Made by a program: the position numbers and the translations under genes
Shown: positions 1 to 64,000 of the stretch, one piece after another
Layout of the letters: every line of letters starts with the position of its first letter
Position numbering within the stretch: the first letter of the stretch is position 1
Notes under the pieces: model-generated
Told to the model about the DNA's origin: nothing
Database searches by the model: none
What the model saw: only the letters and a program-made list of their open reading frames with translations
Source: Propionibacteriales bacterium
GTDB taxonomy: Bacteria; Actinomycetota; Actinomycetes; Propionibacteriales; Nocardioidaceae
Direction: 5' to 3'
DNA: 64,000 bases
NCBI GenBank assembly: GCA_026392455.1
Contig: JAPLCB010000004.1
Location: 1 to 64,000, forward strand

Positions 1-1
1 G

Positions 2-547
2 CGGAACGTGCCGTTCTTCGGGATCTGTCTCGGCATGCAGTGCGCCGTGATGGAGTTTGCGCGGCACGTGGCCGGAATGGCGGATGCGAACAGCACCGAG
101 TTCAATGAGAAGACTTCGAATCCGGTGATTGACCTGATGGATGCCCAGCGCGCTGTGACGAGCAAGGGCGGAACCATGCGGCTGGGGTCCTACCCTTGCC
201 GCCTGGGCGAAGGCACGCGGGCGCGGGAGGCGTATGGGACCCCTGAGATCTCCGAGCGGCACCGGCACCGCTACGAGGTCAACAACGCGTACCGCGACAA
301 GCTGGAGCAGGCTGGACTGGTGTTCTCCGGCACGTCGCCGGACAACAACCTGGTCGAGTACGTCGAGCTCCCTGCCGAGGTGCACCCGTACTACGTGTCC
401 ACCCAGGCGCACCCGGAGCTGCGCTCGCGTCCGACCCGTCCGCACCCGCTCTTCGCCGGGCTCGTCGGTGCGGCGATCACCCGTCAGCGCGAGCTGCGGA
501 TCCCGATCGACGAGACCGGGCTGCGGCGGCACAGCGACGATGCCTGA
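2..547 (+). CDS. pyrG: CTP synthase, C-terminal part (truncated by window start)
   Basis: This is the glutamine amidotransferase half of CTP synthase, which makes CTP from UTP using ammonia released from glutamine. The frame is open from base 2, so the N-terminal synthetase domain lies outside the window. The nucleophile motif GICLGMQ is at the very start and the catalytic His/Glu pair is in QAHPEL near the end, both typical of class I GATases. The DxNSTEF and GGTMRLG stretches between them are CTP-synthase-like. The stop overlaps the next gene by 8 bp, so the two are probably co-transcribed. The identity is well supported; only the missing 5' part is unknown. Confidence 0.95.
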
Positions 548-1127
548 GCCGCTCGCGGACAGCCCGCAGAGCTGGCCCCTGGTCGGGTCCCGGTACGTCC
601 ACCAGTCCGGCTGGGTGGTGAACTTCCGCGAGGACACGATCCACGTTCCCGGTGAGCCCGAGCACGAGTTCACCCGGTTGGTGGTCGAGGACCCCGGGGC
701 CGTGGTGGTGCTCGCGATCGACGAGGACGACCAGGTGGTGATCCTGCGGCAGTACCGGCACGCCGTGCAGAAGCGGATGATCCAGCTCCCTGCCGGGAAG
801 CTCGACAAGCCGGGCGAGGACCCGTTGGTCGCCGCCCAGCGCGAGCTCCGCGAGGAGACCGGGTTGGCTGCCGCCGAGTGGACCCCCCTGCTGACGACCT
901 ACGCGTCCGCGGGCATCACGTCCGAGACGCACGCGCTGTACCTGGCCCGGGACCTCCGCGAGGTCCCGCGTGACTTCGAGGTGCAGCACGAGGAGGCGGA
1001 CATGACGCTCGAGCGGGTCCGCTACGCCGACCTCCTCGAGGCGGTCCTGGACGGGCGCGCCGCCGATGCGCCGCTGGCGACCGCGGTCCTGACCTACGAG
1101 CTGCTCAGGGGCCGGGGACGGCTGTGA
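540..1127 (+). CDS. Nudix hydrolase, probable ADP-ribose pyrophosphatase
   Basis: A 195-residue Nudix protein. A complete Nudix box (G-x5-E-x7-REL-x-EE-x-GL) is visible at about residues 86–108, with the glutamates that bind Mg2+. The stretch before it ([22 protein letters not shown], split here as [10 protein letters not shown] and [11 protein letters not shown]) is typical of ADP-ribose pyrophosphatases, which split ADP-ribose to AMP and ribose-5-phosphate. The ATG at 540 was chosen because it overlaps the pyrG stop and gives the usual family length. Its stop overlaps the next GTG by 4 bp. The family is certain; the exact substrate is inferred. Confidence 0.85.
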
Positions 1128-2284
1128 CGCCCTCCGACGGCGCCGCGGCGGCCCTGGTCGTCGACGTCCTGGAGCACCACCCGGTGATCGACGGCCACAA
1201 CGACCTGATCTGGCACGCCCGCAAGCACCACGGCTACGACTGGGACCAGTTCGACGTCGGTGGTGACCTCTCCGGCACCGGGGTGCACACCGACCTGACC
1301 CGGATGCGGGCCGGGGGAGTGGGCGCCCAGTTCTGGTCGGTCTACGTACCGTCGCGCCTCACCGCGGACGAGATCCTGACCGCCACCTTCGAGCAGATCG
1401 ACGCCGTCCACGCGCTGGTCGGCAAGTACGCCGACCGGATGGCACTGGCCACCGGGGCCGCCGACGTGGAGGCGGCCTGGTCGACGGGCCGGATCGCCTC
1501 GCTGCTCGGGGCGGAGGGTGGTCACCAGATAGGAGGATCGCTCGCGGTGCTCCGGGCGATGCAGGCCCTCGGCGTCCGCTACCTGACCCTGACCCACAAC
1601 GACAACGTGGCCTGGGCGGACTCCGCGACCGACCGTCCCGCCCTGGGGGGTCTCTCCGACTTCGGTCGACAGGTCGTCGCGGAGATGAACCGGATCGGCG
1701 TGCTGGTCGACCTCAGCCACGTCAGCGCGCAGGTGATGCGCCAGGCGCTGGCCATCTCGACGGCCCCGGTGATCTTCTCGCACTCCTCGGCCCGGGCGGT
1801 CTGCCCGCATCCCCGGAACGTCCCCGACGACGTGCTCGCCGGCCTGAAGGTCAACGGCGGGGTCTGCATGGTGACCTTCGTCCCGTGGTTCGTGACGCCG
1901 GCGGTGCACGAGTGGGACCTGGCCACCCAGGACGCTGCCTGGTCGGTCGGCATCGATCCCCGTGACGTCAGCACGTACCAGCCCTTCGCCGAGGAACGCG
2001 CGCTCACCGTGCCGCCGCCGCGCTCCACCGTCGCCGACGTGGTCGCCCACCTCGAGCACGTCCGGGAGGTCGCCGGTATCGAGCACGTCGGGCTCGGCGG
2101 TGACTACGACGGCGTCGAGTGGCTCCCGGAGGGTCTCGACGACGTCTCGGGCTATCCGCGGTTGCTGGTCGCGCTGGCCGAGCGCGGCTGGTCGCGCGAG
2201 GACCTGGCAGCCCTCACCTGCCGCAACACCCTCCGGGTGCTGAGCGACGCCGGGTGCCGCTCCACCGGCAGTGCCCCGGCATAG
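1124..2284 (+). CDS. membrane dipeptidase family M19 (renal dipeptidase-like)
   Basis: A 386-residue zinc dipeptidase of the M19 family, which cleaves dipeptides and sometimes D-amino-acid dipeptides. Metal-ligand motifs appear in order: DGHNDL (His, Asp) near residue 24, the bridging Glu in GAEGGH near residue 130, LTHND near 155, DLSHVS near 195 and GGDYDG near 325. No signal peptide is visible, so it is probably cytosolic in this organism. The start is a GTG overlapping the upstream Nudix stop (GTGA), implying translational coupling in a pyrG–Nudix–dipeptidase operon. Confidence 0.88.
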   Translation: MTPSDGAAAALVVDVLEHHPVIDGHNDLIWHARKHHGYDWDQFDVGGDLSGTGVHTDLTRMRAGGVGAQFWSVYVPSRLTADEILTATFEQIDAVHALVGKYADRMALATGAADVEAAWSTGRIASLLGAEGGHQIGGSLAVLRAMQALGVRYLTLTHNDNVAWADSATDRPALGGLSDFGRQVVAEMNRIGVLVDLSHVSAQVMRQALAISTAPVIFSHSSARAVCPHPRNVPDDVLAGLKVNGGVCMVTFVPWFVTPAVHEWDLATQDAAWSVGIDPRDVSTYQPFAEERALTVPPPRSTVADVVAHLEHVREVAGIEHVGLGGDYDGVEWLPEGLDDVSGYPRLLVALAERGWSREDLAALTCRNTLRVLSDAGCRSTGSAPA

Positions 2285-2339
2285 GATCGATCCACACCGG
2301 TACACCGTCGTGCCGGCGGAGGAGTCTGGGAGGACCGCT

Positions 2340-3467
2340 GTGAAGATCGGTGTGCCGAAGGAAGTCAAGAACCACGAGTACCGGGTGGCGATCACGCCGA
2401 TCGGGGTCCACGAGCTGGTCGCCCACGGGCACGAGGTCTTCGTGGAGCGATCCGCCGGAACCGGATCCTCGATCAGCGACGACGAGTACGCCGGTGCCGG
2501 TGCGACCATCCTCGACGCGGCTGACGACGTCTGGGCCCGTGCTGACCTGGTGCTGAAGGTCAAGGAGCCGGTCGCCGAGGAGTACCACCGGCTGCGCGAG
2601 GGCCTGGTCCTGTTCACCTACCTGCACCTGGCTGCGGACCGTCCCCTCACCGAGGAGCTGATGGCGCGCAAGGTCACCTCGATCGCCTACGAGACCGTGC
2701 AGCTGCCCTCGGGCGGGCTGCCGCTGCTCTACCCGATGTCCGAGGTGGCCGGGTGCCTCGCGCCGCAGGTGGGGGCCTACTCCTTGATGAAGGCGCAGGG
2801 CGGCCGCGGGGTCCTGATGGGCGGCGTCGGTGGCGTCGCCAACGCCAAGGTCGTGATCATCGGGGCCGGTGTCTCCGGCCAGAACGCCGCCAACATCGCT
2901 CTCGGGATGGGAGCGGACGTCACCCTGCTCGACAACGACCTGGACAAGCTCCGGATGTCGTTCTGGCGCTACAACAACCGCGTGCACGGGCTGGCGTCGT
3001 CCAAGCTGGCCATCGAGCAGCAGGTCACCGAGGCGGACCTGGTGATCGGGGCGGTGCTGATCCCCGGTGCCGCGGCGCCGAAGCTGGTCTCCAACGACCT
3101 GGTCTCCCGGATGAAGCCCGGCTCGGTGCTGGTCGACATCGCGGTGGACCAGGGCGGCTGCTTCGAGGACACCCGTGCGACCACGCACGCGGACCCGACC
3201 TACCAGGTGCACAGCTCGACGTTCTACTGCGTGGCGAACATGCCCGGAGCCGTTCCGAACACCTCGACCTACGCGCTGACCAACGCGACCCTGCCGTACG
3301 CCGTCGCGCTGGCGGACCGTGGCTGGGTCGCCGCGTGCGAGCGGGACCGCTCGCTCGCGCTCGGGTTGAACACGCACGCCGGACAGCTGACCTGCCCGCC
3401 CGTGGGTGCGGCGCACGGGCTCGACGCGATCACGCCCGAGGCCGCCATCGCGGGAGCGCTGCCCTGA
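2340..3467 (+). CDS. ald: alanine dehydrogenase
   Basis: NAD-dependent L-alanine dehydrogenase (alanine to pyruvate and ammonia) of 375 residues, close to the usual 371. The N-terminus [20 protein letters not shown] is diagnostic of the family, with the substrate-binding Arg and Lys. The nucleotide-binding motif [14 protein letters not shown] lies near residues 170–183. The GTG at 2340 was preferred over an upstream in-frame ATG because it gives the canonical N-terminus and has a GGGAGGA ribosome site 6–12 nt before it. The stop overlaps the possible xerD start. Confidence 0.93.
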
Positions 3468-4417
3468 CCACGGTCAGCCAACCGAGTCCGCTGGTCCGGG
3501 CCGTCCGTACCTATCTGGACCACCTCGGGGTGGAGCGTGGCCTGGCCACGAACACCCTGACGTCGTACCGGCGAGACCTGCGGCGGTACCTGGGCTACCT
3601 GGACCAGCTCGGGATCGGCGACCTGGACGCGATCACCGAGCAGACGGTGCTGGGTTTCCTGATGGCGCTGCGCGAGGGCGACCGTGACAACCCGCCGCTG
3701 AGCGCCACGTCGGCGGGTCGGACGGTGGTGGCGGTGCGGGGTTTCCACAAGTTCGCGGTCTCCGACGGGCTCGCCTCGACCAACCCCGCCGTGAGGGTCA
3801 AACCGCCCAGTCCGGCGAAGCGGTTGCCCAAGGCGCTCCCGCTCGCCGACGTGGAGGCCATCCTGGACGCTGCCGGAGCCCCGGAGACGAACCTGGCCCT
3901 GCGCGACCGGGCCCTGCTGGAGCTGCTCTACGGCACCGGTGCCCGGATCTCCGAGGCCGTCGGCCTGGACGTCGACGACCTCGATCTCGGTGACGGCGAG
4001 CAGCCCGGCACGGTGCTGCTGCGCGGCAAGGGTGGCAAGGAGCGGATCGTCCCGGTCGGGCGTTTCGCGCGCGAGGCCATCGGCGCCTACCTGACCCGGG
4101 CGCGTCCCGATCTCGTCGCCGCCGGCAAGGGTGGACCGGCCATGTTCCTCAACGCCCGTGGCGGTCGGCTCTCGCGGCAGAGCGCCTGGACCGTGATCGT
4201 CCGGTCCGCCGAGCGTGCCGGGGTGCGGGCGGAGGTCTCGCCGCACACCATGCGGCACTCGTTCGCGACCCACTTGCTGGAGGGCGGTGCCGACGTCCGG
4301 GTCGTCCAGGAACTGCTGGGGCACGCATCGGTGACGACGACCCAGATCTACACCCTGGTGACGGTCGACAGCCTCCGCGAGGTGTACGCCGCCGCCCATC
4401 CCCGGGCACTCTCGTAA
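3464..4417 (+). CDS. xerD: tyrosine recombinase XerD
   Basis: Site-specific recombinase that resolves chromosome dimers at dif, together with XerC. The core-binding SAM-like domain occupies roughly residues 10–95 ([19 protein letters not shown]). The catalytic domain shows Arg in GTGARISE (~160), HTMRHSF (~261–267), the His in LLGHAS (~287) and the nucleophile Tyr in QIYTLV (~295). The start is problematic: no ATG, GTG or TTG sits where the family begins. A CTG overlapping the ald stop (CTGA) preceded by GGGAG is the best position. The next in-frame alternative, GTG at 3530, would remove the first helix. Confidence 0.9.
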
Positions 4418-4429
4418 CCCACAGACTTA

Positions 4430-4455
4430 TGCACAGGCAGACAGCGGCCTGTGCA
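4430..4455. repeat. perfect 9-bp inverted repeat upstream of parA
   Basis: TGCACAGGC, an 8-nt spacer, then GCCTGTGCA: a perfect palindrome 12 bp after the xerD stop and about 160 bp before parA. It overlaps TTATGCACA, one mismatch from the DnaA box TTATCCACA. It could be the xerD terminator stem, an operator or a binding site for the ParA/RHH partition-like pair. No T-run follows, which weakens the terminator reading. Confidence 0.6.
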
Positions 4456-4549
4456 CCTGAGCGGGGCCGAATACACACTGTTTCCCCAGATCTCAGGTTC
4501 TGCGATCCAGTGTCCGGTCCTGGGTTGTGAGCCCTCGGCCGACGGGCCT

Positions 4550-4555
4550 AGAGTC
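4550..4555 (+). promoter_or_regulatory. probable -10 element for the parA-scpAB operon
   Basis: TAGAGT matches the TANNNT -10 pattern seen repeatedly in this window. It sits 61 bp before the parA ATG, so the message would have a leader of about 55 nt carrying the CGGGAGA ribosome site. No convincing -35 was identified. Confidence 0.4.
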
Positions 4556-4616
4556 GCGGCCACCGCCACGACTTGGCGTCAAGTCGACAAAGTGGCAACG
4601 CACCCGGGAGACCATC

Positions 4617-5702
4617 ATGAGCGGAGCCGACGGATTCGGCGGACAGTCCACCAGTGCCTCCGAGGTTCCGCCCCTGGTGCACAACCCGGTCGCCGAACGC
4701 ACCCAGGACGCGACTGTGCTGCAACACACCGCCTTCGGGGCCCCCGAAGGCGTCGGACCGTCGGACCAGCAGGTCACACTGGAGGTCCCCGCCGTCGAGC
4801 AGCACCAGGAGCCTCCCGTGATCACCGCCGCCAGTTCCGAGGAGTCCGGACCGGCGGACGTGATGGGCCCGACCGGCCGACCGCTACCGACCTTCCCCGA
4901 GCCCGCTCCCGTCGGTGCCCGGACCCGGGCCCGGGTCGTCTCGATGTGCAACCAGAAGGGTGGGGTCGGCAAGACCACCACCACGATCAACCTGGGCGCG
5001 TCCCTGGCCGAGTTCGGGCGCAAGGTGCTGCTCGTCGACTTCGACCCGCAGGGCTCGCTGTCGGTCGGCCTGGGGCTGAACCCGCACCAGATGGAGCTCT
5101 CCATCTACAACCTGCTGATGCAGCGCGACATCGCTCTGGACGATGTCGTGGTCCCGACCGGTGTCCCGGGGATGGACCTGCTGCCCTCCAACATCGACCT
5201 GTCCGCCGCCGAGGTCCAGCTGGTGCACGAGGTCGCTCGCGAGCAGACCCTGCAGCGGGTGCTCGGCCCGGCCCTCGACCAGTACGACATCATCCTGATC
5301 GACTGCCAGCCCTCGTTGGGCCTGCTGACCGTCAACGCCCTGACGGCGTCCGACGGCGTCATCGTTCCGCTGGAGTGCGAGTACTTCGCCCTCCGGGGTG
5401 TCGCGCTGCTCAAGACCACCATCGACAAGGTCAAGGAGCGGCTCAACCCGCGCCTGGAGGTCGAGGGCATCCTCGGCACCATGTACGACGGTCGTACGCT
5501 GCACAGCCGCGAGGTCATGCAGCGCCTGGTCGAGGCCTGGGGTGACACCGTCTTCCACACGGTGATCCGCCGGACGGTGAAGTTCTCCGACGCCACCGTC
5601 GCCGGTGAGCCGATCACCAACTACGCCTCGTCGTCGGCCGGCGCCGACTCCTACCGGCAGCTCGCCAAGGAGGTGCTGGCCCGTTGGCAGCGCGACGCGT
5701 GA
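4617..5702 (+). CDS. ParA/Soj-family ATPase upstream of scpAB
   Basis: A 361-residue deviant Walker ATPase of the ParA/MinD type. About 100 residues of low-complexity N-terminus precede the core. The Walker A motif KGGVGKTTT follows MCNQ near residue 118, with DFDPQGSLSVGLG and the switch IIDCQPSLGLLTVNAL downstream. It is not the oriC-linked ParA, because its neighbours are scpA, scpB and rluB, a common actinobacterial arrangement. The likely role is chromosome organisation together with condensin, by analogy. The ATG at 4617 follows CGGGAG. The stop overlaps the next gene through GTGA. Confidence 0.88.
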   Translation: MSGADGFGGQSTSASEVPPLVHNPVAERTQDATVLQHTAFGAPEGVGPSDQQVTLEVPAVEQHQEPPVITAASSEESGPADVMGPTGRPLPTFPEPAPVGARTRARVVSMCNQKGGVGKTTTTINLGASLAEFGRKVLLVDFDPQGSLSVGLGLNPHQMELSIYNLLMQRDIALDDVVVPTGVPGMDLLPSNIDLSAAEVQLVHEVAREQTLQRVLGPALDQYDIILIDCQPSLGLLTVNALTASDGVIVPLECEYFALRGVALLKTTIDKVKERLNPRLEVEGILGTMYDGRTLHSREVMQRLVEAWGDTVFHTVIRRTVKFSDATVAGEPITNYASSSAGADSYRQLAKEVLARWQRDA

Positions 5703-6067
5703 GCATGCCCACGGCTGACGACCTCTTCCGGCCGACCAGCCCGACCAGCACGGAGGGCGCCGAGGGCGATCTGGCCGAGGAGCCGCCCGTGGTCGCTGCG
5801 GTCCCGGCGGCCAGGACCACCTCGAAGGCCTCGGCCAAGGACGCTGCCCGGCAGCCGAGCGGTCGGGTCCGGCACGACGAGAAGATGACCGTCTACGTGA
5901 CGGCCGACGAGCTCGTCGACATCGAGCACGCCCGGCTGGACCTGCGGCGGCACCACGGTCTGGCCGTGGATCGCGGTCGCCTGGTCCGCGAGGCGCTGGC
6001 GATCGTGCTGGCCGACCTCGAGGAGCACGGCGACGACAGCGAGCTCGTCCGCCGGTTGCTCGGATGA
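5699..6067 (+). CDS. small ribbon-helix-helix-like protein between parA and scpA
   Basis: A 122-residue protein. The first ~60 residues look disordered (Pro, Ser, Thr, Ala and acidic). The C-terminal half (MTVYVTADELVDIEHARLDLR, split as MTVYVTADEL and VDIEHARLDL, then RGRLVREALAIVLADLEEHG) has the strand–helix–helix pattern of ribbon-helix-helix DNA-binding proteins. The GTG at 5699 overlaps the parA stop; ATG 5705 in the same frame is an alternative. Its stop overlaps scpA by 4 bp. A ParA next to an RHH protein resembles plasmid type Ib ParA/ParG pairs. A DNA-binding partner role is inferred, not shown. Confidence 0.7.
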   Translation: MSMPTADDLFRPTSPTSTEGAEGDLAEEPPVVAAVPAARTTSKASAKDAARQPSGRVRHDEKMTVYVTADELVDIEHARLDLRRHHGLAVDRGRLVREALAIVLADLEEHGDDSELVRRLLG

Positions 6068-6978
6068 CGACGACCGCGGCCGCCGAGGCCGTCACCGCCG
6101 GCGGCGCCGGTGGGCTCGGGACCGACGGCGTCGAGAGCTCCTTCGCCGTCCGGCTCGACAATTTCGAGGGCCCGTTCGACCTGCTGCTGAGCCTGATCAG
6201 CAAGCACAAGATGGATGTCACCGAGGTGGCGCTCTCGAAGGTCACCGATGAGTTCATCGCCCACATCAAGGCCGCGGGCGATGTCTGGGACCTGGAGCAG
6301 ACCACCTCCTTCCTGCTGATCGCCTCGACGTTGCTGGACCTGAAGGCGGCCCGGCTGCTGCCGTCGGGCGATGTCGAGGACGAGGAGGACCTCGCGCTCC
6401 TGGAAGCCCGGGACCTGCTGTTCGCCCGGCTGCTCCAGTACCGGGCGTTCAAGCACGTCGCCGCCGTGATGGAGACCCGGATGGCCGCCGAGGCGCTGCG
6501 GTTCCCCCGGGCCGTGGGCCTCGACGAACGCTTCGCGACGCTGCTGCCGGACGTGCTGATCGGCCTCGGCCTCGAGGAGTTCGCCGGGCTCGCAGCGAAG
6601 GCGCTGGAGCCCAAGCCCGAACCCGAGGGCATCTCGATCGCGCACATCCACGCGCCGATGGTCAGCGTCCGCGAGCAGGCCCACCTGGTCGTCGAGCGGC
6701 TGCGGGTGATGGGGACGCTCACGTTCCGCAAGCTCGCCGCCGACGCCCCCGACACGATGACCCGGGTGGCGCGGTTCCTGGCGCTGCTGGAGCTCTTCCG
6801 CGAAGGCGTACTGGCCTTCGACCAGGTGACCCCGCTGGGCGAGCTCACCGTCCGCTGGACCGGCGGGGAGGACCAGGAGGTCGAGATCAACGACGAGTTC
6901 GACGGCACTCCATTGCCGCTCGACGAGCCGCCCACCGCTGACCAGGCCAGCGCCGAACCCGACGAGGACAACCCATGA
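6064..6978 (+). CDS. scpA: segregation and condensation protein A (kleisin)
   Basis: The kleisin subunit of the bacterial SMC condensin, which bridges SMC heads and binds ScpB. The family signature FAVRLDNFEGPFDLLLSLI lies near residues 28–46, and the C-terminal winged-helix region (RFLALLELFREGVLAFDQ) near 235–255. The 304-residue length is normal. An acidic tail follows. The ATG overlaps the upstream RHH-like gene (ATGA) and the stop overlaps scpB by 4 bp, so the four genes are one translationally coupled unit. Confidence 0.93.
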   Translation: MTTTAAAEAVTAGGAGGLGTDGVESSFAVRLDNFEGPFDLLLSLISKHKMDVTEVALSKVTDEFIAHIKAAGDVWDLEQTTSFLLIASTLLDLKAARLLPSGDVEDEEDLALLEARDLLFARLLQYRAFKHVAAVMETRMAAEALRFPRAVGLDERFATLLPDVLIGLGLEEFAGLAAKALEPKPEPEGISIAHIHAPMVSVREQAHLVVERLRVMGTLTFRKLAADAPDTMTRVARFLALLELFREGVLAFDQVTPLGELTVRWTGGEDQEVEINDEFDGTPLPLDEPPTADQASAEPDEDNP

Positions 6979-7682
6979 CCGAGACCCAGACCTCCCCGGA
7001 CGTCGAGCTCGAGGCCACCGAGGCCACCGAGGCCACCGAGGCGGCCGTCGAGTCCGAGGGCGAGGCGCTCTCCATCCCGCTGGCGGACCTGCGACCGGCG
7101 CTCGAAGCACTGCTGATGGTCGCCGACCAGCCGTTGGACGACATCACCCTCGCGACCGCGGTCGGCTACCCGGTCAGCGAGGTTTCCGGCGCTCTCGCCG
7201 CCCTCGCGTCCGAGTACGACGAGCAGGTCCGCGGTTTCGAGCTGCGCAGTGTCGCCGGTGGTTGGCGCTACTACACCCGCGAGGAGTTCGCTCCGGTGGT
7301 GGAGAAGTTCGTCCTCGAGGGGCAGCAGGCCCGGCTCACCAACGCGGCACTGGAGACCCTGGCCGTCGTCGCCTACAAGCAGCCGGTCAGCCGGAGCCGC
7401 GTCTCGGCCATCCGTGGTGTCAACGTCGACGGGGTGATGCGGACGCTGCTGTCGCGCGGCCTCGTCGAGGAAGCCGGCACGGACACCGAGACCGGAGCCA
7501 ACCTCTACCGGACCACCAACTACTTCCTGGAGCGGATCGGCATCACCTCCCTCGACGAGCTTCCCGAGCTGGCGCCGTTCGTGCCGGACATGGACGAGTT
7601 CGACTTCGACGAGGCGCTGGCCACCCACGCCGTGCCGCTCGCCGGCGACTCCGACTCCGACGTTCCCGACGCCGGTGAGTGA
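6975..7682 (+). CDS. scpB: segregation and condensation protein B
   Basis: A 235-residue winged-helix dimer that binds ScpA in the SMC complex. The conserved core is LRPALEALLMVADQPL near residue 37, LRSVAGGWRYYTREEFAPVVEKF near 90 (quoted as LRSVAGGWRYYT and EEFAPVVEKF) and LAVVAYKQPVSRSRVSAIRGV near 130. The N-terminus carries a small in-frame duplication, (EAT)x3, from a 9-bp repeat. The C-terminus is acidic. The start overlaps scpA and the end overlaps the rluB GTG. Confidence 0.93.
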   Translation: MTETQTSPDVELEATEATEATEAAVESEGEALSIPLADLRPALEALLMVADQPLDDITLATAVGYPVSEVSGALAALASEYDEQVRGFELRSVAGGWRYYTREEFAPVVEKFVLEGQQARLTNAALETLAVVAYKQPVSRSRVSAIRGVNVDGVMRTLLSRGLVEEAGTDTETGANLYRTTNYFLERIGITSLDELPELAPFVPDMDEFDFDEALATHAVPLAGDSDSDVPDAGE

Positions 7683-8454
7683 TGCCCCGGTCAGCCCCGG
7701 AGCTGCCCTCTTCCCGGGGATCGACCAGGACGGTCTGATCCGGTTGCAGAAGCTGCTGGCGACGTCGGGCGTGGCGAGCCGGCGCAAGTGCGAGGAGCTG
7801 ATGCTCGCCGGCGAGGTCGAGGTCGACGGTGAGGTCGTCACCCGGCTCGGCACCAAGGTGGACCCGACGGTCGCCGTCATCCGGGTCTCCGGGAAGCGGC
7901 TCCCGCCGATCAGCGCCTCGGTCTACCTGGTGCTGAACAAGCCCACCGGGGTGGTCTCGACGATGTCGGACCCCGAAGGGCGTCCGACGCTGACCGACTA
8001 CGTCTCCGACCGCCCCGAGCGGCTGTTCCACGTCGGCCGGTTGGACACCGATACCGACGGCCTGATCCTGCTGACCAACGACGGTGACTTCGCCCAGCGG
8101 CTGGCGCACCCGTCGTACGAGGTGGAGAAGACCTACGTGGCGCAGGTCGCCGGAGCGGTGGACAAGAACACCGTGAAGACCCTGCTCGACGGGGTCACCC
8201 TGGACGACGGGCCGGTCGAGGTCCGCCGCGCCCGGGTGATCTCCACGACCGCCGACCGCGGGATCGTCGAGCTGGTCATCCACGAAGGCCGCAACCGGAT
8301 CGTGCGCCGGCTCCTCGCCGAGATCGGCCACCCGGTCCAGAAGCTCACCCGCACCGCGATCGGGCCGGTCGAGATCGGGCGGCTCAAGAAGGGGGACCTG
8401 CGCGAGCTGACCCTCGACGAGGTCGGCTCGCTGCTGGACACGGCCGGGCTGTGA
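7675..8454 (+). CDS. rluB: rRNA pseudouridine synthase RluB/RsuA family
   Basis: A 259-residue synthase that converts uridine to pseudouridine in 23S rRNA, by family. An S4 RNA-binding domain (RLQKLLATSGVASRRKCEELM) occupies residues ~22–70. The catalytic Asp is in GRLDTDTDGLILLTNDGD near residue 122, and NRIVRRLLAEIGHPV near 205 is also family-typical. It follows scpB with an 8-bp overlap, the conserved scpA-scpB-rluB order of Gram-positive bacteria. Confidence 0.9.
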   Translation: MSDAPVSPGAALFPGIDQDGLIRLQKLLATSGVASRRKCEELMLAGEVEVDGEVVTRLGTKVDPTVAVIRVSGKRLPPISASVYLVLNKPTGVVSTMSDPEGRPTLTDYVSDRPERLFHVGRLDTDTDGLILLTNDGDFAQRLAHPSYEVEKTYVAQVAGAVDKNTVKTLLDGVTLDDGPVEVRRARVISTTADRGIVELVIHEGRNRIVRRLLAEIGHPVQKLTRTAIGPVEIGRLKKGDLRELTLDEVGSLLDTAGL

Positions 8455-8484
8455 TCCCTCGCTCCGCCCGCGGGAGCGGTCGCG

Positions 8485-8490
8485 TAGGGT
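8485..8490 (+). promoter_or_regulatory. probable -10 element of the aroH-tyrA-cmk operon
   Basis: TAGGGT lies 30 bp before the aroH GTG and would give a leader of about 23 nt containing the TGAGGAG ribosome site. A weak inverted repeat (CGCTCC/GGAGCG) just upstream, around 8459–8477, may end the preceding operon. Confidence 0.4.
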
Positions 8491-8519
8491 CGTAGTCCCG
8501 TCTTCCTGAGGAGCAACAA

Positions 8520-8921
8520 GTGTCTGTTCGCGCGGTCCGTGGGGCTACCCAGCTCACCTCCGACACCCGCGAGGAGATGCTCGAGCGGGTCGCCGAGATG
8601 GTGACCGAGGTGATGACGGTCAACGACCTCGACGTCGAGGACTTCATCTCGGTGATCTTCACCGCCACCTCCGACCTGGTCGCGGAGTTCCCGGCGTACG
8701 CGGCCCGCGGTCTGGGGTTCGGCGAGGTGCCGCTGATCTGCGCGCGTGAGCTCGAGATCGAGGGTTCGATGCCGCGGGTGGTCCGGATGATGGCGCACGT
8801 CGAGACGGAGCGCGCACGGTCGGAGATCACGCACGTCTACCTGCACGGCGCGGCGGCGTTGCGGTCCGACCTCACCAAGGTGCGCTCGCTCCCCGACGAG
8901 CTCGAGGAAGCCGCACCGTGA
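8520..8921 (+). CDS. aroH: chorismate mutase, AroH type
   Basis: A 133-residue monofunctional chorismate mutase (chorismate to prephenate, phenylalanine/tyrosine pathway) of the trimeric Bacillus AroH fold. The start MSVRAVRGATQL, followed by ISVIFTATSDLVAEFPAYAAR, is characteristic, as are the active-site region PLICARELEIEGSMPRVVRM (split as PLICARELEI and EGSMPRVVRM) and VYLHGAAALR. GTG start with AGGAG 7 nt upstream. The stop overlaps tyrA, the next enzyme of the tyrosine branch. Confidence 0.92.
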   Translation: MSVRAVRGATQLTSDTREEMLERVAEMVTEVMTVNDLDVEDFISVIFTATSDLVAEFPAYAARGLGFGEVPLICARELEIEGSMPRVVRMMAHVETERARSEITHVYLHGAAALRSDLTKVRSLPDELEEAAP

Positions 8922-9988
8922 CCGGCCACCTGACCGGCCCGCTGCACGTCATCGGTGCCGGTCTGCTGGGTACGTCGATCGGCCTCGCCGCCCGCCGCCA
9001 GGGTGTCACCGTCTGGTTGAGCGACGCGAACCCCGAGCACGTCCGAACCGCGATCAGCCTGGGCGCCGGGACCGCCGTTCCGACCGGCGAGGTCCCGCAG
9101 CTGGTGGTGGTCGCCGTTCCGCCGGTCCACATTGCCGAGGTCGCCGTCGAGGCACTGCTGACCGGTGCCGTGGTGACCGACATCGGCAGTGTCAAGGCCC
9201 TGCCGCTGGCCCAGATCAGCGACCACGTCGACGATGCGACCCTGCGCCGCTACGTCGGGAGCCACCCGATGGCGGGCAACGAGCGTTCCGGTCCGTTGGC
9301 CGCGAGCGCGTCGCTCTTCGACGGCCGGCCGTGGGCGGTGGCCCCGCACGTGCACTCGGACCCGGGGGCGATCGGTCTCGTCGAGGAGCTGGTGGCTCTC
9401 TGCGGTGCTGTCGCGGTCCGGCTGTCGCCGGTCGAGCACGACCTGGCGGTGGCGCGCACCTCCCACGTGCCCCACCTCCTGGCTGTCCTCGCGGCCGGCC
9501 AGCTGACCGATGCCGTCCCCGAGCACCTCTCGCTCTCGGGCCAGGGCGTCCGCGACGTGACCCGGGTGGCCGGGGGAGACCCGGACCTCTACGGGCAGAT
9601 CATCCGGGCCAACGCCGCCGTGGTCGGCGACCTCCTGCGCGGGTTGCGCGGGCAGCTGGACGACCTGATCACCGCCGTGGACGGCGGTGACCAGGAGGAC
9701 CTGGTCGAGATCCTGAGCCGTGGTCGCGCCGGCACCCAGATCATTCCGGGCAAGCACGGCGGAGTGGCGATCGAGACCGGCCCGGTGTTCGTGCTGGTTC
9801 CCGACCACCCCGGAGAGCTGGCCCGGCTCTTCGCCGACATCGGCGAGATCGGCGTCAACGTCGAGGACCTCCGCATCGATCACGACCCCGGGCGACCGGC
9901 CGGACTCGTGGAGCTGCAGGTCGAAGCCGCTGCCGCTGAGCAGCTGCGCGGTGCGCTCGAGGCGAGGAACTGGACCGCTCACCGGTAG
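8918..9988 (+). CDS. tyrA: prephenate dehydrogenase with ACT domain
   Basis: Oxidises prephenate to 4-hydroxyphenylpyruvate for tyrosine synthesis. The Rossmann motif HVIGAGLLGTSIGLAARRQG is at residues 10–29. The active site shows DIGSVK near 88 and GSHPMAGNERSG near 113. The last ~70 residues (GPVFVLVPDHPGELARLFAD, then VNVEDLRIDH) form an ACT domain, presumably for tyrosine feedback. GTG start coupled to aroH through GTGA. Confidence 0.9.
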   Translation: MTGHLTGPLHVIGAGLLGTSIGLAARRQGVTVWLSDANPEHVRTAISLGAGTAVPTGEVPQLVVVAVPPVHIAEVAVEALLTGAVVTDIGSVKALPLAQISDHVDDATLRRYVGSHPMAGNERSGPLAASASLFDGRPWAVAPHVHSDPGAIGLVEELVALCGAVAVRLSPVEHDLAVARTSHVPHLLAVLAAGQLTDAVPEHLSLSGQGVRDVTRVAGGDPDLYGQIIRANAAVVGDLLRGLRGQLDDLITAVDGGDQEDLVEILSRGRAGTQIIPGKHGGVAIETGPVFVLVPDHPGELARLFADIGEIGVNVEDLRIDHDPGRPAGLVELQVEAAAAEQLRGALEARNWTAHR

Positions 9989-10063
9989 GCTGCTGCGCGG
10001 ACGTGTCCCGCCCGGAGCAGGGCGAGGACGTCCGGTGGGGATCAACCGGCTAGGAGTAGAGCA

Positions 10064-10762
10064 GTGGTACGCAGCGTTGTCGTGGCGATGGACGGTCCGT
10101 CCGGATCGGGCAAGTCCAGCACCTCCCGCGGCGTCGCGAGCCGCCTGGGCCTGGCGTACCTCGACACCGGAGCCCAGTTCCGCGCGGTCACGGCCTGGAT
10201 GCTGAGCCACGGTGTCGACATCCACGATCCCGCCGCGGTCGCGGCGCGGGCGCTCGAACCGCAGCTCGTCTCCGGCACGGACCCGCTCGCCCCGACGATC
10301 ACGGTCGACGGCGTCGATGTCGCCGAGGCCATCAGGAGCGAGGCCGTCACCGCGGCGGTCAGCCCGGTGGCGACCGTGCCGGAGGTTCGCGCCCGGTTGA
10401 TGGAGCTGCAGCGGGCGATCATCTCCGACGCGCTCGAGACCGGGGGCATCGTCGTGGAGGGTCGGGACATCGGGTCGGTGATCTGGCCCGGGGCAGCGGT
10501 CAAGCTCTACCTGACCGCCGATGCGGCCGCTCGCGCTGCCCGACGCACGGCCGAGAACGGCACCGGATCGGTGGCCGCGACCGAGGCAGAGCTGCTCAGG
10601 CGCGACGCGATCGACTCCTCCCGGGCAGCGGCTCCCTTGGTGGTGCCCGCTGGTGCGGTCCACCTGGACACCACGCCGTACACCCTCGACCAGGTCGTCG
10701 ACCAGGTCGTGGCGATCGTCGACCGGGCGGTTGCCGGCCACACCGCGGGAGCCGTCGAGTGA
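10064..10762 (+). CDS. cmk: cytidylate kinase
   Basis: Phosphorylates CMP and dCMP to the diphosphates. P-loop [17 protein letters not shown] at residues 9–25, LAYLDTGAQFRAVT near 32–45, GRDIGSVIWPGA near 134 and the DSSRAAAPL substrate segment near 185. The length of 232 residues is typical. The GTG start is preceded by TAGGAG. The stop overlaps the plsC-like gene, and the order cmk–acyltransferase–der is widely conserved. Confidence 0.92.
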   Translation: MVRSVVVAMDGPSGSGKSSTSRGVASRLGLAYLDTGAQFRAVTAWMLSHGVDIHDPAAVAARALEPQLVSGTDPLAPTITVDGVDVAEAIRSEAVTAAVSPVATVPEVRARLMELQRAIISDALETGGIVVEGRDIGSVIWPGAAVKLYLTADAAARAARRTAENGTGSVAATEAELLRRDAIDSSRAAAPLVVPAGAVHLDTTPYTLDQVVDQVVAIVDRAVAGHTAGAVE

Positions 10763-11532
10763 GCCCGGGGGAGAGCTCTCCGCACCGGAGTCTCCCGCGG
10801 ACCGACCAGGTCCGGCACCCCCGTCGGGCGATGCTGCACGGCCTGCGGCCGGCGTTCGCCGGGGTGATCAACCGGCGCTGGAAGGTCGAGTACCGCGGCG
10901 TCGACCGGGTCCCGATGTCCGGGCCGGTGGTGATGGTCTCGAACCACATCGGCTTCCTGGACGGACCGATGATGGCCATCGTCGGTCCCCGACCCGTCCA
11001 CGCCCTGACCAAGCGCGAGCTCTTCGCCGGACCTCTTGGTGCGTTCCTCCACGGTGCCGGCCAGATCCCGCTGTCCCGGTTCGAGCCGGACCCGCTCGCG
11101 ATCAAGACCGCCGTCCGGGTTCTGCGCGACGGCGGGGCGGCAGGCGTCTTCCCCGAGGGCACCCGCGGCGACGGGGAGATGGTGACCGCTGCCCGTGGCG
11201 CGGCGTACCTCGCGTTGGCGACGGGGGCGACCGTGCTGCCGATGTCGTTCCTCGGCACCCGCCTGGCCGGCTCGGACGCGACCTTCCCGCCAGCAGGGAC
11301 CAGGATCGTGGTGAGCTACGGGTCACCCCTGGCAGTGGAACAGCAGGGCTGGCCCCGGCGTTCCGACCAGGTCAGGGTGCTGACCGAGCAGATCCGGCTG
11401 GCGATCATCGCTACGGTGGCTGAGGCGCTCGACGCCACTGGCATGGAACTTCCGGGAGCGATCCCGGACACGGACGGAACTAGCCCCGATGTGGGGCCGG
11501 CGTCCGAAAGCAGCAAGGCTGGAAATGACTGA
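10759..11532 (+). CDS. 1-acyl-sn-glycerol-3-phosphate acyltransferase (PlsC family)
   Basis: Membrane-associated acyltransferase of phospholipid synthesis, 257 residues. Block I NHIGFLD (H-x4-D) lies near residue 58, the acyl-phosphate-binding [11 protein letters not shown] near 132, and [10 protein letters not shown] near 160 is also family-typical. GTG start overlaps cmk and the stop overlaps der by 8 bp. The family is clear. The acceptor (lysophosphatidate) is assumed. Confidence 0.85.
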
Positions 11533-12907
11533 GCACCCCGTAGTACCCGAGCAGGACGGTCCCGGCGACGGCGCCGAGAACGAGATCCGCACCCCGATCC
11601 TGGCGGTGGTCGGGCGGCCGAACGTCGGCAAGTCCACGTTGGTGAACCGGATCATCGGTCGCCGCGAGGCGGTCGTCGAGGACAAGCCCGGTGTCACCCG
11701 GGACCGCGTCTACTACGACGCGAACTGGAACGGTCGCGCCTTCACCGTCGTCGACACCGGCGGCTGGGACGCCGATGCCGAGGGGATGGCCGCGATGATC
11801 TCGGCCCAGGCCGAGGTCGCGGTCTCGCTGGCCGACGCCGTGCTGTTCGTCGTCGATGCGACGGTCGGTATCACCGATGCCGACGAGGGCGTCGTCAAGG
11901 TGCTGCGCAAGAGCGGCCGTCCGGTTGTCCTGGCGGCGAACAAGTGCGACGACCAGCGGGCCGAGGCGCTCGCGTACGGACTCTGGAACCTCGGCCTCGG
12001 CGAGCCGTTCCCGGTCTCGGCGCTGCACGGCCGTGGCTCGGGCGACATGCTCGACGCAGTCCTGGCCGCGCTCCCGGAGACGCCGGTGGAGACGATCGGC
12101 AAGGAGATCGGTGGTCCGCGCCGGATCGCGATCATCGGACGCCCGAACGTCGGCAAGTCCTCGCTGCTCAACAAGCTCGCGGGCGAGGACCGGGTCGTCG
12201 TCGACGACGCCTCCGGAACGACCGTCGACCCGGTCGACGAGCTGGTCGAGATCGGTGGCAAGGTCTGGAAGTTCATCGACACCGCCGGTATCCGCAAGCG
12301 GGTCAAGACCGCGTCGGGGCACGAGTACTACGCCTCGCTGCGCACGGCCACCGCGATGGAACGCGCCGAGGTCGCGGTCCTGGTGATCGACGGCAGCCAG
12401 TCGATCTCGGAGCAGGACATGCGGATCATCCAGACCGTCCGGGACTCCGGACGCGCACTGGTGATCGCCTTCAACAAGTGGGACCTGGTCGACGACGAGC
12501 GCCGCTACTACCTGGAGCGGGAGTACGAACGCGAGCTGGTGCAGGTCCAGTGGGCACCGCGGATCAACATCACCGCACGTACCGGCTGGCACATCGACCG
12601 GCTGGTCCCGGCGCTCGAAGCGGCCCTCAAGGGCTGGGAGACCCGGATCTCGACCGGGGCGCTCAACGCGTTCCTGGGCCGTCTGGCAGCCGAGCACCCG
12701 CACCCGGTGCGCGGCGGCAAGCAGCCCCGGATCCTCTTCGGGACCCAGGCCGCCACCGCGCCGCCGACCTTCGCGATCTTCACGTCCGGCAAGCTCGACG
12801 CGGGGTACGAGCGGTTCATCGAGCGGCGGTTGCGCGAGGAGTTCGGGTTCGTCGGGACGCCGATCGACATCTCGGTCCGGGCCCGGGAGAAGCGCAAGAA
12901 GCGCTGA
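11525..12907 (+). CDS. der: GTPase Der (EngA), ribosome assembly
   Basis: Tandem-G-domain GTPase needed for 50S subunit maturation, 460 residues. The first G domain has [13 protein letters not shown] near residue 30, DTGGWD near 76 and NKCD near 140. The second has [13 protein letters not shown] near 205, DTAGIRKR near 252 and NKWD near 318. The C-terminal KH-like domain ends in a basic REKRKKR tail. The ATG at 11525 was chosen over an upstream GTG because it starts a clean family-like N-terminus inside the plsC 3' end. Confidence 0.95.
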
Positions 12908-12951
12908 CGGCAATCGGGACAAAAGGGACCGTCGCGTGGCATCATCGAGCC

Positions 12952-13896
12952 ATGCGGCGGTCCTTTCTCGGTCTTACCTGCGCGGTCCTGGTGGCCGTCG
13001 GGCTGTCGACCACGGGGCCGTCGTCGGCCCGGTCCGAGCTCGTCGTCGCCGGCACCACCTGCCCGACCTTCCCGGCCAGCAACTGGTGGCACGCCGACGT
13101 CAGCAGGCTCCCGATCCACCCGCGGAGCGCGGCGTGGAAGTCGCACATGTCCTCGAACCGCGCCCTGCACCCGGACTTCGGCCCCTCGTACGGCGACGGC
13201 CCTGACTACGGGATCCCGATCACGGTCGTCGACTCGACGCACCCGAAGGTGGCCGTGCGCTTCCAGTACGCGTCCGAGAGCGACCGCACCGGCTACCCGC
13301 TCGGCGCCGACACCCGGATCGAGGGCGGTCGCAACTCGTCGGGGGACAAGCACGCCATCGTCATCGACACGGGAACCTGTCGGTTGTACGAGACCTGGAA
13401 CACCCGGCAGGTGGGTTCGACCTGGTACGCCGGTTCGGGTGCCACCTGGTCGCTGAAGTCCAACGCGCTGCGACCGAACGGGTGGACGTCGGCCGACGCC
13501 GCCGGACTCCCGATCCTGCCGGGACTGCTGAGGTGGAACGAGGTGGCCGCCGGGCGCATCGACCACGCCATCCGGTTCACCACCGACGTGACGGCCAACC
13601 GGCACCTGTGGCCGGCGCGGCACCACGCGGGATCGACGAGCAGCCTCGACTACCCGCCGATGGGGGCGCGATTCCGGCTCCGAGCCGGGTACGACGCGTC
13701 GCGCCTGGGGGCCCAGGCGCGGGTGGTCGTGGCCGCGATGAAGAAGTACGGCCTGGTGCTCGCCGACAACGGATCGCCGTGGTACTTCCAGGGCGAGCAG
13801 AACGCCGCCTGGCCGGAGAGGTTGATCGACGACCTGAAGCGGATCCCGGCCTCGCAGTTCGTCGCGGTCAACACCAGCTCGTTGGTGCCGCGCTAG
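12952..13896 (+). CDS. secreted protein of unknown function
   Basis: A 314-residue protein with a clear Sec signal peptide (MRRSFLGLTCAVLVAVGLS, cleavage likely around residues 22–27). The mature part contains NWWHADVSRLPIHP, an ALHPDFG segment, GIPITVVDS, EGGRNSSGDKHAIVIDT, NALRPNGWTSADAAGLP and KKYGLVLADNGSPWYF motifs. This pattern recalls a widespread family of secreted bacterial proteins that I cannot name or assign a function. Two Cys residues (mature start and ~residue 143) may form a disulfide. Monocistronic; a MarR gene with its own promoter follows. Confidence 0.75.
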   Translation: MRRSFLGLTCAVLVAVGLSTTGPSSARSELVVAGTTCPTFPASNWWHADVSRLPIHPRSAAWKSHMSSNRALHPDFGPSYGDGPDYGIPITVVDSTHPKVAVRFQYASESDRTGYPLGADTRIEGGRNSSGDKHAIVIDTGTCRLYETWNTRQVGSTWYAGSGATWSLKSNALRPNGWTSADAAGLPILPGLLRWNEVAAGRIDHAIRFTTDVTANRHLWPARHHAGSTSSLDYPPMGARFRLRAGYDASRLGAQARVVVAAMKKYGLVLADNGSPWYFQGEQNAAWPERLIDDLKRIPASQFVAVNTSSLVPR

Positions 13897-13901
13897 GCCC
13901 C

Positions 13902-13907
13902 TAGAGT
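13902..13907 (+). promoter_or_regulatory. -10 element, leaderless marR-like gene
   Basis: TAGAGT followed by 6 nt and the GTG start at 13914. This spacing would put the transcription start at the start codon, and no ribosome site is present. Confidence 0.6.
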
Positions 13908-13913
13908 GTTGGG

Positions 13914-14423
13914 GTGGGAACGCCGTGGTTGGACGACGAGGAGCGAGCTGCCTGGCTCGGACTGATCGCTGTGGTCGAGCTCCTGCCCGGAGCGCTCGAC
14001 TCCCAGCTGCGGCGGGACGCGGGCATCACCCACTACGACTACTTCGTGCTGGCGATGCTCTCCGAGGCGCCGGGGCTGACGCTGCGGATGACGATGTTGG
14101 CGCAGCTGACCAACGCGACCTTGTCCAGGCTCTCCCACGTCGTCCGCCGGCTCGAGGACCGGGGGCTCGTGGAACGCTTCCCGTGCCCCGAGGACGCGCG
14201 CGCCACGAACGCCCGGCTGACGCCCGCTGGTCGTGACGCCGTCGTTGCGGCAGCGCCGGGGCACGTGGCCGCGGTCCGGGCTCACGCCCTCGACGGGCTC
14301 AACCGTGAGCAGCTGACCCAGCTCCGGGAGATCTCGGTGGCCCTGCTCGGCAAGCTCGACCCCGAGGGCCGGCTGGCTACGCTCTACCTCCAGGAGCCGG
14401 CAACGGAGGGTGAGGCGTCATGA
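13914..14423 (+). CDS. MarR-family transcriptional regulator
   Basis: A 169-residue winged-helix regulator. The MarR core is visible: YDYFVLAMLSEAPGLTLRMTMLA near residues 42–64 (quoted as YDYFVLAMLSEAPG), recognition helix LTNATLSRLSHVVRRLEDRG at ~66–85 and the wing VERFPCPEDARATNARLT. It overlaps the following reductase-like gene by 4 bp (ATGA), so it probably controls that gene and itself. The ligand is unknown. Confidence 0.85.
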   Translation: MGTPWLDDEERAAWLGLIAVVELLPGALDSQLRRDAGITHYDYFVLAMLSEAPGLTLRMTMLAQLTNATLSRLSHVVRRLEDRGLVERFPCPEDARATNARLTPAGRDAVVAAAPGHVAAVRAHALDGLNREQLTQLREISVALLGKLDPEGRLATLYLQEPATEGEAS

Positions 14424-15064
14424 CCCGGGTGCGCGTCGACCTGTTCAGCTCGTTGGACGGCTACACCTCCTCGGGAGGGACGGACGACAACCCGATGGGG
14501 GAGGACTGGGGTCCCCTCACCCAGGCCTACGTCGCGACCCGCACGATGCAGGAACGCGTCTTCGGTGACACCACCGGCGCCGGCACCACCGGTGCCGACG
14601 ACTCCTACGCTGCCGCGTTCTTCGAGGGTGTCGGCGCCGAGATCATGGGCGCCGGGATGTTCGGCCTGCACTCGTTCGGTGACGACCCGGACTGGAAGGG
14701 TTGGTGGGGCGACCGGCCCCCGTTCGGGTTCCCGGTCTACGTCCTGACGCACACGGCACCACGTCCGTCGATCCCGATGCTGGGCGGCACGACCTTCCAC
14801 TTCCGCAGCGGCGCGGTCGCGGACGTGCTCGCCGAGGCGACCGAGGTCGCCGGCGGTCTGGACGTCCGGGTCGGCGGTGGTATCGGTACCGCCCTGGCCT
14901 TCCTGCGGGCCGGCCTGGTCGACGACCTGCACGTCTCGGTCGCCCCGATCCTGCTGGGTCGGGGGCACCAGGTCTGGGACGGCCTGCGGGGACTCGAGCT
15001 CACCCACGCAGTCACCACCGAGGTGGCCGAGAGCGGCACGATCCACATCACCTTCACCCGCTGA
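14420..15064 (+). CDS. dihydrofolate reductase-like (RibD C-terminal domain) protein
   Basis: A 214-residue single-domain protein of the RibD-C/bifunctional deaminase-reductase fold. The start RVDLFSSLDGYTSS, the MGAGMFGLHSFG segment, FPVYVLTHT and the NADPH-loop DVRVGGGIGTALAFLRAGLVDDLHVSVAPILLGRG (key parts GGGIGTALAFL and DDLHVSVAPILLG) are typical. Such stand-alone proteins are NADPH-dependent reductases of unknown substrate. Coupled to the MarR gene, suggesting a detoxification or stress pair. Confidence 0.82.
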   Translation: MTRVRVDLFSSLDGYTSSGGTDDNPMGEDWGPLTQAYVATRTMQERVFGDTTGAGTTGADDSYAAAFFEGVGAEIMGAGMFGLHSFGDDPDWKGWWGDRPPFGFPVYVLTHTAPRPSIPMLGGTTFHFRSGAVADVLAEATEVAGGLDVRVGGGIGTALAFLRAGLVDDLHVSVAPILLGRGHQVWDGLRGLELTHAVTTEVAESGTIHITFTR

Positions 15065-15128
15065 CGGCTGCGAGCCACGTCACAGCGTCACTCGCGTGAT
15101 CGGTCTGGCGCGACCGACGGGGGAGAAC

Positions 15129-15147
15129 TAAGGTAAGCACAACCTAA
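15129..15147. promoter_or_regulatory. iron box (IdeR/DtxR operator)
   Basis: The 19-bp site TAAGGTAAGCACAACCTAA matches 17 of 19 positions of the IdeR/DtxR consensus TWAGGTWAGSCTWACCTWA. The two mismatches are the central C and T. It lies 37 bp before the fbpA-like gene, so Fe2+-loaded IdeR should repress the whole iron importer operon. Confidence 0.85.
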
Positions 15148-15183
15148 TCTCACCTGGGGTCACCGACTCGAAGGGCCTGTTCC

Positions 15184-16206
15184 GTGCTGCGCACCCGCTC
15201 GATCCGTCTGCTCGCCGCGACCGCTGCGACCGCTCTCGCACTCCCCGTCCTCGCCGCCTGCGGCGGCGAGGACGACAAGAACGCGGTGGTCGTCTACAAC
15301 GCCCAGCACAAGCAGCTGATCTCCGCGGTCGCGAAGGAGTTCACCAAGAAGACCGGCATCACGGTGAAGCTGCGCAACGGTTCGGACCTGGAGCTGGCCA
15401 ACCAGCTGGTCGCCGAAGGCACCGCCTCGCCCGCCGACGTGTTCCTGACCGAGAACTCGCCGGCGATGGCGCTCGTCGACAGCAAAGGGCTGTTCCAGCC
15501 GCTGGCGAGGACGACGCTGGAGAGGATCCCGGCCCAGTACCGCCCGACCGACGGCGACTGGACCGGGTTCGCCGGACGTTCGACGGTCCTGGTCTACAAC
15601 CCCTCGCTGATCTCCGAGGACGACCTGCCGACGTCGTTGCTGGACCTGGCCGGTCCCGCCTGGGCCGGGAAGGTCTCGTTCTCGCCGACCGGGGCCGACT
15701 TCCAGGCGATCGTCGCCGCGGTCCTGGCCCTGAAGGGCGAGGACGCCACGAAGGCCTGGCTCGCCGGGATCAAGGCGAACGGCAAGACCTTCCAGGGCAA
15801 CAACGTGGTCCTGAAGTCGGTCAACGCCGGCGAGGTCGCGACCGGGATCATCTACCACTACTACTGGGACCGGGACCAGGAGGAGTCGGGTGAGAACAGC
15901 GACAACAGCAAGCTCTACTTCTTCGGGGACCAGGACCCGGGTGCCTTCGTCTCGACCTCGGGGGCCGGGGTCCTCGCCAACGGTGACCACCTCACCGACG
16001 CCGAGAAGTTCGTCGACTACCTGACCAGCGCCGAGGGCCAGAAGATCATCGCCGACAGCTACGCGCTGGAGTACACGCTCAACCCCGAGGTGCCGCTCGG
16101 ACGCGAGGTGAAGCCGTTCGCGGAGCTCGACCCGCCGGCCGTGGGTGTCTCGGAGCTCGACAGCCAGAAGGTGGTCCAGCTGATGCAGGACGCCGGGCTG
16201 CTGTGA
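15184..16206 (+). CDS. ferric iron ABC transporter, substrate-binding lipoprotein
   Basis: A 340-residue Fe3+-binding protein of the FbpA/FutA type. The lipobox LAAC places Cys at residue 22 after a hydrophobic signal (AATAATALALPVLAAC), so it is membrane-anchored. VVVYNAQHKQL, ADVFLTENSPAM and the C-terminal-lobe Tyr pair in GIIYHYYWDR are typical ferric-ion-binding elements. The GTG start follows the IdeR box directly. It overlaps the permease gene (GTGA), giving an fbpABC-type operon extended by an adenylation-domain gene. Confidence 0.9.
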   Translation: MLRTRSIRLLAATAATALALPVLAACGGEDDKNAVVVYNAQHKQLISAVAKEFTKKTGITVKLRNGSDLELANQLVAEGTASPADVFLTENSPAMALVDSKGLFQPLARTTLERIPAQYRPTDGDWTGFAGRSTVLVYNPSLISEDDLPTSLLDLAGPAWAGKVSFSPTGADFQAIVAAVLALKGEDATKAWLAGIKANGKTFQGNNVVLKSVNAGEVATGIIYHYYWDRDQEESGENSDNSKLYFFGDQDPGAFVSTSGAGVLANGDHLTDAEKFVDYLTSAEGQKIIADSYALEYTLNPEVPLGREVKPFAELDPPAVGVSELDSQKVVQLMQDAGLL

Positions 16207-17741
16207 TCCGGACGCTGACCCGGCGCGGAGCATCGCCTCTGACCCTGGTCGGACTGGTCGTCGTCCTGCTCACCTTGATCCCGCTGGGCTACATCGCCTA
16301 CGCGCTGGTCACCATGGGGCCCGCCGACCTCGCGGCACTGCTCTGGCGACCGCGGGTCGGTGAGCTGCTGCGCAACACCCTGAGCCTGATGGTCGGCACC
16401 GTCGCGGTGACCACGGTGGTCGGCGTCGCGTGCGCGTTCCTGGTGAACCGGACCGACCTGCGGCTGCGCGGTTGGTGGCACGCGCTGCTGTCAGCGCCGC
16501 TGGCGGTCCCGGCCTTCGTGAACTCCTACGGCTGGGTCTCGCTGACCAGCTCGGTGCAGTCCTACGCCGGTGCGGTCCTGGTGGTCTCGCTGTCGTACTA
16601 CCCGCTGGTCTACCTCCCGGTCACCGCGGCGATGACCACCCTCGAAGCCGCTCCTGAGGAGGTCGCCCGGTCACTGGGCCGCTCGCGCACCCGGGCCTTC
16701 TTCTCCGCGGCCCTCCCGCGGCTGCTCCCGGCGGTCCTCGGTGGTGCCCTCCTGGTCGGGCTGCACGTGCTCGCGGAGTTCGGGGCGCTCCAGCTGCTCA
16801 ACTACCAGACGTTCACCACCGCGATCTACGGGCAGTACCAGTCCAGCTTCGCCGGGGATGCCGGCACCGCGCTGTCCGGCGTGCTGGTCGTGCTCTGCGT
16901 GCTGCTGCTCACCGTCGAGCTGATCGGCCGCGGCGGTCGGCGGGTCGACCGGGTCGGACGTGGCACCGGGCGGACCGCCGAACCGCTGGTCCTGGGATCC
17001 CGGGCGGTCCCGGTCCTCGGACTGCTCGTCGGGCTGGTCGTCCTGGCTCTCGGGGTGCCGCTCTACTCGCTGGGGCACTGGCTCGTCGTCGGCTCGTCGA
17101 CCGAGTTCCCGGTCGACGAGCTGACCCGGGCCCTGGGCAGCACCGTCGGCCTCGCCCTCGGCGGAGCGACCCTGACGATGCTGATGGCGATGCCGCTGGC
17201 CTGGCTGGTCGTACGGCGACGTGGTCCGGTCAGCACGGTCCTGGAACGCCTCGCCTACACCGCCAACTCGCTGCCCGGGATCGTGGTCGCGCTGGCTCTG
17301 GTCACCGTCTCGATCCGGTACGCGCCGTCGGCCTACCAGACGGTTCCGGTGCTCCTGCTGGCCTACGCGATCCTGTTCCTGCCGCGCGCGCTGGTCAGTG
17401 TGCGCGGCTCGCTGGAGCAGGCGCCGGCCCTTCTCGACGACGTCGCCCGGAGCCTAGGGCTGACTGCGTGGCGAACGTTCCTGCGGGTGACCGTGCGCCT
17501 GGTCGCTCCGGGGGTCGGCGCCGGCCTGGCGCTCGTCTTCCTGGCCGTGAGCACCGAGCTCACCGCCACGTTGCTGCTGTCGCCGATCGGCACCACCACC
17601 CTGGCCACCGAGTTCTGGTCGAACTCGTCCTCGGTCGAGTACGGCGCTGCGGCGCCGTACGCCCTGCTGCTGGTCCTGGCCGCCGTCCCTGCGACCGTGA
17701 TGCTGTCGCGCCAGGCCCGACCCGAGGAGGTCCGCCCGTGA
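16203..17741 (+). CDS. ferric iron ABC transporter, double-domain permease
   Basis: A 512-residue inner-membrane permease with two fused binding-protein-dependent transport domains, about 12 hydrophobic segments in all. EAA-loop-like sequences appear twice: LEAAPEEVARSLGRSRTRAF near residue 150 and LEQAPALLDDVARSLGLTAW near 405. This FbpB-like architecture is normal for Fe3+ importers. It overlaps both neighbours by 4 bp. Confidence 0.9.
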   Translation: MIRTLTRRGASPLTLVGLVVVLLTLIPLGYIAYALVTMGPADLAALLWRPRVGELLRNTLSLMVGTVAVTTVVGVACAFLVNRTDLRLRGWWHALLSAPLAVPAFVNSYGWVSLTSSVQSYAGAVLVVSLSYYPLVYLPVTAAMTTLEAAPEEVARSLGRSRTRAFFSAALPRLLPAVLGGALLVGLHVLAEFGALQLLNYQTFTTAIYGQYQSSFAGDAGTALSGVLVVLCVLLLTVELIGRGGRRVDRVGRGTGRTAEPLVLGSRAVPVLGLLVGLVVLALGVPLYSLGHWLVVGSSTEFPVDELTRALGSTVGLALGGATLTMLMAMPLAWLVVRRRGPVSTVLERLAYTANSLPGIVVALALVTVSIRYAPSAYQTVPVLLLAYAILFLPRALVSVRGSLEQAPALLDDVARSLGLTAWRTFLRVTVRLVAPGVGAGLALVFLAVSTELTATLLLSPIGTTTLATEFWSNSSSVEYGAAAPYALLLVLAAVPATVMLSRQARPEEVRP

Positions 17742-18766
17742 GTGCCGTGAAGATCAGCGCCGTCTCCAAGTCGTACGGCGCCACCGACGTGCTCCGGGCC
17801 GTGGACCTCGACGTTCCCGAGGGGTCGATCACGTCGGTGCTCGGGCCGTCCGGCTGCGGCAAGACCACGCTGCTGCGGATCATCGCCGGCTTCGTCCGGG
17901 CAGATGCCGGAACCGTCACGATCGACGGCAAGGTCGTCGACGACGGCTCGGTCGCGGTCAAGCCGGAGCGGCGGGGCGTCGGTTACGTTCCCCAGGAGGG
18001 TGCGCTCTTCCCGCACCTGGACGTCCGCGCCAACATCCTGTTCGGCCTGCCGCGGTCCGCGCGCACCTCGGCGCGGCTGGCCGAGCTGATGGACCTCGCG
18101 GAACTGCCGTCAGCCCTGGCCCGCCGGCAGCCGTTCCAGCTCTCCGGTGGTCAGCAGCAGCGGGTGGCGATCGCCCGCGCGTTGGCGCCGCGGCCGACCG
18201 TGGTACTCCTCGACGAACCGTTCTCCGGTCTCGACGCCGGTCTGCGGGTCTCCGCCGGCCGGGCCGTGACCCGCGTGCTGCGGCACGCCGGCGCCACCGC
18301 CCTGCTGGTGACCCACGACCAGGGTGAGGCACTCTCGCTCGCCGATCAGGTCGCCGTGATGCGGGCCGGCCGGTTCGTCCAGGTCGACGAACCGGCGCGG
18401 CTGTACGGCAGCCCGGTCGACATCGAGACGGCCGAGTTCGTCGGCGGTGCCTCCGTGGTCCCCGGCGTGGTGCGAGCCGGGGTGGCGGACACCGTGCTCG
18501 GCACCATCGGCGTCAACGCCGCGGACGGCCCGGCGCGACTGCTGCTGCGTCCCGAACAGCTGACCATCGTCGAGCCCGGGGCCGGCAGCGCCGTCGGCGA
18601 GGTCGAGGAGGTCAGCTTCTACGGGGCCCAGGTCGTGGTGCGGATCTCGCTGGCGGACCGGTCCGCCGTGGTGGCCCGGTGCTCGTCGACGTCCACCCCA
18701 CGACCCGGTGACCGCGTCGGCCTCGCGGTCGACGGTGTGGCGGTGGCCTTCCCCGCGTCGACATGA
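17738..18766 (+). CDS. ferric iron ABC transporter, ATP-binding protein
   Basis: A 342-residue ABC ATPase powering the upstream permease. Walker A GPSGCGKTTLL near residue 37, signature [15 protein letters not shown] near 135, Walker B VVLLDEPFSGLD near 156 and the switch His in LLVTHDQGEALSLAD near 190. The C-terminal ~100 residues form the regulatory TOBE-like domain. It ends with the ATGA overlap into the next gene, tying that gene to iron control. Confidence 0.9.
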   Translation: MSAVKISAVSKSYGATDVLRAVDLDVPEGSITSVLGPSGCGKTTLLRIIAGFVRADAGTVTIDGKVVDDGSVAVKPERRGVGYVPQEGALFPHLDVRANILFGLPRSARTSARLAELMDLAELPSALARRQPFQLSGGQQQRVAIARALAPRPTVVLLDEPFSGLDAGLRVSAGRAVTRVLRHAGATALLVTHDQGEALSLADQVAVMRAGRFVQVDEPARLYGSPVDIETAEFVGGASVVPGVVRAGVADTVLGTIGVNAADGPARLLLRPEQLTIVEPGAGSAVGEVEEVSFYGAQVVVRISLADRSAVVARCSSTSTPRPGDRVGLAVDGVAVAFPAST

Positions 18767-21285
18767 CCGGCACCGACCTGACCGGCACCGACCTGACCGG
18801 CACCGCGGGGACGCGGAGCCCGGCCGACCGGTTGGGTCGGTTCGAGCCGACTGCCGCGCCCGCTGTCGTGGTCGGCGACCGGGTGATCAGCCACGCGGAG
18901 CTCGACGACCTGGTCGGGCGCCGCGCTACCGTTCTGGGCCCGACCCGACGGCTGGTTCTGCTGGAGTGCGCCAACGCCCTGGAACCGCTGGTCACGTACC
19001 TGGCCGCCCTCCGCGGGCACCACCCGGTGCTGCTGGCGCCGTCCCTGGAGTCAGAACCCGCTCGGCGTCAGTGGCAGCGGATCGTCGAGGCGTACCGGCC
19101 GGACCTGATCTGCGCCCGGGACGGCGACCTCTGGGTCGACCTGGAGGAACAGCCCGGTACCCGTCACGACCTGCACCCCGAGCTCGCGGTCCTGCTGGGA
19201 ACGTCGGGATCGACCGGAACTCCCAAGCTGGTCCGGCTGTCGCGGGAGAACCTGCGCAGCAACGCGGCCGCGATCGCGGACTACCTGCACCTCGACCAGG
19301 ACAGTCGGGCGGCCACCACGTTGCCGCTGCAGTACTGCTACGGACTCTCGGTGGTGAACTCCCACCTGATGGCGCAGGGCAGCGTCTGGCTGACCGACGC
19401 GTCGGTCGTCGATCCCGGTTTCTGGGACGACTTCGAGGCGGTCGGTGCCACGTCGCTGGCCGGGGTGCCGTACACCTTCGACCTGCTGGCTCGCTCGGGG
19501 GTGGACTGGCTGGCGGTTCCGGGGTTGCGCCAGGTCACCCAGGCCGGGGGGCGGATGGACCCCGACCGGGTTCGCGACGTGGCGGTCTCCTCCCAGCGGC
19601 ACGGCGTCGAGTTCTTCGTGATGTACGGGCAGACCGAAGCCACGGCACGGATGGCGTACCTGCCTCCGGGGCTGGCAGCGGAACGGCCCTCGTGCATCGG
19701 CGTCCCGATCGACGGTGGCGAGTTCGCCCTCGACGACGGCGAGCTGGTCTACAGCGGCCCCAACGTGATGCTCGGCTACGCCGAGGGACCGGCAGACCTG
19801 GCTCTGGGGGCGACCTTGACCGAGCTTCGTACCGGCGACCGGGCCGTCCAGCACGACGACGGCCTCTTCGAGATCGTCGGTCGGTCCAGCCGGCTCGCGA
19901 AGCTGTACGGCGTGCGCCTGGATCTCGACCTGGCCGAGCAGATGCTCGCCGAGCGAGGCGTCGAGGCGGCGGTGGTCGTCGCGGGGGAGCAGGTCCACGT
20001 CTTCGTCGGCGACGCCCGGACCGCCGGGCGGGCCCACGGGCTCGTTGCGCAGGAGCACTGCCTTCCGCGGCACGCGGTCGTCGTCCACGCCGGTGGGGAC
20101 CTCCCGCGGACGGCGTCGGGCAAGGTCGACCTCGGGGCCCTGGAGCGGCGCACCCTCGACGCCCGTCCGGCTGCGCCCGACGACGTCCGGTCCGCCTACG
20201 CCGGGGTCTTCGGCCGCGAGGTCGGCGACGACGACTCGTTCGTGAGCCTGCACGGGGACTCGCTCTCCTACGTGGAGACCTTCACCCGGTTGGAGCGGTT
20301 GCTCGGGACGGTGCCGGCACGCTGGCCCGAGCTGAGCGTCGCCGACCTCTCCGCGCGGTCCCGTCGCCCGCGACGGACCTGGGCGGCCCTGGAGACGCCG
20401 ATGGTTCTCCGCGCGGCCGCGATCGTGCTGCTGCTCGGCGCACACGCCGACCTGTGGACCACCCAGGGCGGAGCCCACGTGCTGCTGGCCTTGTTCGGCT
20501 TCAACCTGGCCAGGTTCGCCCTGGTCTCGCCGGTGCCCCGGGAGCGGCTGGTGGCGGTGCTGCGACTCGTCGGCGACATGGTGGCGCCGGCCCTGCTGCT
20601 GATCGTCGTGGTGATCGCCTGCGGCGGCTACCGGTGGCCCACGGCGCTGCTGCTGAATTCCTTCGTCGGCTACCACGAGACCTGGGGTGCGAACTGGCAG
20701 CTGTGGTTCCTCGAGGCCACCGCCTGGACAGCAGTGACCCTGGCGGCGCTGCTCTGCGTCCCCGGCATCCGTGCGGTCCAGGCGCGCTGGCCGTACGCGG
20801 CGGCGTCCGGTGCGCTCGGGATCGCGATGGTCCTCCGGGCGACGCTGGCGCCCGACGAGGGACCGCGCCACCTCTACTCTCCCCAGGCCAGTGCCTGGTG
20901 CATCCTGCTGGGAGTCCTGGCCGCGTACGCCGACACCCGGGCCAAGAAGGTGCTCACCGTGGCGCTGGCAGTCGCGTGCACGCTCGGCTACTTCGCGGTG
21001 CCGCTGCGGGGCTACCTGGTGGTCGGCGCGGTGGTGCTGGTGCTGGCGCTGCCCTGGGTCCCGGTCCCGCGGCCGCTGGACCGGGTCGTCGCCACGGTGG
21101 CCTCGGCCTCGCTCTTCATCTACCTGACGCACTGGCGGTTCTACGAGCCGCTCGAGGAGAGCGTGAACGGTCTTCTGGCTCTGGTCGCCTCGATCGTGGT
21201 CGGGGTGGTGGCGTGGGCGGCGTGGAACGCAGGCCGGCGGCGGCTCGCCTCCGCGGTGGCCGCCCGTGGTCCGGCGACGTCCTAG
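18763..21285 (+). CDS. adenylation–carrier protein–membrane acyltransferase fusion
   Basis: An 840-residue three-part protein. Residues ~30–460 are an AMP-forming adenylation domain: A3 LLGTSGSTGTPK (~144–155), A5 MYGQTEAT (~286–293), A7 LRTGD (~355–359), GRSSRLAKLYGVRLD and A10 LPRTASGK (~447–454). Residues ~475–535 are a carrier domain with the phosphopantetheine Ser in LHGDSL (~500). From ~545 to the end are about 9–10 hydrophobic segments resembling an acyltransferase-3 (OafA-like) domain, with ASLFIYLTHWRF near 787. There is no condensation or thioesterase domain. The start contains an in-frame 15-bp duplication (TGTDL). It overlaps the iron ATPase gene, so it should be iron-repressed. 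Substrate and product are unknown; activated-acyl transfer to an envelope acceptor is inference. Confidence 0.75.
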   Translation: MTGTDLTGTDLTGTAGTRSPADRLGRFEPTAAPAVVVGDRVISHAELDDLVGRRATVLGPTRRLVLLECANALEPLVTYLAALRGHHPVLLAPSLESEPARRQWQRIVEAYRPDLICARDGDLWVDLEEQPGTRHDLHPELAVLLGTSGSTGTPKLVRLSRENLRSNAAAIADYLHLDQDSRAATTLPLQYCYGLSVVNSHLMAQGSVWLTDASVVDPGFWDDFEAVGATSLAGVPYTFDLLARSGVDWLAVPGLRQVTQAGGRMDPDRVRDVAVSSQRHGVEFFVMYGQTEATARMAYLPPGLAAERPSCIGVPIDGGEFALDDGELVYSGPNVMLGYAEGPADLALGATLTELRTGDRAVQHDDGLFEIVGRSSRLAKLYGVRLDLDLAEQMLAERGVEAAVVVAGEQVHVFVGDARTAGRAHGLVAQEHCLPRHAVVVHAGGDLPRTASGKVDLGALERRTLDARPAAPDDVRSAYAGVFGREVGDDDSFVSLHGDSLSYVETFTRLERLLGTVPARWPELSVADLSARSRRPRRTWAALETPMVLRAAAIVLLLGAHADLWTTQGGAHVLLALFGFNLARFALVSPVPRERLVAVLRLVGDMVAPALLLIVVVIACGGYRWPTALLLNSFVGYHETWGANWQLWFLEATAWTAVTLAALLCVPGIRAVQARWPYAAASGALGIAMVLRATLAPDEGPRHLYSPQASAWCILLGVLAAYADTRAKKVLTVALAVACTLGYFAVPLRGYLVVGAVVLVLALPWVPVPRPLDRVVATVASASLFIYLTHWRFYEPLEESVNGLLALVASIVVGVVAWAAWNAGRRRLASAVAARGPATS

Positions 21286-21288
21286 AGT
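21283..21288 (+). promoter_or_regulatory. -10 element, leaderless benE-like gene
   Basis: TAGAGT with exactly 6 nt to the ATG at 21295, overlapping the stop region of the preceding gene. It suggests this transporter has its own promoter in addition to any read-through from the iron operon. Confidence 0.55.
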
Positions 21289-21294
21289 TCCGGC

Positions 21295-22497
21295 ATGCAG
21301 GAGCAGACCTCGACCAACGTGCAGCCGGTCCTGGCCGGCGTGATGCTCGCCCTGGTCGGGTTCGCGAGCTCGTTCGCCGTCGTCCTGGCCGGCCTGCGCG
21401 CTGTGGGGGCGTCCCCGGCCCAGGCGGCGTCCGGCCTCCTGGCACTCTGCCTGGCCCAAGCCCTCGGCATCCTCTGGCTCACCTGGCGGCACCGGCTGCC
21501 GCTGGTCCTGGCCTGGTCGACGCCGGGGGCCGCCCTGCTGGTGAGCTCCGGTGCGGTCGACGGAGGCTGGCCGGCAGCGGTCGGTGCCTTCGTGGTCTGC
21601 GGGGGGCTGATCCTGCTGACCGCGTTGTGGCCGCGGCTGGGCGACCTGATCGCGGCGATCCCCGGCCCGATCGCCCAGGCGATGCTGGCCGGCGTGCTGC
21701 TGTCGATCTGCCTGGAGCCGGTCCGCGTCTTCGCCGACCGCCCCGGCCTGGTGGCTCCGGTCCTGGTCGTCTGGGTCGTCCTGCTGCGGCTGCGTCCGAC
21801 CTTCGCGGTCGCCGGGGCCTTCGTCACCACGATGGTGGTGATCGCCGCCTACCTGGTGGACCACGGCGCCGGGCCGCTCGCGCTCGCGCCGACGGTGGAC
21901 TGGGTCGCGCCGTCGTTCAGCTGGCAGGCGGTCGTCGGCCTGGGTGTCCCGCTGTACGTGGTCACGATGGCCTCCCAGAACGTGCCCGGGGTCGCGGTGC
22001 TGGCCACGTTCGGGTTCACGGTGCCGTGGCGCGAGGCGATGACGGTCACCGGCGCGGGCACGGTGGCCGGGGCGTTCGCCGGCGGGCACGCGGTGAACCT
22101 GGCGGCGATCACCGCAGCGATGGCGGCGTCCCCCGAGGCGCACCCCGACCCGGACCGGCGGTGGATCGCGGCGCACACCGCCGGCTGGACCTACGTGGTG
22201 CTGGCAGTCGTCTCGACCGCACTGGTCAGCGTGGTGGCTGCAGCCCCCGACGGCCTGGTCGAGGTGGTGGCGGGACTGGCCCTGCTCGGCACCCTGGGGG
22301 GCGCGTTGAAGGGAGCGACCAGCGCCGAGACCGGTCGGGAGCCCGCGGTCGTGACGTTCGTGGTCGCCGCCAGCGGCGTCGCGTTCGTCGGGATCGGCGC
22401 TGCCTTCTGGGGCCTGGTCGCCGGACTCGTCGTGCACGCCGTGCTGTCCGGGCTGGCCGGGCTGGCCGGGCGCCCGCGCGCTACACCTGCAGGGTGA
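21295..22497 (+). CDS. BenE-family (benzoate/H+ symporter-like) transporter
   Basis: A 400-residue membrane protein with about 12 hydrophobic segments. VQPVLAGVMLALVGFASSFAVVLAGL at the start, WSTPGAALL near residue 80, IPGPIAQAMLAGVLL near 122, LGVPLYVVTMASQNVPGVAVL near 217 and the GGHAVNLAAITAA segment near 262 are BenE-typical. The usual substrate class is benzoate or other aromatic acids. Placement after an adenylating enzyme hints at an aromatic acid link, but that is speculation. The 3' end overlaps the convergent MBL gene by 17 bp. Confidence 0.82.
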   Translation: MQEQTSTNVQPVLAGVMLALVGFASSFAVVLAGLRAVGASPAQAASGLLALCLAQALGILWLTWRHRLPLVLAWSTPGAALLVSSGAVDGGWPAAVGAFVVCGGLILLTALWPRLGDLIAAIPGPIAQAMLAGVLLSICLEPVRVFADRPGLVAPVLVVWVVLLRLRPTFAVAGAFVTTMVVIAAYLVDHGAGPLALAPTVDWVAPSFSWQAVVGLGVPLYVVTMASQNVPGVAVLATFGFTVPWREAMTVTGAGTVAGAFAGGHAVNLAAITAAMAASPEAHPDPDRRWIAAHTAGWTYVVLAVVSTALVSVVAAAPDGLVEVVAGLALLGTLGGALKGATSAETGREPAVVTFVVAASGVAFVGIGAAFWGLVAGLVVHAVLSGLAGLAGRPRATPAG

Positions 22498-23284
22498 CGT
22501 CCTCGCCAGGATCCAGCCAGGTGATCCGGTCAGCGAGCGCCGAGGCGGCGAGCACCTTCTCGGCCGGCCCGCGGTCCTGCTGGAAGTGCGACCATCCTTC
22601 GTAGTGGACCGGGACGACGTTCGTCGGCCCGACGAGCTCGATCAGCTCGCGACCCTCGCGGGCATCCATCGTGTAGCGGAACCAGCCCGAGAGGTAGCGG
22701 AACCGGACCGACCCGAGGTGCAGCAGCATCGTGCCGACCTTCAACCTCGCGGCGACCTCGCGCAGGCCCGGGTAGAGCACGGAGTCGCCGGTCACCCAGA
22801 GCTCGCCGTGCTCCTGACCGGCCCAGGCGAGCGAGAACCCGATCACCGGTCCGGTGATCGGGTCGCTGCCGACAGGCCCGTGCCGGCACGGGGTCGCGGT
22901 GATCGTGATCGGGTCCTTGCCGGGGGCCTCGAGAGTGGTGGTCTCCCAGGCGCCGAGGCCGATGCAGTGGCTGCCGAGCTTGGCCGCGGCCTTCTTGGTC
23001 GTGACCGTCGTGCCCCAGGACGGCAGCAGCTCCTGCGCGGACGGGTCGAGGTTGTCGCCGTGGTGGTGGTGGCTGACCAGGACCGCATCGATCCGGCCGA
23101 GGTCCGCGGCGGCGATCGACGGACCGGCCAGCTTGCGCGACGTCGTCCCCCAGCCGAAGAAGTAGCGCTTGCCCGGCGGGTCGAAGGTCGGGTCGGTGAG
23201 GATCCGCCACCCGCCGACCTCGATCAGTGCGGTCGGACCGCCGATGTGGGTGATCCGAACGCTGTCGGTCGGTGCCTTGGTCAT
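22481..23284 (-). CDS. MBL-fold metallo-hydrolase
   Basis: A 267-residue metallo-beta-lactamase-fold hydrolase, without a signal peptide. IRILTDPTFDPPG-like strand sequences precede the metal motif SHHHHGDNLD near residue 73, a variant of HxHxDH seen in UlaG-like proteins. GPVGSDPITGPVIGF and VTGDSVLYPG follow, with NVVPVHYEGWSHF near the end. No specific substrate can be assigned. The ATG at 23284 was chosen; a GTG 9 nt upstream is also possible. Confidence 0.8.
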   Translation of the reverse strand: MTKAPTDSVRITHIGGPTALIEVGGWRILTDPTFDPPGKRYFFGWGTTSRKLAGPSIAAADLGRIDAVLVSHHHHGDNLDPSAQELLPSWGTTVTTKKAAAKLGSHCIGLGAWETTTLEAPGKDPITITATPCRHGPVGSDPITGPVIGFSLAWAGQEHGELWVTGDSVLYPGLREVAARLKVGTMLLHLGSVRFRYLSGWFRYTMDAREGRELIELVGPTNVVPVHYEGWSHFQQDRGPAEKVLAASALADRITWLDPGEDVTLQV

Positions 23285-23376
23285 GCACAGCACCGTAGTG
23301 GTCCTGGGGCGCCACGGTCGGGCCGGGCGGCCGGTGTCCCCGAGGTGGGCCCCCGCGTCCTGGGAGAAGATGGCTC

Positions 23377-23787
23377 ATGACCTGCTTGTTCTGCGACATC
23401 GCCGCCGGCACCGTCCCGGCCGACGTGGTCCTGGCCGATGACGAGTTCGTCGCCTTCCTCGATATCCGACCTGTCTTCAAGGGGCACGTGCTGCTGGTTC
23501 CGCGCCAGCACGTGGTCACCCTGCCCGAGCTCCCGGCGGGGCTGCGCGACGGGTTCCTCGAGCGGGCGCAGCGGCTGGCGACCGCGATGGTCGAGGGACT
23601 CGGCGCGCAGGGTTCCTTCGTGGCGATGAACAACACCGTGTCGCAGTCGGTGCTGCACCTGCACTGCCACGTGGTCCCGCGGACGAAAGGTGACGGGTTG
23701 CGCGGGTTCTTCTGGCCGCGGACCAGGTACGCGGACGCTGCGGAGTCGGCCGACTACGCAGGGCGCGTCGTGGCGTCGCTCGCCTGA
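23377..23787 (+). CDS. HIT-family protein
   Basis: A 136-residue histidine-triad nucleotide hydrolase. CLFCDIAAGTVPADVV at the start carries two Cys of a possible zinc site, and HLHCHVVPR near residue 88 is the His-triad active site. Typical substrates are dinucleotide polyphosphates or nucleotide phosphoramidates. Its 3' end overlaps the convergent PAP2-like gene by 34 bp. Confidence 0.9.
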   Translation: MTCLFCDIAAGTVPADVVLADDEFVAFLDIRPVFKGHVLLVPRQHVVTLPELPAGLRDGFLERAQRLATAMVEGLGAQGSFVAMNNTVSQSVLHLHCHVVPRTKGDGLRGFFWPRTRYADAAESADYAGRVVASLA

Positions 23788-24851
23788 GCGGCCCCGTCGT
23801 TCTCCAGGGTTCCGCGCACGATCAGCCTCGGTACGCCGCGGACGTGGTTGCCGGTGCCGAGCGCTGCGATCCAGACGGCCAGGGCGCCCAGGACGAAGCC
23901 GCCGACGGCGTCCAGCGAGAAGTGCCAGCCGAAGTAGATGGTGGCGAGCACGGTCAGGGCCAGGTAGACCCACGCCACGGTGCGGATCACGCGGGAGGCG
24001 GCGATCAGGGTGAGGAAGAGGCAGACGGTGACCATGATCCCGACGTGCAGCGACGGGAACGCCGCGATGGTCTGCAGCGCGGCGGTGTTGTGCGGGTCGC
24101 CGCCGGGCCCACCGAGGGCCATGTCGGGCGGCAGCACCAGGGCCCGGTCGGTCGCGAGGTTCTCGACCAGCTCGGTGGTGTAGGTGCGCCTCAGGTCGTT
24201 GAAGTCGCCGGGAAAGCTGTACGCCGGTCCCAGGGTCGGCAGCGCGTAGTACCCGAGGGCGCCGAAGCCCCAGCACAGCGAGATCGCCGTGACGTACCAG
24301 GACCCGGCGGCCGGGTTCCGGGTGAAGATCAGCGCGATCGCGATCGACGCCGGGACCAGGACGATCCAGGAGACGTAGATGAAGGAGAAGAATTCGGCCG
24401 CGACCGTGGTGCCGAAGAGGCTGTGCAGAACGTTCGCGGGGTCGTGGCCGAACCAGAGCGCGTGGTCGATCTTCTCCAACCGACCGTCCCAGATGTGGCC
24501 GTTGACGAACGGGACGTAGCTCTTCAGGTTGCGGAACGCGGCGTAGCAGACGTACCAGGTTGCCAGCCCGCTGAGCGCGAACCCGGTGTGCCGCCGGTTC
24601 CAGCGCTCCCGGACGACCCCGACGAACGTGCCGCGGAAGTGGCTCCAGTCGTGCCGGCTGCGGCCCAGGGCGCGGGGCAGCACGTCGAGCAGCCAGGCGA
24701 ACACCAGGATCATCGGGATCTGGATGTACGCCGGCACGACCACGCCGTCGGGATCCCTGATCGGGAGGGACTCCACCGAGGCGACCACGACGGTCGCCAC
24801 CGCGAGTGCCACGGCGCACGCGCCCCCGAACATGAAGTTGGCTCGTCCCAC
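23754..24851 (-). CDS. PAP2-superfamily membrane protein (inositolphosphotransferase-like)
   Basis: A 365-residue protein with about seven hydrophobic segments. The PAP2 active-site pattern is present late: AAFPSLHVGIMV near residue 263 and YFGWHFSLDAVGGFVLGA near 312, which supply the two catalytic His and the Asp. The long N-terminal membrane part and the TLGPAYSFPGDFNDLR loop fit the AUR1-like PAP2_3 group that moves phosphoinositol or phospholipid head groups, as opposed to simple phosphatases. The GTG start at 24851 is a choice; the true start may differ by a few codons. Confidence 0.75.
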   Translation of the reverse strand: MGRANFMFGGACAVALAVATVVVASVESLPIRDPDGVVVPAYIQIPMILVFAWLLDVLPRALGRSRHDWSHFRGTFVGVVRERWNRRHTGFALSGLATWYVCYAAFRNLKSYVPFVNGHIWDGRLEKIDHALWFGHDPANVLHSLFGTTVAAEFFSFIYVSWIVLVPASIAIALIFTRNPAAGSWYVTAISLCWGFGALGYYALPTLGPAYSFPGDFNDLRRTYTTELVENLATDRALVLPPDMALGGPGGDPHNTAALQTIAAFPSLHVGIMVTVCLFLTLIAASRVIRTVAWVYLALTVLATIYFGWHFSLDAVGGFVLGALAVWIAALGTGNHVRGVPRLIVRGTLENDGAAQASDATTRPA

Positions 24852-24914
24852 GTCGTGCAGCCTAAGGGTTGCCTGGCCCGGCGGCGCAGACCGGCCTCGG
24901 TGTGCCGGGATCCG

Positions 24915-24944
24915 ACGCCCTAGAGTGACACGCCCTAGAGTGAC
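24915..24944 (+). repeat. tandem 15-bp duplication of a -10 region upstream of fabG
   Basis: ACGCCCTAGAGTGAC occurs twice head-to-tail without mismatch. Each copy carries TAGAGT, the -10 hexamer used by several genes here (at 24921 and 24936). It therefore looks like a recent promoter duplication about 55–75 bp before the fabG start. Confidence 0.8.
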
Positions 24945-24995
24945 GCTGCTGCTCGTCCGCAGCGCTGCAGAAACAGAACCTGAACAGGAGCAGTC

Positions 24996-25754
24996 ATGGG
25001 TCGTTATGACGGTCGCGTCGTGATCATCACCGGTGCCGCACGCGGAATCGGTGCGGGAACCGCCAAGCGGTTCGCCGAAGAGGGCGCAGCGGTCGCCATC
25101 TTCGACATCAACGAGGAGCAGGCGGCCCAGACCGCCGCGGAGCTCGGTGGCTCCGCCCAGGCGATCGGCGTCGGCGTCGACGTCACGAACGCGGCGTCGG
25201 TCGACGCCGGCGTCGCCCGGGTCATCGCGGAGCTCGGCGGCCTGCACGTGATCATCAACAACGCCGGCATCACCCGCGACAACCTGCTCTTCAAGCTCAC
25301 CGAGGAGGACTGGGACTCGGTGATGAACGTGCACCTCAAGGGCGCGTTCCTGATGAGCAAGGCGGCGCAGAAGACGTTCGTCGACCAGAAGTACGGCAAG
25401 ATCCTCAACCTCTCCAGCATCTCGGCGAACGGCAACCGCGGCCAGGCCAACTACTCGGCCGCCAAGGCCGGCGTCCAGGGGTTCACCCGGACCCTCGCCC
25501 TGGAGCTCGGTCCGTTCGGGGTCAACGTCAACGCGATCGCGCCCGGGTTCATCGCGACCGAGATGACCGACGACACCGCGCGCCGCCTCAAGATGGACGT
25601 CGACGAGTTCCGCAAGCTGAACGCCGAGGCGAACCCGGTGCGCCGGGTCGGCTTCCCCGAGGACATCGCTGCCGCCGCGGCCTTCCTCTGCAGCGACGAG
25701 GCGTCGTACATCACCGGTCAGACCCTCTACGTCGACGGAGGCGCGAAGATCTGA
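24996..25754 (+). CDS. fabG: 3-oxoacyl-ACP reductase / SDR family oxidoreductase
   Basis: A 252-residue short-chain dehydrogenase. Cofactor motif TGAARGIGAGTAKRF near residue 9, NNAGITRD near 86, catalytic Ser in LSSISANGNRGQ near 137, YSAAKAG (Tyr and Lys) near 152, and the C-terminus ITGQTLYVDGGAKI typical of FabG. The likely role is NADPH-dependent reduction of 3-oxoacyl-ACP, though many paralogues have other substrates. ATG with AGGAG 7 nt upstream. Confidence 0.85.
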   Translation: MGRYDGRVVIITGAARGIGAGTAKRFAEEGAAVAIFDINEEQAAQTAAELGGSAQAIGVGVDVTNAASVDAGVARVIAELGGLHVIINNAGITRDNLLFKLTEEDWDSVMNVHLKGAFLMSKAAQKTFVDQKYGKILNLSSISANGNRGQANYSAAKAGVQGFTRTLALELGPFGVNVNAIAPGFIATEMTDDTARRLKMDVDEFRKLNAEANPVRRVGFPEDIAAAAAFLCSDEASYITGQTLYVDGGAKI

Positions 25755-25818
25755 CCCGTGGGTGCCTGCGCGACGATCTGAAAGTCGCTTGACACGCACT
25801 ACTTTGGCGACACACGAG

Positions 25819-25844
25819 CCCCCCTCCCCGTATCGGGTGGGGGG
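25819..25844 (+). terminator. C/G-rich hairpin after fabG
   Basis: Six C, one mismatched T and three C pair with GGG-T-GGGGGG across a 6-nt loop. It lies 65 bp after the fabG stop, with only two T after the stem, so it is a candidate terminator of moderate quality. Confidence 0.5.
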
Positions 25845-25863
25845 TTCGGTCATGCTGGAGCAC

Positions 25864-26913
25864 ATGAGCTTCCGCCTTCCCGCTGCCCTGTCCGCTGCCC
25901 GCTCCCGCCGTCCCGCCGCGGCCGCGTTGTCCGCCGTCGTCCTGGCCAGCCTGGTGCTCGCCGGGTGCGGGGGAGGGGACAAGAAGGAGCCTGCAGCGGG
26001 CACCGATCCGCAGTCGACCGAGGACGGCACCCAGCTGGCAGCGGTCTGGCCGCTCACCGGGCTTCCCTCGGACGGGCGGACCCCGGACCACCCGGTGATC
26101 GTCGTGAAGGTCGACAACTCCCGCGCCAGCGACCCGCAGTACGGTCTCGGGTCGGCGGACCTGGTCGTGGAGGAGATGGTTGAAGGGGGCTACACCCGGC
26201 TCGCGGTGGCGTTCTACTCCACGCTGCCGAAGAAGGCCGGGCCGGTGCGGTCGGCGCGCGCCTCCGACATCGGGATCGTCACGCCGACGCACGCTGCCCT
26301 GGTGGCCAGCGGTGCGGCACCGGTCACCAAGCGCCGGTTGAACAAGGCCGGGGTGAGCTTCTACGAGGAGGGTGTCAGCGGTACCTACCGTGACGCCTCC
26401 GAGCACGACGCCCTGCACAGCGTCTTCATCGACCTGCCCAAGTTCGCGAAGACGATCAAGGACAAGTCCTACGTCCCCGGTCCGTACCTGCCCTGGGGGC
26501 AGGAAGCGGAGTTCACCGGGTCGCAGCCCGCGAAGTCGATCTCGGTCCGGTTCAGCGCGCAGACCACGACGAAGTTCAAGTTCGACGGCAAGCACTACCT
26601 GAACACCGACACCTACGCGCGCTCGGGCGACCAGTTCAAGGCTGACTCCGTGCTGGTGCTGCGCACTCGCGAGGGTGACGCCGGCTACCGCGACCCGGCC
26701 GGGAACCCGGTTCCGGAGACCCTGTTCTTCGGCAAGGGGCAGCTGTTGCTCTTCCACGGCGGCCAGCTGGTCCGGGGCACCTGGTCGAAGGAGAAGCGGG
26801 ACTCGCCGTTGGTCCTCACCACTGCCGCTGGTCCGCTGACCGTCCCTGCCGGCCACGTCTGGATCGAGCTGCTTCCGCGCGACTCCGACGGTGGCTCCCT
26901 CACCTTCAAGTAG
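25864..26913 (+). CDS. DUF3048 (YerB-like) lipoprotein
   Basis: A 349-residue secreted lipoprotein. After a twin-basic, Ala-rich signal the lipobox LAGC puts the lipid Cys near residue 38. The two-part DUF3048 fold is recognised by PVIVVKVDNSRASDPQYGL, VVEEMVEGGYTRL and PVRSARASDIGI in the N-terminal half, and by LVRGTWSKE and PAGHVWIELLPRD at the C-terminus. The molecular function is unknown. ATG 25852 in the same frame is an alternative start. Confidence 0.85.
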   Translation: MSFRLPAALSAARSRRPAAAALSAVVLASLVLAGCGGGDKKEPAAGTDPQSTEDGTQLAAVWPLTGLPSDGRTPDHPVIVVKVDNSRASDPQYGLGSADLVVEEMVEGGYTRLAVAFYSTLPKKAGPVRSARASDIGIVTPTHAALVASGAAPVTKRRLNKAGVSFYEEGVSGTYRDASEHDALHSVFIDLPKFAKTIKDKSYVPGPYLPWGQEAEFTGSQPAKSISVRFSAQTTTKFKFDGKHYLNTDTYARSGDQFKADSVLVLRTREGDAGYRDPAGNPVPETLFFGKGQLLLFHGGQLVRGTWSKEKRDSPLVLTTAAGPLTVPAGHVWIELLPRDSDGGSLTFK

Positions 26914-26922
26914 GAGCTGTCG

Positions 26923-27636
26923 CTACTCGATCCCGAGGGCCTGGTCCTCGGGATCGGAGAGCGGCACGCCGCTCTCGCCCAGAGCCCGCATGCCGGCCAG
27001 GATGAACGCCATCGCGCTCTCCACCTGAGCGACCGCAGCCTTGGGGTTCGCCGACGTGCTGACGCTCTCCCCGGCCGCGGAGAGCGCGCCGAAGAAGATC
27101 CGGCTGAAGGTCTCCAGCATCTCCGGACTGGTGTCGTAGGTGGCCTCCTGCAGCACCGACTTGACCATCTCCTGGACCAGGCCGAAGCTCGAGCGCTCCT
27201 CCTGCTCGCGGAAGCGCTCGTACCCCAGGACCGCCGGACCCTCCTGGATCACGACGCGCTGGTACCCCGCGTCCTGGACGATGTCCATGAAGGCGCGCAG
27301 TCCGACCAGGGCCTTGTCCCAGGGGTCGCGGCTCCCCTTGAGAGCCTTGCGGACCCGGGTGACGGCATCGGTCTCGATCTTCTCGAAGACCGCTTCGAAG
27401 ATGGCCTGCTTGCCGCTGAAGTGGTGGTAGAGGGCGCCCTTGGTGACCCGGGCGCTGGTCACGATCGCGTCCAGGCTGGTCGCGGCGTAGCCCTGGCTGG
27501 TGAACAGCTTGGTGGCCTCGTCGACCAGCGCCCGCTTCGTCGAGGCGGAGTACTGGGCCCGCCGCGACACGCTGGGCACCTTGGGCACCTTGGGCAGTGT
27601 CGAGCGCAGTTTCTCGGCGGGGGAGCGGCTGGCCAT
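26923..27636 (-). CDS. TetR/AcrR-family regulator
   Basis: A 237-residue regulator. The HTH lies at residues ~38–82 (VDEATKLFTSQGYAATSLDAI, key parts ATKLFTSQGY and TSLDAIVTSARVTKGALYHHF). The remaining helices form a ligand domain. The first 25 residues are basic and include a small PKVPKV repeat encoded by a 9-bp duplication. It points away from the unknown gene at 27772, and an inverted repeat sits between them. Confidence 0.85.
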   Translation of the reverse strand: MASRSPAEKLRSTLPKVPKVPSVSRRAQYSASTKRALVDEATKLFTSQGYAATSLDAIVTSARVTKGALYHHFSGKQAIFEAVFEKIETDAVTRVRKALKGSRDPWDKALVGLRAFMDIVQDAGYQRVVIQEGPAVLGYERFREQEERSSFGLVQEMVKSVLQEATYDTSPEMLETFSRIFFGALSAAGESVSTSANPKAAVAQVESAMAFILAGMRALGESGVPLSDPEDQALGIE

Positions 27637-27736
27637 CCGACCAGTCTAGGCAGGGACACCCGCTCGTGTGTGAGACGTCACGGTCTCGAAACGCCGTTCC
27701 AGATTGCCGACCCGGAGTCGGCTGCATACTCTGAGT

Positions 27737-27753
27737 ACGTACCAACGGTATGT
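27737..27753. promoter_or_regulatory. imperfect palindrome, probable TetR operator
   Basis: ACGTACC-AAC-GGTATGT, 7-bp arms with one mismatch. It lies between the divergent TetR gene and the unknown gene, just downstream of CATACT (27725–27730), a possible -10 for the rightward gene. The location fits repression by the neighbouring TetR protein. Confidence 0.5.
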
Positions 27754-27771
27754 GAAGAAAGGATGTGGACC

Positions 27772-28317
27772 ATGACCTGGAACGCTTTCCATCACCGTGG
27801 AGAAATCCTCCAAGCCGTGATCGACGCAGCGGACTCCCGTCTCGACGGGATCCTGCCCATGGACATTCCGGGGGTCCCCGAGACCTTCGCGAGTGAACTC
27901 GACCTGATCGGTGCCCTCGCCCTGAAGTGGCACGCCCGGCTCTCGGGCAACATCGAGCGCGAGCTCATGGCACAGCCCCTGGACCTCGAGGCTGCGATCA
28001 GCAACGCCTGGCGCGTCAGCAGCCACGAGGCTCCTGGCATCCGGTTGATCATCGACCACTACACCGAGTCGCCCAGCGACCCGGAGATGGCCGCTGCTCT
28101 CTCCCGGGCGCAGGAGCGCGAGTGGCTCAAGCTGGCCTCCGCGGCCGGTCTGGCCAGTGACAACAGCGCCCCGGCGATCCGTGCCGGTGAGCGTGTCACC
28201 CGTAATGCCCGTGTGGGTCTGCCGGCCCCGGTGCCGAGGACCGCGGGCGCCCCGACTGTCGACGTTGTGGACTCTCCCTCCCTCGTCGATCGGATCCGGG
28301 CGGTTCTCGCCGCCTGA
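27772..28317 (+). CDS. hypothetical protein, unknown function
   Basis: A 181-residue soluble protein I do not recognise. The sequence is helical in appearance (FHHRGEILQAVIDAADSRLDG, key part RGEILQAVIDAA; ELDLIGALALKWHARLSGNIE, key part LALKWHARLSGNI), with no signal peptide or Cys pair, and ends in a Pro/Ala-rich linker plus SPSLVDRIRAVLAA. The start at 27772 has AGAAAGGA 9 nt upstream; an in-frame ATG at 27763 is possible. It has its own operator-like palindrome and a strong terminator, so it is a single-gene unit. Confidence 0.7.
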   Translation: MTWNAFHHRGEILQAVIDAADSRLDGILPMDIPGVPETFASELDLIGALALKWHARLSGNIERELMAQPLDLEAAISNAWRVSSHEAPGIRLIIDHYTESPSDPEMAAALSRAQEREWLKLASAAGLASDNSAPAIRAGERVTRNARVGLPAPVPRTAGAPTVDVVDSPSLVDRIRAVLAA

Positions 28318-28333
28318 TCCCACTCCCACGGCG

Positions 28334-28379
28334 ATCCCCGGGCCTCTCCCTCCCTCTGAGGTCCGGGGATTCGTCTTTT
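28334..28379 (+). terminator. intrinsic terminator
   Basis: A 13-bp stem (ATCCCCGGGCCTC with GAGGTCCGGGGAT, one mismatch), an 11-nt loop and then TCGTCTTTT. This is the best Rho-independent terminator in the window and ends the unknown gene at 27772–28317. Confidence 0.85.
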
Positions 28380-28421
28380 CCAGAAGTCGGTGCTCTCGCA
28401 GGAGGGTGGCAGGATGGAGAC

Positions 28422-29000
28422 ATGGATCCGGCGCCGGGGCACTTGCTGATCGCGTCTCCGACGCTGGACGACCCGCACTTCGCCCGCACGATCGTGCTGC
28501 TGCTGGACGCCGGCCACGACGGCGCTCTCGGTGTGATCCTGAACCGGCCGTCCGAGGTCCCGGTCGGCGAGGTCCTCGCCGGTTGGGGTGAGGTGGTCTC
28601 CGGACCCGGAGTGCTCTTCCAGGGCGGGCCCGTGGAGACCGACAGCGCGTTGGCGATCGCCGACGTGGCTGCCGCCGAGGGTGCCCCGGGCGCGTCGGAC
28701 GAGGACGAGCCGGTCGGCTGGCGGCGGGTTTTCGACGACGTCGGGATGGTCGACCTCGATGTTCCGGTCGAGCTGGTCGCGCCCGCGTTGCGCGGGCTGC
28801 GGATCTTTGCCGGGTACGCCGGCTGGTCGGCCGGACAGCTCGAGGACGAGATCGCCGAGGGCGCCTGGTACGTCGTCCCGAGCGAGACCCGGGATGCCTT
28901 CCAGACGCACCCGGACCGGCTCTGGGCCGAGGTGCTGAGGCGTCAGGGCGGCCAGCTCGCGATGCTCGCGACGATGCCGGTCGAGCCCAACCTGAACTGA
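28422..29000 (+). CDS. YqgE/AlgH family protein (UPF0301)
   Basis: A 192-residue protein of the YqgE/AlgH family. GHLLIASPTLDDPHFARTIVLL at the start, GALGVILNRPSE near residue 36, FQGGPVE near 67 and LRIFAGYAGWSAGQLEDEIAEGAWYVV (key part FAGYAGWSAGQLEDE) near 127 are diagnostic. The biochemical function is not established. CAGGAT lies 6 nt before the ATG, so the mRNA may be leaderless, although the first -10 base is C instead of T. Confidence 0.9.
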   Translation: MDPAPGHLLIASPTLDDPHFARTIVLLLDAGHDGALGVILNRPSEVPVGEVLAGWGEVVSGPGVLFQGGPVETDSALAIADVAAAEGAPGASDEDEPVGWRRVFDDVGMVDLDVPVELVAPALRGLRIFAGYAGWSAGQLEDEIAEGAWYVVPSETRDAFQTHPDRLWAEVLRRQGGQLAMLATMPVEPNLN

Positions 29001-29024
29001 GCCGATCCGCAGGTCGAGTCGGGC

Positions 29025-29030
29025 TAGGAT
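29025..29030 (+). promoter_or_regulatory. -10 element, leaderless DUF3039 gene
   Basis: TAGGAT followed by 6 nt and the ATG at 29037; no ribosome site lies between them. Confidence 0.6.
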
Positions 29031-29036
29031 GCGCAG

Positions 29037-29321
29037 ATGGGTACGGACACGCCACGCATCGGTTTCGGGACCGACGTCCTCGAGGACGAGCGGGTCGTCA
29101 CGGACCCCGTCAGCACCGAGGCGGGTGATCACGAGCGGTTCTCGCACTACGTCCCCAAGGACAAGCTGATGGAGGCGATGGTCAACGGCACGCCGGTGAT
29201 CGCGCTCTGCGGCAAGGTCTGGGTGCCGAGCCGCGACCCGCAGAAGTTCCCGGTCTGCCCGGACTGCCGGGAGATCTGGGACGGCATGAACGACGACGGC
29301 GCCGAAGGTGGACCTGAGTGA
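29037..29321 (+). CDS. DUF3039 protein
   Basis: A 94-residue actinobacterial protein. HERFSHYVPKDKLMEAMVNG (split as HERFSHYVPK and DKLMEAMVNG), then ALCGKVWVPSRDPQKFPVCPDC, define the family. Cys at LCG and the CPDC pair suggest a zinc ribbon. The function is unknown. It overlaps the secreted metalloprotease gene by 4 bp and precedes a helicase; the DUF3039–helicase neighbourhood appears conserved in relatives from memory. Confidence 0.85.
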   Translation: MGTDTPRIGFGTDVLEDERVVTDPVSTEAGDHERFSHYVPKDKLMEAMVNGTPVIALCGKVWVPSRDPQKFPVCPDCREIWDGMNDDGAEGGPE

Positions 29322-30307
29322 TCCGCTCGATCCCTGCGGCGCTCCTCCTGTCGCTGTGCCTGCTGGCTGCCCCGGTGGTGGGAGCGCCCGCCACCGCGTC
29401 GGGTGCCGTGGTCTGCGCTGACGGCGTCGGCGCCGCGCGCGGATCGTTCGCGCACGACCCCCTGACAGCGACCCCGGCCGTCAAGGCGAGCGTCGAGCGC
29501 GAGGTGGCCGCCGAGACCCGGGCCCGTCGCGCCCGGTCAGCACGTACCGGCGCTGACCCGCTGCCGGCCCAGATCGTCGTTCCGGTCCGGATCCACATCA
29601 TCCACGGCAAGCACGCCCGGGACCGAGCCGTCACCCGCAACGACGCTCGCAAGATGTTCTACACCCTGCGCGCCGGCTTCAACGGAGCCCAGGACCCGAC
29701 GATGACGCCCACCGGGATCCGCTTCGAGCTGCGCCCGATCAGCGTGACCCGCAACGACCGGTGGTTCCACGCGAGTCCGGGCAGCAAGGCCGACCGGGAG
29801 ATGCACCGGTCCCTGCACAGCGGTGTGCGCCGGTCGCTGAACATCTACCTGAACAACCTCACCTTCGACGGGGGCACGTTGCTGGGCATCGCCCGGTTCC
29901 CCTGGCTGGCCGGTGCTTACCCGCTGCTGGACGGGGTGACGATCAACGTCGAGTCGCTCCCCGGCGGTCGGGCCCGTGGGTACAACCTCGGCGACACCGT
30001 GATCCACGAGACCGGTCACTGGTTCGGGTTGTTCCACACGTTCGAGGGCGGCTGCGAGAGCCCGGGTGACTACGTGAACGACACTGCTCCGGAGGCAGAG
30101 CCGAGCTTCGAGTGCGACCTGACCCGGGACACCTGTCCGACGGATCTGCCGGCCGGCTGGGTTGAGGGCGACCCGGAGCCGGAGCCGGTGCTCGACCCGG
30201 TGCGCAACTTCATGGACTACTCGTACGACACCTGCATGAACCACTTCACCCCCGACCAGCGGACCCGCGCCGTCACCCTCTTCATGCGCTACCGGTACGG
30301 GCGTTGA
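29318..30307 (+). CDS. secreted zinc metalloprotease, M43 (pappalysin)-like
   Basis: A 329-residue secreted protease. The signal peptide is at residues 1–27. The zinc site HETGHWFGLFH (HExxHxxGxxH) lies near residue 229, with the Met-turn NFMDYSYDTCMN near 298, as in M43 metzincins. Conserved Cys around CESPGD, FECD, DTCP and DTC support disulfides. A short pro-region (~residues 28–85) is likely. GTG start overlaps DUF3039; the stop overlaps the helicase TTG. Confidence 0.85.
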   Translation: MIRSIPAALLLSLCLLAAPVVGAPATASGAVVCADGVGAARGSFAHDPLTATPAVKASVEREVAAETRARRARSARTGADPLPAQIVVPVRIHIIHGKHARDRAVTRNDARKMFYTLRAGFNGAQDPTMTPTGIRFELRPISVTRNDRWFHASPGSKADREMHRSLHSGVRRSLNIYLNNLTFDGGTLLGIARFPWLAGAYPLLDGVTINVESLPGGRARGYNLGDTVIHETGHWFGLFHTFEGGCESPGDYVNDTAPEAEPSFECDLTRDTCPTDLPAGWVEGDPEPEPVLDPVRNFMDYSYDTCMNHFTPDQRTRAVTLFMRYRYGR

Positions 30308-32118
30308 GCAGCGACCTCTTCTCGTCGGACGATGCGCCTGCTCCGCTGGACAAGATCTCGCCGGCGTACCCGGCACGAGCCGCGTGGGGCACGGCGACCA
30401 GTCTGCGTGCCTGGCAGTCCGAGGCGATCGCCCAGTACTTCGGCTCGGACCCGCGGGACTTCCTCGCGGTGGCGACCCCCGGCGCCGGCAAGACGACCTT
30501 CGCGCTGACCATCGCCGCCGAGCTGCTCTCCCGCCGGATCATCGACCGGGTCACGGTGGTGGCCCCGACCGAGCACCTCAAGACCCAGTGGGCCCAGGCC
30601 GCGGCCAAGGTCGGGATCCCGATCGATCCGACCTACTCGGGCGGGAAGGGCAGGACCAGCGGGGACTACGTCGGCATCGCGGTCACCTACGCCGGCGTGG
30701 CAGCCAACCCGCTGGCGATGCGGATCCGGACCGAACGGTTCAAGACCCTGGTGATCCTCGACGAGATCCACCACGCCGGTGACGCCCGGTCCTGGGGGGA
30801 GGCGATCCGGGAAGCCTTCGAACCGGCCCGCCGGCGACTCGCGCTGACCGGGACGCCGTTCCGGTCCGACATCAACCCGATCCCCTTCGTGAACTACCAG
30901 CCTGACAGCGACGGGGTTCCGCGTTCGGTGGCCGACTACAGCTACGGGTACGGTCCGGCGTTGCGCGACCACGTGGTGCGACCGGTGCTCTTCTGGGCGT
31001 ACGGCGGCGATCTGCAGTGGCGCACCCGGGCCGGCGACGAGGTCTCGGCGCGGTTGGGTGAGCCGCTGACCAAGGACCTGGCCGCCCAGGCCCTGCGGAC
31101 GGCCCTGGATCCGCGGGGGTCGTGGATCGAGTCCGTCCTGGAGGCTGCCGACAAGCGGCTCTCCGAGGTGCGCAAGAACGTGCCGGACGCCGGTGGGCTG
31201 GTGATCGCCAGCGACCAGGACTCCGCACGCGCCTACGCGGCCGTGCTCGCAGCGGTCGCGGGGGAGAAGCCGACCGTGGTGCTCTCCGACGAGAAGGCGG
31301 CCTCCAAGCGGATCGAGAAGTTCGCCGAGGACGGTTCCCGCTGGATGGTCGCGGTGCGGATGGTCTCCGAGGGTGTCGACGTCCCGCGGCTGGCGGTGGG
31401 GGTCTACGCCACCAACACCGGGACGCCGCTCTTCTTCGCCCAGGCGATCGGGCGGTTCGTCCGGTCGCGGAGCCGGGGGGAGACCGCTTCGATCTTCCTG
31501 CCGTCGAGTCCGTCGCTGCTCGGCTTCGCCTCCGAGATGGAGCTCGAGCGTGATCACGTGCTGGGTCGCAAGGTCAGCGACGAAGGCGACATCTTCGCCG
31601 CTGAGGACGCGATGATGCGCGAGGCCCAAGCGGGCGACGCGGCGTCCGACGAGCTGGACTCGCTGCCCTTCGAGGCGCTCGGCTCGAGTGCGACCTTCGC
31701 CCACGTCCTCTACGACGGTGCCGAGTTCGGGCACGCGGGGGAGGTGCACGTCGGCTCGGACGAGGAGATGGACTTCCTGGGGATCCCAGGTCTGCTCGAG
31801 CCGGACCAGGTGCGCAGCCTGCTGCAGGGCCGGCAGAAGCAGCGTCGGGACCTGAACGAGGAGCTGCGCACCGCCGACGGTGCGCGCTCGGTCGAGGAGG
31901 GGAGGGATGTCGCGGCGCACGAACGGCTGGCGATCCTCCGCCGCGAGCTCAACGGCCTGGTCGCGGCCTGGAACCACCGGACCGGCCAGCCGCACGGGGT
32001 CACCCACGCTGCGTTGCGCAAGGACTGCGGTGGTCCGCCCGCTGCGGTGGCGACCGCGGCCCAGCTGCAGGCCCGGATCGACCGGGTCCGGGAGTGGGCG
32101 ACCCGGAAGTCGTCCTAG
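30304..32118 (+). CDS. DEAD/DEAH-box helicase (SF2)
   Basis: A 604-residue superfamily 2 helicase. Walker A TPGAGKTTFALTIA near residue 58, DEIH box VILDEIHHAGD near 150, motif III ALTGTPFRSD near 180, and C-terminal motifs VRMVSEGVDVPRL near 352 and QAIGRFVRSRS near 380. The C-terminal ~150 residues are a family-specific extension. The nucleic-acid substrate is unknown; it resembles the helicase typically encoded beside DUF3039. The start is TTG at 30304, overlapping the protease stop. Confidence 0.88.
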   Translation: MSSDLFSSDDAPAPLDKISPAYPARAAWGTATSLRAWQSEAIAQYFGSDPRDFLAVATPGAGKTTFALTIAAELLSRRIIDRVTVVAPTEHLKTQWAQAAAKVGIPIDPTYSGGKGRTSGDYVGIAVTYAGVAANPLAMRIRTERFKTLVILDEIHHAGDARSWGEAIREAFEPARRRLALTGTPFRSDINPIPFVNYQPDSDGVPRSVADYSYGYGPALRDHVVRPVLFWAYGGDLQWRTRAGDEVSARLGEPLTKDLAAQALRTALDPRGSWIESVLEAADKRLSEVRKNVPDAGGLVIASDQDSARAYAAVLAAVAGEKPTVVLSDEKAASKRIEKFAEDGSRWMVAVRMVSEGVDVPRLAVGVYATNTGTPLFFAQAIGRFVRSRSRGETASIFLPSSPSLLGFASEMELERDHVLGRKVSDEGDIFAAEDAMMREAQAGDAASDELDSLPFEALGSSATFAHVLYDGAEFGHAGEVHVGSDEEMDFLGIPGLLEPDQVRSLLQGRQKQRRDLNEELRTADGARSVEEGRDVAAHERLAILRRELNGLVAAWNHRTGQPHGVTHAALRKDCGGPPAAVATAAQLQARIDRVREWATRKSS

Positions 32119-32128
32119 CGGCCGGACC

Positions 32129-32176
32129 AGGCGCACAGGCGCACAGGCGCACAGGTGCACAGGCGCACAGGTGCGG
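32129..32176 (+). repeat. 8-bp tandem repeat, six copies
   Basis: AGGCGCAC repeated six times, with AGGTGCAC as the fourth copy and AGGTGCGG as the last. It fills the gap between the convergent helicase and TetR-like genes. It may form weak secondary structure but has no U-tract. Copy number is probably variable. Confidence 0.85.
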
Positions 32177-32212
32177 TCGGGGGTGGTTGGGGGTTGGTCG
32201 TACCTCGGGGAT

Positions 32213-32824
32213 CTAGGCGGTGCGAGTCGGGCGCCGTCCCCGGAGCTCCACGAACTGCTGCTCGAGATGCCGGCGCACCATCGGGACACACTCGTCGGCC
32301 CGGATCATTCCGGTGCAGACGCTCTCGGTCGCTCCGACCACGAGGGCGACGAGCCGGAGGACCTCGAAGCCGCGGGCGGCGTCTGGTAGCTCCTCCGGGA
32401 CGGCGCGATCGGCGAGAGCCGCGAGGAGTACCTGACCACTGCTCTCGGCGGAGCGGGCCCAGTCGGCGTCGGGGAACCCGCGGAGGAGAAGGCGCCTGGC
32501 ACTGGCGTCCTCCGCACGTTCGGGCGTGCACGGAAGCGACCGGAGGATCTCGTTCCACGCAGCTGCTCGGGCGTCCCCGCGGGGTAGCTCGCCGGGTACA
32601 GGCTGGCCGAGGCGCGCCCGTTCTCTGCGGTCGAGAAGCTGCATCCCCAGGCGCGGAAGGTGGACCGCAGAGGGCATGAGACGCCGGAGCGTCATGACCG
32701 AGACTCCTACCTCCGAGGAGACCGCGGGGTAGCTGATGCGGCGCGTGCCGTCCCGGAGCGTGATCGTGAGGACGGCCTGACGCATCTCGTCGAACCGGTC
32801 GGAGTAGTCAGCGAGCTTCGACAT
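32213..32824 (-). CDS. TetR-like regulator, divergent sequence
   Basis: A 203-residue protein of TetR size. The N-terminus FDEMRQAVLTITLRDGTRRISYPAVSSEVGVSVMTLRRLMPSAV (key parts RISYPAVSSEVGVSVMTLRRL) reads as a helix-turn-helix near residues 28–52. The typical aromatic end of the recognition helix (YxYF) is replaced by LRRLMP. The C-terminal domain is uncharacterised. The call rests on architecture, so treat it as probable. Confidence 0.6.
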   Translation of the reverse strand: MSKLADYSDRFDEMRQAVLTITLRDGTRRISYPAVSSEVGVSVMTLRRLMPSAVHLPRLGMQLLDRRERARLGQPVPGELPRGDARAAAWNEILRSLPCTPERAEDASARRLLLRGFPDADWARSAESSGQVLLAALADRAVPEELPDAARGFEVLRLVALVVGATESVCTGMIRADECVPMVRRHLEQQFVELRGRRPTRTA

Positions 32825-32952
32825 GAGCCCTTCCTACCCGCGGGCGCCGACGGTTCTGTGCGTGAGCGGCTCCCTGCCGGACGAACAACCCTCAATTACT
32901 TTTCTGATACGCCGGGGTAACAGAAACGAAAATCGGGGTGGGTCGGTGCGGA

Positions 32953-33363
32953 CTAGAACGGTGGGGCGCCGAGGCCGGTGATCCGGAACCTGCCCCAGGG
33001 ATCGACGTCGGCAACCTTGCCGGCGGCGACGCCGTGCGGTGTCCGGAGTGCAACGGTGGCTCCCGAGCGGTGCCGTGCGACGAGGTCCTCGCTGGCATCG
33101 ATCCGGCCGTACCAGTGGAACCTGCCGTCGATCGGCTGGAAGTGACCGCGCAGCTGCACCTGGACGCTGATCGCGGTCGCGCCGCCGGCCTCGAGAACCT
33201 CGGCAGGGCCGGTGTACGCCTCGCCGGTCTCGTGCTGGCCGGTCTGGTGCTGGCCGGTGTGGTGCTGGCCTGTCTCGTGCTGGCCTGTCTCGTGCTGGCC
33301 TGTCTCGTGCTGGCCGGTCTCGTGCTGGCCGGTCTCGTGCTGGCCGGCCTGGGGCGCGTCCAT
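32953..33363 (-). CDS. DUF4873 protein with His-rich pentapeptide repeat
   Basis: A 136-residue protein. Residues 1–6 are MDAPQA, residues 7–46 are eight pentapeptides of GQHET type (five exact in a row, then GQHHT, GQHQT, GQHET), followed by the degenerate GEAYT. The rest is a DUF4873 domain (YTGPAEVLEAG, VQVQLRGHFQPIDGRFHWYG, WGRFRITGLG). DUF4873 is elsewhere found near or fused to oxygenases. The ATG overlaps the TetR stop by one base (TGATG), so the two are coupled. Metal binding by the His/Glu tract is my inference. Confidence 0.8.
   Translation of the reverse strand: MDAPQAGQHETGQHETGQHETGQHETGQHETGQHHTGQHQTGQHETGEAYTGPAEVLEAGGATAISVQVQLRGHFQPIDGRFHWYGRIDASEDLVARHRSGATVALRTPHGVAAGKVADVDPWGRFRITGLGAPPF
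33226..33345 (-). repeat. 15-bp coding tandem repeat (GQHET)8
   Basis: Eight head-to-tail 15-bp units within the DUF4873 gene. On the + strand each reads CTCGTGCTGGCCGGT or a close variant; some units carry TGT for GGT, which is silent in the protein. Three-fold periodicity keeps the frame, so unit loss or gain only changes the His-tract length. Confidence 0.9.
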
Positions 33364-34082
33364 CAGGCGTCCTTGCGTCGGGGGGAGGGCTTCTTCGTCG
33401 CCGGCCTGATCAACCGGAGCTCCCCGGTGGAGTCCAACGAGACCCCGTTGTCGGCGGCGAAACCGCTGAAGGCGTGCCAGATGAAGGAGGCCAGGTACGA
33501 CGAGGTCGCCGACCGGCTCATGATGTCGCGGCGCAGATACCACTCGCCGACCGACAGGCCCATCCCGATCAGCCCGTGCGCCCACGGCTCGGCGCCGGCG
33601 GAGTCGATGTTCAGGCGCCGCAGTGCGTCGCCCATCAGCTTGGCGATCGTGGTCGCGATCTCCTCCTTGCCGTCCGCCAGGGGGTCGTCGGCGTTGCGGT
33701 GCTCGACCAGGAGCAGGAAGACCTGTGGGTGCTCGCCGAGGAACTCCAGGTACGCGTCGCAACCGGCGTAGACCCGGTCACGCATGCTCATCGAGCCGCT
33801 GTCGAGCAGCACCGGCACCAGCAGCTCGATCACCTTCGCGGCGCCCCACTGGCCCACGGCCCGGTAGAGATCGTCCTTGTCGGCGAAGTACCGGTAGAGC
33901 ACCGGCTTGCTCACACCTGCCGACGTGGCGATCTGGGCGATCGAGGCGCTCGGTCCGTGGGCGTCGATCGCACTGACCGCTGCTGCCACCAGCTCGGCAC
34001 GACGGGCCTCGCGGTGATCGTCCCACCGGGTGCTCCGGCCGTCGCCGTCCTTGGGGGCCGGGTCCTTGACTCGAGTTGCCAT
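33363..34082 (-). CDS. TetR-family regulator of the diiron oxygenase locus
   Basis: A 239-residue regulator. The HTH spans residues ~28–72 (ELVAAAVSAIDAHGPSASIAQIATSAGVSKPVLYRYFADKDDLYRAV, key parts SASIAQIATSAGVSKPVLYRYF). It is divergent from the diiron oxygenase gene and coupled to the DUF4873 gene downstream. A perfect palindrome lies 22 bp upstream of its ATG, where it should control both directions. Confidence 0.88.
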   Translation of the reverse strand: MATRVKDPAPKDGDGRSTRWDDHREARRAELVAAAVSAIDAHGPSASIAQIATSAGVSKPVLYRYFADKDDLYRAVGQWGAAKVIELLVPVLLDSGSMSMRDRVYAGCDAYLEFLGEHPQVFLLLVEHRNADDPLADGKEEIATTIAKLMGDALRRLNIDSAGAEPWAHGLIGMGLSVGEWYLRRDIMSRSATSSYLASFIWHAFSGFAADNGVSLDSTGELRLIRPATKKPSPRRKDA

Positions 34083-34103
34083 GTGAGTCACCCTACCGGT
34101 ACC

Positions 34104-34120
34104 TGTTACTAGAAGTAACA
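34104..34120. promoter_or_regulatory. perfect palindrome TGTTACT-AGA-AGTAACA, TetR operator
   Basis: Perfect 7-bp arms with a 3-bp centre between the divergent TetR and diiron oxygenase genes. This is the typical size and position of a TetR-family operator. Confidence 0.75.
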
Positions 34121-34146
34121 CCAATGCCGATATCGGAGGAACCGAC

Positions 34147-35049
34147 GTGACCGCGACTCTGGACAACGACAGCCACCTGGTGGAACGCCTGCTCAAGTCC
34201 TCGGCCAAGCAGTCCTACGACCCTGACGTCGACATCGACTGGAGCGCTCCCGCGGTGCCGGGGCTGTGGTTCATGCAGCCCGAGCGGATGTCGCTCTACG
34301 GGACCGCGCTGTGGGACCAGCTCACCCCGGAGCAGCAGATCGAGCTCTCCAAGCACGAGATCGCGTCGATCGCGAGCGTCGGTCTTTGGTTCGAGATCGT
34401 CCTGATGCAGCTGTTGCTCAAGGACGTCTACCGCAACGACCCGACCTCGGCCCGGACCCACTACGAGCTGACCGAGATCGCGGACGAGTGCCGGCACTCG
34501 ACCATGTTCGGACGAGCGATCGGGCACTTCGGGGCGCCGGCGTACGGGCCTCGGCCGGCCGCGCGCAAGATCGGGAACGTGGTCCCCAACCTGCTGCGGG
34601 GCGCGAGCGCCTACGCCGCCACCCTGATCGGCGAGGAGCCGGTGGACCGGTGGCAGCGCGACATGATGCACGACGACCGGATCCAACCGGTGGTCCGGAT
34701 GGTGTCCAGGATCCACGTGGTCGAGGAGGCCCGGCACGTGTCCTTCGCGCGCGACGAGCTGGAGAAGTCCCTGCAGGGGATCTCGAAGCGGGCCCTGAAG
34801 TGGCACCAGTACGTGGTGTCGCAGGCAGCGTTCGTGACGATGCGGTCGCTGGTGCACCCGGATGTGTACAAGTCCGTCGGCATCGACCCGATGGTCGGCC
34901 GCCGGGCAGCACTCGGCAACCCGAACTACCAGGCCTCGATCGCGTGGATGGGCGAGAAGATGATGCCGTACCTGGCCGAGCAGGGCCTGATCCCGACGTC
35001 AGGACGGATCCGGGAGACCTGGCACGACTCGTTCCTGCTGCCGCGCTGA
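34147..35049 (+). CDS. AurF-like diiron oxygenase
   Basis: A 300-residue protein related to AurF, the non-heme diiron N-oxygenase of p-aminobenzoate. Ferritin-like ligands are visible: E in LSKHEIASIASVGLWFE (~residue 82), E/H in ELTEIADECRHSTMFG (~105–118) and E/H in HVVEEARHVSFARDE (~197–208). GTG start with GGAGGA 7–12 nt upstream. It is transcribed divergently from the TetR/DUF4873 pair. The substrate is unknown. Confidence 0.85.
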   Translation: MTATLDNDSHLVERLLKSSAKQSYDPDVDIDWSAPAVPGLWFMQPERMSLYGTALWDQLTPEQQIELSKHEIASIASVGLWFEIVLMQLLLKDVYRNDPTSARTHYELTEIADECRHSTMFGRAIGHFGAPAYGPRPAARKIGNVVPNLLRGASAYAATLIGEEPVDRWQRDMMHDDRIQPVVRMVSRIHVVEEARHVSFARDELEKSLQGISKRALKWHQYVVSQAAFVTMRSLVHPDVYKSVGIDPMVGRRAALGNPNYQASIAWMGEKMMPYLAEQGLIPTSGRIRETWHDSFLLPR

Positions 35050-35053
35050 ATCC

Positions 35054-35785
35054 TCACAGCACCTTCGACAGGAACGCCCGCGTCCGTTCGTGCTGCGGGT
35101 TGCCCAGCACGTCCCGCGGGGCACCCTCCTCCAGGATGACGCCGTCGTCCATGAACACCAGCTTGTCGCCGACCTCGCGGGCGAAACCCATCTCGTGGGT
35201 CACCACCATCATCGTCATGCCCTCGGACGCCAGCTGGCGCATGACGTCCAGGACGTCGCCGACGAGCTCCGGGTCCAGCGCGCTGGTCGGCTCGTCGAAC
35301 AACATCATGTCGGGGTCCATCGACAGGGCGCGGGCGATCGCGACCCGCTGCTGCTGCCCTCCGGAGAGGTGCGCCGGGTAGGCCTCGGACTTCTCGGAGA
35401 GACCGACCTTCTCCAGGTTGGTCCGCGCCACGACCTCGGCCGCGGCCTTGGTGCGCTTCTTCACGCGCCGCTGGGCGATGGTCAGGTTGTCGAGGACCGT
35501 CATGTGCGGGAAGAGGTTGAAGGACTGGAACACCATCCCGATCCGGCTGCGGACAGCGTCGAGGTCGACCTCGGGGTCGGTGATGTCGGTGCCCTCCACC
35601 AGGACGATTCCCGACGTCGGTTCCTCGAGCCGGTTCACGCAGCGCAGCAAGGTGGACTTGCCGGAACCGGACGGTCCGATCACGCAGACGACCTGTCCGT
35701 CCTCGACGGTGAAGTCGATGCCCTTGAGGACCTCGTTGTCACCGAAGGACTTGTGCAGGTCGCGTACCTCGATCGCGGCGGTCAT
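35054..35785 (-). CDS. polar amino acid ABC transporter ATPase (GlnQ-like)
   Basis: A 243-residue ATPase. Walker [21 protein letters not shown] near residue 38, Q-loop [18 protein letters not shown] near 84, signature [15 protein letters not shown] near 140, Walker [16 protein letters not shown] near 160 and [11 protein letters not shown] near 193. All are typical of the glutamine/glutamate importer ATPases. It is the last gene of the leftward operon, 4 bp after the permease. Confidence 0.93.
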
Positions 35786-35789
35786 GCGG

Positions 35790-36575
35790 TCACCGTGCCT
35801 TCTTGGTTCGTCGTTCGAGGTACGCCACCAGCTGGGTCAGCGGCAGGGTGATGACCAGGTACAGCACAGCCGCCGCGATCAGCGGAGTGGCGTTGCTCGT
35901 CGTGTTCAGGGCGTCCGAGGAGAAGTTCGTGAGCTCCTTCTGACCGAGGCCCACGCCGGCTACCTGGATCAGCGACGTGTCCTTGAGGAGCAGGACGAAC
36001 TCGTTGGTCAGCGGCGGGATGATGATCCGCACGGCCTGGGGGAGCACGACGGTGAACATGGTCCGGGTCTCGCTCATGCCCAAGGAGCGGGCTGCTTCGA
36101 CCTGCCCCTGGGGCACCGCCTGGATGCCGGCGCGAATCGTCTCTGCCATGTAGGCCGCAGAAACCACGATCAGGGCGGTGATGGCCGCGCCGCGGGCCTC
36201 GCCGGGCAGTGCCGCGCCGAACGCGATCGGAATGGCGAACGCGAACATGATGATCACGATCAGGACCGGCAGGCCGCGGAAGAACTCGATGAACACCGTC
36301 GCCGCCCAGCGGTACGGACCGATCGGCGACAGCTTCATCAAGGCGAGCGCGAAGGCCACCACGAGGCCACCCGTGAACGCGATCGCCGTGTAGAGGACCG
36401 TGTTCTTGGCGCCTTCGAGGAAGATGTCCGGCCAGATCTCGTCGAAGATCTCCCGATCGAGGAAGTTGGTCCGGATCGCCTTCCAGTCAGCGATCAGGAC
36501 CAGCGTCACGACGGCCGCGACGAAGAGCGCGTAGAGCGCTCCGTGTCGCAGCCGCCGTTGGGTGGATCGCTTCAT
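35790..36575 (-). CDS. polar amino acid ABC transporter permease
   Basis: A 261-residue membrane permease of the HisM/GlnP type with about five to six membrane segments. The family motif [19 protein letters not shown] lies near residue 88, and the EAA loop [26 protein letters not shown] (key part EAARSLGMS) near 160. It works with the neighbouring binding protein and ATPase to import a glutamate-like amino acid. Confidence 0.92.
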
Positions 36576-36587
36576 GCGGCCACGTCA

Positions 36588-36659
36588 CTGCGCTCGATCA
36601 CTGGACTGCACTCGATCACTGGACTGCGCTCGATCACTGGACCGCGCTCGATCACTTAA
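36588..36659 (-). repeat. 18-bp tandem repeat, four copies, at the 3' end of the binding-protein gene
   Basis: CTGCGCTCGATCACTGGA (+ strand) occurs four times with few changes. The last unit contains the stop codon of the amino-acid-binding protein, so the array looks like serial duplication of that gene's end. It fills the gap to the permease gene. Confidence 0.88.
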
Positions 36660-37473
36660 CTGCGAAGTACTTGTCGTAGATCGTCTGGTACTCGCCGCTG
36701 TCGCGGAGGGCCTGGAGCTGCTCGTTCACCGCATCGAGCAGCTTGGTGTTGTCCTTCTTGGTGCCGAAGCCGTAGTTCTCGTCGGTGTCGTAGGTCTCGA
36801 TGACCGTGAACTTGCCGGCCTGCTTCTCGTCCTTCTGGTGGTCGAGGTTCACCGGCAGGTCCTGCAGGATCGCGTCGATCTGCCCGGCGATCAGCGCCGT
36901 GTACATCTTCCCGTCGTCGGAGAACTGGACGCGGTCGGCCTCGGGTGCGTTCTCTGCGGTGTACGTCTCGCCGGTGGTGCCCTTCTGGACCCCGACCTTC
37001 TTGCCGGCCAGGTCGGCGATCGACGTGATGTCCGAACCGGTCGGGACCAGGAGTGACTGCTTGGAGGCGTAGTAGCCGTCCGTGAAGCCGATCTTCTCCT
37101 TGCGCTTGTCGTTGATCGTCATGGCGCTGGCGCCCAGGTCGCACTGGCGGCTGTTGAACAGGATGCCGCCCTGGAGGGCGTCGAAGTCGGAGTCCTTGAT
37201 CTCGACCTTGACACCCAAGCCCTTGGCGATGGCGGCGACCAGGTCGATGTCGAAGCCGGAGTAGCCCAGATCGGCGGTCGAGTCGAAGTCCTCGAACGGC
37301 GGGTACGGCACGTCCGAGCAGACCTTCAGGGTGCCCGAGCTGATCAGTCCCAGGTCCTTGGCAGCCGTGCCGGTGCTGGTGCCGTCGTCGTCGCCGTCAC
37401 TGCCGCAGGCGGCCAGGACCAGGCTCATTGCCGAGGCGAGCGCAAGGCCTCGGACCACGTTTCGAATCGTCAT
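36652..37473 (-). CDS. glutamate-type ABC transporter substrate-binding lipoprotein
   Basis: A 273-residue family-3 solute-binding protein. Lipobox LAAC with Cys near residue 22. LKVCSDVPYPPFEDFDS near 49, GFDIDLVAAIAKGLGVKVE near 73, and GVQKGTTGETY near 157 are typical. The C-terminal helix EYQTIYDKYF is conserved. It is the first gene of the leftward importer operon. Confidence 0.92.
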   Translation of the reverse strand: MTIRNVVRGLALASAMSLVLAACGSDGDDDGTSTGTAAKDLGLISSGTLKVCSDVPYPPFEDFDSTADLGYSGFDIDLVAAIAKGLGVKVEIKDSDFDALQGGILFNSRQCDLGASAMTINDKRKEKIGFTDGYYASKQSLLVPTGSDITSIADLAGKKVGVQKGTTGETYTAENAPEADRVQFSDDGKMYTALIAGQIDAILQDLPVNLDHQKDEKQAGKFTVIETYDTDENYGFGTKKDNTKLLDAVNEQLQALRDSGEYQTIYDKYFAVK

Positions 37474-37535
37474 GGATCGGACCTTAGACCCGAAACCGCG
37501 GGGCCGGGGAACCGGAAAGCGCCTCGTCCCCGAAT

Positions 37536-37553
37536 GGTTACAAGGTCGTAACC
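37536..37553. promoter_or_regulatory. inverted repeat GGTTAC-N6-GTAACC
   Basis: Perfect 6-bp arms, 62 bp upstream of the binding-protein start on the minus strand. A possible operator for the amino acid importer; no regulator gene is adjacent. Confidence 0.4.
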
Positions 37554-37622
37554 GAGGCTGCCCCCGGACCCGAGCGAGCGCAGTGCCGGACTGGCGAAGG
37601 GGGTCGTACGGCGGTCCCGGTG

Positions 37623-37628
37623 TAGATT
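37623..37628 (+). promoter_or_regulatory. probable -10 element of the B12 uptake operon
   Basis: TAGATT directly before the riboswitch aptamer, placing transcription start near 37635. Confidence 0.45.
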
Positions 37629-37634
37629 CAGGCC

Positions 37635-37775
37635 CGGAGCCGTCCGCGGCTCCGCGAACGTGACCCCTGGGGGAAGTCGGTCCGAAGCCGACGCTGACCC
37701 GCAGCCGTAGGTCGTCCGATCCGCACCGGGTCGGCCGATGAGCCGGATTACCCGGGACGATCGTTGGCTCCTGTT
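37635..37775 (+). ncRNA. cobalamin riboswitch
   Basis: Conserved aptamer elements occur in the right order: GGGGGAAGTCGGT then CCGAAGCCGACGCTGACCCGC (split at GCCGACGCTGACCCGC), GCAGCCGT (B12-box region) and GCCGATGAGCCGGATTACCCG (key part GAGCCGGATTACC). The start of the RNA is estimated. It lies in a 375-bp gap and precedes a transcobalamin-like gene and an ECF transporter. High B12 should shut off these genes. The 37776–37848 stretch contains GC-rich arms, including CCCGGG pairs near the ribosome site, that could act as the expression platform. Confidence 0.85.
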
Positions 37776-37848
37776 GAACCCGTCGAGGAACGCGGGGCGG
37801 AGCCTGGGTGCTCCGTCGATCCCGGGTTCGGTCCCGGGGAGAGGGACC

Positions 37849-38667
37849 ATGAAGCGCACCGTTGCGGCAGCCGTGCTCGGCACGATCGCCGCCTGCTCGG
37901 CGTTCTTCGCTGCCACCGGACCGGCGTACGCCGCGAGCTGCTCCGCCTCGCAGATCACCGTGGTCGTCCAGTTCCCGTCGCGGACCGAGATCGGCTGCTC
38001 CGCCGGCAACGTCGGTTCCGGGTACGACGCCCTCCGATCTGCCGGCTTCTCCTACACCCTCGCCACCGGCAACGGCGCGGGTGCGATCTGCGGCATCGAC
38101 GGCTACCCGCGCACGACCTGTGCCTCGATGCCCCCGGCGAACGCCTACTGGGCCTACTTCCGGGGCAAGCCTGGCGGGGGTTGGACCTACAGCACCGTCG
38201 GTGGTGGCTCCTCGAACGCTGACCCGGGGACGGTCGAAGGCTGGCGGTTCCAGGACACGAGCACGAGCACGCCGCCGAGCAGTCCGCCGCCGGGCCCGGC
38301 GAACCCGAGTCCGACGAGCGCTCCGACGAAGAAGCCGGTCGTCACGCCCACCCGCAGCCCCGGCTCCGCGCCCACCCGCCTCGTCGCCCCCGACGCCACG
38401 GCGACAGCGACCGGAAGTGCCGTCGCCGACAGCTCGCCGAGCGCGAGCGCGAACGCCAGCGACCTGCCGCTGACGGGTTCTCCGACCGTCGGTGCGAGCA
38501 CCTCGGCGACCGCCCCGACCGACGCCACCCTGGCGGCCGGGCCCGCGGAGACCTCGGTGGAGGACTCCGCGTCCTCCGGCGGCCTGTCCTGGATCTGGGG
38601 CCTGGTCCTGCTCGGTGTGCTCGCCGCCGCCGGTGGCGGCACCGTCCTCCTCCGACGCCGGGGCTGA
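37849..38667 (+). CDS. secreted DUF4430/transcobalamin-like protein with C-terminal anchor
   Basis: A 272-residue surface protein. Signal peptide to about residue 27. Residues ~28–135 resemble the transcobalamin C-terminal-like domain (DUF4430): GYDALRSAGFSYTLATG, ICGIDGYP, YWAYFRGKPGGGWTYSTVGGG (key part YWAYFRGKPGGGW) and VEGWRFQD. A Pro/Ser/Thr/Ala linker of ~100 residues follows, then a membrane segment (WIWGLVLLGVLAAAGGGTVLL) and RRRG. An LPLTG string occurs before the final segment, but too far in for a normal sortase signal. The likely role, inferred from the riboswitch and ECF neighbours, is capture of cobalamin at the cell surface. Confidence 0.8.
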   Translation: MKRTVAAAVLGTIAACSAFFAATGPAYAASCSASQITVVVQFPSRTEIGCSAGNVGSGYDALRSAGFSYTLATGNGAGAICGIDGYPRTTCASMPPANAYWAYFRGKPGGGWTYSTVGGGSSNADPGTVEGWRFQDTSTSTPPSSPPPGPANPSPTSAPTKKPVVTPTRSPGSAPTRLVAPDATATATGSAVADSSPSASANASDLPLTGSPTVGASTSATAPTDATLAAGPAETSVEDSASSGGLSWIWGLVLLGVLAAAGGGTVLLRRRG

Positions 38668-38669
38668 CG

Positions 38670-39812
38670 TTGGGCTCGACCGGGCAGCTGCCGCGCGCCC
38701 TGCACCCGTTGGCGTGGTGGGGCTGGGCCATCGGCCTCGCGGTCGCAGCAAGCATGACCACCAACCCGCTGCTGCTCGCCCTGGTGCTCGGTGTCGTCTG
38801 GCTGGTCGTCCTGGCCCGGCGGTCGGACTCGCCCTGGGCGCGGGCGTTCCGGATCTACGTCGCGCTGGCGGTCGTGATCGTGGTCGTCCGGGTCGTGCTG
38901 CACGTCCTGGTCGGCTTCAAGTGGGGCGACCACCTGCTCTTCCGGCTGCCGTCGGTCGGCCTGCCCGAGTGGGCCGCCGGGATCAACCTGCTCGGCCCGG
39001 TCTACCTCGAGGGGTGGCTGGCAGCCCTCGTCGAAGGGCTGAAGCTCGGCACCCTGGTGATCGCGATCGGCGGGGCCAATGCCCTGGCCAACCCGAAGCG
39101 GCTGCTGCGGTCGCTTCCGAACGCGCTCTACGAGGTCGGCACCGCCGTCGTCGTCTCGGTCAGTGTCGCCCCGCAGCTGGCCCAGAGCGTGCAGCGCGTG
39201 CTCCGGGCCCGGCTGCTCCGCGGCGAGTCCGGGCTCGGTCTGCGTGCCCTGGCGCAGGTTGCCCTCCCGGTCCTGCAGGACACCTTGGACCGGTCGCTGA
39301 TGCTGGCCGCGGCGATGGAGTCCCGCGGCTACGGCAGCAGTCGTGGGTCGCGTCCCGCGCGGCGGCGGCTGACCGGTTCTCTGACGCTGCTCGGGCTGGT
39401 CCTGCTCGCCTTCGGCATGTACGGCGTCCTGGACCCGCTCGGCACCACCGGCGACTGGGGCGTGCCGATCCTCGCCGTCGGCGTAGCGATGTCCGTGGCC
39501 GGGATGGCGTACGGCGGTCGCGAGCTCAGGGTCACCCGCTACCGGTCCGACCCGTGGCGTGCCGCCGAGACCCTCACCGTGCTCAGCGGCCTCGCCGCGG
39601 CCGCCGGCACCGCGGTCAGCCGTTCCATCGCTCCGGACCTGTTGGTGATGCCGTTGCAGCCGATCGCGGCTCCCGGGCTGCCGGTGCTGGCGGCGCTGGG
39701 GATCACGCTCGCCGCGCTGCCGGCGTTCGTCACGCCCCGCACCCCGAGCAGCCACCGGGCACAAGCGCCGGTGCTGCGGGTGTCGGGCGAGCTGAGCGAG
39801 GTGGCCGGATGA
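38670..39812 (+). CDS. ECF transporter T component (EcfT/CbiQ-like)
   Basis: A 380-residue membrane protein of the energy-coupling T type, with two groups of membrane segments. The coupling motifs ARG-like LRARLLRGESG near residue 180 and SLMLAAAMESRGYG near 217 match the A-R-G signatures that contact the ATPases. The start is TTG, 3 bp after the upstream gene. Part of the B12-riboswitch operon. Confidence 0.85.
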   Translation: MGSTGQLPRALHPLAWWGWAIGLAVAASMTTNPLLLALVLGVVWLVVLARRSDSPWARAFRIYVALAVVIVVVRVVLHVLVGFKWGDHLLFRLPSVGLPEWAAGINLLGPVYLEGWLAALVEGLKLGTLVIAIGGANALANPKRLLRSLPNALYEVGTAVVVSVSVAPQLAQSVQRVLRARLLRGESGLGLRALAQVALPVLQDTLDRSLMLAAAMESRGYGSSRGSRPARRRLTGSLTLLGLVLLAFGMYGVLDPLGTTGDWGVPILAVGVAMSVAGMAYGGRELRVTRYRSDPWRAAETLTVLSGLAAAAGTAVSRSIAPDLLVMPLQPIAAPGLPVLAALGITLAALPAFVTPRTPSSHRAQAPVLRVSGELSEVAG

Positions 39813-41428
39813 CGGCGATCTCGTTGCGGTCCGTCTCGGTCACCTACGCCGACGCCACGGCACCCGTGATCGACCAGGTCGACCTGGAGATCGCCGAGGG
39901 GGAGCTCGTCCTGGTGGTCGGACGGACGGGATCCGGCAAGAGCACCCTGCTCGGCGCCCTGAACGGGCTCGTCCCGCACTTCACCGGCGGTACCCTGACC
40001 GGCACGGTGTCGATCCACGGCCGCGACACCCGTGACCACCGTCCTCGCGATCTCGCCGACCTCGTCGGGGTCGTCGGCCAGGACCCGTTGGCCGGGTTCG
40101 TCACCGACACCGTCGAGGAGGAGCTCGCCTACGGGATGGAGCAGCTCGGCCTGGCTCCGGACGTGATGCGCAAACGGGTGGAGGAGACCCTCGACCTGCT
40201 CGGCATCGCCGACCTGCGCGACGCGCCGCTGGCCGACCTGTCCGGCGGCCAGCAGCAGCGGGTCGCGATCGGCTCGGTGCTCACCACCCACCCGAAGGTG
40301 CTGGTCCTCGACGAGCCGACCTCGGCCCTGGACCCGACCGGCGCCGAGGAGGTGCTCGCCGCCATCACCCGCCTGGTCCACGACCTCGCGATCACCGTCG
40401 TGGTCGCCGAGCACCGGGTCGAGCGCGTCCTGCAGTACGCCGACCGGGTGCTGCACGTGGTCGACGGCCGGGTCGAGTCCGGCGCTCCGGCGGAGATCAT
40501 GCGGACCTCGACGATTGCCCCGCCGGTCGTGGAGCTCGGTCGATGGGCCGGCTGGCACCCGCTGCCGCTGTCGGTCCGGGACGGCTGGCGCGCGGGGGCC
40601 AGCCTGCGCGCCCGGTTGGGCACCCCGCCGGTTGAGGAGGTTGCGCAGCAACCGTCTCGGAACCCCGGACAGCCGGTCCTCACCGCCACGAAGCTCTCCG
40701 TGCGGCACGGCGACCTCGTTGCCGTCCGCGAGGTCGACCTCGTGCTGCGGACCGCCGAGGTAGCCGCGCTGATGGGCCGCAACGGCGCCGGCAAGTCCAG
40801 CCTGATGTGGGCGCTGCAGGGATCCGGCAAGCGGGCCGGCGGCACCGTCGGCATCGGCGGCGTCGATCCCGCAGACCTGACCCCCGCGGTACGTCGCACC
40901 CGGGTCGGCCTGGTGCCGCAGACGCCGGCCGACCTGCTCTACCTGCCCACCGTTGCGGCCGAGTGCGCGCAGGCGGACGCGGAGACCGGCTCGCGGCCGG
41001 GCACGGCGCGGGGGCTGCTGGACCGGATCGTCCCCGGGATCGCCGCGGAGACCCACCCTCGTGACCTCTCCGAGGGCCAGCGGCTCGGCCTGGTGCTGGC
41101 GATCCAGCTCGCCGCCCGCCCGCAGGTGCTGATGCTCGACGAGCCGACCCGCGGCCTGGACTACCAGGGGAAGGCCGCGCTGGCCGAGGTCCTGCGCGAG
41201 CTGGCGGGCAGCGGCCACGCGGTCCTGCTCTCCACCCACGACGTCGAGTTCACCGCGATCGTCGCCGACCGGGTCCTGGTACTCGCTGCCGGTGAGCTCG
41301 TCGCGGACGGCCCTACGGCCGAGGTGGTCACCTCGAGCCCGGCCTTCGCCCCCCAGGTCGCCAAGGTGCTCGGGCACGGTCTGCTGACCGTGGCCGACGC
41401 GGTCGAGCGGTTCGGGAGGATGCCATGA
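39809..41428 (+). CDS. ECF transporter, two fused ATPase domains (EcfA-EcfA')
   Basis: A 539-residue protein with two ABC domains in tandem. Domain 1: [16 protein letters not shown] near residue 37, [15 protein letters not shown] near 148, [12 protein letters not shown] near 168. Domain 2: GRNGAGKSSLMWALQG near 323, LSEGQRLGLVLAIQL near 422, VLMLDEPTRGLD near 441. The second signature has Glu in place of Gly. Fusion of the two ATPases is common in actinobacterial ECF systems. It overlaps the T gene and the S gene by 4 bp. Confidence 0.92.
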   Translation: MTAISLRSVSVTYADATAPVIDQVDLEIAEGELVLVVGRTGSGKSTLLGALNGLVPHFTGGTLTGTVSIHGRDTRDHRPRDLADLVGVVGQDPLAGFVTDTVEEELAYGMEQLGLAPDVMRKRVEETLDLLGIADLRDAPLADLSGGQQQRVAIGSVLTTHPKVLVLDEPTSALDPTGAEEVLAAITRLVHDLAITVVVAEHRVERVLQYADRVLHVVDGRVESGAPAEIMRTSTIAPPVVELGRWAGWHPLPLSVRDGWRAGASLRARLGTPPVEEVAQQPSRNPGQPVLTATKLSVRHGDLVAVREVDLVLRTAEVAALMGRNGAGKSSLMWALQGSGKRAGGTVGIGGVDPADLTPAVRRTRVGLVPQTPADLLYLPTVAAECAQADAETGSRPGTARGLLDRIVPGIAAETHPRDLSEGQRLGLVLAIQLAARPQVLMLDEPTRGLDYQGKAALAEVLRELAGSGHAVLLSTHDVEFTAIVADRVLVLAAGELVADGPTAEVVTSSPAFAPQVAKVLGHGLLTVADAVERFGRMP

Positions 41429-42279
41429 GCTCGGCGACGAGTGCCCCGCGCGCGATCGCCCTGCGGCCGCGTTCCGCGGTCGCGGTCGCCGTCGCCACGG
41501 TCGCAGGCCTGATGGCCTTCTGCTGGCCGCTGCTCGTGCGGGACGGGTCGGTGCTCGCCGAGAACACGATGGCGCCGCTGATCCTGGGTGCGTTGATGCC
41601 GGTCGTCCTCGCGGTGGTGCTCTTCGAGATCAGCGAGGGCGGCCTGGACCCCAAGGCGATCGCGATGCTCGGCGTGCTCGCGGCGATCGGCGCGGCGATC
41701 CGTCCGCTGGGCGCGGGGACCGCAGGCATCGAGACCGTGTTCTTCCTGCTGATCCTCGGCGGCCGGGTGTTCGGCGCCGGCTTCGGGTTCGTCCTGGGAG
41801 CCACGACCCTCTTCGGCTCGGCACTGTTCACCGGCGGTGTCGGGCCGTGGCTGCCCTACCAGATGATCGGGGCGGCCATCGTCGGGCTGCTCGCCGGCCT
41901 CCTGCCGCCGGTGCGGGGGCGGGCCGAGCTGCTGATGCTGGCGGCGTACGGTGCCGTCTCCGGGCTTCTCTACGGACTTCTGATGAACCTGTCGTTCTGG
42001 CCGTACAGCCTGGGCTACAAGACCGAGATCAGCTTCGTCGTGGGGGACTCGGTCCTGGAGAACCTGCACCGGTTCGTCGTTTTCGAGGTCACGACGTCGC
42101 TGGGCTGGGACCTGGTCCGCGGCCTGACCAACGTGGTCCTGGTCCTCGTCACCGGCCCCGCGATCCTGGCAACCCTGCGCCGCGCGGCTCGCAAGGCAGC
42201 CTTTGCCGGTCGAGGTGCGAGCCACAGCGATCCTCGAAACCTCAGCACCAGCGATCGACGATCTCCCGGAGCACCTTGA
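41425..42279 (+). CDS. ECF transporter S component, probable cobalamin specificity subunit
   Basis: A 284-residue membrane protein with about six segments. The S-component pattern appears in IGAAIRPLGAGTAGIETVFFLLILGGRVFGAGFGFVLGA (key part ETVFFLLILGGRVFGAGFGF) and in WLPYQMIGAAIVGLLAGLL. The substrate is inferred from the cobalamin riboswitch and transcobalamin-like partner. The last ~25 residues (from GRGASHSDPRN) are encoded by a degenerate REP-like element and by the 3' end of the convergent DUF1697 gene, so the tail is not ancestral sequence. Confidence 0.85.
   Translation: MSSATSAPRAIALRPRSAVAVAVATVAGLMAFCWPLLVRDGSVLAENTMAPLILGALMPVVLAVVLFEISEGGLDPKAIAMLGVLAAIGAAIRPLGAGTAGIETVFFLLILGGRVFGAGFGFVLGATTLFGSALFTGGVGPWLPYQMIGAAIVGLLAGLLPPVRGRAELLMLAAYGAVSGLLYGLLMNLSFWPYSLGYKTEISFVVGDSVLENLHRFVVFEVTTSLGWDLVRGLTNVVLVLVTGPAILATLRRAARKAAFAGRGASHSDPRNLSTSDRRSPGAP
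42208..42241. repeat. degenerate copy of the REP-like element
   Basis: This 34-bp stretch aligns with the full element at 53144–53176 (GGTTGAGGTGCGAGC...GCCTCGAAACC), with a T-to-C change, a one-base insertion and a few substitutions. Here GGT-CGA replaces GGT-TGA, which removes the stop codon found in the rph copy. Confidence 0.7.
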
Positions 42280-42781
42280 GGCTGCGGTTGGTCGCCGGGC
42301 CGACGGTCCGCTCGAGCTTCGGGTTCGCCAGCTTGGCCTGGCCGTAGGGGATGTCGTAGAGCAGGTGCACGGCCCGGCCCCGGGCGATCACGGTCTCGCC
42401 CGGCAGGCTGAGTTCGGCTGCTGCCTCAGCGACGGCCGCGGTGACCGGTGTCTTGAGCAGGCTGACGTAGTGCGCGTACGACGGAGGACTGTCGGGGACC
42501 CCGTCCGCCTCGGCGACCAGGGCCTTCAGGTCGGACGGCGAGAACACCATCGTCGGCACCTCGAACCCTCGATCGGCCAGGAAGACCCGCTCGAGGTCGG
42601 CCTCCACCTTGGCCGTCGAGCGCAACGGCGAGCTGATCCGGACGTTGCCGGTCTGGATGTACGTGTCGACCCCGTCAGCACCTCCGTACCCGGCCGCTTC
42701 CAGCGCGGCGCGCAGGTCGGCGGTCCGGTACTGACGTTTGCCGATGTTGACCGCTCGGAGGAAGCCGATATAGGTGGGCAC
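42242..42781 (-). CDS. DUF1697 protein
   Basis: A 179-residue protein of the DUF1697 family: TYIGFLRAVNIGKRQYRTADLRAALEAAGY at the start (key parts FLRAVNIGKR, DLRAALEAAGY), TYIQTGNVRISS near residue 42 and a final REIVDRW. The function is unknown. Its 3' end overlaps the ECF S gene by 38 bp; its start is 18 bp from the divergent acyl-CoA synthetase start. Confidence 0.88.
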   Translation of the reverse strand: MPTYIGFLRAVNIGKRQYRTADLRAALEAAGYGGADGVDTYIQTGNVRISSPLRSTAKVEADLERVFLADRGFEVPTMVFSPSDLKALVAEADGVPDSPPSYAHYVSLLKTPVTAAVAEAAAELSLPGETVIARGRAVHLLYDIPYGQAKLANPKLERTVGPATNRSLKVLREIVDRWC

Positions 42782-42786
42782 CCCAC

Positions 42787-42792
42787 TACGTT
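42787..42792 (+). promoter_or_regulatory. -10 element, leaderless acyl-CoA synthetase gene
   Basis: TACGTT, then 7 nt to the ATG at 42800. The divergent DUF1697 promoter must overlap this region. Confidence 0.5.
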
Positions 42793-42799
42793 AGTGCGC

Positions 42800-44326
42800 A
42801 TGTACCCCGGAACCTGGGCAGCGACCACCCCCGACAAACCCGCCGCAATCATGGCTGGCTCCGGCGAGATCCTCACCTACGGCGAGCTCGAGGACCGCAG
42901 CGCGCGGCTCGCCCGCTTCCTGTACGACGAGGGTCTGCGCACCGGTGACGTGATCGCGGTGCTCACCGACAACCGGCTCGAGGCCTTCGTCGCCTACTGG
43001 GCCGCCCTGAGGTCGGGCCTCTACATCACCGCGGTCAACCACAACCTCTCGGTCGACGAGGCCGCGTACATCGTCGAGGACTGCGGCGCCCGGGTGCTGA
43101 TCGTCTCGGCAGCCAAGGCCGACCTGGTCGAGGGTGTCGTTGCTGCGACCGACGTCGCGCTGCTGCTCGCCTACGGCGGCCCGGTGGCCGGCTTCGCGAG
43201 CTTCGAGGAGGCGGTGGCCGGGGCATCGCCGGAGCCGCTCCCGGCACAGCCGCACGGCGACGACTTCCTCTACTCCTCGGTCACCACCGGTCGACCCAAG
43301 GGCATCAAGCTGCCGCTGCTTCCGATCAGCATCGACGAGCCGGGCTACATGTACGTGACGATCTTCGGTGGGTTGTTCGGCTACGGCACCGAGACGGTGT
43401 ACCTCTCGCCGGCGCCGTTCTACCACGCAGCACCGTTGCGGTTCATGGGCGTCGTCCAGGCGCTCGGCGGGACGGTCGTGGTGATGGAGAAGTTCGATGC
43501 CGAGGGCTTCCTCGCCGCGGTCGAGCAGTACCGGGTGACCGATACCCAGGTCGTGCCGACGATGTTCGTCCGGCTCCTCAAGCTCCCCGCCGAGCGTCGG
43601 GCGGCGGCCGACACCTCGTCGTTCCGGACCGTCGTGCACGCCGCTGCTCCGTGCCCGGTCGAGGTCAAGCGCCAGATGATCGACTGGTTCGGTCCGGTGA
43701 TCCACGAGTACTACGCCAGCACCGAGGCGATCGGCGCGACCTACGTGAGCTCGACCGACTGGCTGGCCCACCCGGGCACCGTCGGCAAGCCGCTGCTCGG
43801 GATCCCCCGGATCTGCGGCCCCGACGGCGAGCTCCTCGCGCCGGATGCCATCGGCACCGTCTACTTCGAGCGCGATGAGCTGACCTTCAGCTACCACGGC
43901 GATCCGGAGAAGACGGCGTCGACCAAGCACCCTGAGCACCCGAACTGGGCCACCGTCGGCGACCTCGGCTACCTGGACGCGGACGGCTTCCTGTTCCTCA
44001 CCGACCGCAAGGCCTTCATGATCATCAGCGGTGGCGTGAACATCTACCCCCAGGAGATCGAGGACGCCTTCAGCCTGCATCCCGCGGTCGCCGACATCGC
44101 CGTGATCGGCGTTCCGGACGACGAGATGGGGGAGCGGGTCGTCGCCTACGTGGAGCCTGCGGGCACTCCGGACCCCGACCTGGCGGCGACGCTGACCGCC
44201 TACGCACGGGAGAAGATCGCCCACTTCAAGGTGCCGCGCGAGTTCATCATCACCGACGACCTGCCCCGTACTCCCACCGGGAAGCTGGTCAAGGGGATCC
44301 TGAAGGAGCGGTACCAGCAGAGCTAG
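42800..44326 (+). CDS. acyl-CoA synthetase (AMP-forming), FadD-like
   Basis: A 508-residue ligase activating a carboxylic acid to its CoA thioester. ATP-binding P-loop [11 protein letters not shown] near residue 158 (SVTTGR in place of the usual TSGTTG), [13 protein letters not shown] near 302, [36 protein letters not shown] (key parts GDLGYLD and [16 protein letters not shown]) near 388–415 and [11 protein letters not shown] near 490. The fatty or other acid substrate is unknown. The upstream frame is open, but the ATG at 42800 has a leaderless promoter. Confidence 0.88.
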
Positions 44327-44342
44327 CCGGCCCCGGCCCGAC

Positions 44343-44348
44343 TACGCT
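44343..44348 (+). promoter_or_regulatory. -10 element, leaderless clpS
   Basis: TACGCT, then 7 nt to the ATG at 44356, without a ribosome site. Confidence 0.55.
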
Positions 44349-44355
44349 GGCAACC

Positions 44356-44652
44356 ATGTCCGCGCCCAGCCCGATCGAGCTCGACGACCCGGTGACCGAC
44401 GATCTCACCGTGCTGGCGACTCCCTGGGTGACGATCGTCTGGAACGATCCGGTCAACCTGATGTCGTACGTCTCCTTCGTCTTCGTCAAGCACTTCGGCT
44501 ACTCGAAGAAGAAGGCCGAGAAACTGATGCTCGAGGTGCACAACGACGGCAGGTCGGTGGTCTCCACCGGCACCCGCGAGGAGATGGAGCGCGACGTCCA
44601 GGCGATGCACGAGTACGGGCTCTGGGCCACGCTGCAACAGGCCGATGCATGA
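44356..44652 (+). CDS. clpS: ClpS adaptor protein
   Basis: A 98-residue adaptor delivering N-degron proteins to ClpAP/ClpCP. The core [20 protein letters not shown] (split as [11 protein letters not shown] and LMSYVSFVF) contains the N-degron pocket Asp/Asn, followed by [22 protein letters not shown] (key part [13 protein letters not shown]) and a C-terminal GLWATLQQ. It overlaps the DUF2017 gene by 4 bp, the usual actinobacterial pairing. Confidence 0.93.
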
Positions 44653-45239
44653 GCGGCTTCACCCGGCACCGGAAGTCCGGGATGAGCCTGGCCACCTTCA
44701 GCGCGTTCGAGGCCGACCTGCTGCGCTCGCTGGCCGGTCAGCTGATCGAGCTGCTGCGCAGCGAGTCGGCGACCGTGGCAGAGCCGTACGACGGTGGCCA
44801 GGACCCGCTCGAGGAGCTGTTCAACTTCGACGGTCCGACGGTGGCGCCCGAGGACCCGGTACTGCTGCGGCTGTTCCCGACCGCGTACACCACCGACGAC
44901 GAGGCCGCGGCCGAGTTCCGGCGGTACACCGAGAACGACCTGCGCTCGAAGAAGGCCGCCGGTGCGGCCTGCATCATCGACTCCCTCGAAGAGGCCGGGC
45001 TCCCGCCGCAGCCCGAGGACGGCCTGTACATCGACGTCGAGCTGGACGCGGCGACCGCGCTCACCTGGATGCGCTCGTTCACCGACATGCGGCTCGCGAT
45101 CGCCACCCGCCTCGGGATCGAGGACGGCGACGAGGAGCGCTGGTACGGGCTGGCCGACGACGACCCCGAGTCCCAGGTCCACGACATCTACGAGTGGATC
45201 GGCTTCCTGCAGGAGACCCTCGTCCGTTCGGCAGGGTGA
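44649..45239 (+). CDS. DUF2017 protein
   Basis: A 196-residue protein. [23 protein letters not shown] near residue 14, [12 protein letters not shown] near 73 and the C-terminal [12 protein letters not shown] are family features. Function unknown, but the genomic link to clpS suggests a proteolysis-related role. ATGA overlap with clpS. Confidence 0.87.
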
Positions 45240-45269
45240 GCAGGACGGTCCGCGGCTGTCCCGACACCC

Positions 45270-46577
45270 TCAGCAGTGCGGCAGACCGAGCCGTCCCAGC
45301 GGTACCGCCGCCGCCAGCGCGGCGTACCCGGCAGGACTGAAGTGCAGGTGGTCGCCGCCGTCGTACGCCGGCAGGATCCGGGTCGGCCGGGCCGGGTCAC
45401 GGACCGCGGCGTCGAAGTCGACCACTCCGTCGCTGAGGCGCTGTGACCGGATCCAGGCATTCACCGCCACCCGGGTGCTCTCGCCCGTCGCGCCGTAGCC
45501 GGGCTGGAGGGTGCCTTCGTCGGGGGTGAGGGTGCCGAGCAGGATCCGGATCCCGCGGGCGTGGGCCCTGCTGATCGCCGTCCGGTAGCCGGTGATCAGG
45601 GCAGCCGGAGTAGCCAGCGACTGCCCGATGTCGTTGATCCCCTCCAGCAGGATCAGGGTCGTCGTCCCCGGCTGGTCGAGGCCGTCACGCTCCAGGCGGG
45701 AGAGCCCGGACGGACCGAAGATCGGGACCAGCGCGTCCTGGAGCAGCTGGTTGCCCGAGATCCCGGCGTTCACCACCGACAACGGCAACCCGGCTGCCCG
45801 GACCCGCCGCGCCAGGTGGTCGGGGTACCGCGCGTCGAGGTCGATGTTGGTGGGCACCGGGAGGACCGGTGCCACCGCGCCCTGGAAGCCGTCGGTGATC
45901 GAGTCACCGAACGCGACCACGGTCCCGGTCGCGGTCCCCACCCGGAGGTCCAGGCCGCTGAGGTACGGGACGCCCTGGGGGATCGCCGGGAGCTGCGGCA
46001 CGGGCAGGGCGTTGAAGCCGGCGGCGGCAGGATTCCCGCTGGCGTCCCCGGAGAGCGGTGCCGTCTGCCAGGTGGTCTGCCCGGCGAGGACGTGCTGGGT
46101 GGCCGGACCGGGGACCCCGGCGACGTACACGCTGGCCAGCAGGGTCCTGAAGGCACGGACCTCCATGGCGACCGGGTCGCTGACCACGTCCGCCCCCCGC
46201 GGGATCGTGACCGACCGAGCCCCGCGGAAGGTGACGTTGCGCAGGGTGCCGGCCGCCACGGTCGCCCCGGTGTCCTGACGCCCGAGGGTGACGGCCCCGA
46301 GGGTGACCGGGGCGAGACCGAACCTGTTGGAGAACCGCAGTCGTGCAACCGACCCGTCACCGTGCGGGACGACCTGGATCCGGAAGGTCTGGTGCAGCGG
46401 GGGCACGCTGGCGAGGCCGTCGGTCGGGACCGCCGTCCAGGACGCGACCCAGTGCTTGTCGGACTGGCCGGCGCAGGCCGTCGACAAGGCGGCCACCCCC
46501 GACGGGGTGGCAAGAAGCCCGGCGAGGCTGGTGAGGAGGACGGCGAGGATGCCCAGGGACGGCTGACGCAGGCGCAT
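45270..46577 (-). CDS. secreted SGNH/GDSL hydrolase
   Basis: A 435-residue secreted esterase/lipase. Signal peptide at residues 1–30. After a ~180-residue N-terminal region with Trp/Arg-rich beta strands (WVASWTAVP at the start) come the four SGNH blocks: FGDSITDG (Ser), NAGISGNQLL (Gly), LLEGINDIG (Asn region) and DGGDHLHFSPAGY (catalytic Asp/His). Monocistronic; its start lies 72 bp from the divergent mec gene. Confidence 0.88.
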   Translation of the reverse strand: MRLRQPSLGILAVLLTSLAGLLATPSGVAALSTACAGQSDKHWVASWTAVPTDGLASVPPLHQTFRIQVVPHGDGSVARLRFSNRFGLAPVTLGAVTLGRQDTGATVAAGTLRNVTFRGARSVTIPRGADVVSDPVAMEVRAFRTLLASVYVAGVPGPATQHVLAGQTTWQTAPLSGDASGNPAAAGFNALPVPQLPAIPQGVPYLSGLDLRVGTATGTVVAFGDSITDGFQGAVAPVLPVPTNIDLDARYPDHLARRVRAAGLPLSVVNAGISGNQLLQDALVPIFGPSGLSRLERDGLDQPGTTTLILLEGINDIGQSLATPAALITGYRTAISRAHARGIRILLGTLTPDEGTLQPGYGATGESTRVAVNAWIRSQRLSDGVVDFDAAVRDPARPTRILPAYDGGDHLHFSPAGYAALAAAVPLGRLGLPHC

Positions 46578-46636
46578 ACCCGGGCAAACGAGCCGTCCGG
46601 TGGGCGGTCACGGCCGGGTCGCCACCCGCCACCGCC

Positions 46637-46642
46637 TACGCT
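46637..46642 (+). promoter_or_regulatory. -10 element, leaderless mec-cysO-cysM operon
   Basis: TACGCT, then 7 nt to the GTG at 46650; no ribosome site lies between. Confidence 0.55.
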
Positions 46643-46649
46643 TGTCGGT

Positions 46650-47069
46650 GTGTTGAAACTGGACCAGGCGACGTACGACGCCATCGTCGCGCACGCCAAG
46701 CGGGACCACCCCGACGAGGCCTGCGGGATCGTGGCGGGAGCCGAGGGCAGCGATGTCCCGGCGCGGCACGTGCCGATGATCAACGCGGCCGGTTCGCCGA
46801 CGTTCTACGAGTTCGACTCGACCGAGCTGCTCGCCCTGTACAAGGAGATGTGGGCCAAGGACGAGGAGCCGGTGGTGATCTACCACTCGCACACCGCGAC
46901 CGAGGCCTACCCGAGCAGGACCGACATCGGGCTGGCGAACGAGCCGGGCGCCCACTACGTGTTGGTGTCGACACGCGAACACGGGAATAGTGAGGGCCCG
47001 GTGGAGTTCAGGTCCTACAGAATCATCGACGGGGTCGTCACCGAGGAAGACGTCTCCATCAGCGCCTGA
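46650..47069 (+). CDS. mec: JAMM-type peptidase Mec (Mov34/MPN/PAD-1 family)
   Basis: A 139-residue zinc isopeptidase-like protein. The JAMM motif is YHSHTATEAYPSRTDI near residue 79 (H-S-H...D), with the upstream Glu in DEACGIVAG. In Mycobacterium tuberculosis the homologue releases cysteine from the CysO–cysteine adduct. The operon order mec-cysO-cysM here is the same. The start is GTG-TTG, with GTG at 46650. Confidence 0.9.
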   Translation: MLKLDQATYDAIVAHAKRDHPDEACGIVAGAEGSDVPARHVPMINAAGSPTFYEFDSTELLALYKEMWAKDEEPVVIYHSHTATEAYPSRTDIGLANEPGAHYVLVSTREHGNSEGPVEFRSYRIIDGVVTEEDVSISA

Positions 47070-47118
47070 ACCACCAGCTGCACCCACGAGCTGTACTACT
47101 GAGAAGCAAGAGGACGAC

Positions 47119-48368
<1,250 letters not shown>

Positions 48369-48369
48369 G

Positions 48370-48729
48370 ATGGACCTCCTCCAGATCATCCTGTCCGGGA
48401 TCTGCGGCCTGGCCGCGCTCTCGCTGGTCGTCGAGATCGTCCGGGACCGTCAGCCCGGCAACGTCTCCTTCTTCGCCCTGGTCGCGATCGAGCTCGGGCT
48501 CCTGGTCCAGCTGGTCTGGGGCATCGTCCGGGTGGTCGACGACCACCGCGGCGTCGACGTCGGCACGTACGTCGGGTACCTGCTCGGCGCGCTCGTCCTT
48601 CTCCCGGTCGGCTACCTCTGGTCGGTCTCGGAGAAGAACCGTGGCGGCACCGGGGTGCTGCTCGTCGCGGTCGTGGTGGTGCCGGTGCTGCTGCTCCGCC
48701 TGCACGGCATCTGGTCGGCCCATGTCTAG
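48370..48729 (+). CDS. small membrane protein
   Basis: A 119-residue protein with four predicted membrane segments (LLQIILSGICGLAALSLVVEI; FFALVAIELGLLVQLVWGIV; YVGYLLGALVLLPVGYLWSV; GVLLVAVVVVPVLLL, each quoted in part). No motif is recognised. It begins one base after the cysM stop (TGAGATG region) and overlaps the next membrane gene by 8 bp, a conserved-looking pair of unknown function. Confidence 0.75.
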   Translation: MDLLQIILSGICGLAALSLVVEIVRDRQPGNVSFFALVAIELGLLVQLVWGIVRVVDDHRGVDVGTYVGYLLGALVLLPVGYLWSVSEKNRGGTGVLLVAVVVVPVLLLRLHGIWSAHV

Positions 48730-49108
48730 CGGCTTCGGTCGGGTGCTGGTCTTCGTCTACGGCATCTTCGCGCTGAGCGCGACCGGCCGTTCCTCGGTGC
48801 AGCTGACCACCAAGGCGTCCGAGGCGCCGTTCCCCTACACGCTCTCGGCGTTCGCCGCGGTGGTCTACGTGGTGGCCACCTGGGCGCTGGCCACCGGTCG
48901 ACGGGGTGTTGCGACCGCCGCCGTCGGGATCGAGCTGGCCGGAGTCCTCCTGGTCGGGCTGACCAGCGAGATCTGGCCGCAGGACTACCCGGACGCCACC
49001 GTCTGGTCGGACTTCGGCAGCGGCTACGGCTACGTCCCGCTGCTGCTGCCGTTCGTGGGCCTGTGGTGGCTGCACCGGACCCGGGCGACGGAGCACCACC
49101 CGGAATGA
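48722..49108 (+). CDS. small membrane protein
   Basis: A 128-residue protein with four hydrophobic segments. An SATGRSSVQLTTKASEAP loop lies near residue 19 and DYPDATVWSDFGSGYGYVPLLLP near 90 (key part DFGSGYGYVPLL). Function unknown; it is coupled to the preceding membrane gene. Homologues next to murI are familiar in actinobacteria but unnamed. Confidence 0.75.
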   Translation: MSSGFGRVLVFVYGIFALSATGRSSVQLTTKASEAPFPYTLSAFAAVVYVVATWALATGRRGVATAAVGIELAGVLLVGLTSEIWPQDYPDATVWSDFGSGYGYVPLLLPFVGLWWLHRTRATEHHPE

Positions 49109-49135
49109 ACCCGGCGTCGTCCGCCTTGTGCTGAG

Positions 49136-50374
49136 GTGAGCACCGTGGAGAAGGCCGGCCCCCAGGACCCGTCGGTCGGGGACGGCCCCGGCGGGGACGG
49201 CCGCCACGTCGGGCTGGCGATCACCGCGCTGGCTCTCGGTGGCTTCGCGATCGGCACCACCGAGTTCGTGACGATGGGCCTGCTGCCCGAGATCGCCCGC
49301 GGTATCGGCTCCTCGATCCCGAAGACCGGTCACATCATCTCGGCGTACGCGCTCGGGGTCGTCGTGGGGGCGCCGGTGATCGTGGCCCTCGGCGCCCGGT
49401 TGCCCCGACGCGGGCTGGCGGTGGCCCTGGTGCTCGCCCTCGGGATCGGGAACGGTGCGACCGCGCTGGCGCACGGCTACGGCCAGGTGATGCTCGCCAG
49501 GTTCGTGGCCGGTCTCCCGCACGGCGCCTACTTCGGGGTGGCGTCGCTGATCGCAGCGTCGCTGGTCGAGGAGCACCGCCGCGGACGTGCTGTCAGCGGG
49601 GTGATGCTCGGGCTCTCGGTCGCCACCGTGGCCGGTGTCCCGGCGAGCACCTGGCTGGGGCAGGACCTCGGTTGGCGCAGTGCGTACTGGGCGGTGCTGG
49701 GGATCACCGCGGTCACGGCGGTGGGCCTGCTGGCGTTCGTGCCGGCGTCCCGTGGCAACCCGGCAGCGACGATCCGCGGCGAGCTCCTCGCCCTGACCAA
49801 GCCGCAGGTCCTCTTCGCGCTCGGCGCCGGGATGATCGGCTTCGGCGGCATCTTCGCGATGTACAGCTACGTCGCCCCGCTGGTCACCGACGTCGCCGAC
49901 CTCTCCCGCTCTGCCATCCCGTACTTCCTGCTCGCGTTCGGGATCGGGTCGGTGATCGGTGCCTGGCTCGCCGGCCGGATGGCGGACTGGAACAACGAGC
50001 GCTCGGTCATCATCGGGTTCGTCGCCGCGGTTGCGACCCTGCTGGTGATCGTCGGGGTCGCCGCCACCCCGGTGCTGCTCTGGGCGGCGGTGCTCTGCCT
50101 GGGACTGCTCGGGTCGGTGCTCGCCATCAACCTGCAGATCCGGCTGATGCACGCAGCCGGTGACGCCCAGATGCTCGGAGCCGCGCTCAACCACTCCGCT
50201 CTCAACGTCGCCAACGGGCTCGGCGCCTGGCTCGGCTCGGTGGTGATCGCTGCCGGGCACGGCTACCGCTCGCCGAGCCTGGTGGGCGCCGGGCTGGCGG
50301 TGCTGGGCCTGGTCGTCTTCGTGCTGGGGCTCGCGCGCAGGTCCGGGTCGAGCCCGAGAAGCGCTCCGGAGTGA
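49136..50374 (+). CDS. MFS exporter (AraJ/drug-efflux-like)
   Basis: A 412-residue transporter with 12 hydrophobic segments. ALALGGFAIGTTEFVTMGLLPEIA near residue 32 (key part GTTEFVTMGLLPEIA) and RFVAGLPHGAYFGVASLIAASL near 122 (key part GLPHGAYFGVASL) identify the DHA1 group that includes sugar and chloramphenicol exporters. The exported compound cannot be predicted. GTG start at 49136; GTG five codons later is an alternative. Confidence 0.85.
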   Translation: MSTVEKAGPQDPSVGDGPGGDGRHVGLAITALALGGFAIGTTEFVTMGLLPEIARGIGSSIPKTGHIISAYALGVVVGAPVIVALGARLPRRGLAVALVLALGIGNGATALAHGYGQVMLARFVAGLPHGAYFGVASLIAASLVEEHRRGRAVSGVMLGLSVATVAGVPASTWLGQDLGWRSAYWAVLGITAVTAVGLLAFVPASRGNPAATIRGELLALTKPQVLFALGAGMIGFGGIFAMYSYVAPLVTDVADLSRSAIPYFLLAFGIGSVIGAWLAGRMADWNNERSVIIGFVAAVATLLVIVGVAATPVLLWAAVLCLGLLGSVLAINLQIRLMHAAGDAQMLGAALNHSALNVANGLGAWLGSVVIAAGHGYRSPSLVGAGLAVLGLVVFVLGLARRSGSSPRSAPE

Positions 50375-50412
50375 TGTCGGTCGCGATCGTGGGCATTTCG
50401 CCTCCAGACCAC

Positions 50413-50418
50413 TAGCCT
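50413..50418 (+). promoter_or_regulatory. -10 element, leaderless murI
   Basis: TAGCCT, then 6 nt to the GTG at 50425. Confidence 0.55.
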
Positions 50419-50424
50419 GTCGGG

Positions 50425-51273
50425 GTGGCGGACGCACCGATCGGGATCTTCGACTCGGGCTTCGGTGGACTCACCGTGGCTCGGGCCGTCATCGACCAAT
50501 TGCCGCACGAGTCCGTCCTCTACCTGGGTGACACCGCTCGGCAGCCGTACGGCCCCAAACCCATCGGCGAGGTGCGCGAGTACGCCCTGGAGTGCCTGGA
50601 CCACCTGGTCGACCAAGGCGTCAAGATGCTGGTGATCGCGTGCAACTCGGCGAGCGCGGCGATGCTGCGCGACGCCCGGGAGCGGTACGACGTGCCGGTC
50701 GTCGAGGTGATCCTGCCGGCCACCCGGCGCGCGGTCGCCGCCACCCGCTCGGGTCGGATCGGCGTGATCTGCACCCAGGCGACCGCGTCGTCGCAGGCCT
50801 ACGACGACGCCTTCGCGGCGGCGACCCAGGTCACGCTGAGCACCCAGGCATGCCCGCGCTTCGTCGACTTCGTCGAGCAGGGCGTCACCAGTGGTCCGGA
50901 CCTGATCGCAGCAGCCCACGAGTACCTGGACCCGCTGGTTGCCGCCGGGGTCGACACCCTGGTCCTGGGGTGCACCCACTACCCGTTGCTCACCGGCGTC
51001 ATCTCCTACGTGATGGGCGACGGCGTCACCCTGGTGAGCAGTGCCGAGGAGTGCGCCAAGGACGTCTACCGGGCCCTCGTCGAGAAGAACCTGCTGCAGG
51101 ACCCGGCAGTGCTGGCCGGAGCGGCTCCGACGCACCGGTTCTCGACCACCGGGCAGCCCGGCGAGTTCGCCACGATCGGGCGCCGCTTCCTCGGACCCGA
51201 GCTGGTGGCCGCCAGTCAGTTCGTAGGAAGCTCGAGCGTCGTCAGCGCCAAGGTCGAGGCGGGCGTGCGGTGA
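50425..51273 (+). CDS. murI: glutamate racemase
   Basis: Makes D-glutamate for peptidoglycan; 282 residues. [17 protein letters not shown] at residues 4–20, [11 protein letters not shown] near 33, the first catalytic Cys in [10 protein letters not shown] near 71 and the second in GCTHYPLL near 182. The order murI – Rv1339-like – rph – rdgB is the mycobacterial-type arrangement. The 3' end overlaps the next GTG by 4 bp. Confidence 0.94.
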
Positions 51274-52028
51274 GGCTCACCGTCGTGGGGTGCGCCGGCT
51301 CCTACCCCGGCCCTGAGTCGCCGGCCAGCTGCTACCTGCTGGAGACCGAGCACGAGGGTGGCACCTTCCGGCTCCTGCTCGACCTCGGCAGCGGGGCGCT
51401 GGGAACCCTGCACCGGTACATCGACCCGGTCGACGTCGATGCCGTGCTGCTCTCGCACCTGCACGCCGACCACTGCCTGGACCTGACCGGCTTCTACGTC
51501 CTGCGCAAGTACCACCCGACCGGGGCGCAGCCGCGGATCCCGGTCTGGGGACCGCAGGACACCGACCGCCGGATGGCGAAGGCCTACGACCTCGACGAGG
51601 ACCCGGGGATGAACGAGGAGTTCGCGTTCACGCTGTACCCCGAGGAGACGTTCACGGTCGGGCCGTTCGAGGTCACGGCCCGGATCGTGGCGCACCCGGT
51701 CACGGCGTACGGCTTGAGGATCCGGGCCGACGGTCGGACCTTGGCGTACTCGGGCGACACCGGGACCTGCGACGCCCTGGTGGAGACCGCCCGGGACGCC
51801 GACTTCTTCCTCTGCGAGGCTTCGTTCATCGAGGGCCAGGACAACCCCCCGGACCTGCACCTGACCGGGGCCGAGGCCGGGGTGATGGCCACCCAGGCAG
51901 GGGCCCGCAGGCTGGTGCTGACCCATGTCCCGCCCTGGCACGACGAGCAGGTGATGCTCGCTGAGGCGACCTTGACCTACGACGGCCCGCTCGAGCTGGC
52001 CGAGCCCGGAAAGACCTACGAGATCTAG
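51270..52028 (+). CDS. MBL-fold phosphodiesterase, Rv1339-like
   Basis: A 252-residue metallo-beta-lactamase-fold protein. [22 protein letters not shown] at the start, metal motif [11 protein letters not shown] near residue 64, YSGDTGTCD near 160 and LTHVPPWHD near 217. The homologue in M. tuberculosis, also after murI, has been described as an atypical cyclic-nucleotide phosphodiesterase, so cAMP hydrolysis is a reasonable but unproven assignment. GTG start coupled to murI. Confidence 0.85.
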
Positions 52029-52222
52029 CCGGGACCAGCAAGCCCGGCGGCGTGCACGCACAGCGCGATCTGCACCCGGTTCTCGACCTCCAGCTTGGTG
52101 GACGACCAGCCGATGTGCGCCTTGGCCGTCGGCACGCCCAGGAACAGGGTGGCGGCGATCTCGGCGATGCCCGGCCCTCGGCCCACGGCGAGAGCGACCT
52201 CGTGCCCGCGCTCGGTGAGCAT
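52025..52222 (-). pseudogene. remnant of a LuxR/NarL-type HTH domain
   Basis: Reading leftward from 52222, [21 protein letters not shown], then [29 protein letters not shown] and AAGLAGPG aligns along its length with the C-terminal DNA-binding domain of NarL-type response regulators (LTEREREVL...AEIA..LFLS..TVKTHV...KL...R.Q.V..A...GL). Key positions have changed, and no receiver domain or start signal lies upstream. It is squeezed between the phosphodiesterase gene and rph. I read it as a decayed response regulator. Confidence 0.65.
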
Positions 52223-52258
52223 CGGGTCGCCGGCGTCGCCGGCGTCGTGGTGTCTGGA

Positions 52259-52264
52259 TACCCT
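52259..52264 (+). promoter_or_regulatory. -10 element, leaderless rph
   Basis: TACCCT, then 6 nt to the ATG at 52271, placed inside the edge of the LuxR remnant region. Confidence 0.5.
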
Positions 52265-52270
52265 CACCCC

Positions 52271-52999
52271 ATGACCCGAGCAGACGGCCGAGCCGACGAC
52301 GAACTCCGCGAGATCACCTTCACCCGCAATTGGCAGGACCACCCCGCCGGATCGGTGCTGGTCGAGTTCGGTCGGACGAAGGTGCTCTGCGCCGCCTCCG
52401 CCTCGGTCGGTGTCCCGCGCTGGCGCAAGGGATCGGGCCTGGGGTGGGTCACCGCCGAGTACGCGATGCTGCCGTCGGCGACCAACACCCGCTCGGACCG
52501 GGAGTCGGTCAAGGGTCGGATCGGCGGCCGCACCCACGAGATCTCCCGGTTGATCGGCCGTTCGCTGCGTGCTGCCATCGACTACCAGGCGCTCGGCGAG
52601 AACACCATCGTCCTGGACTGCGACGTCCTGCAGGCCGACGGCGGCACCCGGACCGCGGCGATCACCGGCGCCTACGTTGCGCTGGCCGACGCCGTGGCCC
52701 ACCTGAAGGCCGAGGGAGCACTCGCCGGCGAGCCGCTGGTGTCCTCGATCGCCGCCGTATCGGTCGGCATCATCGACGGCGTCCCGCGACTGGACCTTCC
52801 CTACGAGGAGGACGTCCGGGCCGAGACCGACATGAACGTCGTGATGAACGGCGCCGGCTCCTTCATCGAGGTGCAGGGCACCGCCGAGGGAGCCCCGTTC
52901 AACCGTTCCGAGCTGGACGCCCTGCTCGCGCTGGCCGAGAAGGGCTGCGCCGACCTGACCCGGCTCCAGCACGAGGCGCTCGCTGCCCATGCTGGTTGA
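52271..52999 (+). CDS. rph: ribonuclease PH
   Basis: A phosphorolytic 3' exoribonuclease that trims tRNA precursors; 242 residues. Hallmarks are [34 protein letters not shown] (key part [11 protein letters not shown]) and [24 protein letters not shown] (key part [14 protein letters not shown]). The gene ends HAG-stop, where GGT-TGA is the start of the downstream repeat array, so the repeat supplies the stop codon. Confidence 0.94.
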
Positions 53000-53176
53000 G
53001 GTGCGAGCGCAGCGTCCCCCGCTGGTTGAGGTGCGAGCGCAGCGGCCCCTGCTGGTTGATGTGCGAGCGCAGCGTCCCCTGCTGGTTGAGGTGCGAGCGC
53101 AGCGTCCCCTGCTGGTTGAGGTGCGAGCGCAGCGTCCCCTGCTGGTTGAGGTGCGAGCGCAGCGAGCCTCGAAACC
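52991..53176 (+). repeat. 30-bp tandem array (six units) of a REP-like element
   Basis: Five 30-bp units begin GCTGGTTGAGGTGCGAGCGC and end AGCGTCCCCT or a close variant. The sixth runs on into AGCGAGCCTCGAAACC, which completes the full 33-bp element. The array starts inside the rph stop codon and ends 11 bp before rdgB. There are no spacers, so it is not CRISPR. A degenerate copy is found at 42208. Confidence 0.92.
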
Positions 53177-53187
53177 GGGTGACCCGG

Positions 53188-53832
53188 ATGCCTGAGGTCT
53201 TCCTCGCATCGCGCAACGCCAAGAAGCTGGCCGAGATGCAACGCATCCTCGGCGAGGCCGTCCCTGGTCTGACCGTGCTCGGCCTCGACGACGTGCCGCC
53301 GTACGACGAGCCCGTCGAGGACGCGCCGGACTTCGTCGGGAACGCCTTGCTCAAGGCGCGGGCCGGTTTCGCGGTCTCGGGGCTGCCGACCCTGGCGGAC
53401 GACAGCGGACTCTGCGTCGACGCCCTCAACGGGATGCCGGGCGTGCTCTCGGCCCGTTGGTCGGGGCCCCCCAAGGATGACGACCGGAACAACCGGCTCC
53501 TGCTCGACCAGCTCCAGGACGTCCCTGACGAGCGTCGGGGAGCGGAGTTCCGGTGCTCGGTCGCGCTGGTCTACCGCGGTACCTCGGGCGAGGTCGTCGA
53601 GGAGGCGGTCGCCGGCGTGATGCGGGGTCGGGTCATCCGGGACCTGCGGGGGACCGGCGGTTTCGGGTACGACGTGTTGTTCATCCCCGACGACCAGGAC
53701 GGGGAGCTGACCTCGGCTGAAATCTCGCCAGCGGAGAAGGACCTGATCTCGCACCGGGGAAGGTCGCTGCGCGCGATCGCCCCGGTGATCTCTGCTGCGC
53801 TGGGTGGTGGCTCGTCGGGTTCTCGACCCTAG
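53188..53832 (+). CDS. rdgB: XTP/dITP diphosphatase (RdgB/HAM1)
   Basis: A 214-residue house-cleaning pyrophosphatase removing non-canonical purine nucleotides. FLASRNAKKLAEMQRIL at the start, FVGNALLKARAG near residue 50, TLADDSGLCVDALNGMPGVLSARW (key part ADDSGLCVDALNG) near 67 and GFGYDVLFIPD near 157. ATG 53188 was chosen; a GTG three codons earlier abuts the repeat. Ends in a Gly/Ser-rich tail. Confidence 0.93.
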   Translation: MPEVFLASRNAKKLAEMQRILGEAVPGLTVLGLDDVPPYDEPVEDAPDFVGNALLKARAGFAVSGLPTLADDSGLCVDALNGMPGVLSARWSGPPKDDDRNNRLLLDQLQDVPDERRGAEFRCSVALVYRGTSGEVVEEAVAGVMRGRVIRDLRGTGGFGYDVLFIPDDQDGELTSAEISPAEKDLISHRGRSLRAIAPVISAALGGGSSGSRP

Positions 53833-53895
53833 GCAGGAGAACGCGGCGAGAAACCTGTCCCAGGTCGAGAATCAGCACGCCTCGCGACCGCTGGG

Positions 53896-53968
53896 TGCGC
53901 TCGGAGAGATTCGAACTCTCACTGGACGGCACCTAAAGCCGTTGCCTCTGCCGTTGGGCTACGAGCGC
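53896..53968 (-). tRNA. short (class I) tRNA with UAG anticodon, nominally tRNA-Leu
   Basis: A full cloverleaf is seen. The acceptor stem GCGCTCG/CGAGCGC is perfect, the anticodon stem is ACGGC/GCCGT with loop TTTAGGT, and the T arm is GAGAG-TTCGAAT-CTCTC. The discriminator is A and the 3' CCA is not encoded. The D stem has only three good pairs. The anticodon UAG reads CUA (Leu), but the variable loop is only 5 nt (CCAGT), whereas bacterial tRNA-Leu normally has a long variable arm. Total length 73 nt. Confidence 0.85.
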
Positions 53969-53980
53969 TTCGGCGAGAGT

Positions 53981-54451
53981 CTATGCGTCGATCCCGAGGT
54001 CCCGGCGCAGCTTCGCGACGTGCCCGGTGGCCCGGACGTTGTAGTGACCGAAGACGACCTTCCCGTCCTCGTCCACGACGATCGTCGAGCGGATGACGCC
54101 CTGGACGACCTTGCCGTAGAGCTTCTTCTCGCCGTACGCGCCGTACGCGGTCATCACGGACTTGTCAGCGTCCGACGCGAGGGTGATCGTGAGTGCGTCG
54201 CGCTCGCGGAACTTGGCGAGCTTCTCCGGCTTGTCGGGGGAGATCCCGACCACGGTGTAGCCGGCCGACTCCAAGGTGTTCAACGACTCGCTGAAGTCGC
54301 AGGCCTGCTTGGTGCAGCCGGGGGTCATCGCGGACGGGTAGAAGTACACGATCACCTTCTTCCCGCGCAGATCCTGCAGGGTCACGGTGCCGGTGTCGGT
54401 GGGCAGGGAGAAGTCGGGTGCGGTGTCGCCGGGTGCGAGTCGTCCAGTCAT
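53981..54451 (-). CDS. bcp: peroxiredoxin, Bcp/PrxQ type
   Basis: A 156-residue thioredoxin-dependent peroxidase. APDFSLPTDTG near residue 11, and VYFYPSAMTPGCTKQACDFSESL with the peroxidatic Cys and a second Cys five residues later (C-x4-C), as in atypical two-Cys PrxQ proteins. RSTIVVDEDGKVVF near 119. The ATG at 54451 is preceded by TACCGT at 7 nt on the minus strand. Confidence 0.92.
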   Translation of the reverse strand: MTGRLAPGDTAPDFSLPTDTGTVTLQDLRGKKVIVYFYPSAMTPGCTKQACDFSESLNTLESAGYTVVGISPDKPEKLAKFRERDALTITLASDADKSVMTAYGAYGEKKLYGKVVQGVIRSTIVVDEDGKVVFGHYNVRATGHVAKLRRDLGIDA

Positions 54452-54458
54452 GACGGAC

Positions 54459-54464
54459 ACGGTA
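54459..54464 (-). promoter_or_regulatory. -10 element, leaderless bcp
   Basis: Minus-strand TACCGT with 7 nt to the ATG at 54451. Confidence 0.5.
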
Positions 54465-54516
54465 ACGTTCGGCAGCAGAGCACCGCAGTGCGGTCCTGAG
54501 GCGTGGAGGAGCTGGC

Positions 54517-54765
54517 GTGGGAGACAGGAACCTGAGTTCGATCGAGAGCGACATCGAGCTGACCCGTGAGCGGTTGGCGAGCACGATCGACCAGCTCGCG
54601 TACCGCACCAGCCCGAAGACGATCGCCAAGCGTGAGGTCAACCAGATCAAGGGCTTCTTCGTCGACCCCAACGGGGTGCCGCGACAGGACAACATCCTCA
54701 AGGCCGTCGGTGGCGTTGCCGGTGTCGTGGTCGTCTTCGCCCTGATCCGCAAGATCGTCAAGTAG
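54517..54765 (+). CDS. DUF3618 small membrane protein
   Basis: An 82-residue protein. SIESDIELTRERLASTIDQL (residues ~8–27) is the DUF3618 signature, followed by a linker and a single C-terminal membrane segment (VGGVAGVVVVFALI) with basic residues after it. The function is unknown. A strong GGAGGAG lies before the GTG, so it is well translated. The next gene follows 9 bp later. Confidence 0.87.
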   Translation: MGDRNLSSIESDIELTRERLASTIDQLAYRTSPKTIAKREVNQIKGFFVDPNGVPRQDNILKAVGGVAGVVVVFALIRKIVK

Positions 54766-54774
54766 CTCCTGCCC

Positions 54775-55122
54775 GTGAGCAGGTCCAAGGTCGTCGTTGA
54801 CCCGGAGAAGGTGCCGATCCGGATGCTCAACGACCGGGTGCTGGTGGCCGAGGACCGCGAGGCCGGCGAGCGGAAGTCCAGCGGCGGGATCCTGATCCCG
54901 GCCACCGCCGCGATGGGCGGTACCCGGCTGTCGTGGTGCAAGGTGGTAGCGGTCGGCTCACTGGTCCGGGCCGTCGAGGTCGATGACCGGGTGCTGTTCG
55001 ACCCGGCCGACAAGGCCGAGGTCGAGGTCCACGGTGACGTGTACCTGGTGGTCCGCGAGCGGGACATCCACGCGGTCGCGGCAGATCGGTTGGGCGACAG
55101 TCCGACCGGTCTCTATCTCTGA
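54775..55122 (+). CDS. GroES-like (Cpn10 fold) protein
   Basis: A 115-residue orphan relative of the GroES co-chaperonin. MLNDRVLVAEDRE near residue 17, the mobile-loop-like SSGGILIPATA near 35, CKVVAVGS near 59, DDRVLFDPAD near 72. No groEL is nearby, and the GGIL loop differs from canonical GroES, so it may not bind GroEL. Its 3' end overlaps the convergent histidine kinase gene by 10 bp. Confidence 0.8.
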   Translation: MSRSKVVVDPEKVPIRMLNDRVLVAEDREAGERKSSGGILIPATAAMGGTRLSWCKVVAVGSLVRAVEVDDRVLFDPADKAEVEVHGDVYLVVRERDIHAVAADRLGDSPTGLYL

Positions 55123-57203
55123 GGACGGTCCTCGGACATCACCGGCTGCTGGGTCACCGGCTGCAGGGTCACCGGCTGCAGGGTCGCCGGGAAGGCGACC
55201 CGGAACGTCGACCCGGAGCCGTAGACGGAGCTGGCGCTGATCTCGCCGCCGTGCACGTCGGCGATCGCCTTGGCGATCGAGAGTCCCAGTCCGCTGCCCG
55301 GGACGCCCAGCTCGTGCGCGCGGCTGGTGCGGAAGAAGCGGGTGAACAGCTTCGACCGGTCCTCCTCGCGGATGCCGATCCCGTTGTCCTCGACCTCCAG
55401 GACGGGGCCCTGCTCCGTGGACCCCTCGAGCAGTCGGATCACGATCCGACCTCCGTTCGGGGTGAACTTCACCGCGTTGGTGGCGAGATTGATCACCAGT
55501 CTCTCGAGCTCTCCGGCGTCGCCGACGAACGGCACCGGGTCGGTCGGCACCTCGATGTCCAGGGTCAGCTCGCGCTGCTGAACGCTGGGGCGGACGATCT
55601 CCTCGGCCCGGTTGACCACCGACCGGAGGTCGATCTCGCTGCGTCGCCGACGGGTGTCGATGTTCTCCATGCTCGACAACGTGAGCAGGTCGTCGATCAG
55701 GGTGAGCAGGCGACGGCTGTTCAGGTCGATCCGGGTCATCGCGTCGATCTGGCGGGGGCCCGGTTCGCCGTACACGCCGTCCATCATGAGTTCCAGGTAG
55801 CCCACGATGTTGGTGATCGGGGTCCGCAGCTCGTGACTGACCGACGACACGAACTGGTCCTTGACGTGGTCGATCTCGGTCAGGCGCTTCACGGCGCGCC
55901 GCTCGGTCTGGAGCGCCTTCTCCAGCGCGGCCTCGGCGTCGAGCCGGTCGGTGATGTCATCAGCGGTAGCGACGTAGCCGATGAACTCGCCGAGGTCGTC
56001 GCTGATCGGACTCAGGATGGTCGACAGGGTCCGGGGGATGCCGTCCTTGCGGACGAACTGCCAGACCCGCGCTGTTCCGGGCGGGAGCTCCCCGGTCGCC
56101 CGGACGACGGACACGTAGGTCGGGTCGCACCCGAGGTCAGCGGCGTGCCGGGCCAGCTCGGCCTCGGTGTGGAACATCCGGGTCGACTGGCCGTAGACCT
56201 CGTCGGGGGTGTACCCGAGGATCGACTCGGCGCCCGGGCTGAACAGGTTGATCCGGCCCAGGTTGTCGGTGCCGATGATCGCGATCCCGCGCGCACTCTG
56301 CACGAGCCGTTCGCTGCGGGCCCGCTCCTGGATCAGCTGGGCGGCGCTGCGGCGCTGCATCCCGGCGGCCATCGAGAACGTGACCGACAGGACGGCGCAG
56401 GACAGCAGGAACGCCTGCAGCGGGAGGTGCTGGAACTCCGGGTTGAGCGTGATCACCTCGCCGTCCGAGAACGGGCCGAAGCCCCGGTTGGACAGCGCGC
56501 TGGAGATGGTGCCGACGACCACCAGCTGCACCATCGCCTCGCGGGCCGGTGCGCGGAACGCGACCCACCCGAGCAGCGGCGTGATCAGGAACGCGAGGCT
56601 CGGAACGTCGGTCGGGATGAAGGCGACTGTGGTGAGCCCGACCGTCAGCACCCAGAGCGACAAGCGTTCGGTGAACCCGTACGCCGGAGCCTGACCGTCT
56701 GCCTGCCGGAACAGGCCCAGCACGATCGCCTGGGCGGCGAGGTGGGTGACGAAGACCGCGGCCCCGACCCGCCACGGCACCCCGTAGTCGTAGAGGGCCG
56801 CGGTCAGCGCGAAGCACGCGGCGCCGCTGGCCGAGCCCAGCACGCACGCGACCGCGAACCGGGACAGGTCGTTCAGGTCGAGCATCCGCCACGGCCGGGT
56901 CCACCCGACCGTCAGGATCCGCTGCGACACCACGGCTTCGATGCCGATCGCGATGCCGTAGCCCAGCGCGACCCGCAGCGGGTAGTCCCCGAGGAGGAAC
57001 GTCCAGGAGGCCAAGGTGACGATCGCCGAGACCAGGGAGACGGTCCACCGCCTCGGTGCGACCGCGAGCACTCCCGACGCGAGACCGATCGGCCACATGT
57101 AGCCGATGTGGCCGCCGTCCGGATCCGTCGTCGTGGAGGCCGCTCCGAGAACGAACATCACCGCGAGGATGCCGGTCAGGCGCACGACCAGACTGCGCGA
57201 CAT
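55113..57203 (-). CDS. membrane sensor histidine kinase (MASE1-like, PAS)
   Basis: A 696-residue orphan kinase. Residues ~1–290 hold about eight to ten membrane segments of the MASE1-like type. A PAS domain (~300–415; IAIIGTDNLGRINLFSPGAES, key part GRINLFSPGAE) is followed by HisKA with the phospho-His in SVSHELRTPITNIVGYLE near 455. The HATPase has N-box NLATNAVKFTPNGG near 571 and GSGLGLSIAKA near 638. No response regulator gene is adjacent. The C-terminus bears a small in-frame repeat (LQPVT) from a 15-bp duplication. Confidence 0.9.
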   Translation of the reverse strand: MSRSLVVRLTGILAVMFVLGAASTTTDPDGGHIGYMWPIGLASGVLAVAPRRWTVSLVSAIVTLASWTFLLGDYPLRVALGYGIAIGIEAVVSQRILTVGWTRPWRMLDLNDLSRFAVACVLGSASGAACFALTAALYDYGVPWRVGAAVFVTHLAAQAIVLGLFRQADGQAPAYGFTERLSLWVLTVGLTTVAFIPTDVPSLAFLITPLLGWVAFRAPAREAMVQLVVVGTISSALSNRGFGPFSDGEVITLNPEFQHLPLQAFLLSCAVLSVTFSMAAGMQRRSAAQLIQERARSERLVQSARGIAIIGTDNLGRINLFSPGAESILGYTPDEVYGQSTRMFHTEAELARHAADLGCDPTYVSVVRATGELPPGTARVWQFVRKDGIPRTLSTILSPISDDLGEFIGYVATADDITDRLDAEAALEKALQTERRAVKRLTEIDHVKDQFVSSVSHELRTPITNIVGYLELMMDGVYGEPGPRQIDAMTRIDLNSRRLLTLIDDLLTLSSMENIDTRRRRSEIDLRSVVNRAEEIVRPSVQQRELTLDIEVPTDPVPFVGDAGELERLVINLATNAVKFTPNGGRIVIRLLEGSTEQGPVLEVEDNGIGIREEDRSKLFTRFFRTSRAHELGVPGSGLGLSIAKAIADVHGGEISASSVYGSGSTFRVAFPATLQPVTLQPVTQQPVMSEDRPQR

Positions 57204-57287
57204 CTGCTCCCCGTCCCCTCCGTGTGCCCCGCTCGCTGCGCCCAGCGAGCTGGGATGCAGAACAGGGCAACACCCTAGTCGCGGAGG

Positions 57288-58820
57288 TCAGCGCGTATCA
57301 GCGATCCTGACCAAGCCGCCGAGCGTTCCGACGTACGCAGCGCCGTCCGGGCCGATGCTCACCGGCGCGTAGTTGTTGTTGTAGCCCAGGTTGGTCCCGG
57401 TCAGTCGGGACCACACCTGCCGGCCCGTGCGGAGGTCGAACGCGGTGAAGAACCACGAGTCGGGGGCGAGCAGGTTCGGCAACGGCGTGCTCGCCCAGGG
57501 CAGCTCGGCCGCGCTCGGGTGGGTGTAGGCGTAGAGGAGGCCGGAACCGAGGCTCGCCTTGGCCACGACGGTCGGGACCCGGGCGGTCTTGTTCTCCCAG
57601 GCGATCCGGCAGCCACCGTCGCGGTAGTTCACGGCGACCTTGACGATGCCGGGCTCGGTGTCCGGGGAGCGGGTGGTGGCTTCCTTGGGCAGCGGACCTG
57701 CGTACCCGTAGTTGTTCTCGGCGATCAGGCCGCCCGGTACCGACACCAGGCTGTTCTCGTCGGAGCTCTTGTCGGCGGCGAAGACCGGCTGCTTGCAGAG
57801 TGCCGGTCCCGGGCCTGCCTTGCCGCGCCGGAAGACGAGCACGTTCATCCGCGGGTCCGCGTTGTCGGTGATGGCGACCGAGCCGCCCCCCTTCGACTGC
57901 GCCGAGCCGATCAGGGTCGGAGTGGTTCCGCTGCCCTGGCTGACTTGTCCGGGCTTGATGCGCGAACCTCGGTCGTAGGCCTTGCGCCAGGTGACGACCG
58001 GTCGCCCGGAGGCAACGTCGAACCGGTAGAGCGCGTGCGTGGAGACGATGAAGACTCCGCCGGACTCGTCCATCGCGAAGCTGTTGGCGATGGTCTCGCC
58101 GGCCGGGAGGCGGAGGCTTCGGACCGTGCCCGACGTGGTGACGTAGCCGACCTTCCCGGAGACCGTGACGAACCAGAGCCGGTTGGCCCAGTCCGGCAGT
58201 GCGGACTGGATGCCGGAACCCTGGGTGATCGCCGTGAGGTCGATGTCGCGGACCTTGGTCAGGGTGCTGGCGCCGACCTTGATGGTCAGGACGTGGCCGG
58301 TGAAGGTCGGGATCACGGCCCGGTCGGCGTTGTCGAGGTAGAAGTAGCCGCCGCCGGAGAAGTTCTGGAACGAGAAGCCGGCCGGGTTCGGGCGGGCCGG
58401 CAGCTCGTAGGACGCGATCACGTCGAGCGTGGTCGGGTCCATCAGCCGCAACGTGGCGCCGGTGATGCCGACGCAGACCGTGACGATCCGGCCCCGGGTG
58501 TCGAAGGTGACCGAGCCGCAGTCCTGGAGGAACGAGTTGCTCGTGACCTGGAGGTCCCTGCCGAGAGGTCCGGCCTGGTTGTACGCATCGGACTGGTAGG
58601 CGTCGTTGTGCAGGTTGCTTCCGCCGTTCCTCGCCATGAACGGGTGCTGCGGGACGCTCTGCGCCGAGAGCGGATGAGCGGTGACCTCGGCCCCGGTGAA
58701 GGGTTGCAGCACCAGGTCGCGGGGATCCGAGGGGATCGACGCCGCGACGGCCGGAGCAGCAGCAGCGAGCAGGGCAAGAGCGAGGGAGGGGAGGAGCAAG
58801 CGGCGCATGCGCCGAAACAT
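57288..58820 (-). CDS. secreted beta-propeller (PQQ-like repeat) protein
   Basis: A 510-residue exported protein. The signal peptide (RRLLLPSLALALLAAAAPAVAA) covers residues ~5–27. The mature protein has repeated strand pairs with DPTTLDVIASYEL, RFDVASGRPVVTW, FDLRTGRQVWSRLTG and GPDGAAYVGTLGGLVRI, typical of propellers built of PQQ/WD-like blades. No PQQ-binding site was identified. The ATG at 58820 was chosen; others lie 24 nt upstream and 12 nt downstream. Divergent from the TetR gene 38 bp away. Confidence 0.78.
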   Translation of the reverse strand: MFRRMRRLLLPSLALALLAAAAPAVAASIPSDPRDLVLQPFTGAEVTAHPLSAQSVPQHPFMARNGGSNLHNDAYQSDAYNQAGPLGRDLQVTSNSFLQDCGSVTFDTRGRIVTVCVGITGATLRLMDPTTLDVIASYELPARPNPAGFSFQNFSGGGYFYLDNADRAVIPTFTGHVLTIKVGASTLTKVRDIDLTAITQGSGIQSALPDWANRLWFVTVSGKVGYVTTSGTVRSLRLPAGETIANSFAMDESGGVFIVSTHALYRFDVASGRPVVTWRKAYDRGSRIKPGQVSQGSGTTPTLIGSAQSKGGGSVAITDNADPRMNVLVFRRGKAGPGPALCKQPVFAADKSSDENSLVSVPGGLIAENNYGYAGPLPKEATTRSPDTEPGIVKVAVNYRDGGCRIAWENKTARVPTVVAKASLGSGLLYAYTHPSAAELPWASTPLPNLLAPDSWFFTAFDLRTGRQVWSRLTGTNLGYNNNYAPVSIGPDGAAYVGTLGGLVRIADTR

Positions 58821-58845
58821 ATTCCCACGATGTCTCATAGTCAAG

Positions 58846-58851
58846 TAGTCT
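58846..58851 (+). promoter_or_regulatory. -10 element, leaderless TetR gene; shared divergent promoter region
   Basis: TAGTCT, then 7 nt to the ATG at 58859. The 38-bp divergent gap is more AT-rich than its surroundings and must contain both promoters and any operator; TAGTC occurs twice (58838 and 58846). Confidence 0.5.
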
Positions 58852-58858
58852 GGTCGAC

Positions 58859-59488
58859 ATGAATCTGGCTGAGCGGCTGCGCGGCGAGCTCCGGTTGGAC
58901 CGGGTCGCCGAACGGGCTCAGTTCCCGACCGCTGACTCGGTGCTCGCCGTCGCCACCGAGCACTTCCTCGCCGGTAGGCGGATCGACGTGCAGCAGCTGG
59001 CCGCGGAGGTCGGCGTGGGTCGCGCGACGGTGTACCGCTGGTTCGGCGACCGCGAACGCCTGGTCGGGCAGGTGCTCTGGGGCGTCAGTCGGCAGGCCCT
59101 GGAGTGGTTCGCAGCGCAGGGGCGGGACGACGACGTCGAGCACGTGCTGGGAACGATCGAGGCTTTCATGCGGGTCACCTCCGAGTTCGGCCCGTTGCGG
59201 CAGTTCCTCGGAGCCGAGCCGGCGCTGGCGCTCCGAGCTCTGCTCGAGCCCGATGCGCACGTGGTGGTGTCGTTGAACGGCTGGGTGGCCGACGGTCTGG
59301 CCGCCGCCGGGTTCGGACTCGATCAGGACGGGCCGTCAGCCCGGGAGCTCGCGGAGGTGCTCGTCTCGGTGACCAGTACGTACTGTTGGGCCCGGATCAT
59401 CGCCGGCGGTGAGGCTGACGTGGAATCCGCGATGCGGGCGGTCCGGGTACTCCTCCGGGTCTCGACGCCCTCGATGATTCGGCCGTGA
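58859..59488 (+). CDS. TetR-family regulator, QsdR-like
   Basis: A 209-residue regulator. The HTH is at ~26–70: LAVATEHFLAGRRIDVQQLAAEVGVGRATVYRWFGDRERLVGQVLW (key parts IDVQQLAAEVGVGRATVYRWFG). The arrangement with a C-terminal SVTSTYCWARIIAGGEADVESAM resembles QsdR-type regulators. It probably controls the divergent propeller gene and itself. Confidence 0.82.
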   Translation: MNLAERLRGELRLDRVAERAQFPTADSVLAVATEHFLAGRRIDVQQLAAEVGVGRATVYRWFGDRERLVGQVLWGVSRQALEWFAAQGRDDDVEHVLGTIEAFMRVTSEFGPLRQFLGAEPALALRALLEPDAHVVVSLNGWVADGLAAAGFGLDQDGPSARELAEVLVSVTSTYCWARIIAGGEADVESAMRAVRVLLRVSTPSMIRP

Positions 59489-59540
59489 ACCGGGGGATGA
59501 GCACGTACTCTGGTGAAATAGGACAAATCAGGAGGAATCG

Positions 59541-61172
59541 GTGACTGGTCGGGTGCGCGCCGTGGTGGCGCTCGTCGCTGTGCTCGCGCTGACTGCCGTC
59601 GTGGTGCCCGCGTCGGTCGCCCGTCCGGCCGCTGTCGCCCGGGTCGGTGGGCTGACCGCCGCCGGGTCGAACACGGTGACAGCGAAGCTGGCCGTGAAGT
59701 GGGCCAGGGTCGTCGGTGCGACGTACCAGGTGCGTTGGGCCTCGGCGACGAGTCGGCTGGCAGCAGCCAAGCTCTACAGCAGCACCACGACGCTGACCTC
59801 GTCGCCTCCGCTGAGCAACATCTGCATCACCTGGTACGTCCAGGTCCGGGCGCGGAAGAACGGGGTCGCCGGGCCCTGGTCCGCAGCCAAGGGGCTGCGG
59901 TTCACGATCCCGGTCCCGAAGGTTCCTACCCCGATCACCACCGGGCAGACCAGCACCGGGCAGGCCCAGGTCCGCTGGGCGCGGTCACCGGGGGCGGCCG
60001 GCTACCGGTTGCACTACTCGCCCGCCGGCTTCGGCAACTGGCCCGGCTACTTCCCGTACACCGCGACGACTCCCAGCTACGCGAGCGGCATCAACGTCCC
60101 GTTGCCGGCGGTCGCGCCCCGGGACCGGTTCATGAACGGTGCCTACGGAAACCCCCTGTTCGTCCAGCTCGAGGTCAAGCGCTGCTCCGGTTCCTACGCC
60201 AAGGCACCGTTCGTGCCGGTGTTCGCCAAGGCGCTGCCGCCGGGAAGTGCGGCCACCGGTGACGCGCTCACCTTCGGTTCCTACAACCTCGAGCTCAACC
60301 CGACCATCGCCGACGACCCGACGAAGATGGTGAACCTCGCCGACAACATCAGCGACCACGGCCTGGACGTCGTTGCTCTTCAGGAGACCAACAAGAAGTC
60401 GGCGCAGGACCTGATCACCCAGCTCGCGACGACCGAGAACCAGTCGGACTGGGCCGCCGCGGCCTCCGGGAACGCGACCACGATGCCGCAGCAGATCATC
60501 TTCCGGACCACGAAGTACACCGAGGTCGACAGTGGCGACATCGGCCAACCGGCGGACGGGACCAAGGCGGTGGCGTCGAACGCCGCCCGGACGCCGCTGC
60601 CGACACCGTGGGTGCGGCTGGCGCCGGTCGACCCCGACCCGGTGCACCAGGACTTCTTCGTCGTCTCGCTGCACCTCGAGGACCGGGCCCGGTTCGACAC
60701 CGACGCGACCGTCGTCGAGCGCAAGTACGACGCCCACGTGGCCGCCGAGGCCCTGCTGCGGGAGATCGACCTGATCAACCCGGCCGGGCTCGACCTGCCG
60801 GTGATCGCGGCCGGCGACTTCCAGGGGAACTTCGGCAGCGGGGGACCGGTCGGTGCCGGCTACTGCGACGAGGCCAGCACGCCGGCGTGCTCGCCCGAGG
60901 GACAGCCGACGTTCATCCGGTCGGGGTTCATCGACTCCCAGGGTGCGGTGACCAAGGTCGGGATCCAGTACGGCACCGTGAACAAGCACGTCCTCGACCA
61001 GCCGGCAGCGAACTCCGGGTTCGGTGGGCGGGCCGACTTCATCGTGCTGAGGGAGTTCACCGGCGCCAGTCGCTACGAGAACGTCCGCCGGTCGTACGGC
61101 GACGCCGGAGCCGACCAGCAGTCCGACCACAACCTGGTCTTCGTCAACCTCTTCGTGCCGCACGCGCCGTAG
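59541..61172 (+). CDS. secreted endonuclease/exonuclease/phosphatase-family protein, copy 1
   Basis: A 543-residue exported enzyme. Signal peptide to about residue 30. Two fibronectin-III-like modules follow (~35–110, KLAVKWARVVGATYQVRW; ~112–235, QVRWARSPGAAGYRLHYS). The EEP domain begins near 243: FGSYNLELNPT, VVALQET (Glu ~280), VVSLHLEDRA, IAAGDFQGN (~420) and QSDHNLVFVN (Asp/His ~527). The usual GDFN Asn is Gln here. GTG with AGGAGGA upstream. Likely acts outside the cell on nucleic acid or a phosphoester. Confidence 0.83.
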   Translation: MTGRVRAVVALVAVLALTAVVVPASVARPAAVARVGGLTAAGSNTVTAKLAVKWARVVGATYQVRWASATSRLAAAKLYSSTTTLTSSPPLSNICITWYVQVRARKNGVAGPWSAAKGLRFTIPVPKVPTPITTGQTSTGQAQVRWARSPGAAGYRLHYSPAGFGNWPGYFPYTATTPSYASGINVPLPAVAPRDRFMNGAYGNPLFVQLEVKRCSGSYAKAPFVPVFAKALPPGSAATGDALTFGSYNLELNPTIADDPTKMVNLADNISDHGLDVVALQETNKKSAQDLITQLATTENQSDWAAAASGNATTMPQQIIFRTTKYTEVDSGDIGQPADGTKAVASNAARTPLPTPWVRLAPVDPDPVHQDFFVVSLHLEDRARFDTDATVVERKYDAHVAAEALLREIDLINPAGLDLPVIAAGDFQGNFGSGGPVGAGYCDEASTPACSPEGQPTFIRSGFIDSQGAVTKVGIQYGTVNKHVLDQPAANSGFGGRADFIVLREFTGASRYENVRRSYGDAGADQQSDHNLVFVNLFVPHAP

Positions 61173-61196
61173 AAAACGACTCAGGTCCCGGGTGTC

Positions 61197-62735
61197 GTGG
61201 CCGATCGGACCATCGTGCTGTCGAGATCCCGGGTCGTCCTTGCTGCGCTGGTCCTCGCGCTGGCGGGTCTCGGCCTGTCGGTGACCACCGCCGAAGCGGC
61301 GCTCGCGCGCGTCTCCGGCGTGTCCAGCGCCGGTGAGGACAACTACAACGCCCGGCTGAAGGTGCGTTGGTCGGCGGTCAGCGGTGCCAGCTACCAGGTC
61401 CGGTGGGCGGGTTCGACGACCGGGCTGGCGCGTGCCGCCGTGCAGTCGGTGGGTACGACGGTCGCGACCTCGCCGGCCCTGAACCGGTGCGTCACGAACT
61501 ACGTCCAGGTCAGGGCGGTCAAGCGCGGTGCGGTCGGGCCGTGGTCGGCGGCGAAGGGTCTGCGCTTCCACAACGGGTACCCGACCCGGGCGGTGCTGAG
61601 CGGTGTGGGTCTGGACAACGCGGTGAAGTTCACCTGGAAGTGGGCGGCCAACGTCACCCGCTACCGGTTGCGCTGGAACGCGGCGGAGTGGGGCAAGTTC
61701 GCCGGAGGGGACGGCGTCGTCGGCGGCGGCTGGTTCAACCAGTACGCCAGGTCGGCCGTCCTGAAGCTGCCGACGACCCCGGCGCCCGGCGACAAGATGA
61801 TGGGCGTCGCCTACGCGAACCCGGTGTGGGGCCAGATGGACACCCGGCACGTCTGCCGCAGCGGGACCGCGATCTCCTTGGGCTACAAGCCGGTCTTCCC
61901 GAAGGCCCCCGTGCCCGGGCCGGGGGACGACCTCCGGATGGCGACGTACAACGTGGAGCTCTTCCCGAACAACACCGACAGCCCGGGCCGGATCAACGGG
62001 ATGGTCAAGAACATCACCGACCACAACCTGTCCGTCGTGGCGCTGCAGGAAGCGACCGCCGCGACCGCGAGCTCGCTGGAGTCCAAGCTGGCCTCGAAGT
62101 GGAAGGTCGCGACCCCGCAGCCGGACGCCGCCCAGCAGATCCTCTACGACGGTTCGGTGTTCCGGGCCGTCGCCAACGGGGTCTTCGACGTTCCGAACCC
62201 CCGGGTGCCCTCGCGCCCCCTGGCCACACCCTGGGTGGTGCTCCGGCTCCTGGCCCCGTCGAGCCAGCAGAGCCAGGACGTCTTCGTCACCTCCATCCAC
62301 TTCTCCGAGAACACCGCCAAGACGCAGATGGAGAAGAAGCACGACGTCAACGTGTCCGCCCTGGCTGCGCTGCGGGCGATCGAGGCCGCCAACACCGGCG
62401 ACCTGCCGGTGATCGCGGCGGGGGACTACCGCTACCTCCGGGAGCCGTTCATCGACCGTGCCGGCTACGTGGAGGGTCCGCCCACCTTCGTCCGCAACGG
62501 TTTCTTCGACGCCATGGCCGCGGTCCGCAAGGTGAACTTCAACTACACCACCGTCAACGGCCACAAGAACCAGCTGCCGATCCTCTCCGGGGTGGCCAGC
62601 CGTTCGGACTACATCATGCTCAAGGGTTTCGAGGGCAGTCGTGCCTACGTGAACGTCGCGAACTGGAAGTACAACGGTGCCTTCGTCAGCGACCACAACC
62701 TGGTCTACGCCGACGTCACGATCCCGTACCGGTAG
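61197..62735 (+). CDS. secreted endonuclease/exonuclease/phosphatase-family protein, copy 2
   Basis: A 512-residue tandem paralogue of the preceding gene with the same layout: signal peptide (~1–34), two FN3-like modules (LKVRWSAVSGASYQVRWAGS at ~60; VKFTWKWAANVTRYRLRW at ~142), then an EEP domain from ~247 (MATYNVELFPN, VVALQEATA, VTSIHFSEN, IAAGDYRYLRE, VSDHNLVYAD). The GDFN position reads GDYR, so the usual Asn is absent. It lies 24 bp after copy 1 and ends before a strong hairpin terminator. Confidence 0.83.
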   Translation: MADRTIVLSRSRVVLAALVLALAGLGLSVTTAEAALARVSGVSSAGEDNYNARLKVRWSAVSGASYQVRWAGSTTGLARAAVQSVGTTVATSPALNRCVTNYVQVRAVKRGAVGPWSAAKGLRFHNGYPTRAVLSGVGLDNAVKFTWKWAANVTRYRLRWNAAEWGKFAGGDGVVGGGWFNQYARSAVLKLPTTPAPGDKMMGVAYANPVWGQMDTRHVCRSGTAISLGYKPVFPKAPVPGPGDDLRMATYNVELFPNNTDSPGRINGMVKNITDHNLSVVALQEATAATASSLESKLASKWKVATPQPDAAQQILYDGSVFRAVANGVFDVPNPRVPSRPLATPWVVLRLLAPSSQQSQDVFVTSIHFSENTAKTQMEKKHDVNVSALAALRAIEAANTGDLPVIAAGDYRYLREPFIDRAGYVEGPPTFVRNGFFDAMAAVRKVNFNYTTVNGHKNQLPILSGVASRSDYIMLKGFEGSRAYVNVANWKYNGAFVSDHNLVYADVTIPYR

Positions 62736-62742
62736 CACGACG

Positions 62743-62774
62743 AAGCCCTCGACAACCGGAGTTGTCGAGGGCTT
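62743..62774. terminator. perfect 14-bp hairpin, convergent terminator
   Basis: AAGCCCTCGACAAC and its exact complement flank a 4-nt CGGA loop. It lies between the EEP gene and the convergent tRNA-Lys, so it can serve both strands. The T-run is short. Confidence 0.8.
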
Positions 62775-62789
62775 GCGTGTGCTGTCTGG

Positions 62790-62862
<73 letters not shown>

Positions 62863-62930
62863 CTGAAGCGGTGCAAACATTAGCAGCGCTGCGAGCGGAT
62901 CTGAAATCGGGGGTCGTGCTCGCCCGGTGG

Positions 62931-64000
62931 CTAGCGGGAAGCCAGCACGGCGTGCGCGGCGTTGTGCCCGCCGAGCCCGCTGACGCCGCCGCCACGACGA
63001 GCGCCGGAGCCGCACAGCAGCACCGAACCGAGCTCGGTCGCGACGCCCCACTGCTGGGCCGGCGTCACCAGGGCCTCCCGGTTGGACGCCCAGGGCCAGG
63101 CGAGGTCACCGTGGAAGATGTGACCCCCGGGCATCGCCAGATCAGCCTCGATGTCCTGGGGGAACTTCGCCTCGACGCAGAGCTCGCCGTCGGGTCCGGT
63201 CAGCACGCAGGACAGCAGCGGCTCCATCAGGTGGGCGTCGATCGCCGCGATCGCCCGGCGCACGGCTTCGAGCCGGCGGGCCTCGGTATCGATCTCGAAG
63301 AGGGCTGCCGGTTGGTGCAGACCGAAGTAGGTCAGCGTGTGGGCGCCGTAGGAGGCGAGCTCGCCCAGGATCGACGGATCGGTCAGCGAGTGGCAGTAGA
63401 GCTCGCCGGGTGGTGTCGTCGGGACCTGGCCGTGGGCTGCCTGCCGGTACGCCGCGGACAGTGCGTCGTACTCCTCGGCGACGTGGAAGGTGCCGGCGAA
63501 CGCGGTGTGCGGGTCGACCCCTGTCTTGAGCCGGGGGAGCCGGGAGAGCAGGAAGTTGATCTTCAGCTGGGAGCCGGCCGGTTTGGTGGTCGGCTCCGCC
63601 TCCCCGCCGAGCAGGATCTGGAGCACCCAGGGCGCCACGTTCGCGAGCACGGTCCCCGCGGCGACGGTGTGCTCGCGCTCGCCGTCGTGCCAGGTGACCT
63701 CGGCGCCTGCGGCCGGTCCCGGATCGGTCCGGATCGCGCTGACCCCGGCGCCGGTACGGATTTCTGCCCCCGCCGCGACCGCTGCCCGGGCCAGGGCGTC
63801 GGTGACGGCTCCCATGCCGCGGACCGGCACCTTCCACTCGCCGGTCCCGTTGCCGATCAGGTGGTAGAGGAAGCACCGGTTCTGCACCAGCGACGGACCG
63901 TGGAGATCCGCGAACGTGCCGATCAGGCCGTCGGTGGCCACGACCCCGCGGACCAGGTCGTCGTGGAACCGCTGCTCGATCAGCTCACCCAGCGGGCGCT
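62931..64000 (-). CDS. PYROXD2/CrtI-like FAD oxidoreductase, C-terminal part (truncated by window end)
   Basis: A flavin amine oxidase/phytoene-desaturase-like protein whose N-terminal FAD-binding motif lies beyond the window. Visible are the substrate-domain stretches FLYHLIGNGTGEWKVPVRGMGAVTDALARAA (key part GTGEWKVPVRGMGAVTDAL), TVLANVAPWVLQILLGG, LKINFLLSRLPRLK, PPGELYCHSLTDPSILG and the C-terminal FAD loop VLLCGSGARRGGGVSGLGGHNAAHAVL (key part GARRGGGVSGLGGHNAA). This fits the PYROXD2-like group instead of true carotenoid desaturases. The frame is open to the window end. Confidence 0.85.
   Translation of the reverse strand, partial: RPLGELIEQRFHDDLVRGVVATDGLIGTFADLHGPSLVQNRCFLYHLIGNGTGEWKVPVRGMGAVTDALARAAVAAGAEIRTGAGVSAIRTDPGPAAGAEVTWHDGEREHTVAAGTVLANVAPWVLQILLGGEAEPTTKPAGSQLKINFLLSRLPRLKTGVDPHTAFAGTFHVAEEYDALSAAYRQAAHGQVPTTPPGELYCHSLTDPSILGELASYGAHTLTYFGLHQPAALFEIDTEARRLEAVRRAIAAIDAHLMEPLLSCVLTGPDGELCVEAKFPQDIEADLAMPGGHIFHGDLAWPWASNREALVTPAQQWGVATELGSVLLCGSGARRGGGVSGLGGHNAAHAVLASR

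Follow-up and report, generated by a model that had tools for sequence, protein, structure and literature searches.

What does a single protein that joins an adenylation domain, a carrier domain and a membrane acyltransferase domain do in an operon for ferric iron uptake? The question is raised by an operon of five features in the 64,000-nucleotide stretch of Nocardioidaceae DNA analyzed here (the window), whose last gene, T in the following, encodes the fusion protein. The features, with the evidence for each and with the three domains of T listed separately, are:

15129 to 15147, plus strand: putative IdeR/DtxR-like iron box upstream of fbpA (15/19 to the IdeR consensus; boxes in relatives)
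15184 to 16206, plus strand: fbpA, ferric-iron-binding protein (best PDB matches, Pfam SBP_bac_6, Tyr positions)
16203 to 17741, plus strand: fbpB, iron ABC permease (BPD_transp_1 in two stretches; relatives annotated as iron ABC transporter permease)
17738 to 18766, plus strand: fbpC, iron ABC ATPase (Pfam ABC_tran and TOBE_2; start at 17738)
18763 to 21285, plus strand: T, adenylation-carrier-AT3 membrane acyltransferase, 840 amino acids (open reading frame, Pfam, conservation, AlphaFold2)
18856 to 20160, plus strand: adenylation domain of T, approximately residues 32-466 (Pfam AMP-binding, conservation, Foldseek)
20182 to 20364, plus strand: carrier domain of T, approximately residues 474-534, with Ser500 (PP-binding below cut-off; Ser500 conservation)
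20383 to 21282, plus strand: AT3 membrane domain of T, residues 541-840, ten long helices and R550-X10-H561 (Pfam, conservation, AlphaFold2)

Judged from sequence and structure prediction, T fuses an adenylation domain to a carrier that has a phosphopantetheine serine and to an AT3 membrane domain of ten helices. An earlier note on this DNA had proposed these three domains. Pfam detects AMP-binding at residues 135-339 of the window protein with 103.8 bits, above the cut-off, while for this protein alone PP-binding at residues 474-516 (18.2 bits, cut-off 20.8) and Acyl_transf_3 (PF01757) at residues 611-818 (24.1 bits, cut-off 31) stay below theirs. Both are supported across the family: in alignment A1, comprising 24 rows (17 full-length, the shorter L016 and six stopping ahead of the AT3 domain), each matches 17 members at E <= 1e-3, with a best value of 9e-15 for Acyl_transf_3. 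The GDS carrier motif, expected by the note near residue 500, is located at residues 498-500, and Ser500 is present in all 107 aligned rows, as is Lys454, the catalytic lysine of adenylate-forming ligases. Foldseek matches of the adenylation domain include PltF, EntE-EntB, MenE, MatB and oxalyl-CoA synthetase, and a PPTase-family match was found in the genome to which the window belongs. R-X10-H in helix 1 is described as the AT3 acyltransferase motif in the available part of PMC9833829, and the corresponding residues of T, Arg550 and His561, are both found in 107/107 rows. The AlphaFold2 model of the C-terminal 300 residues has a mean pLDDT of 90.4 and contains ten helices of at least 15 residues. 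Together with the A1 matches, this bears out the proposed acyltransferase nature of the C-terminus. Pfam finds Acyl_transf_3 rather than MBOAT in T. A fold search of the AT3 part against the PDB gave no match at E <= 0.001, and one viral 637-amino acid model was matched at E 2.2e-4 and TMq 0.64. The RXXR motif, located at the cytoplasmic face of helix 3 in AT3 proteins, is absent from residues 586-610 of the window protein. We dropped its loss as a sign of a carrier rather than a CoA donor as 75 of 107 rows have an RXXR in that stretch, in several registers. Some relatives have open frames that run to about 1,200 codons. Extra domains were likewise rejected as the explanation, the excess lying upstream of the match and not at the C-terminus.

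The substrate pocket of T supports an acyl/aryl rather than an amino-acid type, as the note had suggested. The aspartate of amino-acid-type adenylation domains, which we take to be position 235 of GrsA, is replaced by Gly194 in T and in all 107 rows. Arg296 in the pocket is invariant. Because the amino-acid-binding aspartate is absent and Arg296 is invariant, the predicted substrate is probably a non-amino acid and perhaps an acidic one.

The transporter encoded beside T is, by its sequence, a ferric importer, since FbpA is closest to SfuA, YfuA and HitA. The best PDB matches of FbpA are 8k7n (E 5.1e-109), SfuA 1xvy (E 8.8e-105), YfuA 1xvx and HitA. FbpA possesses a YHYY region at residues 224-227 and a LAAC lipobox, recognized by eye, and is probably a lipoprotein. 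NCBIfam models for aminoethylphosphonate and molybdate transport score at or nearly at the top on the transporter genes. These scores are far under the models' cut-offs and, with FbpA closest to ferric-binding proteins, the aminoethylphosphonate reading was rejected. The ATG start of T lies inside an ATGA common to the fbpC stop, which is the 4-bp overlap with the Fe3+ importer ATPase that had been pointed out earlier.

An iron box had also been proposed over the operon, and TAAGGTAAGCACAACCTAA at 15129-15147 agrees in 15 of 19 positions with the IdeR consensus, the next best 19-mers of the 64-kb window reaching 12/19. A search of the window allowing at most three mismatches found no box. At a threshold of at least 13/19 to the same consensus, 87 of the 108 loci have an IdeR-like box ahead of their leading gene, whereas 55 permuted palindromes score 1.4 loci on average and 8 at most. 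Loci in which T follows the transporter genes provide an internal control: a box lies ahead of the first transporter gene in 38/39 and ahead of T in 6/39. Where neither Fbp nor EfeO/EfeB was found beside T, a box is present at T in 18/28 loci (23/33 when the five Efe loci are included). Counting against the iron reading, the box stays below threshold in 21 of the 108 loci, ten of which belong to the class with T ahead of the transporter. The DtxR-family repressor itself also counts against it, with no PF02742 match and exclusively sub-cut-off PF01325 matches in the window's assembly. PF02742 is found in 23/24 genomes of the genus. This absence could possibly represent an assembly gap or a withheld stretch because the 6.1-kb IdeR neighborhood of the sister genome G020 yields only a 41- and a 52-base match in the window's assembly.

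To our reading, the distribution and gene order of T in relatives, combined with these control sites, support a tie to iron that is far stronger than one window could show. T was found in 134 of 294 Nocardioidaceae genomes (E <= 1e-100). A strong FbpA (E <= 2.6e-115) is encoded in 99 of the 294, and 97 of these 99 contain T, within 8 kb in 90, compared to 37 of the 195 genomes without a strong FbpA. Five gene orders are observed for the unit of T and transporter (ABC): ABC>T, T>ABC, T><CBA, <CBA T> and, in one case, T lying within the transporter genes in the opposite orientation. A FastTree tree of the 107 rows implies at least 15 changes of arrangement. The genes recurring most often beside T encode the three Fbp proteins, each in 50-56 loci, followed by a cluster present in 15 loci. 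EfeO/EfeB genes adjoin T in 5/6 Arthrobacter loci, and all such loci among those listed are from Arthrobacter (Pfam on L008). This co-occurrence, the five gene orders and the 87 boxes substantiate the link to an iron operon that the note had drawn from one locus. Several observations count against it. T is present in 37 genomes (of 134) without a strong FbpA, 8 of 14 genomes with only a weaker FbpA (E 9e-72 to 1e-50) do not contain T, and among 396 genomes drawn from the phylum, 14 contain T with Fbp at only 5 of 13 loci. In Rhizobium etli, Sinorhizobium meliloti and Phyllobacterium, full-length T has no adjoining iron gene in the stretches examined. Plasmid-borne relatives are mostly annotated just as "AMP-binding protein". 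Genes for a biotin carboxylase, a GT4 glycosyltransferase with YbjN, a Zip-like protein and an amylase near T vary between lineages, and we regard them as incidental.

Overall, we favor T as an iron-starvation enzyme that would acylate an extracytoplasmic acceptor to aid ferric-iron capture, with a rough probability of 0.55. T would be made under iron shortage and be dedicated to the uptake of inorganic ferric iron. Its adenylation domain would activate a carboxylic acid, though not an alpha-amino acid, and load it onto the fused carrier; in view of the invariant Arg296, a short dicarboxylic, hydroxy or keto acid may be a candidate. The AT3 domain would then accept the acyl group from the carrier, move it across the membrane and attach it to a hydroxyl or amine that a lipid, glycan or small molecule presents on the extracytoplasmic side. 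AT3 proteins are described as transferring acyl groups to outside acceptors, and the family includes the succinyltransferases ExoH and MdoC/OpgC (available part of PMC9558356). In the most speculative step, the acylated product would bind Fe(III) or present it to FbpA, and in Arthrobacter to EfeO. A more specific version, in which this one protein makes a cell-surface iron ligand by activating an acidic acid, loading it onto its own carrier and planting it outside the membrane for Fe(III) delivery to FbpABC or EfeUOB, is tentative and somewhat doubtful.

Iron boxes and ferric importers would also fit a small, soluble, siderophore-like product, formed by AT3 transfer of the acid from the carrier to a small acceptor and secreted to feed FbpABC. 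No curated-level NIS siderophore synthetase was found in the window's genome, where PF04183 corresponds to a 19.4-bit fragment with a stop, which is in keeping with such a role. We nevertheless consider this product unlikely: no exporter or second biosynthetic gene is widely recurrent beside T, and FbpA relatives bind the bare ferric ion. Alternatively, iron starvation might call for T to acylate a lipid or glycan of the envelope for a purpose other than chelation, for example surface charge, permeability or shielding of exposed FbpA. Surface glycans are among the targets of known AT3 proteins (PMC9558356, in part), and in Pseudoalteromonas a polysaccharide cluster contains a related adenylation-carrier gene together with AT3 as a gene of its own. 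Alone, this leaves the repeated re-association with ferric importers unexplained, and we regard it as improbable. A role as an aromatic-acid enzyme partnered with BenE, the transporter that the note had seen following T, would be compatible with the acyl/aryl pocket. The BenE gene does begin 9 bp downstream, but it was found beside T in none of the 113 loci compared, so that the functional link is not supported, BenE is rejected as a member of the unit and the partnership is very improbable. Least credible is a role as a membrane enzyme for poly-acid or poly-amino-acid synthesis of the kind represented by epsilon-poly-lysine synthetase and PosA, a parallel raised by the note which shares with T an adenylation domain, a carrier and a membrane part in a single chain, since T has a compact ten-helix AT3 bundle without the three approximately 180-residue soluble segments described for the C-terminal part of that family in the accessible text of PMC10522769, and glycine replaces the alpha-amine aspartate throughout.

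The recurrence of T with ferric importers and iron-control sites thus points to an undescribed iron-uptake helper in soil bacteria. Should the product of T act in iron capture, it would account for how bacteria equipped with ferric-ion importers could compete while lacking a classical siderophore, and AT3 transfer would gain a fused version fed by a carrier. If the product is a surface iron ligand, secreted siderophores and bare-ion uptake would be joined by a third way of supplying iron. In targeted searches of the open-access literature, judged by titles and the starts of abstracts, we found no counterpart of the T architecture or its iron link.

The neighboring transporter resembles FbpABC/SfuABC importers in possessing a ferric-binding protein of that kind, and we know of no T gene in the classical systems. 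For T itself, the closest working principle is found in the Dlt system, which consists of the DltA ligase, the DltC carrier, the MBOAT-type membrane protein DltB and DltD. T differs in being one polypeptide with an AT3 instead of an MBOAT-type transferase, in lacking the amino-acid aspartate in its pocket and any DltD, and in its link to iron. The Dlt parallel drawn by the note is plausible as to principle, in which a carrier takes up an adenylated acid and a membrane protein receives it for transfer to an outside acceptor (available part of PMC3783018), but with AT3 as the transferase in T. Alm glycine transfer in Vibrio cholerae similarly combines a ligase, a carrier and a transferase to an envelope acceptor (same source, in part), but uses three proteins, the LPLAT-type transferase AlmG and glycine as the acid. 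With the AT3 acyltransferases OafB, ExoH and OpgC/MdoC, T shares the ten-helix domain, R-X10-H and, across its family, Pfam Acyl_transf_3 matches. The AT3 fusions named in the available parts of PMC9558356 and PMC12423673 are to SGNH or NRF domains, whereas in T a ligase and a carrier precede AT3 within the same chain and, therefore, the acyl donor of T is probably not free acyl-CoA.

T joins adenylation, carrier and AT3 (Acyl_transf_3) membrane acyltransferase domains in a single protein, and its gene is linked to ferric-iron import genes and to iron boxes. The earlier note had read this one-chain architecture from the sequence, and Pfam finds all three regions.

18763-21285, + strand: T, a single open reading frame of 840 amino acids
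T residues 135-339: AMP-binding domain (Pfam)
T residues 474-516: PP-binding domain (Pfam, below the curated cut-off in the window protein alone)
T residues 611-818: Acyl_transf_3 domain (Pfam, below the curated cut-off in the window protein alone)

A profile search of an alignment of 24 T relatives (17 full-length rows, the shorter L016 and six ending before the AT3 domain) matched Acyl_transf_3 and PP-binding in 17 members each (E ≤ 1e-3), which bears out both assignments. The AlphaFold2 model of whole T has a mean pLDDT of 83.5, and its C-terminal 300 residues form ten helices of at least 15 residues (mean pLDDT 90.4), in keeping with the membrane domain proposed earlier. In a Foldseek search with the whole model, the strongest hits included PltF-PigG, NRPS modules, EntE-EntB fusions, MenE, MatB and oxalyl-CoA synthetase. 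For the membrane part, the fold search matched no solved structure at E ≤ 0.001 and one 637-amino acid viral model (E 2.2e-4). The true start of T is uncertain because residues 1-22 are modelled with a confidence below 50 and many relatives' matches begin at about residue 31. A short tandem repeat (MTGTDLTGTDLTGT) is present at the N-terminus (18763-18815).

Residues were compared in 107 aligned rows, comprising the window's T protein and 106 relatives of 760-960 amino acids; the relatives came from 139 translated T matches, of which 33 were excluded. Lys454, Ser500, Arg550 and His561 are each present in 107/107 rows. Together, Arg550 and His561 make up an R-X10-H motif, described as absolutely conserved and essential in AT3 proteins (PMC9833829). 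Gly194 and Arg296 are likewise invariant (each 107/107). Based on a phmmer alignment and GrsA numbering, we take Arg296 to be GrsA position 331 and Gly194 to be position 235, which is Asp235 in amino-acid A domains and presumably the position of the alpha-amine-contacting Asp of PosA. Contact between an Asp and the substrate alpha-amine is reported for PosA (PMC10522769). Since T carries Gly194 where amino-acid A domains have Asp, its substrate is probably not an alpha-amino acid, and the pocket arginine, Arg296, suggests that this substrate bears a second acidic or polar group.

The transporter adjoining T is, as judged by sequence, ferric. Its binding protein (15184-16206) matches 8k7n, SfuA, YfuA and HitA with E values of 5e-109 to 1e-74. 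The best NCBIfam names, aminoethylphosphonate for the binding protein and ATPase and molybdate for the permease, score far under cut-off and were rejected. The fbpC stop and T start overlap by 4 bp, as the earlier note had stated. The BenE-type transporter it had placed after T (21295-22497) does begin 9 bp downstream, but a shared link with T falls away, as BenE was found beside T in 0/113 loci of a wider survey.

To survey gene order, the flanks of 112 T loci were read in five sets. All three fbp genes lie near T in 50/60 Nocardioidaceae loci (hand-picked from 134), 14/16 loci of the order set, 5/13 of the phylum set, 3/17 GTDB-contig loci (one of the 17 rhizobial) and 3/6 plasmid records (two of the six rhizobial). 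No fbp genes were found near the T relative in 30 further loci (L022-L051), which are more distant and mostly encode an A-domain or A-carrier only. With fbpA, fbpB and fbpC abbreviated as A, B and C, the arrangements comprise ABC>T, T>ABC, convergent, divergent and nested, with at least 15 changes on a FastTree tree of T. The nested case is L161, where T sits among the transporter genes but is read from the other strand (C< T> B< A<). EfeO (M75) and EfeB (DyP) are divergent from T in 5/6 Arthrobacter loci (L008 by Pfam, the others by tblastn). In eight loci (L097, L100, L107, L108, L116, L143-L145) the open frame extends in frame for some 380-430 codons ahead of the T match, across the fbpC stretch; this is probably an effect of GC-rich composition.

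T and FbpA also co-occur across genomes. With family and order labels assigned by inference, T is found in 134/294 Nocardioidaceae genomes (E ≤ 1e-100), 71/293 of the order draw (E ≤ 1e-90; many shared with the Nocardioidaceae set) and 14/396 of the phylum draw (E ≤ 1e-90). Strong FbpA (E ≤ 2.6e-115) occurs in 99/294 Nocardioidaceae genomes, 97 of which contain T, within 8 kb in 90, compared with T in 37/195 genomes lacking strong FbpA (Fisher p 1e-43, ignoring relatedness of genomes). Only G170 and G284 have strong FbpA and no T at E ≤ 1e-100. In two (G015, G210) of the seven genomes with non-adjacent T and FbpA, T lies at most 2.2 kb from the contig start. Counting against linkage, 8 of the 14/294 genomes with weaker FbpA lack T.

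Iron boxes go with the leading gene of these arrangements. Boxes were called at ≥ 13/19 to the IdeR consensus (TTAGGTTAGGCTAACCTAA), no more than 150 bp from the leading gene, in 108 actinobacterial loci, three rhizobial and one truncated locus having been excluded beforehand. A box is present in 87/108 loci, which are related and hence not independent draws, while permuted palindromes (55 tried) score in 1.4 loci on average and in no more than 8. ABC>T loci carry the box before A (38/39) and less often before T (6/39), T>ABC loci before T (11/21) and less often before A (2/21). Convergent (9/9) and divergent (5/5) loci have boxes at both T and transporter, and the nested locus has a single box, before T only. 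Boxes also occur in 23/33 loci without Fbp, including all 5 Efe loci and 18/28 with neither Fbp nor Efe. Three loci counted as misses (L170, L171, L179) each carry a 16/19 box that begins 8 bases beyond the inferred start and narrowly escapes the search window.

A point against the iron reading is that profile searches of the window's own assembly (G000) found no PF02742 match and only sub-cut-off PF01325 matches, in ORFs read as GntR- and MarR-like. PF02742 is present in 23/24 genus genomes, and only two short stretches (41 and 52 bases) of the IdeR neighbourhood of the sister genome G020 match G000. The lack of a DtxR-family match over cut-off may reflect an assembly gap, a withheld stretch or real loss.

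In more distant relatives the parts of T are separable. Adenylation-carrier and AT3 are separate adjoining genes in Pseudoalteromonas, beside Polysacc_synt and glycosyltransferase genes, and an AT3 gene adjoins an adenylation-carrier gene in Moritella. In Lysobacter a 42%-identical adenylation domain occurs in a cluster with carrier, SDR, LuxE and LuxC (L029:8974-13685; Pfam, this locus only). By clustering, the neighbours in L028, L032, L034 and L037 resemble those of this LuxE/LuxC cluster. No iron gene was found beside rhizobial full-length T in the flanks read. These split and variant relatives, together with rhizobial T lacking iron neighbours, suggest a modular charge-and-transfer unit later brought under iron control in Actinomycetota.

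The domains, residues, linkage and boxes are observed; going beyond them, T would activate an acid, load it on Ser500 and use its AT3 domain to pass the acyl group to an acceptor on the outside; more speculatively, the product might help hold or present Fe(III). One PPTase-family (PF01648) match in G000 exceeds the cut-off and a second lies below it. The main rival is that T yields a soluble product. FbpABC and EfeOB take up inorganic iron, not siderophore complexes, and since both partners of T do so, a surface ligand is favoured over a classical siderophore. No NIS synthetase scored over cut-off in a profile search of G000.

A literature search for T's architecture or iron link, covering titles and the starts of abstracts, found no description of a T-type protein. 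Fusion partners named for AT3 proteins in two sources are SGNH or NRF domains (PMC9558356, PMC12423673). Compared with Dlt and Alm (PMC3783018), T would share the working principle without being a member of either system, whereas it fits the AT3 proteins by profile, motif and helix count.
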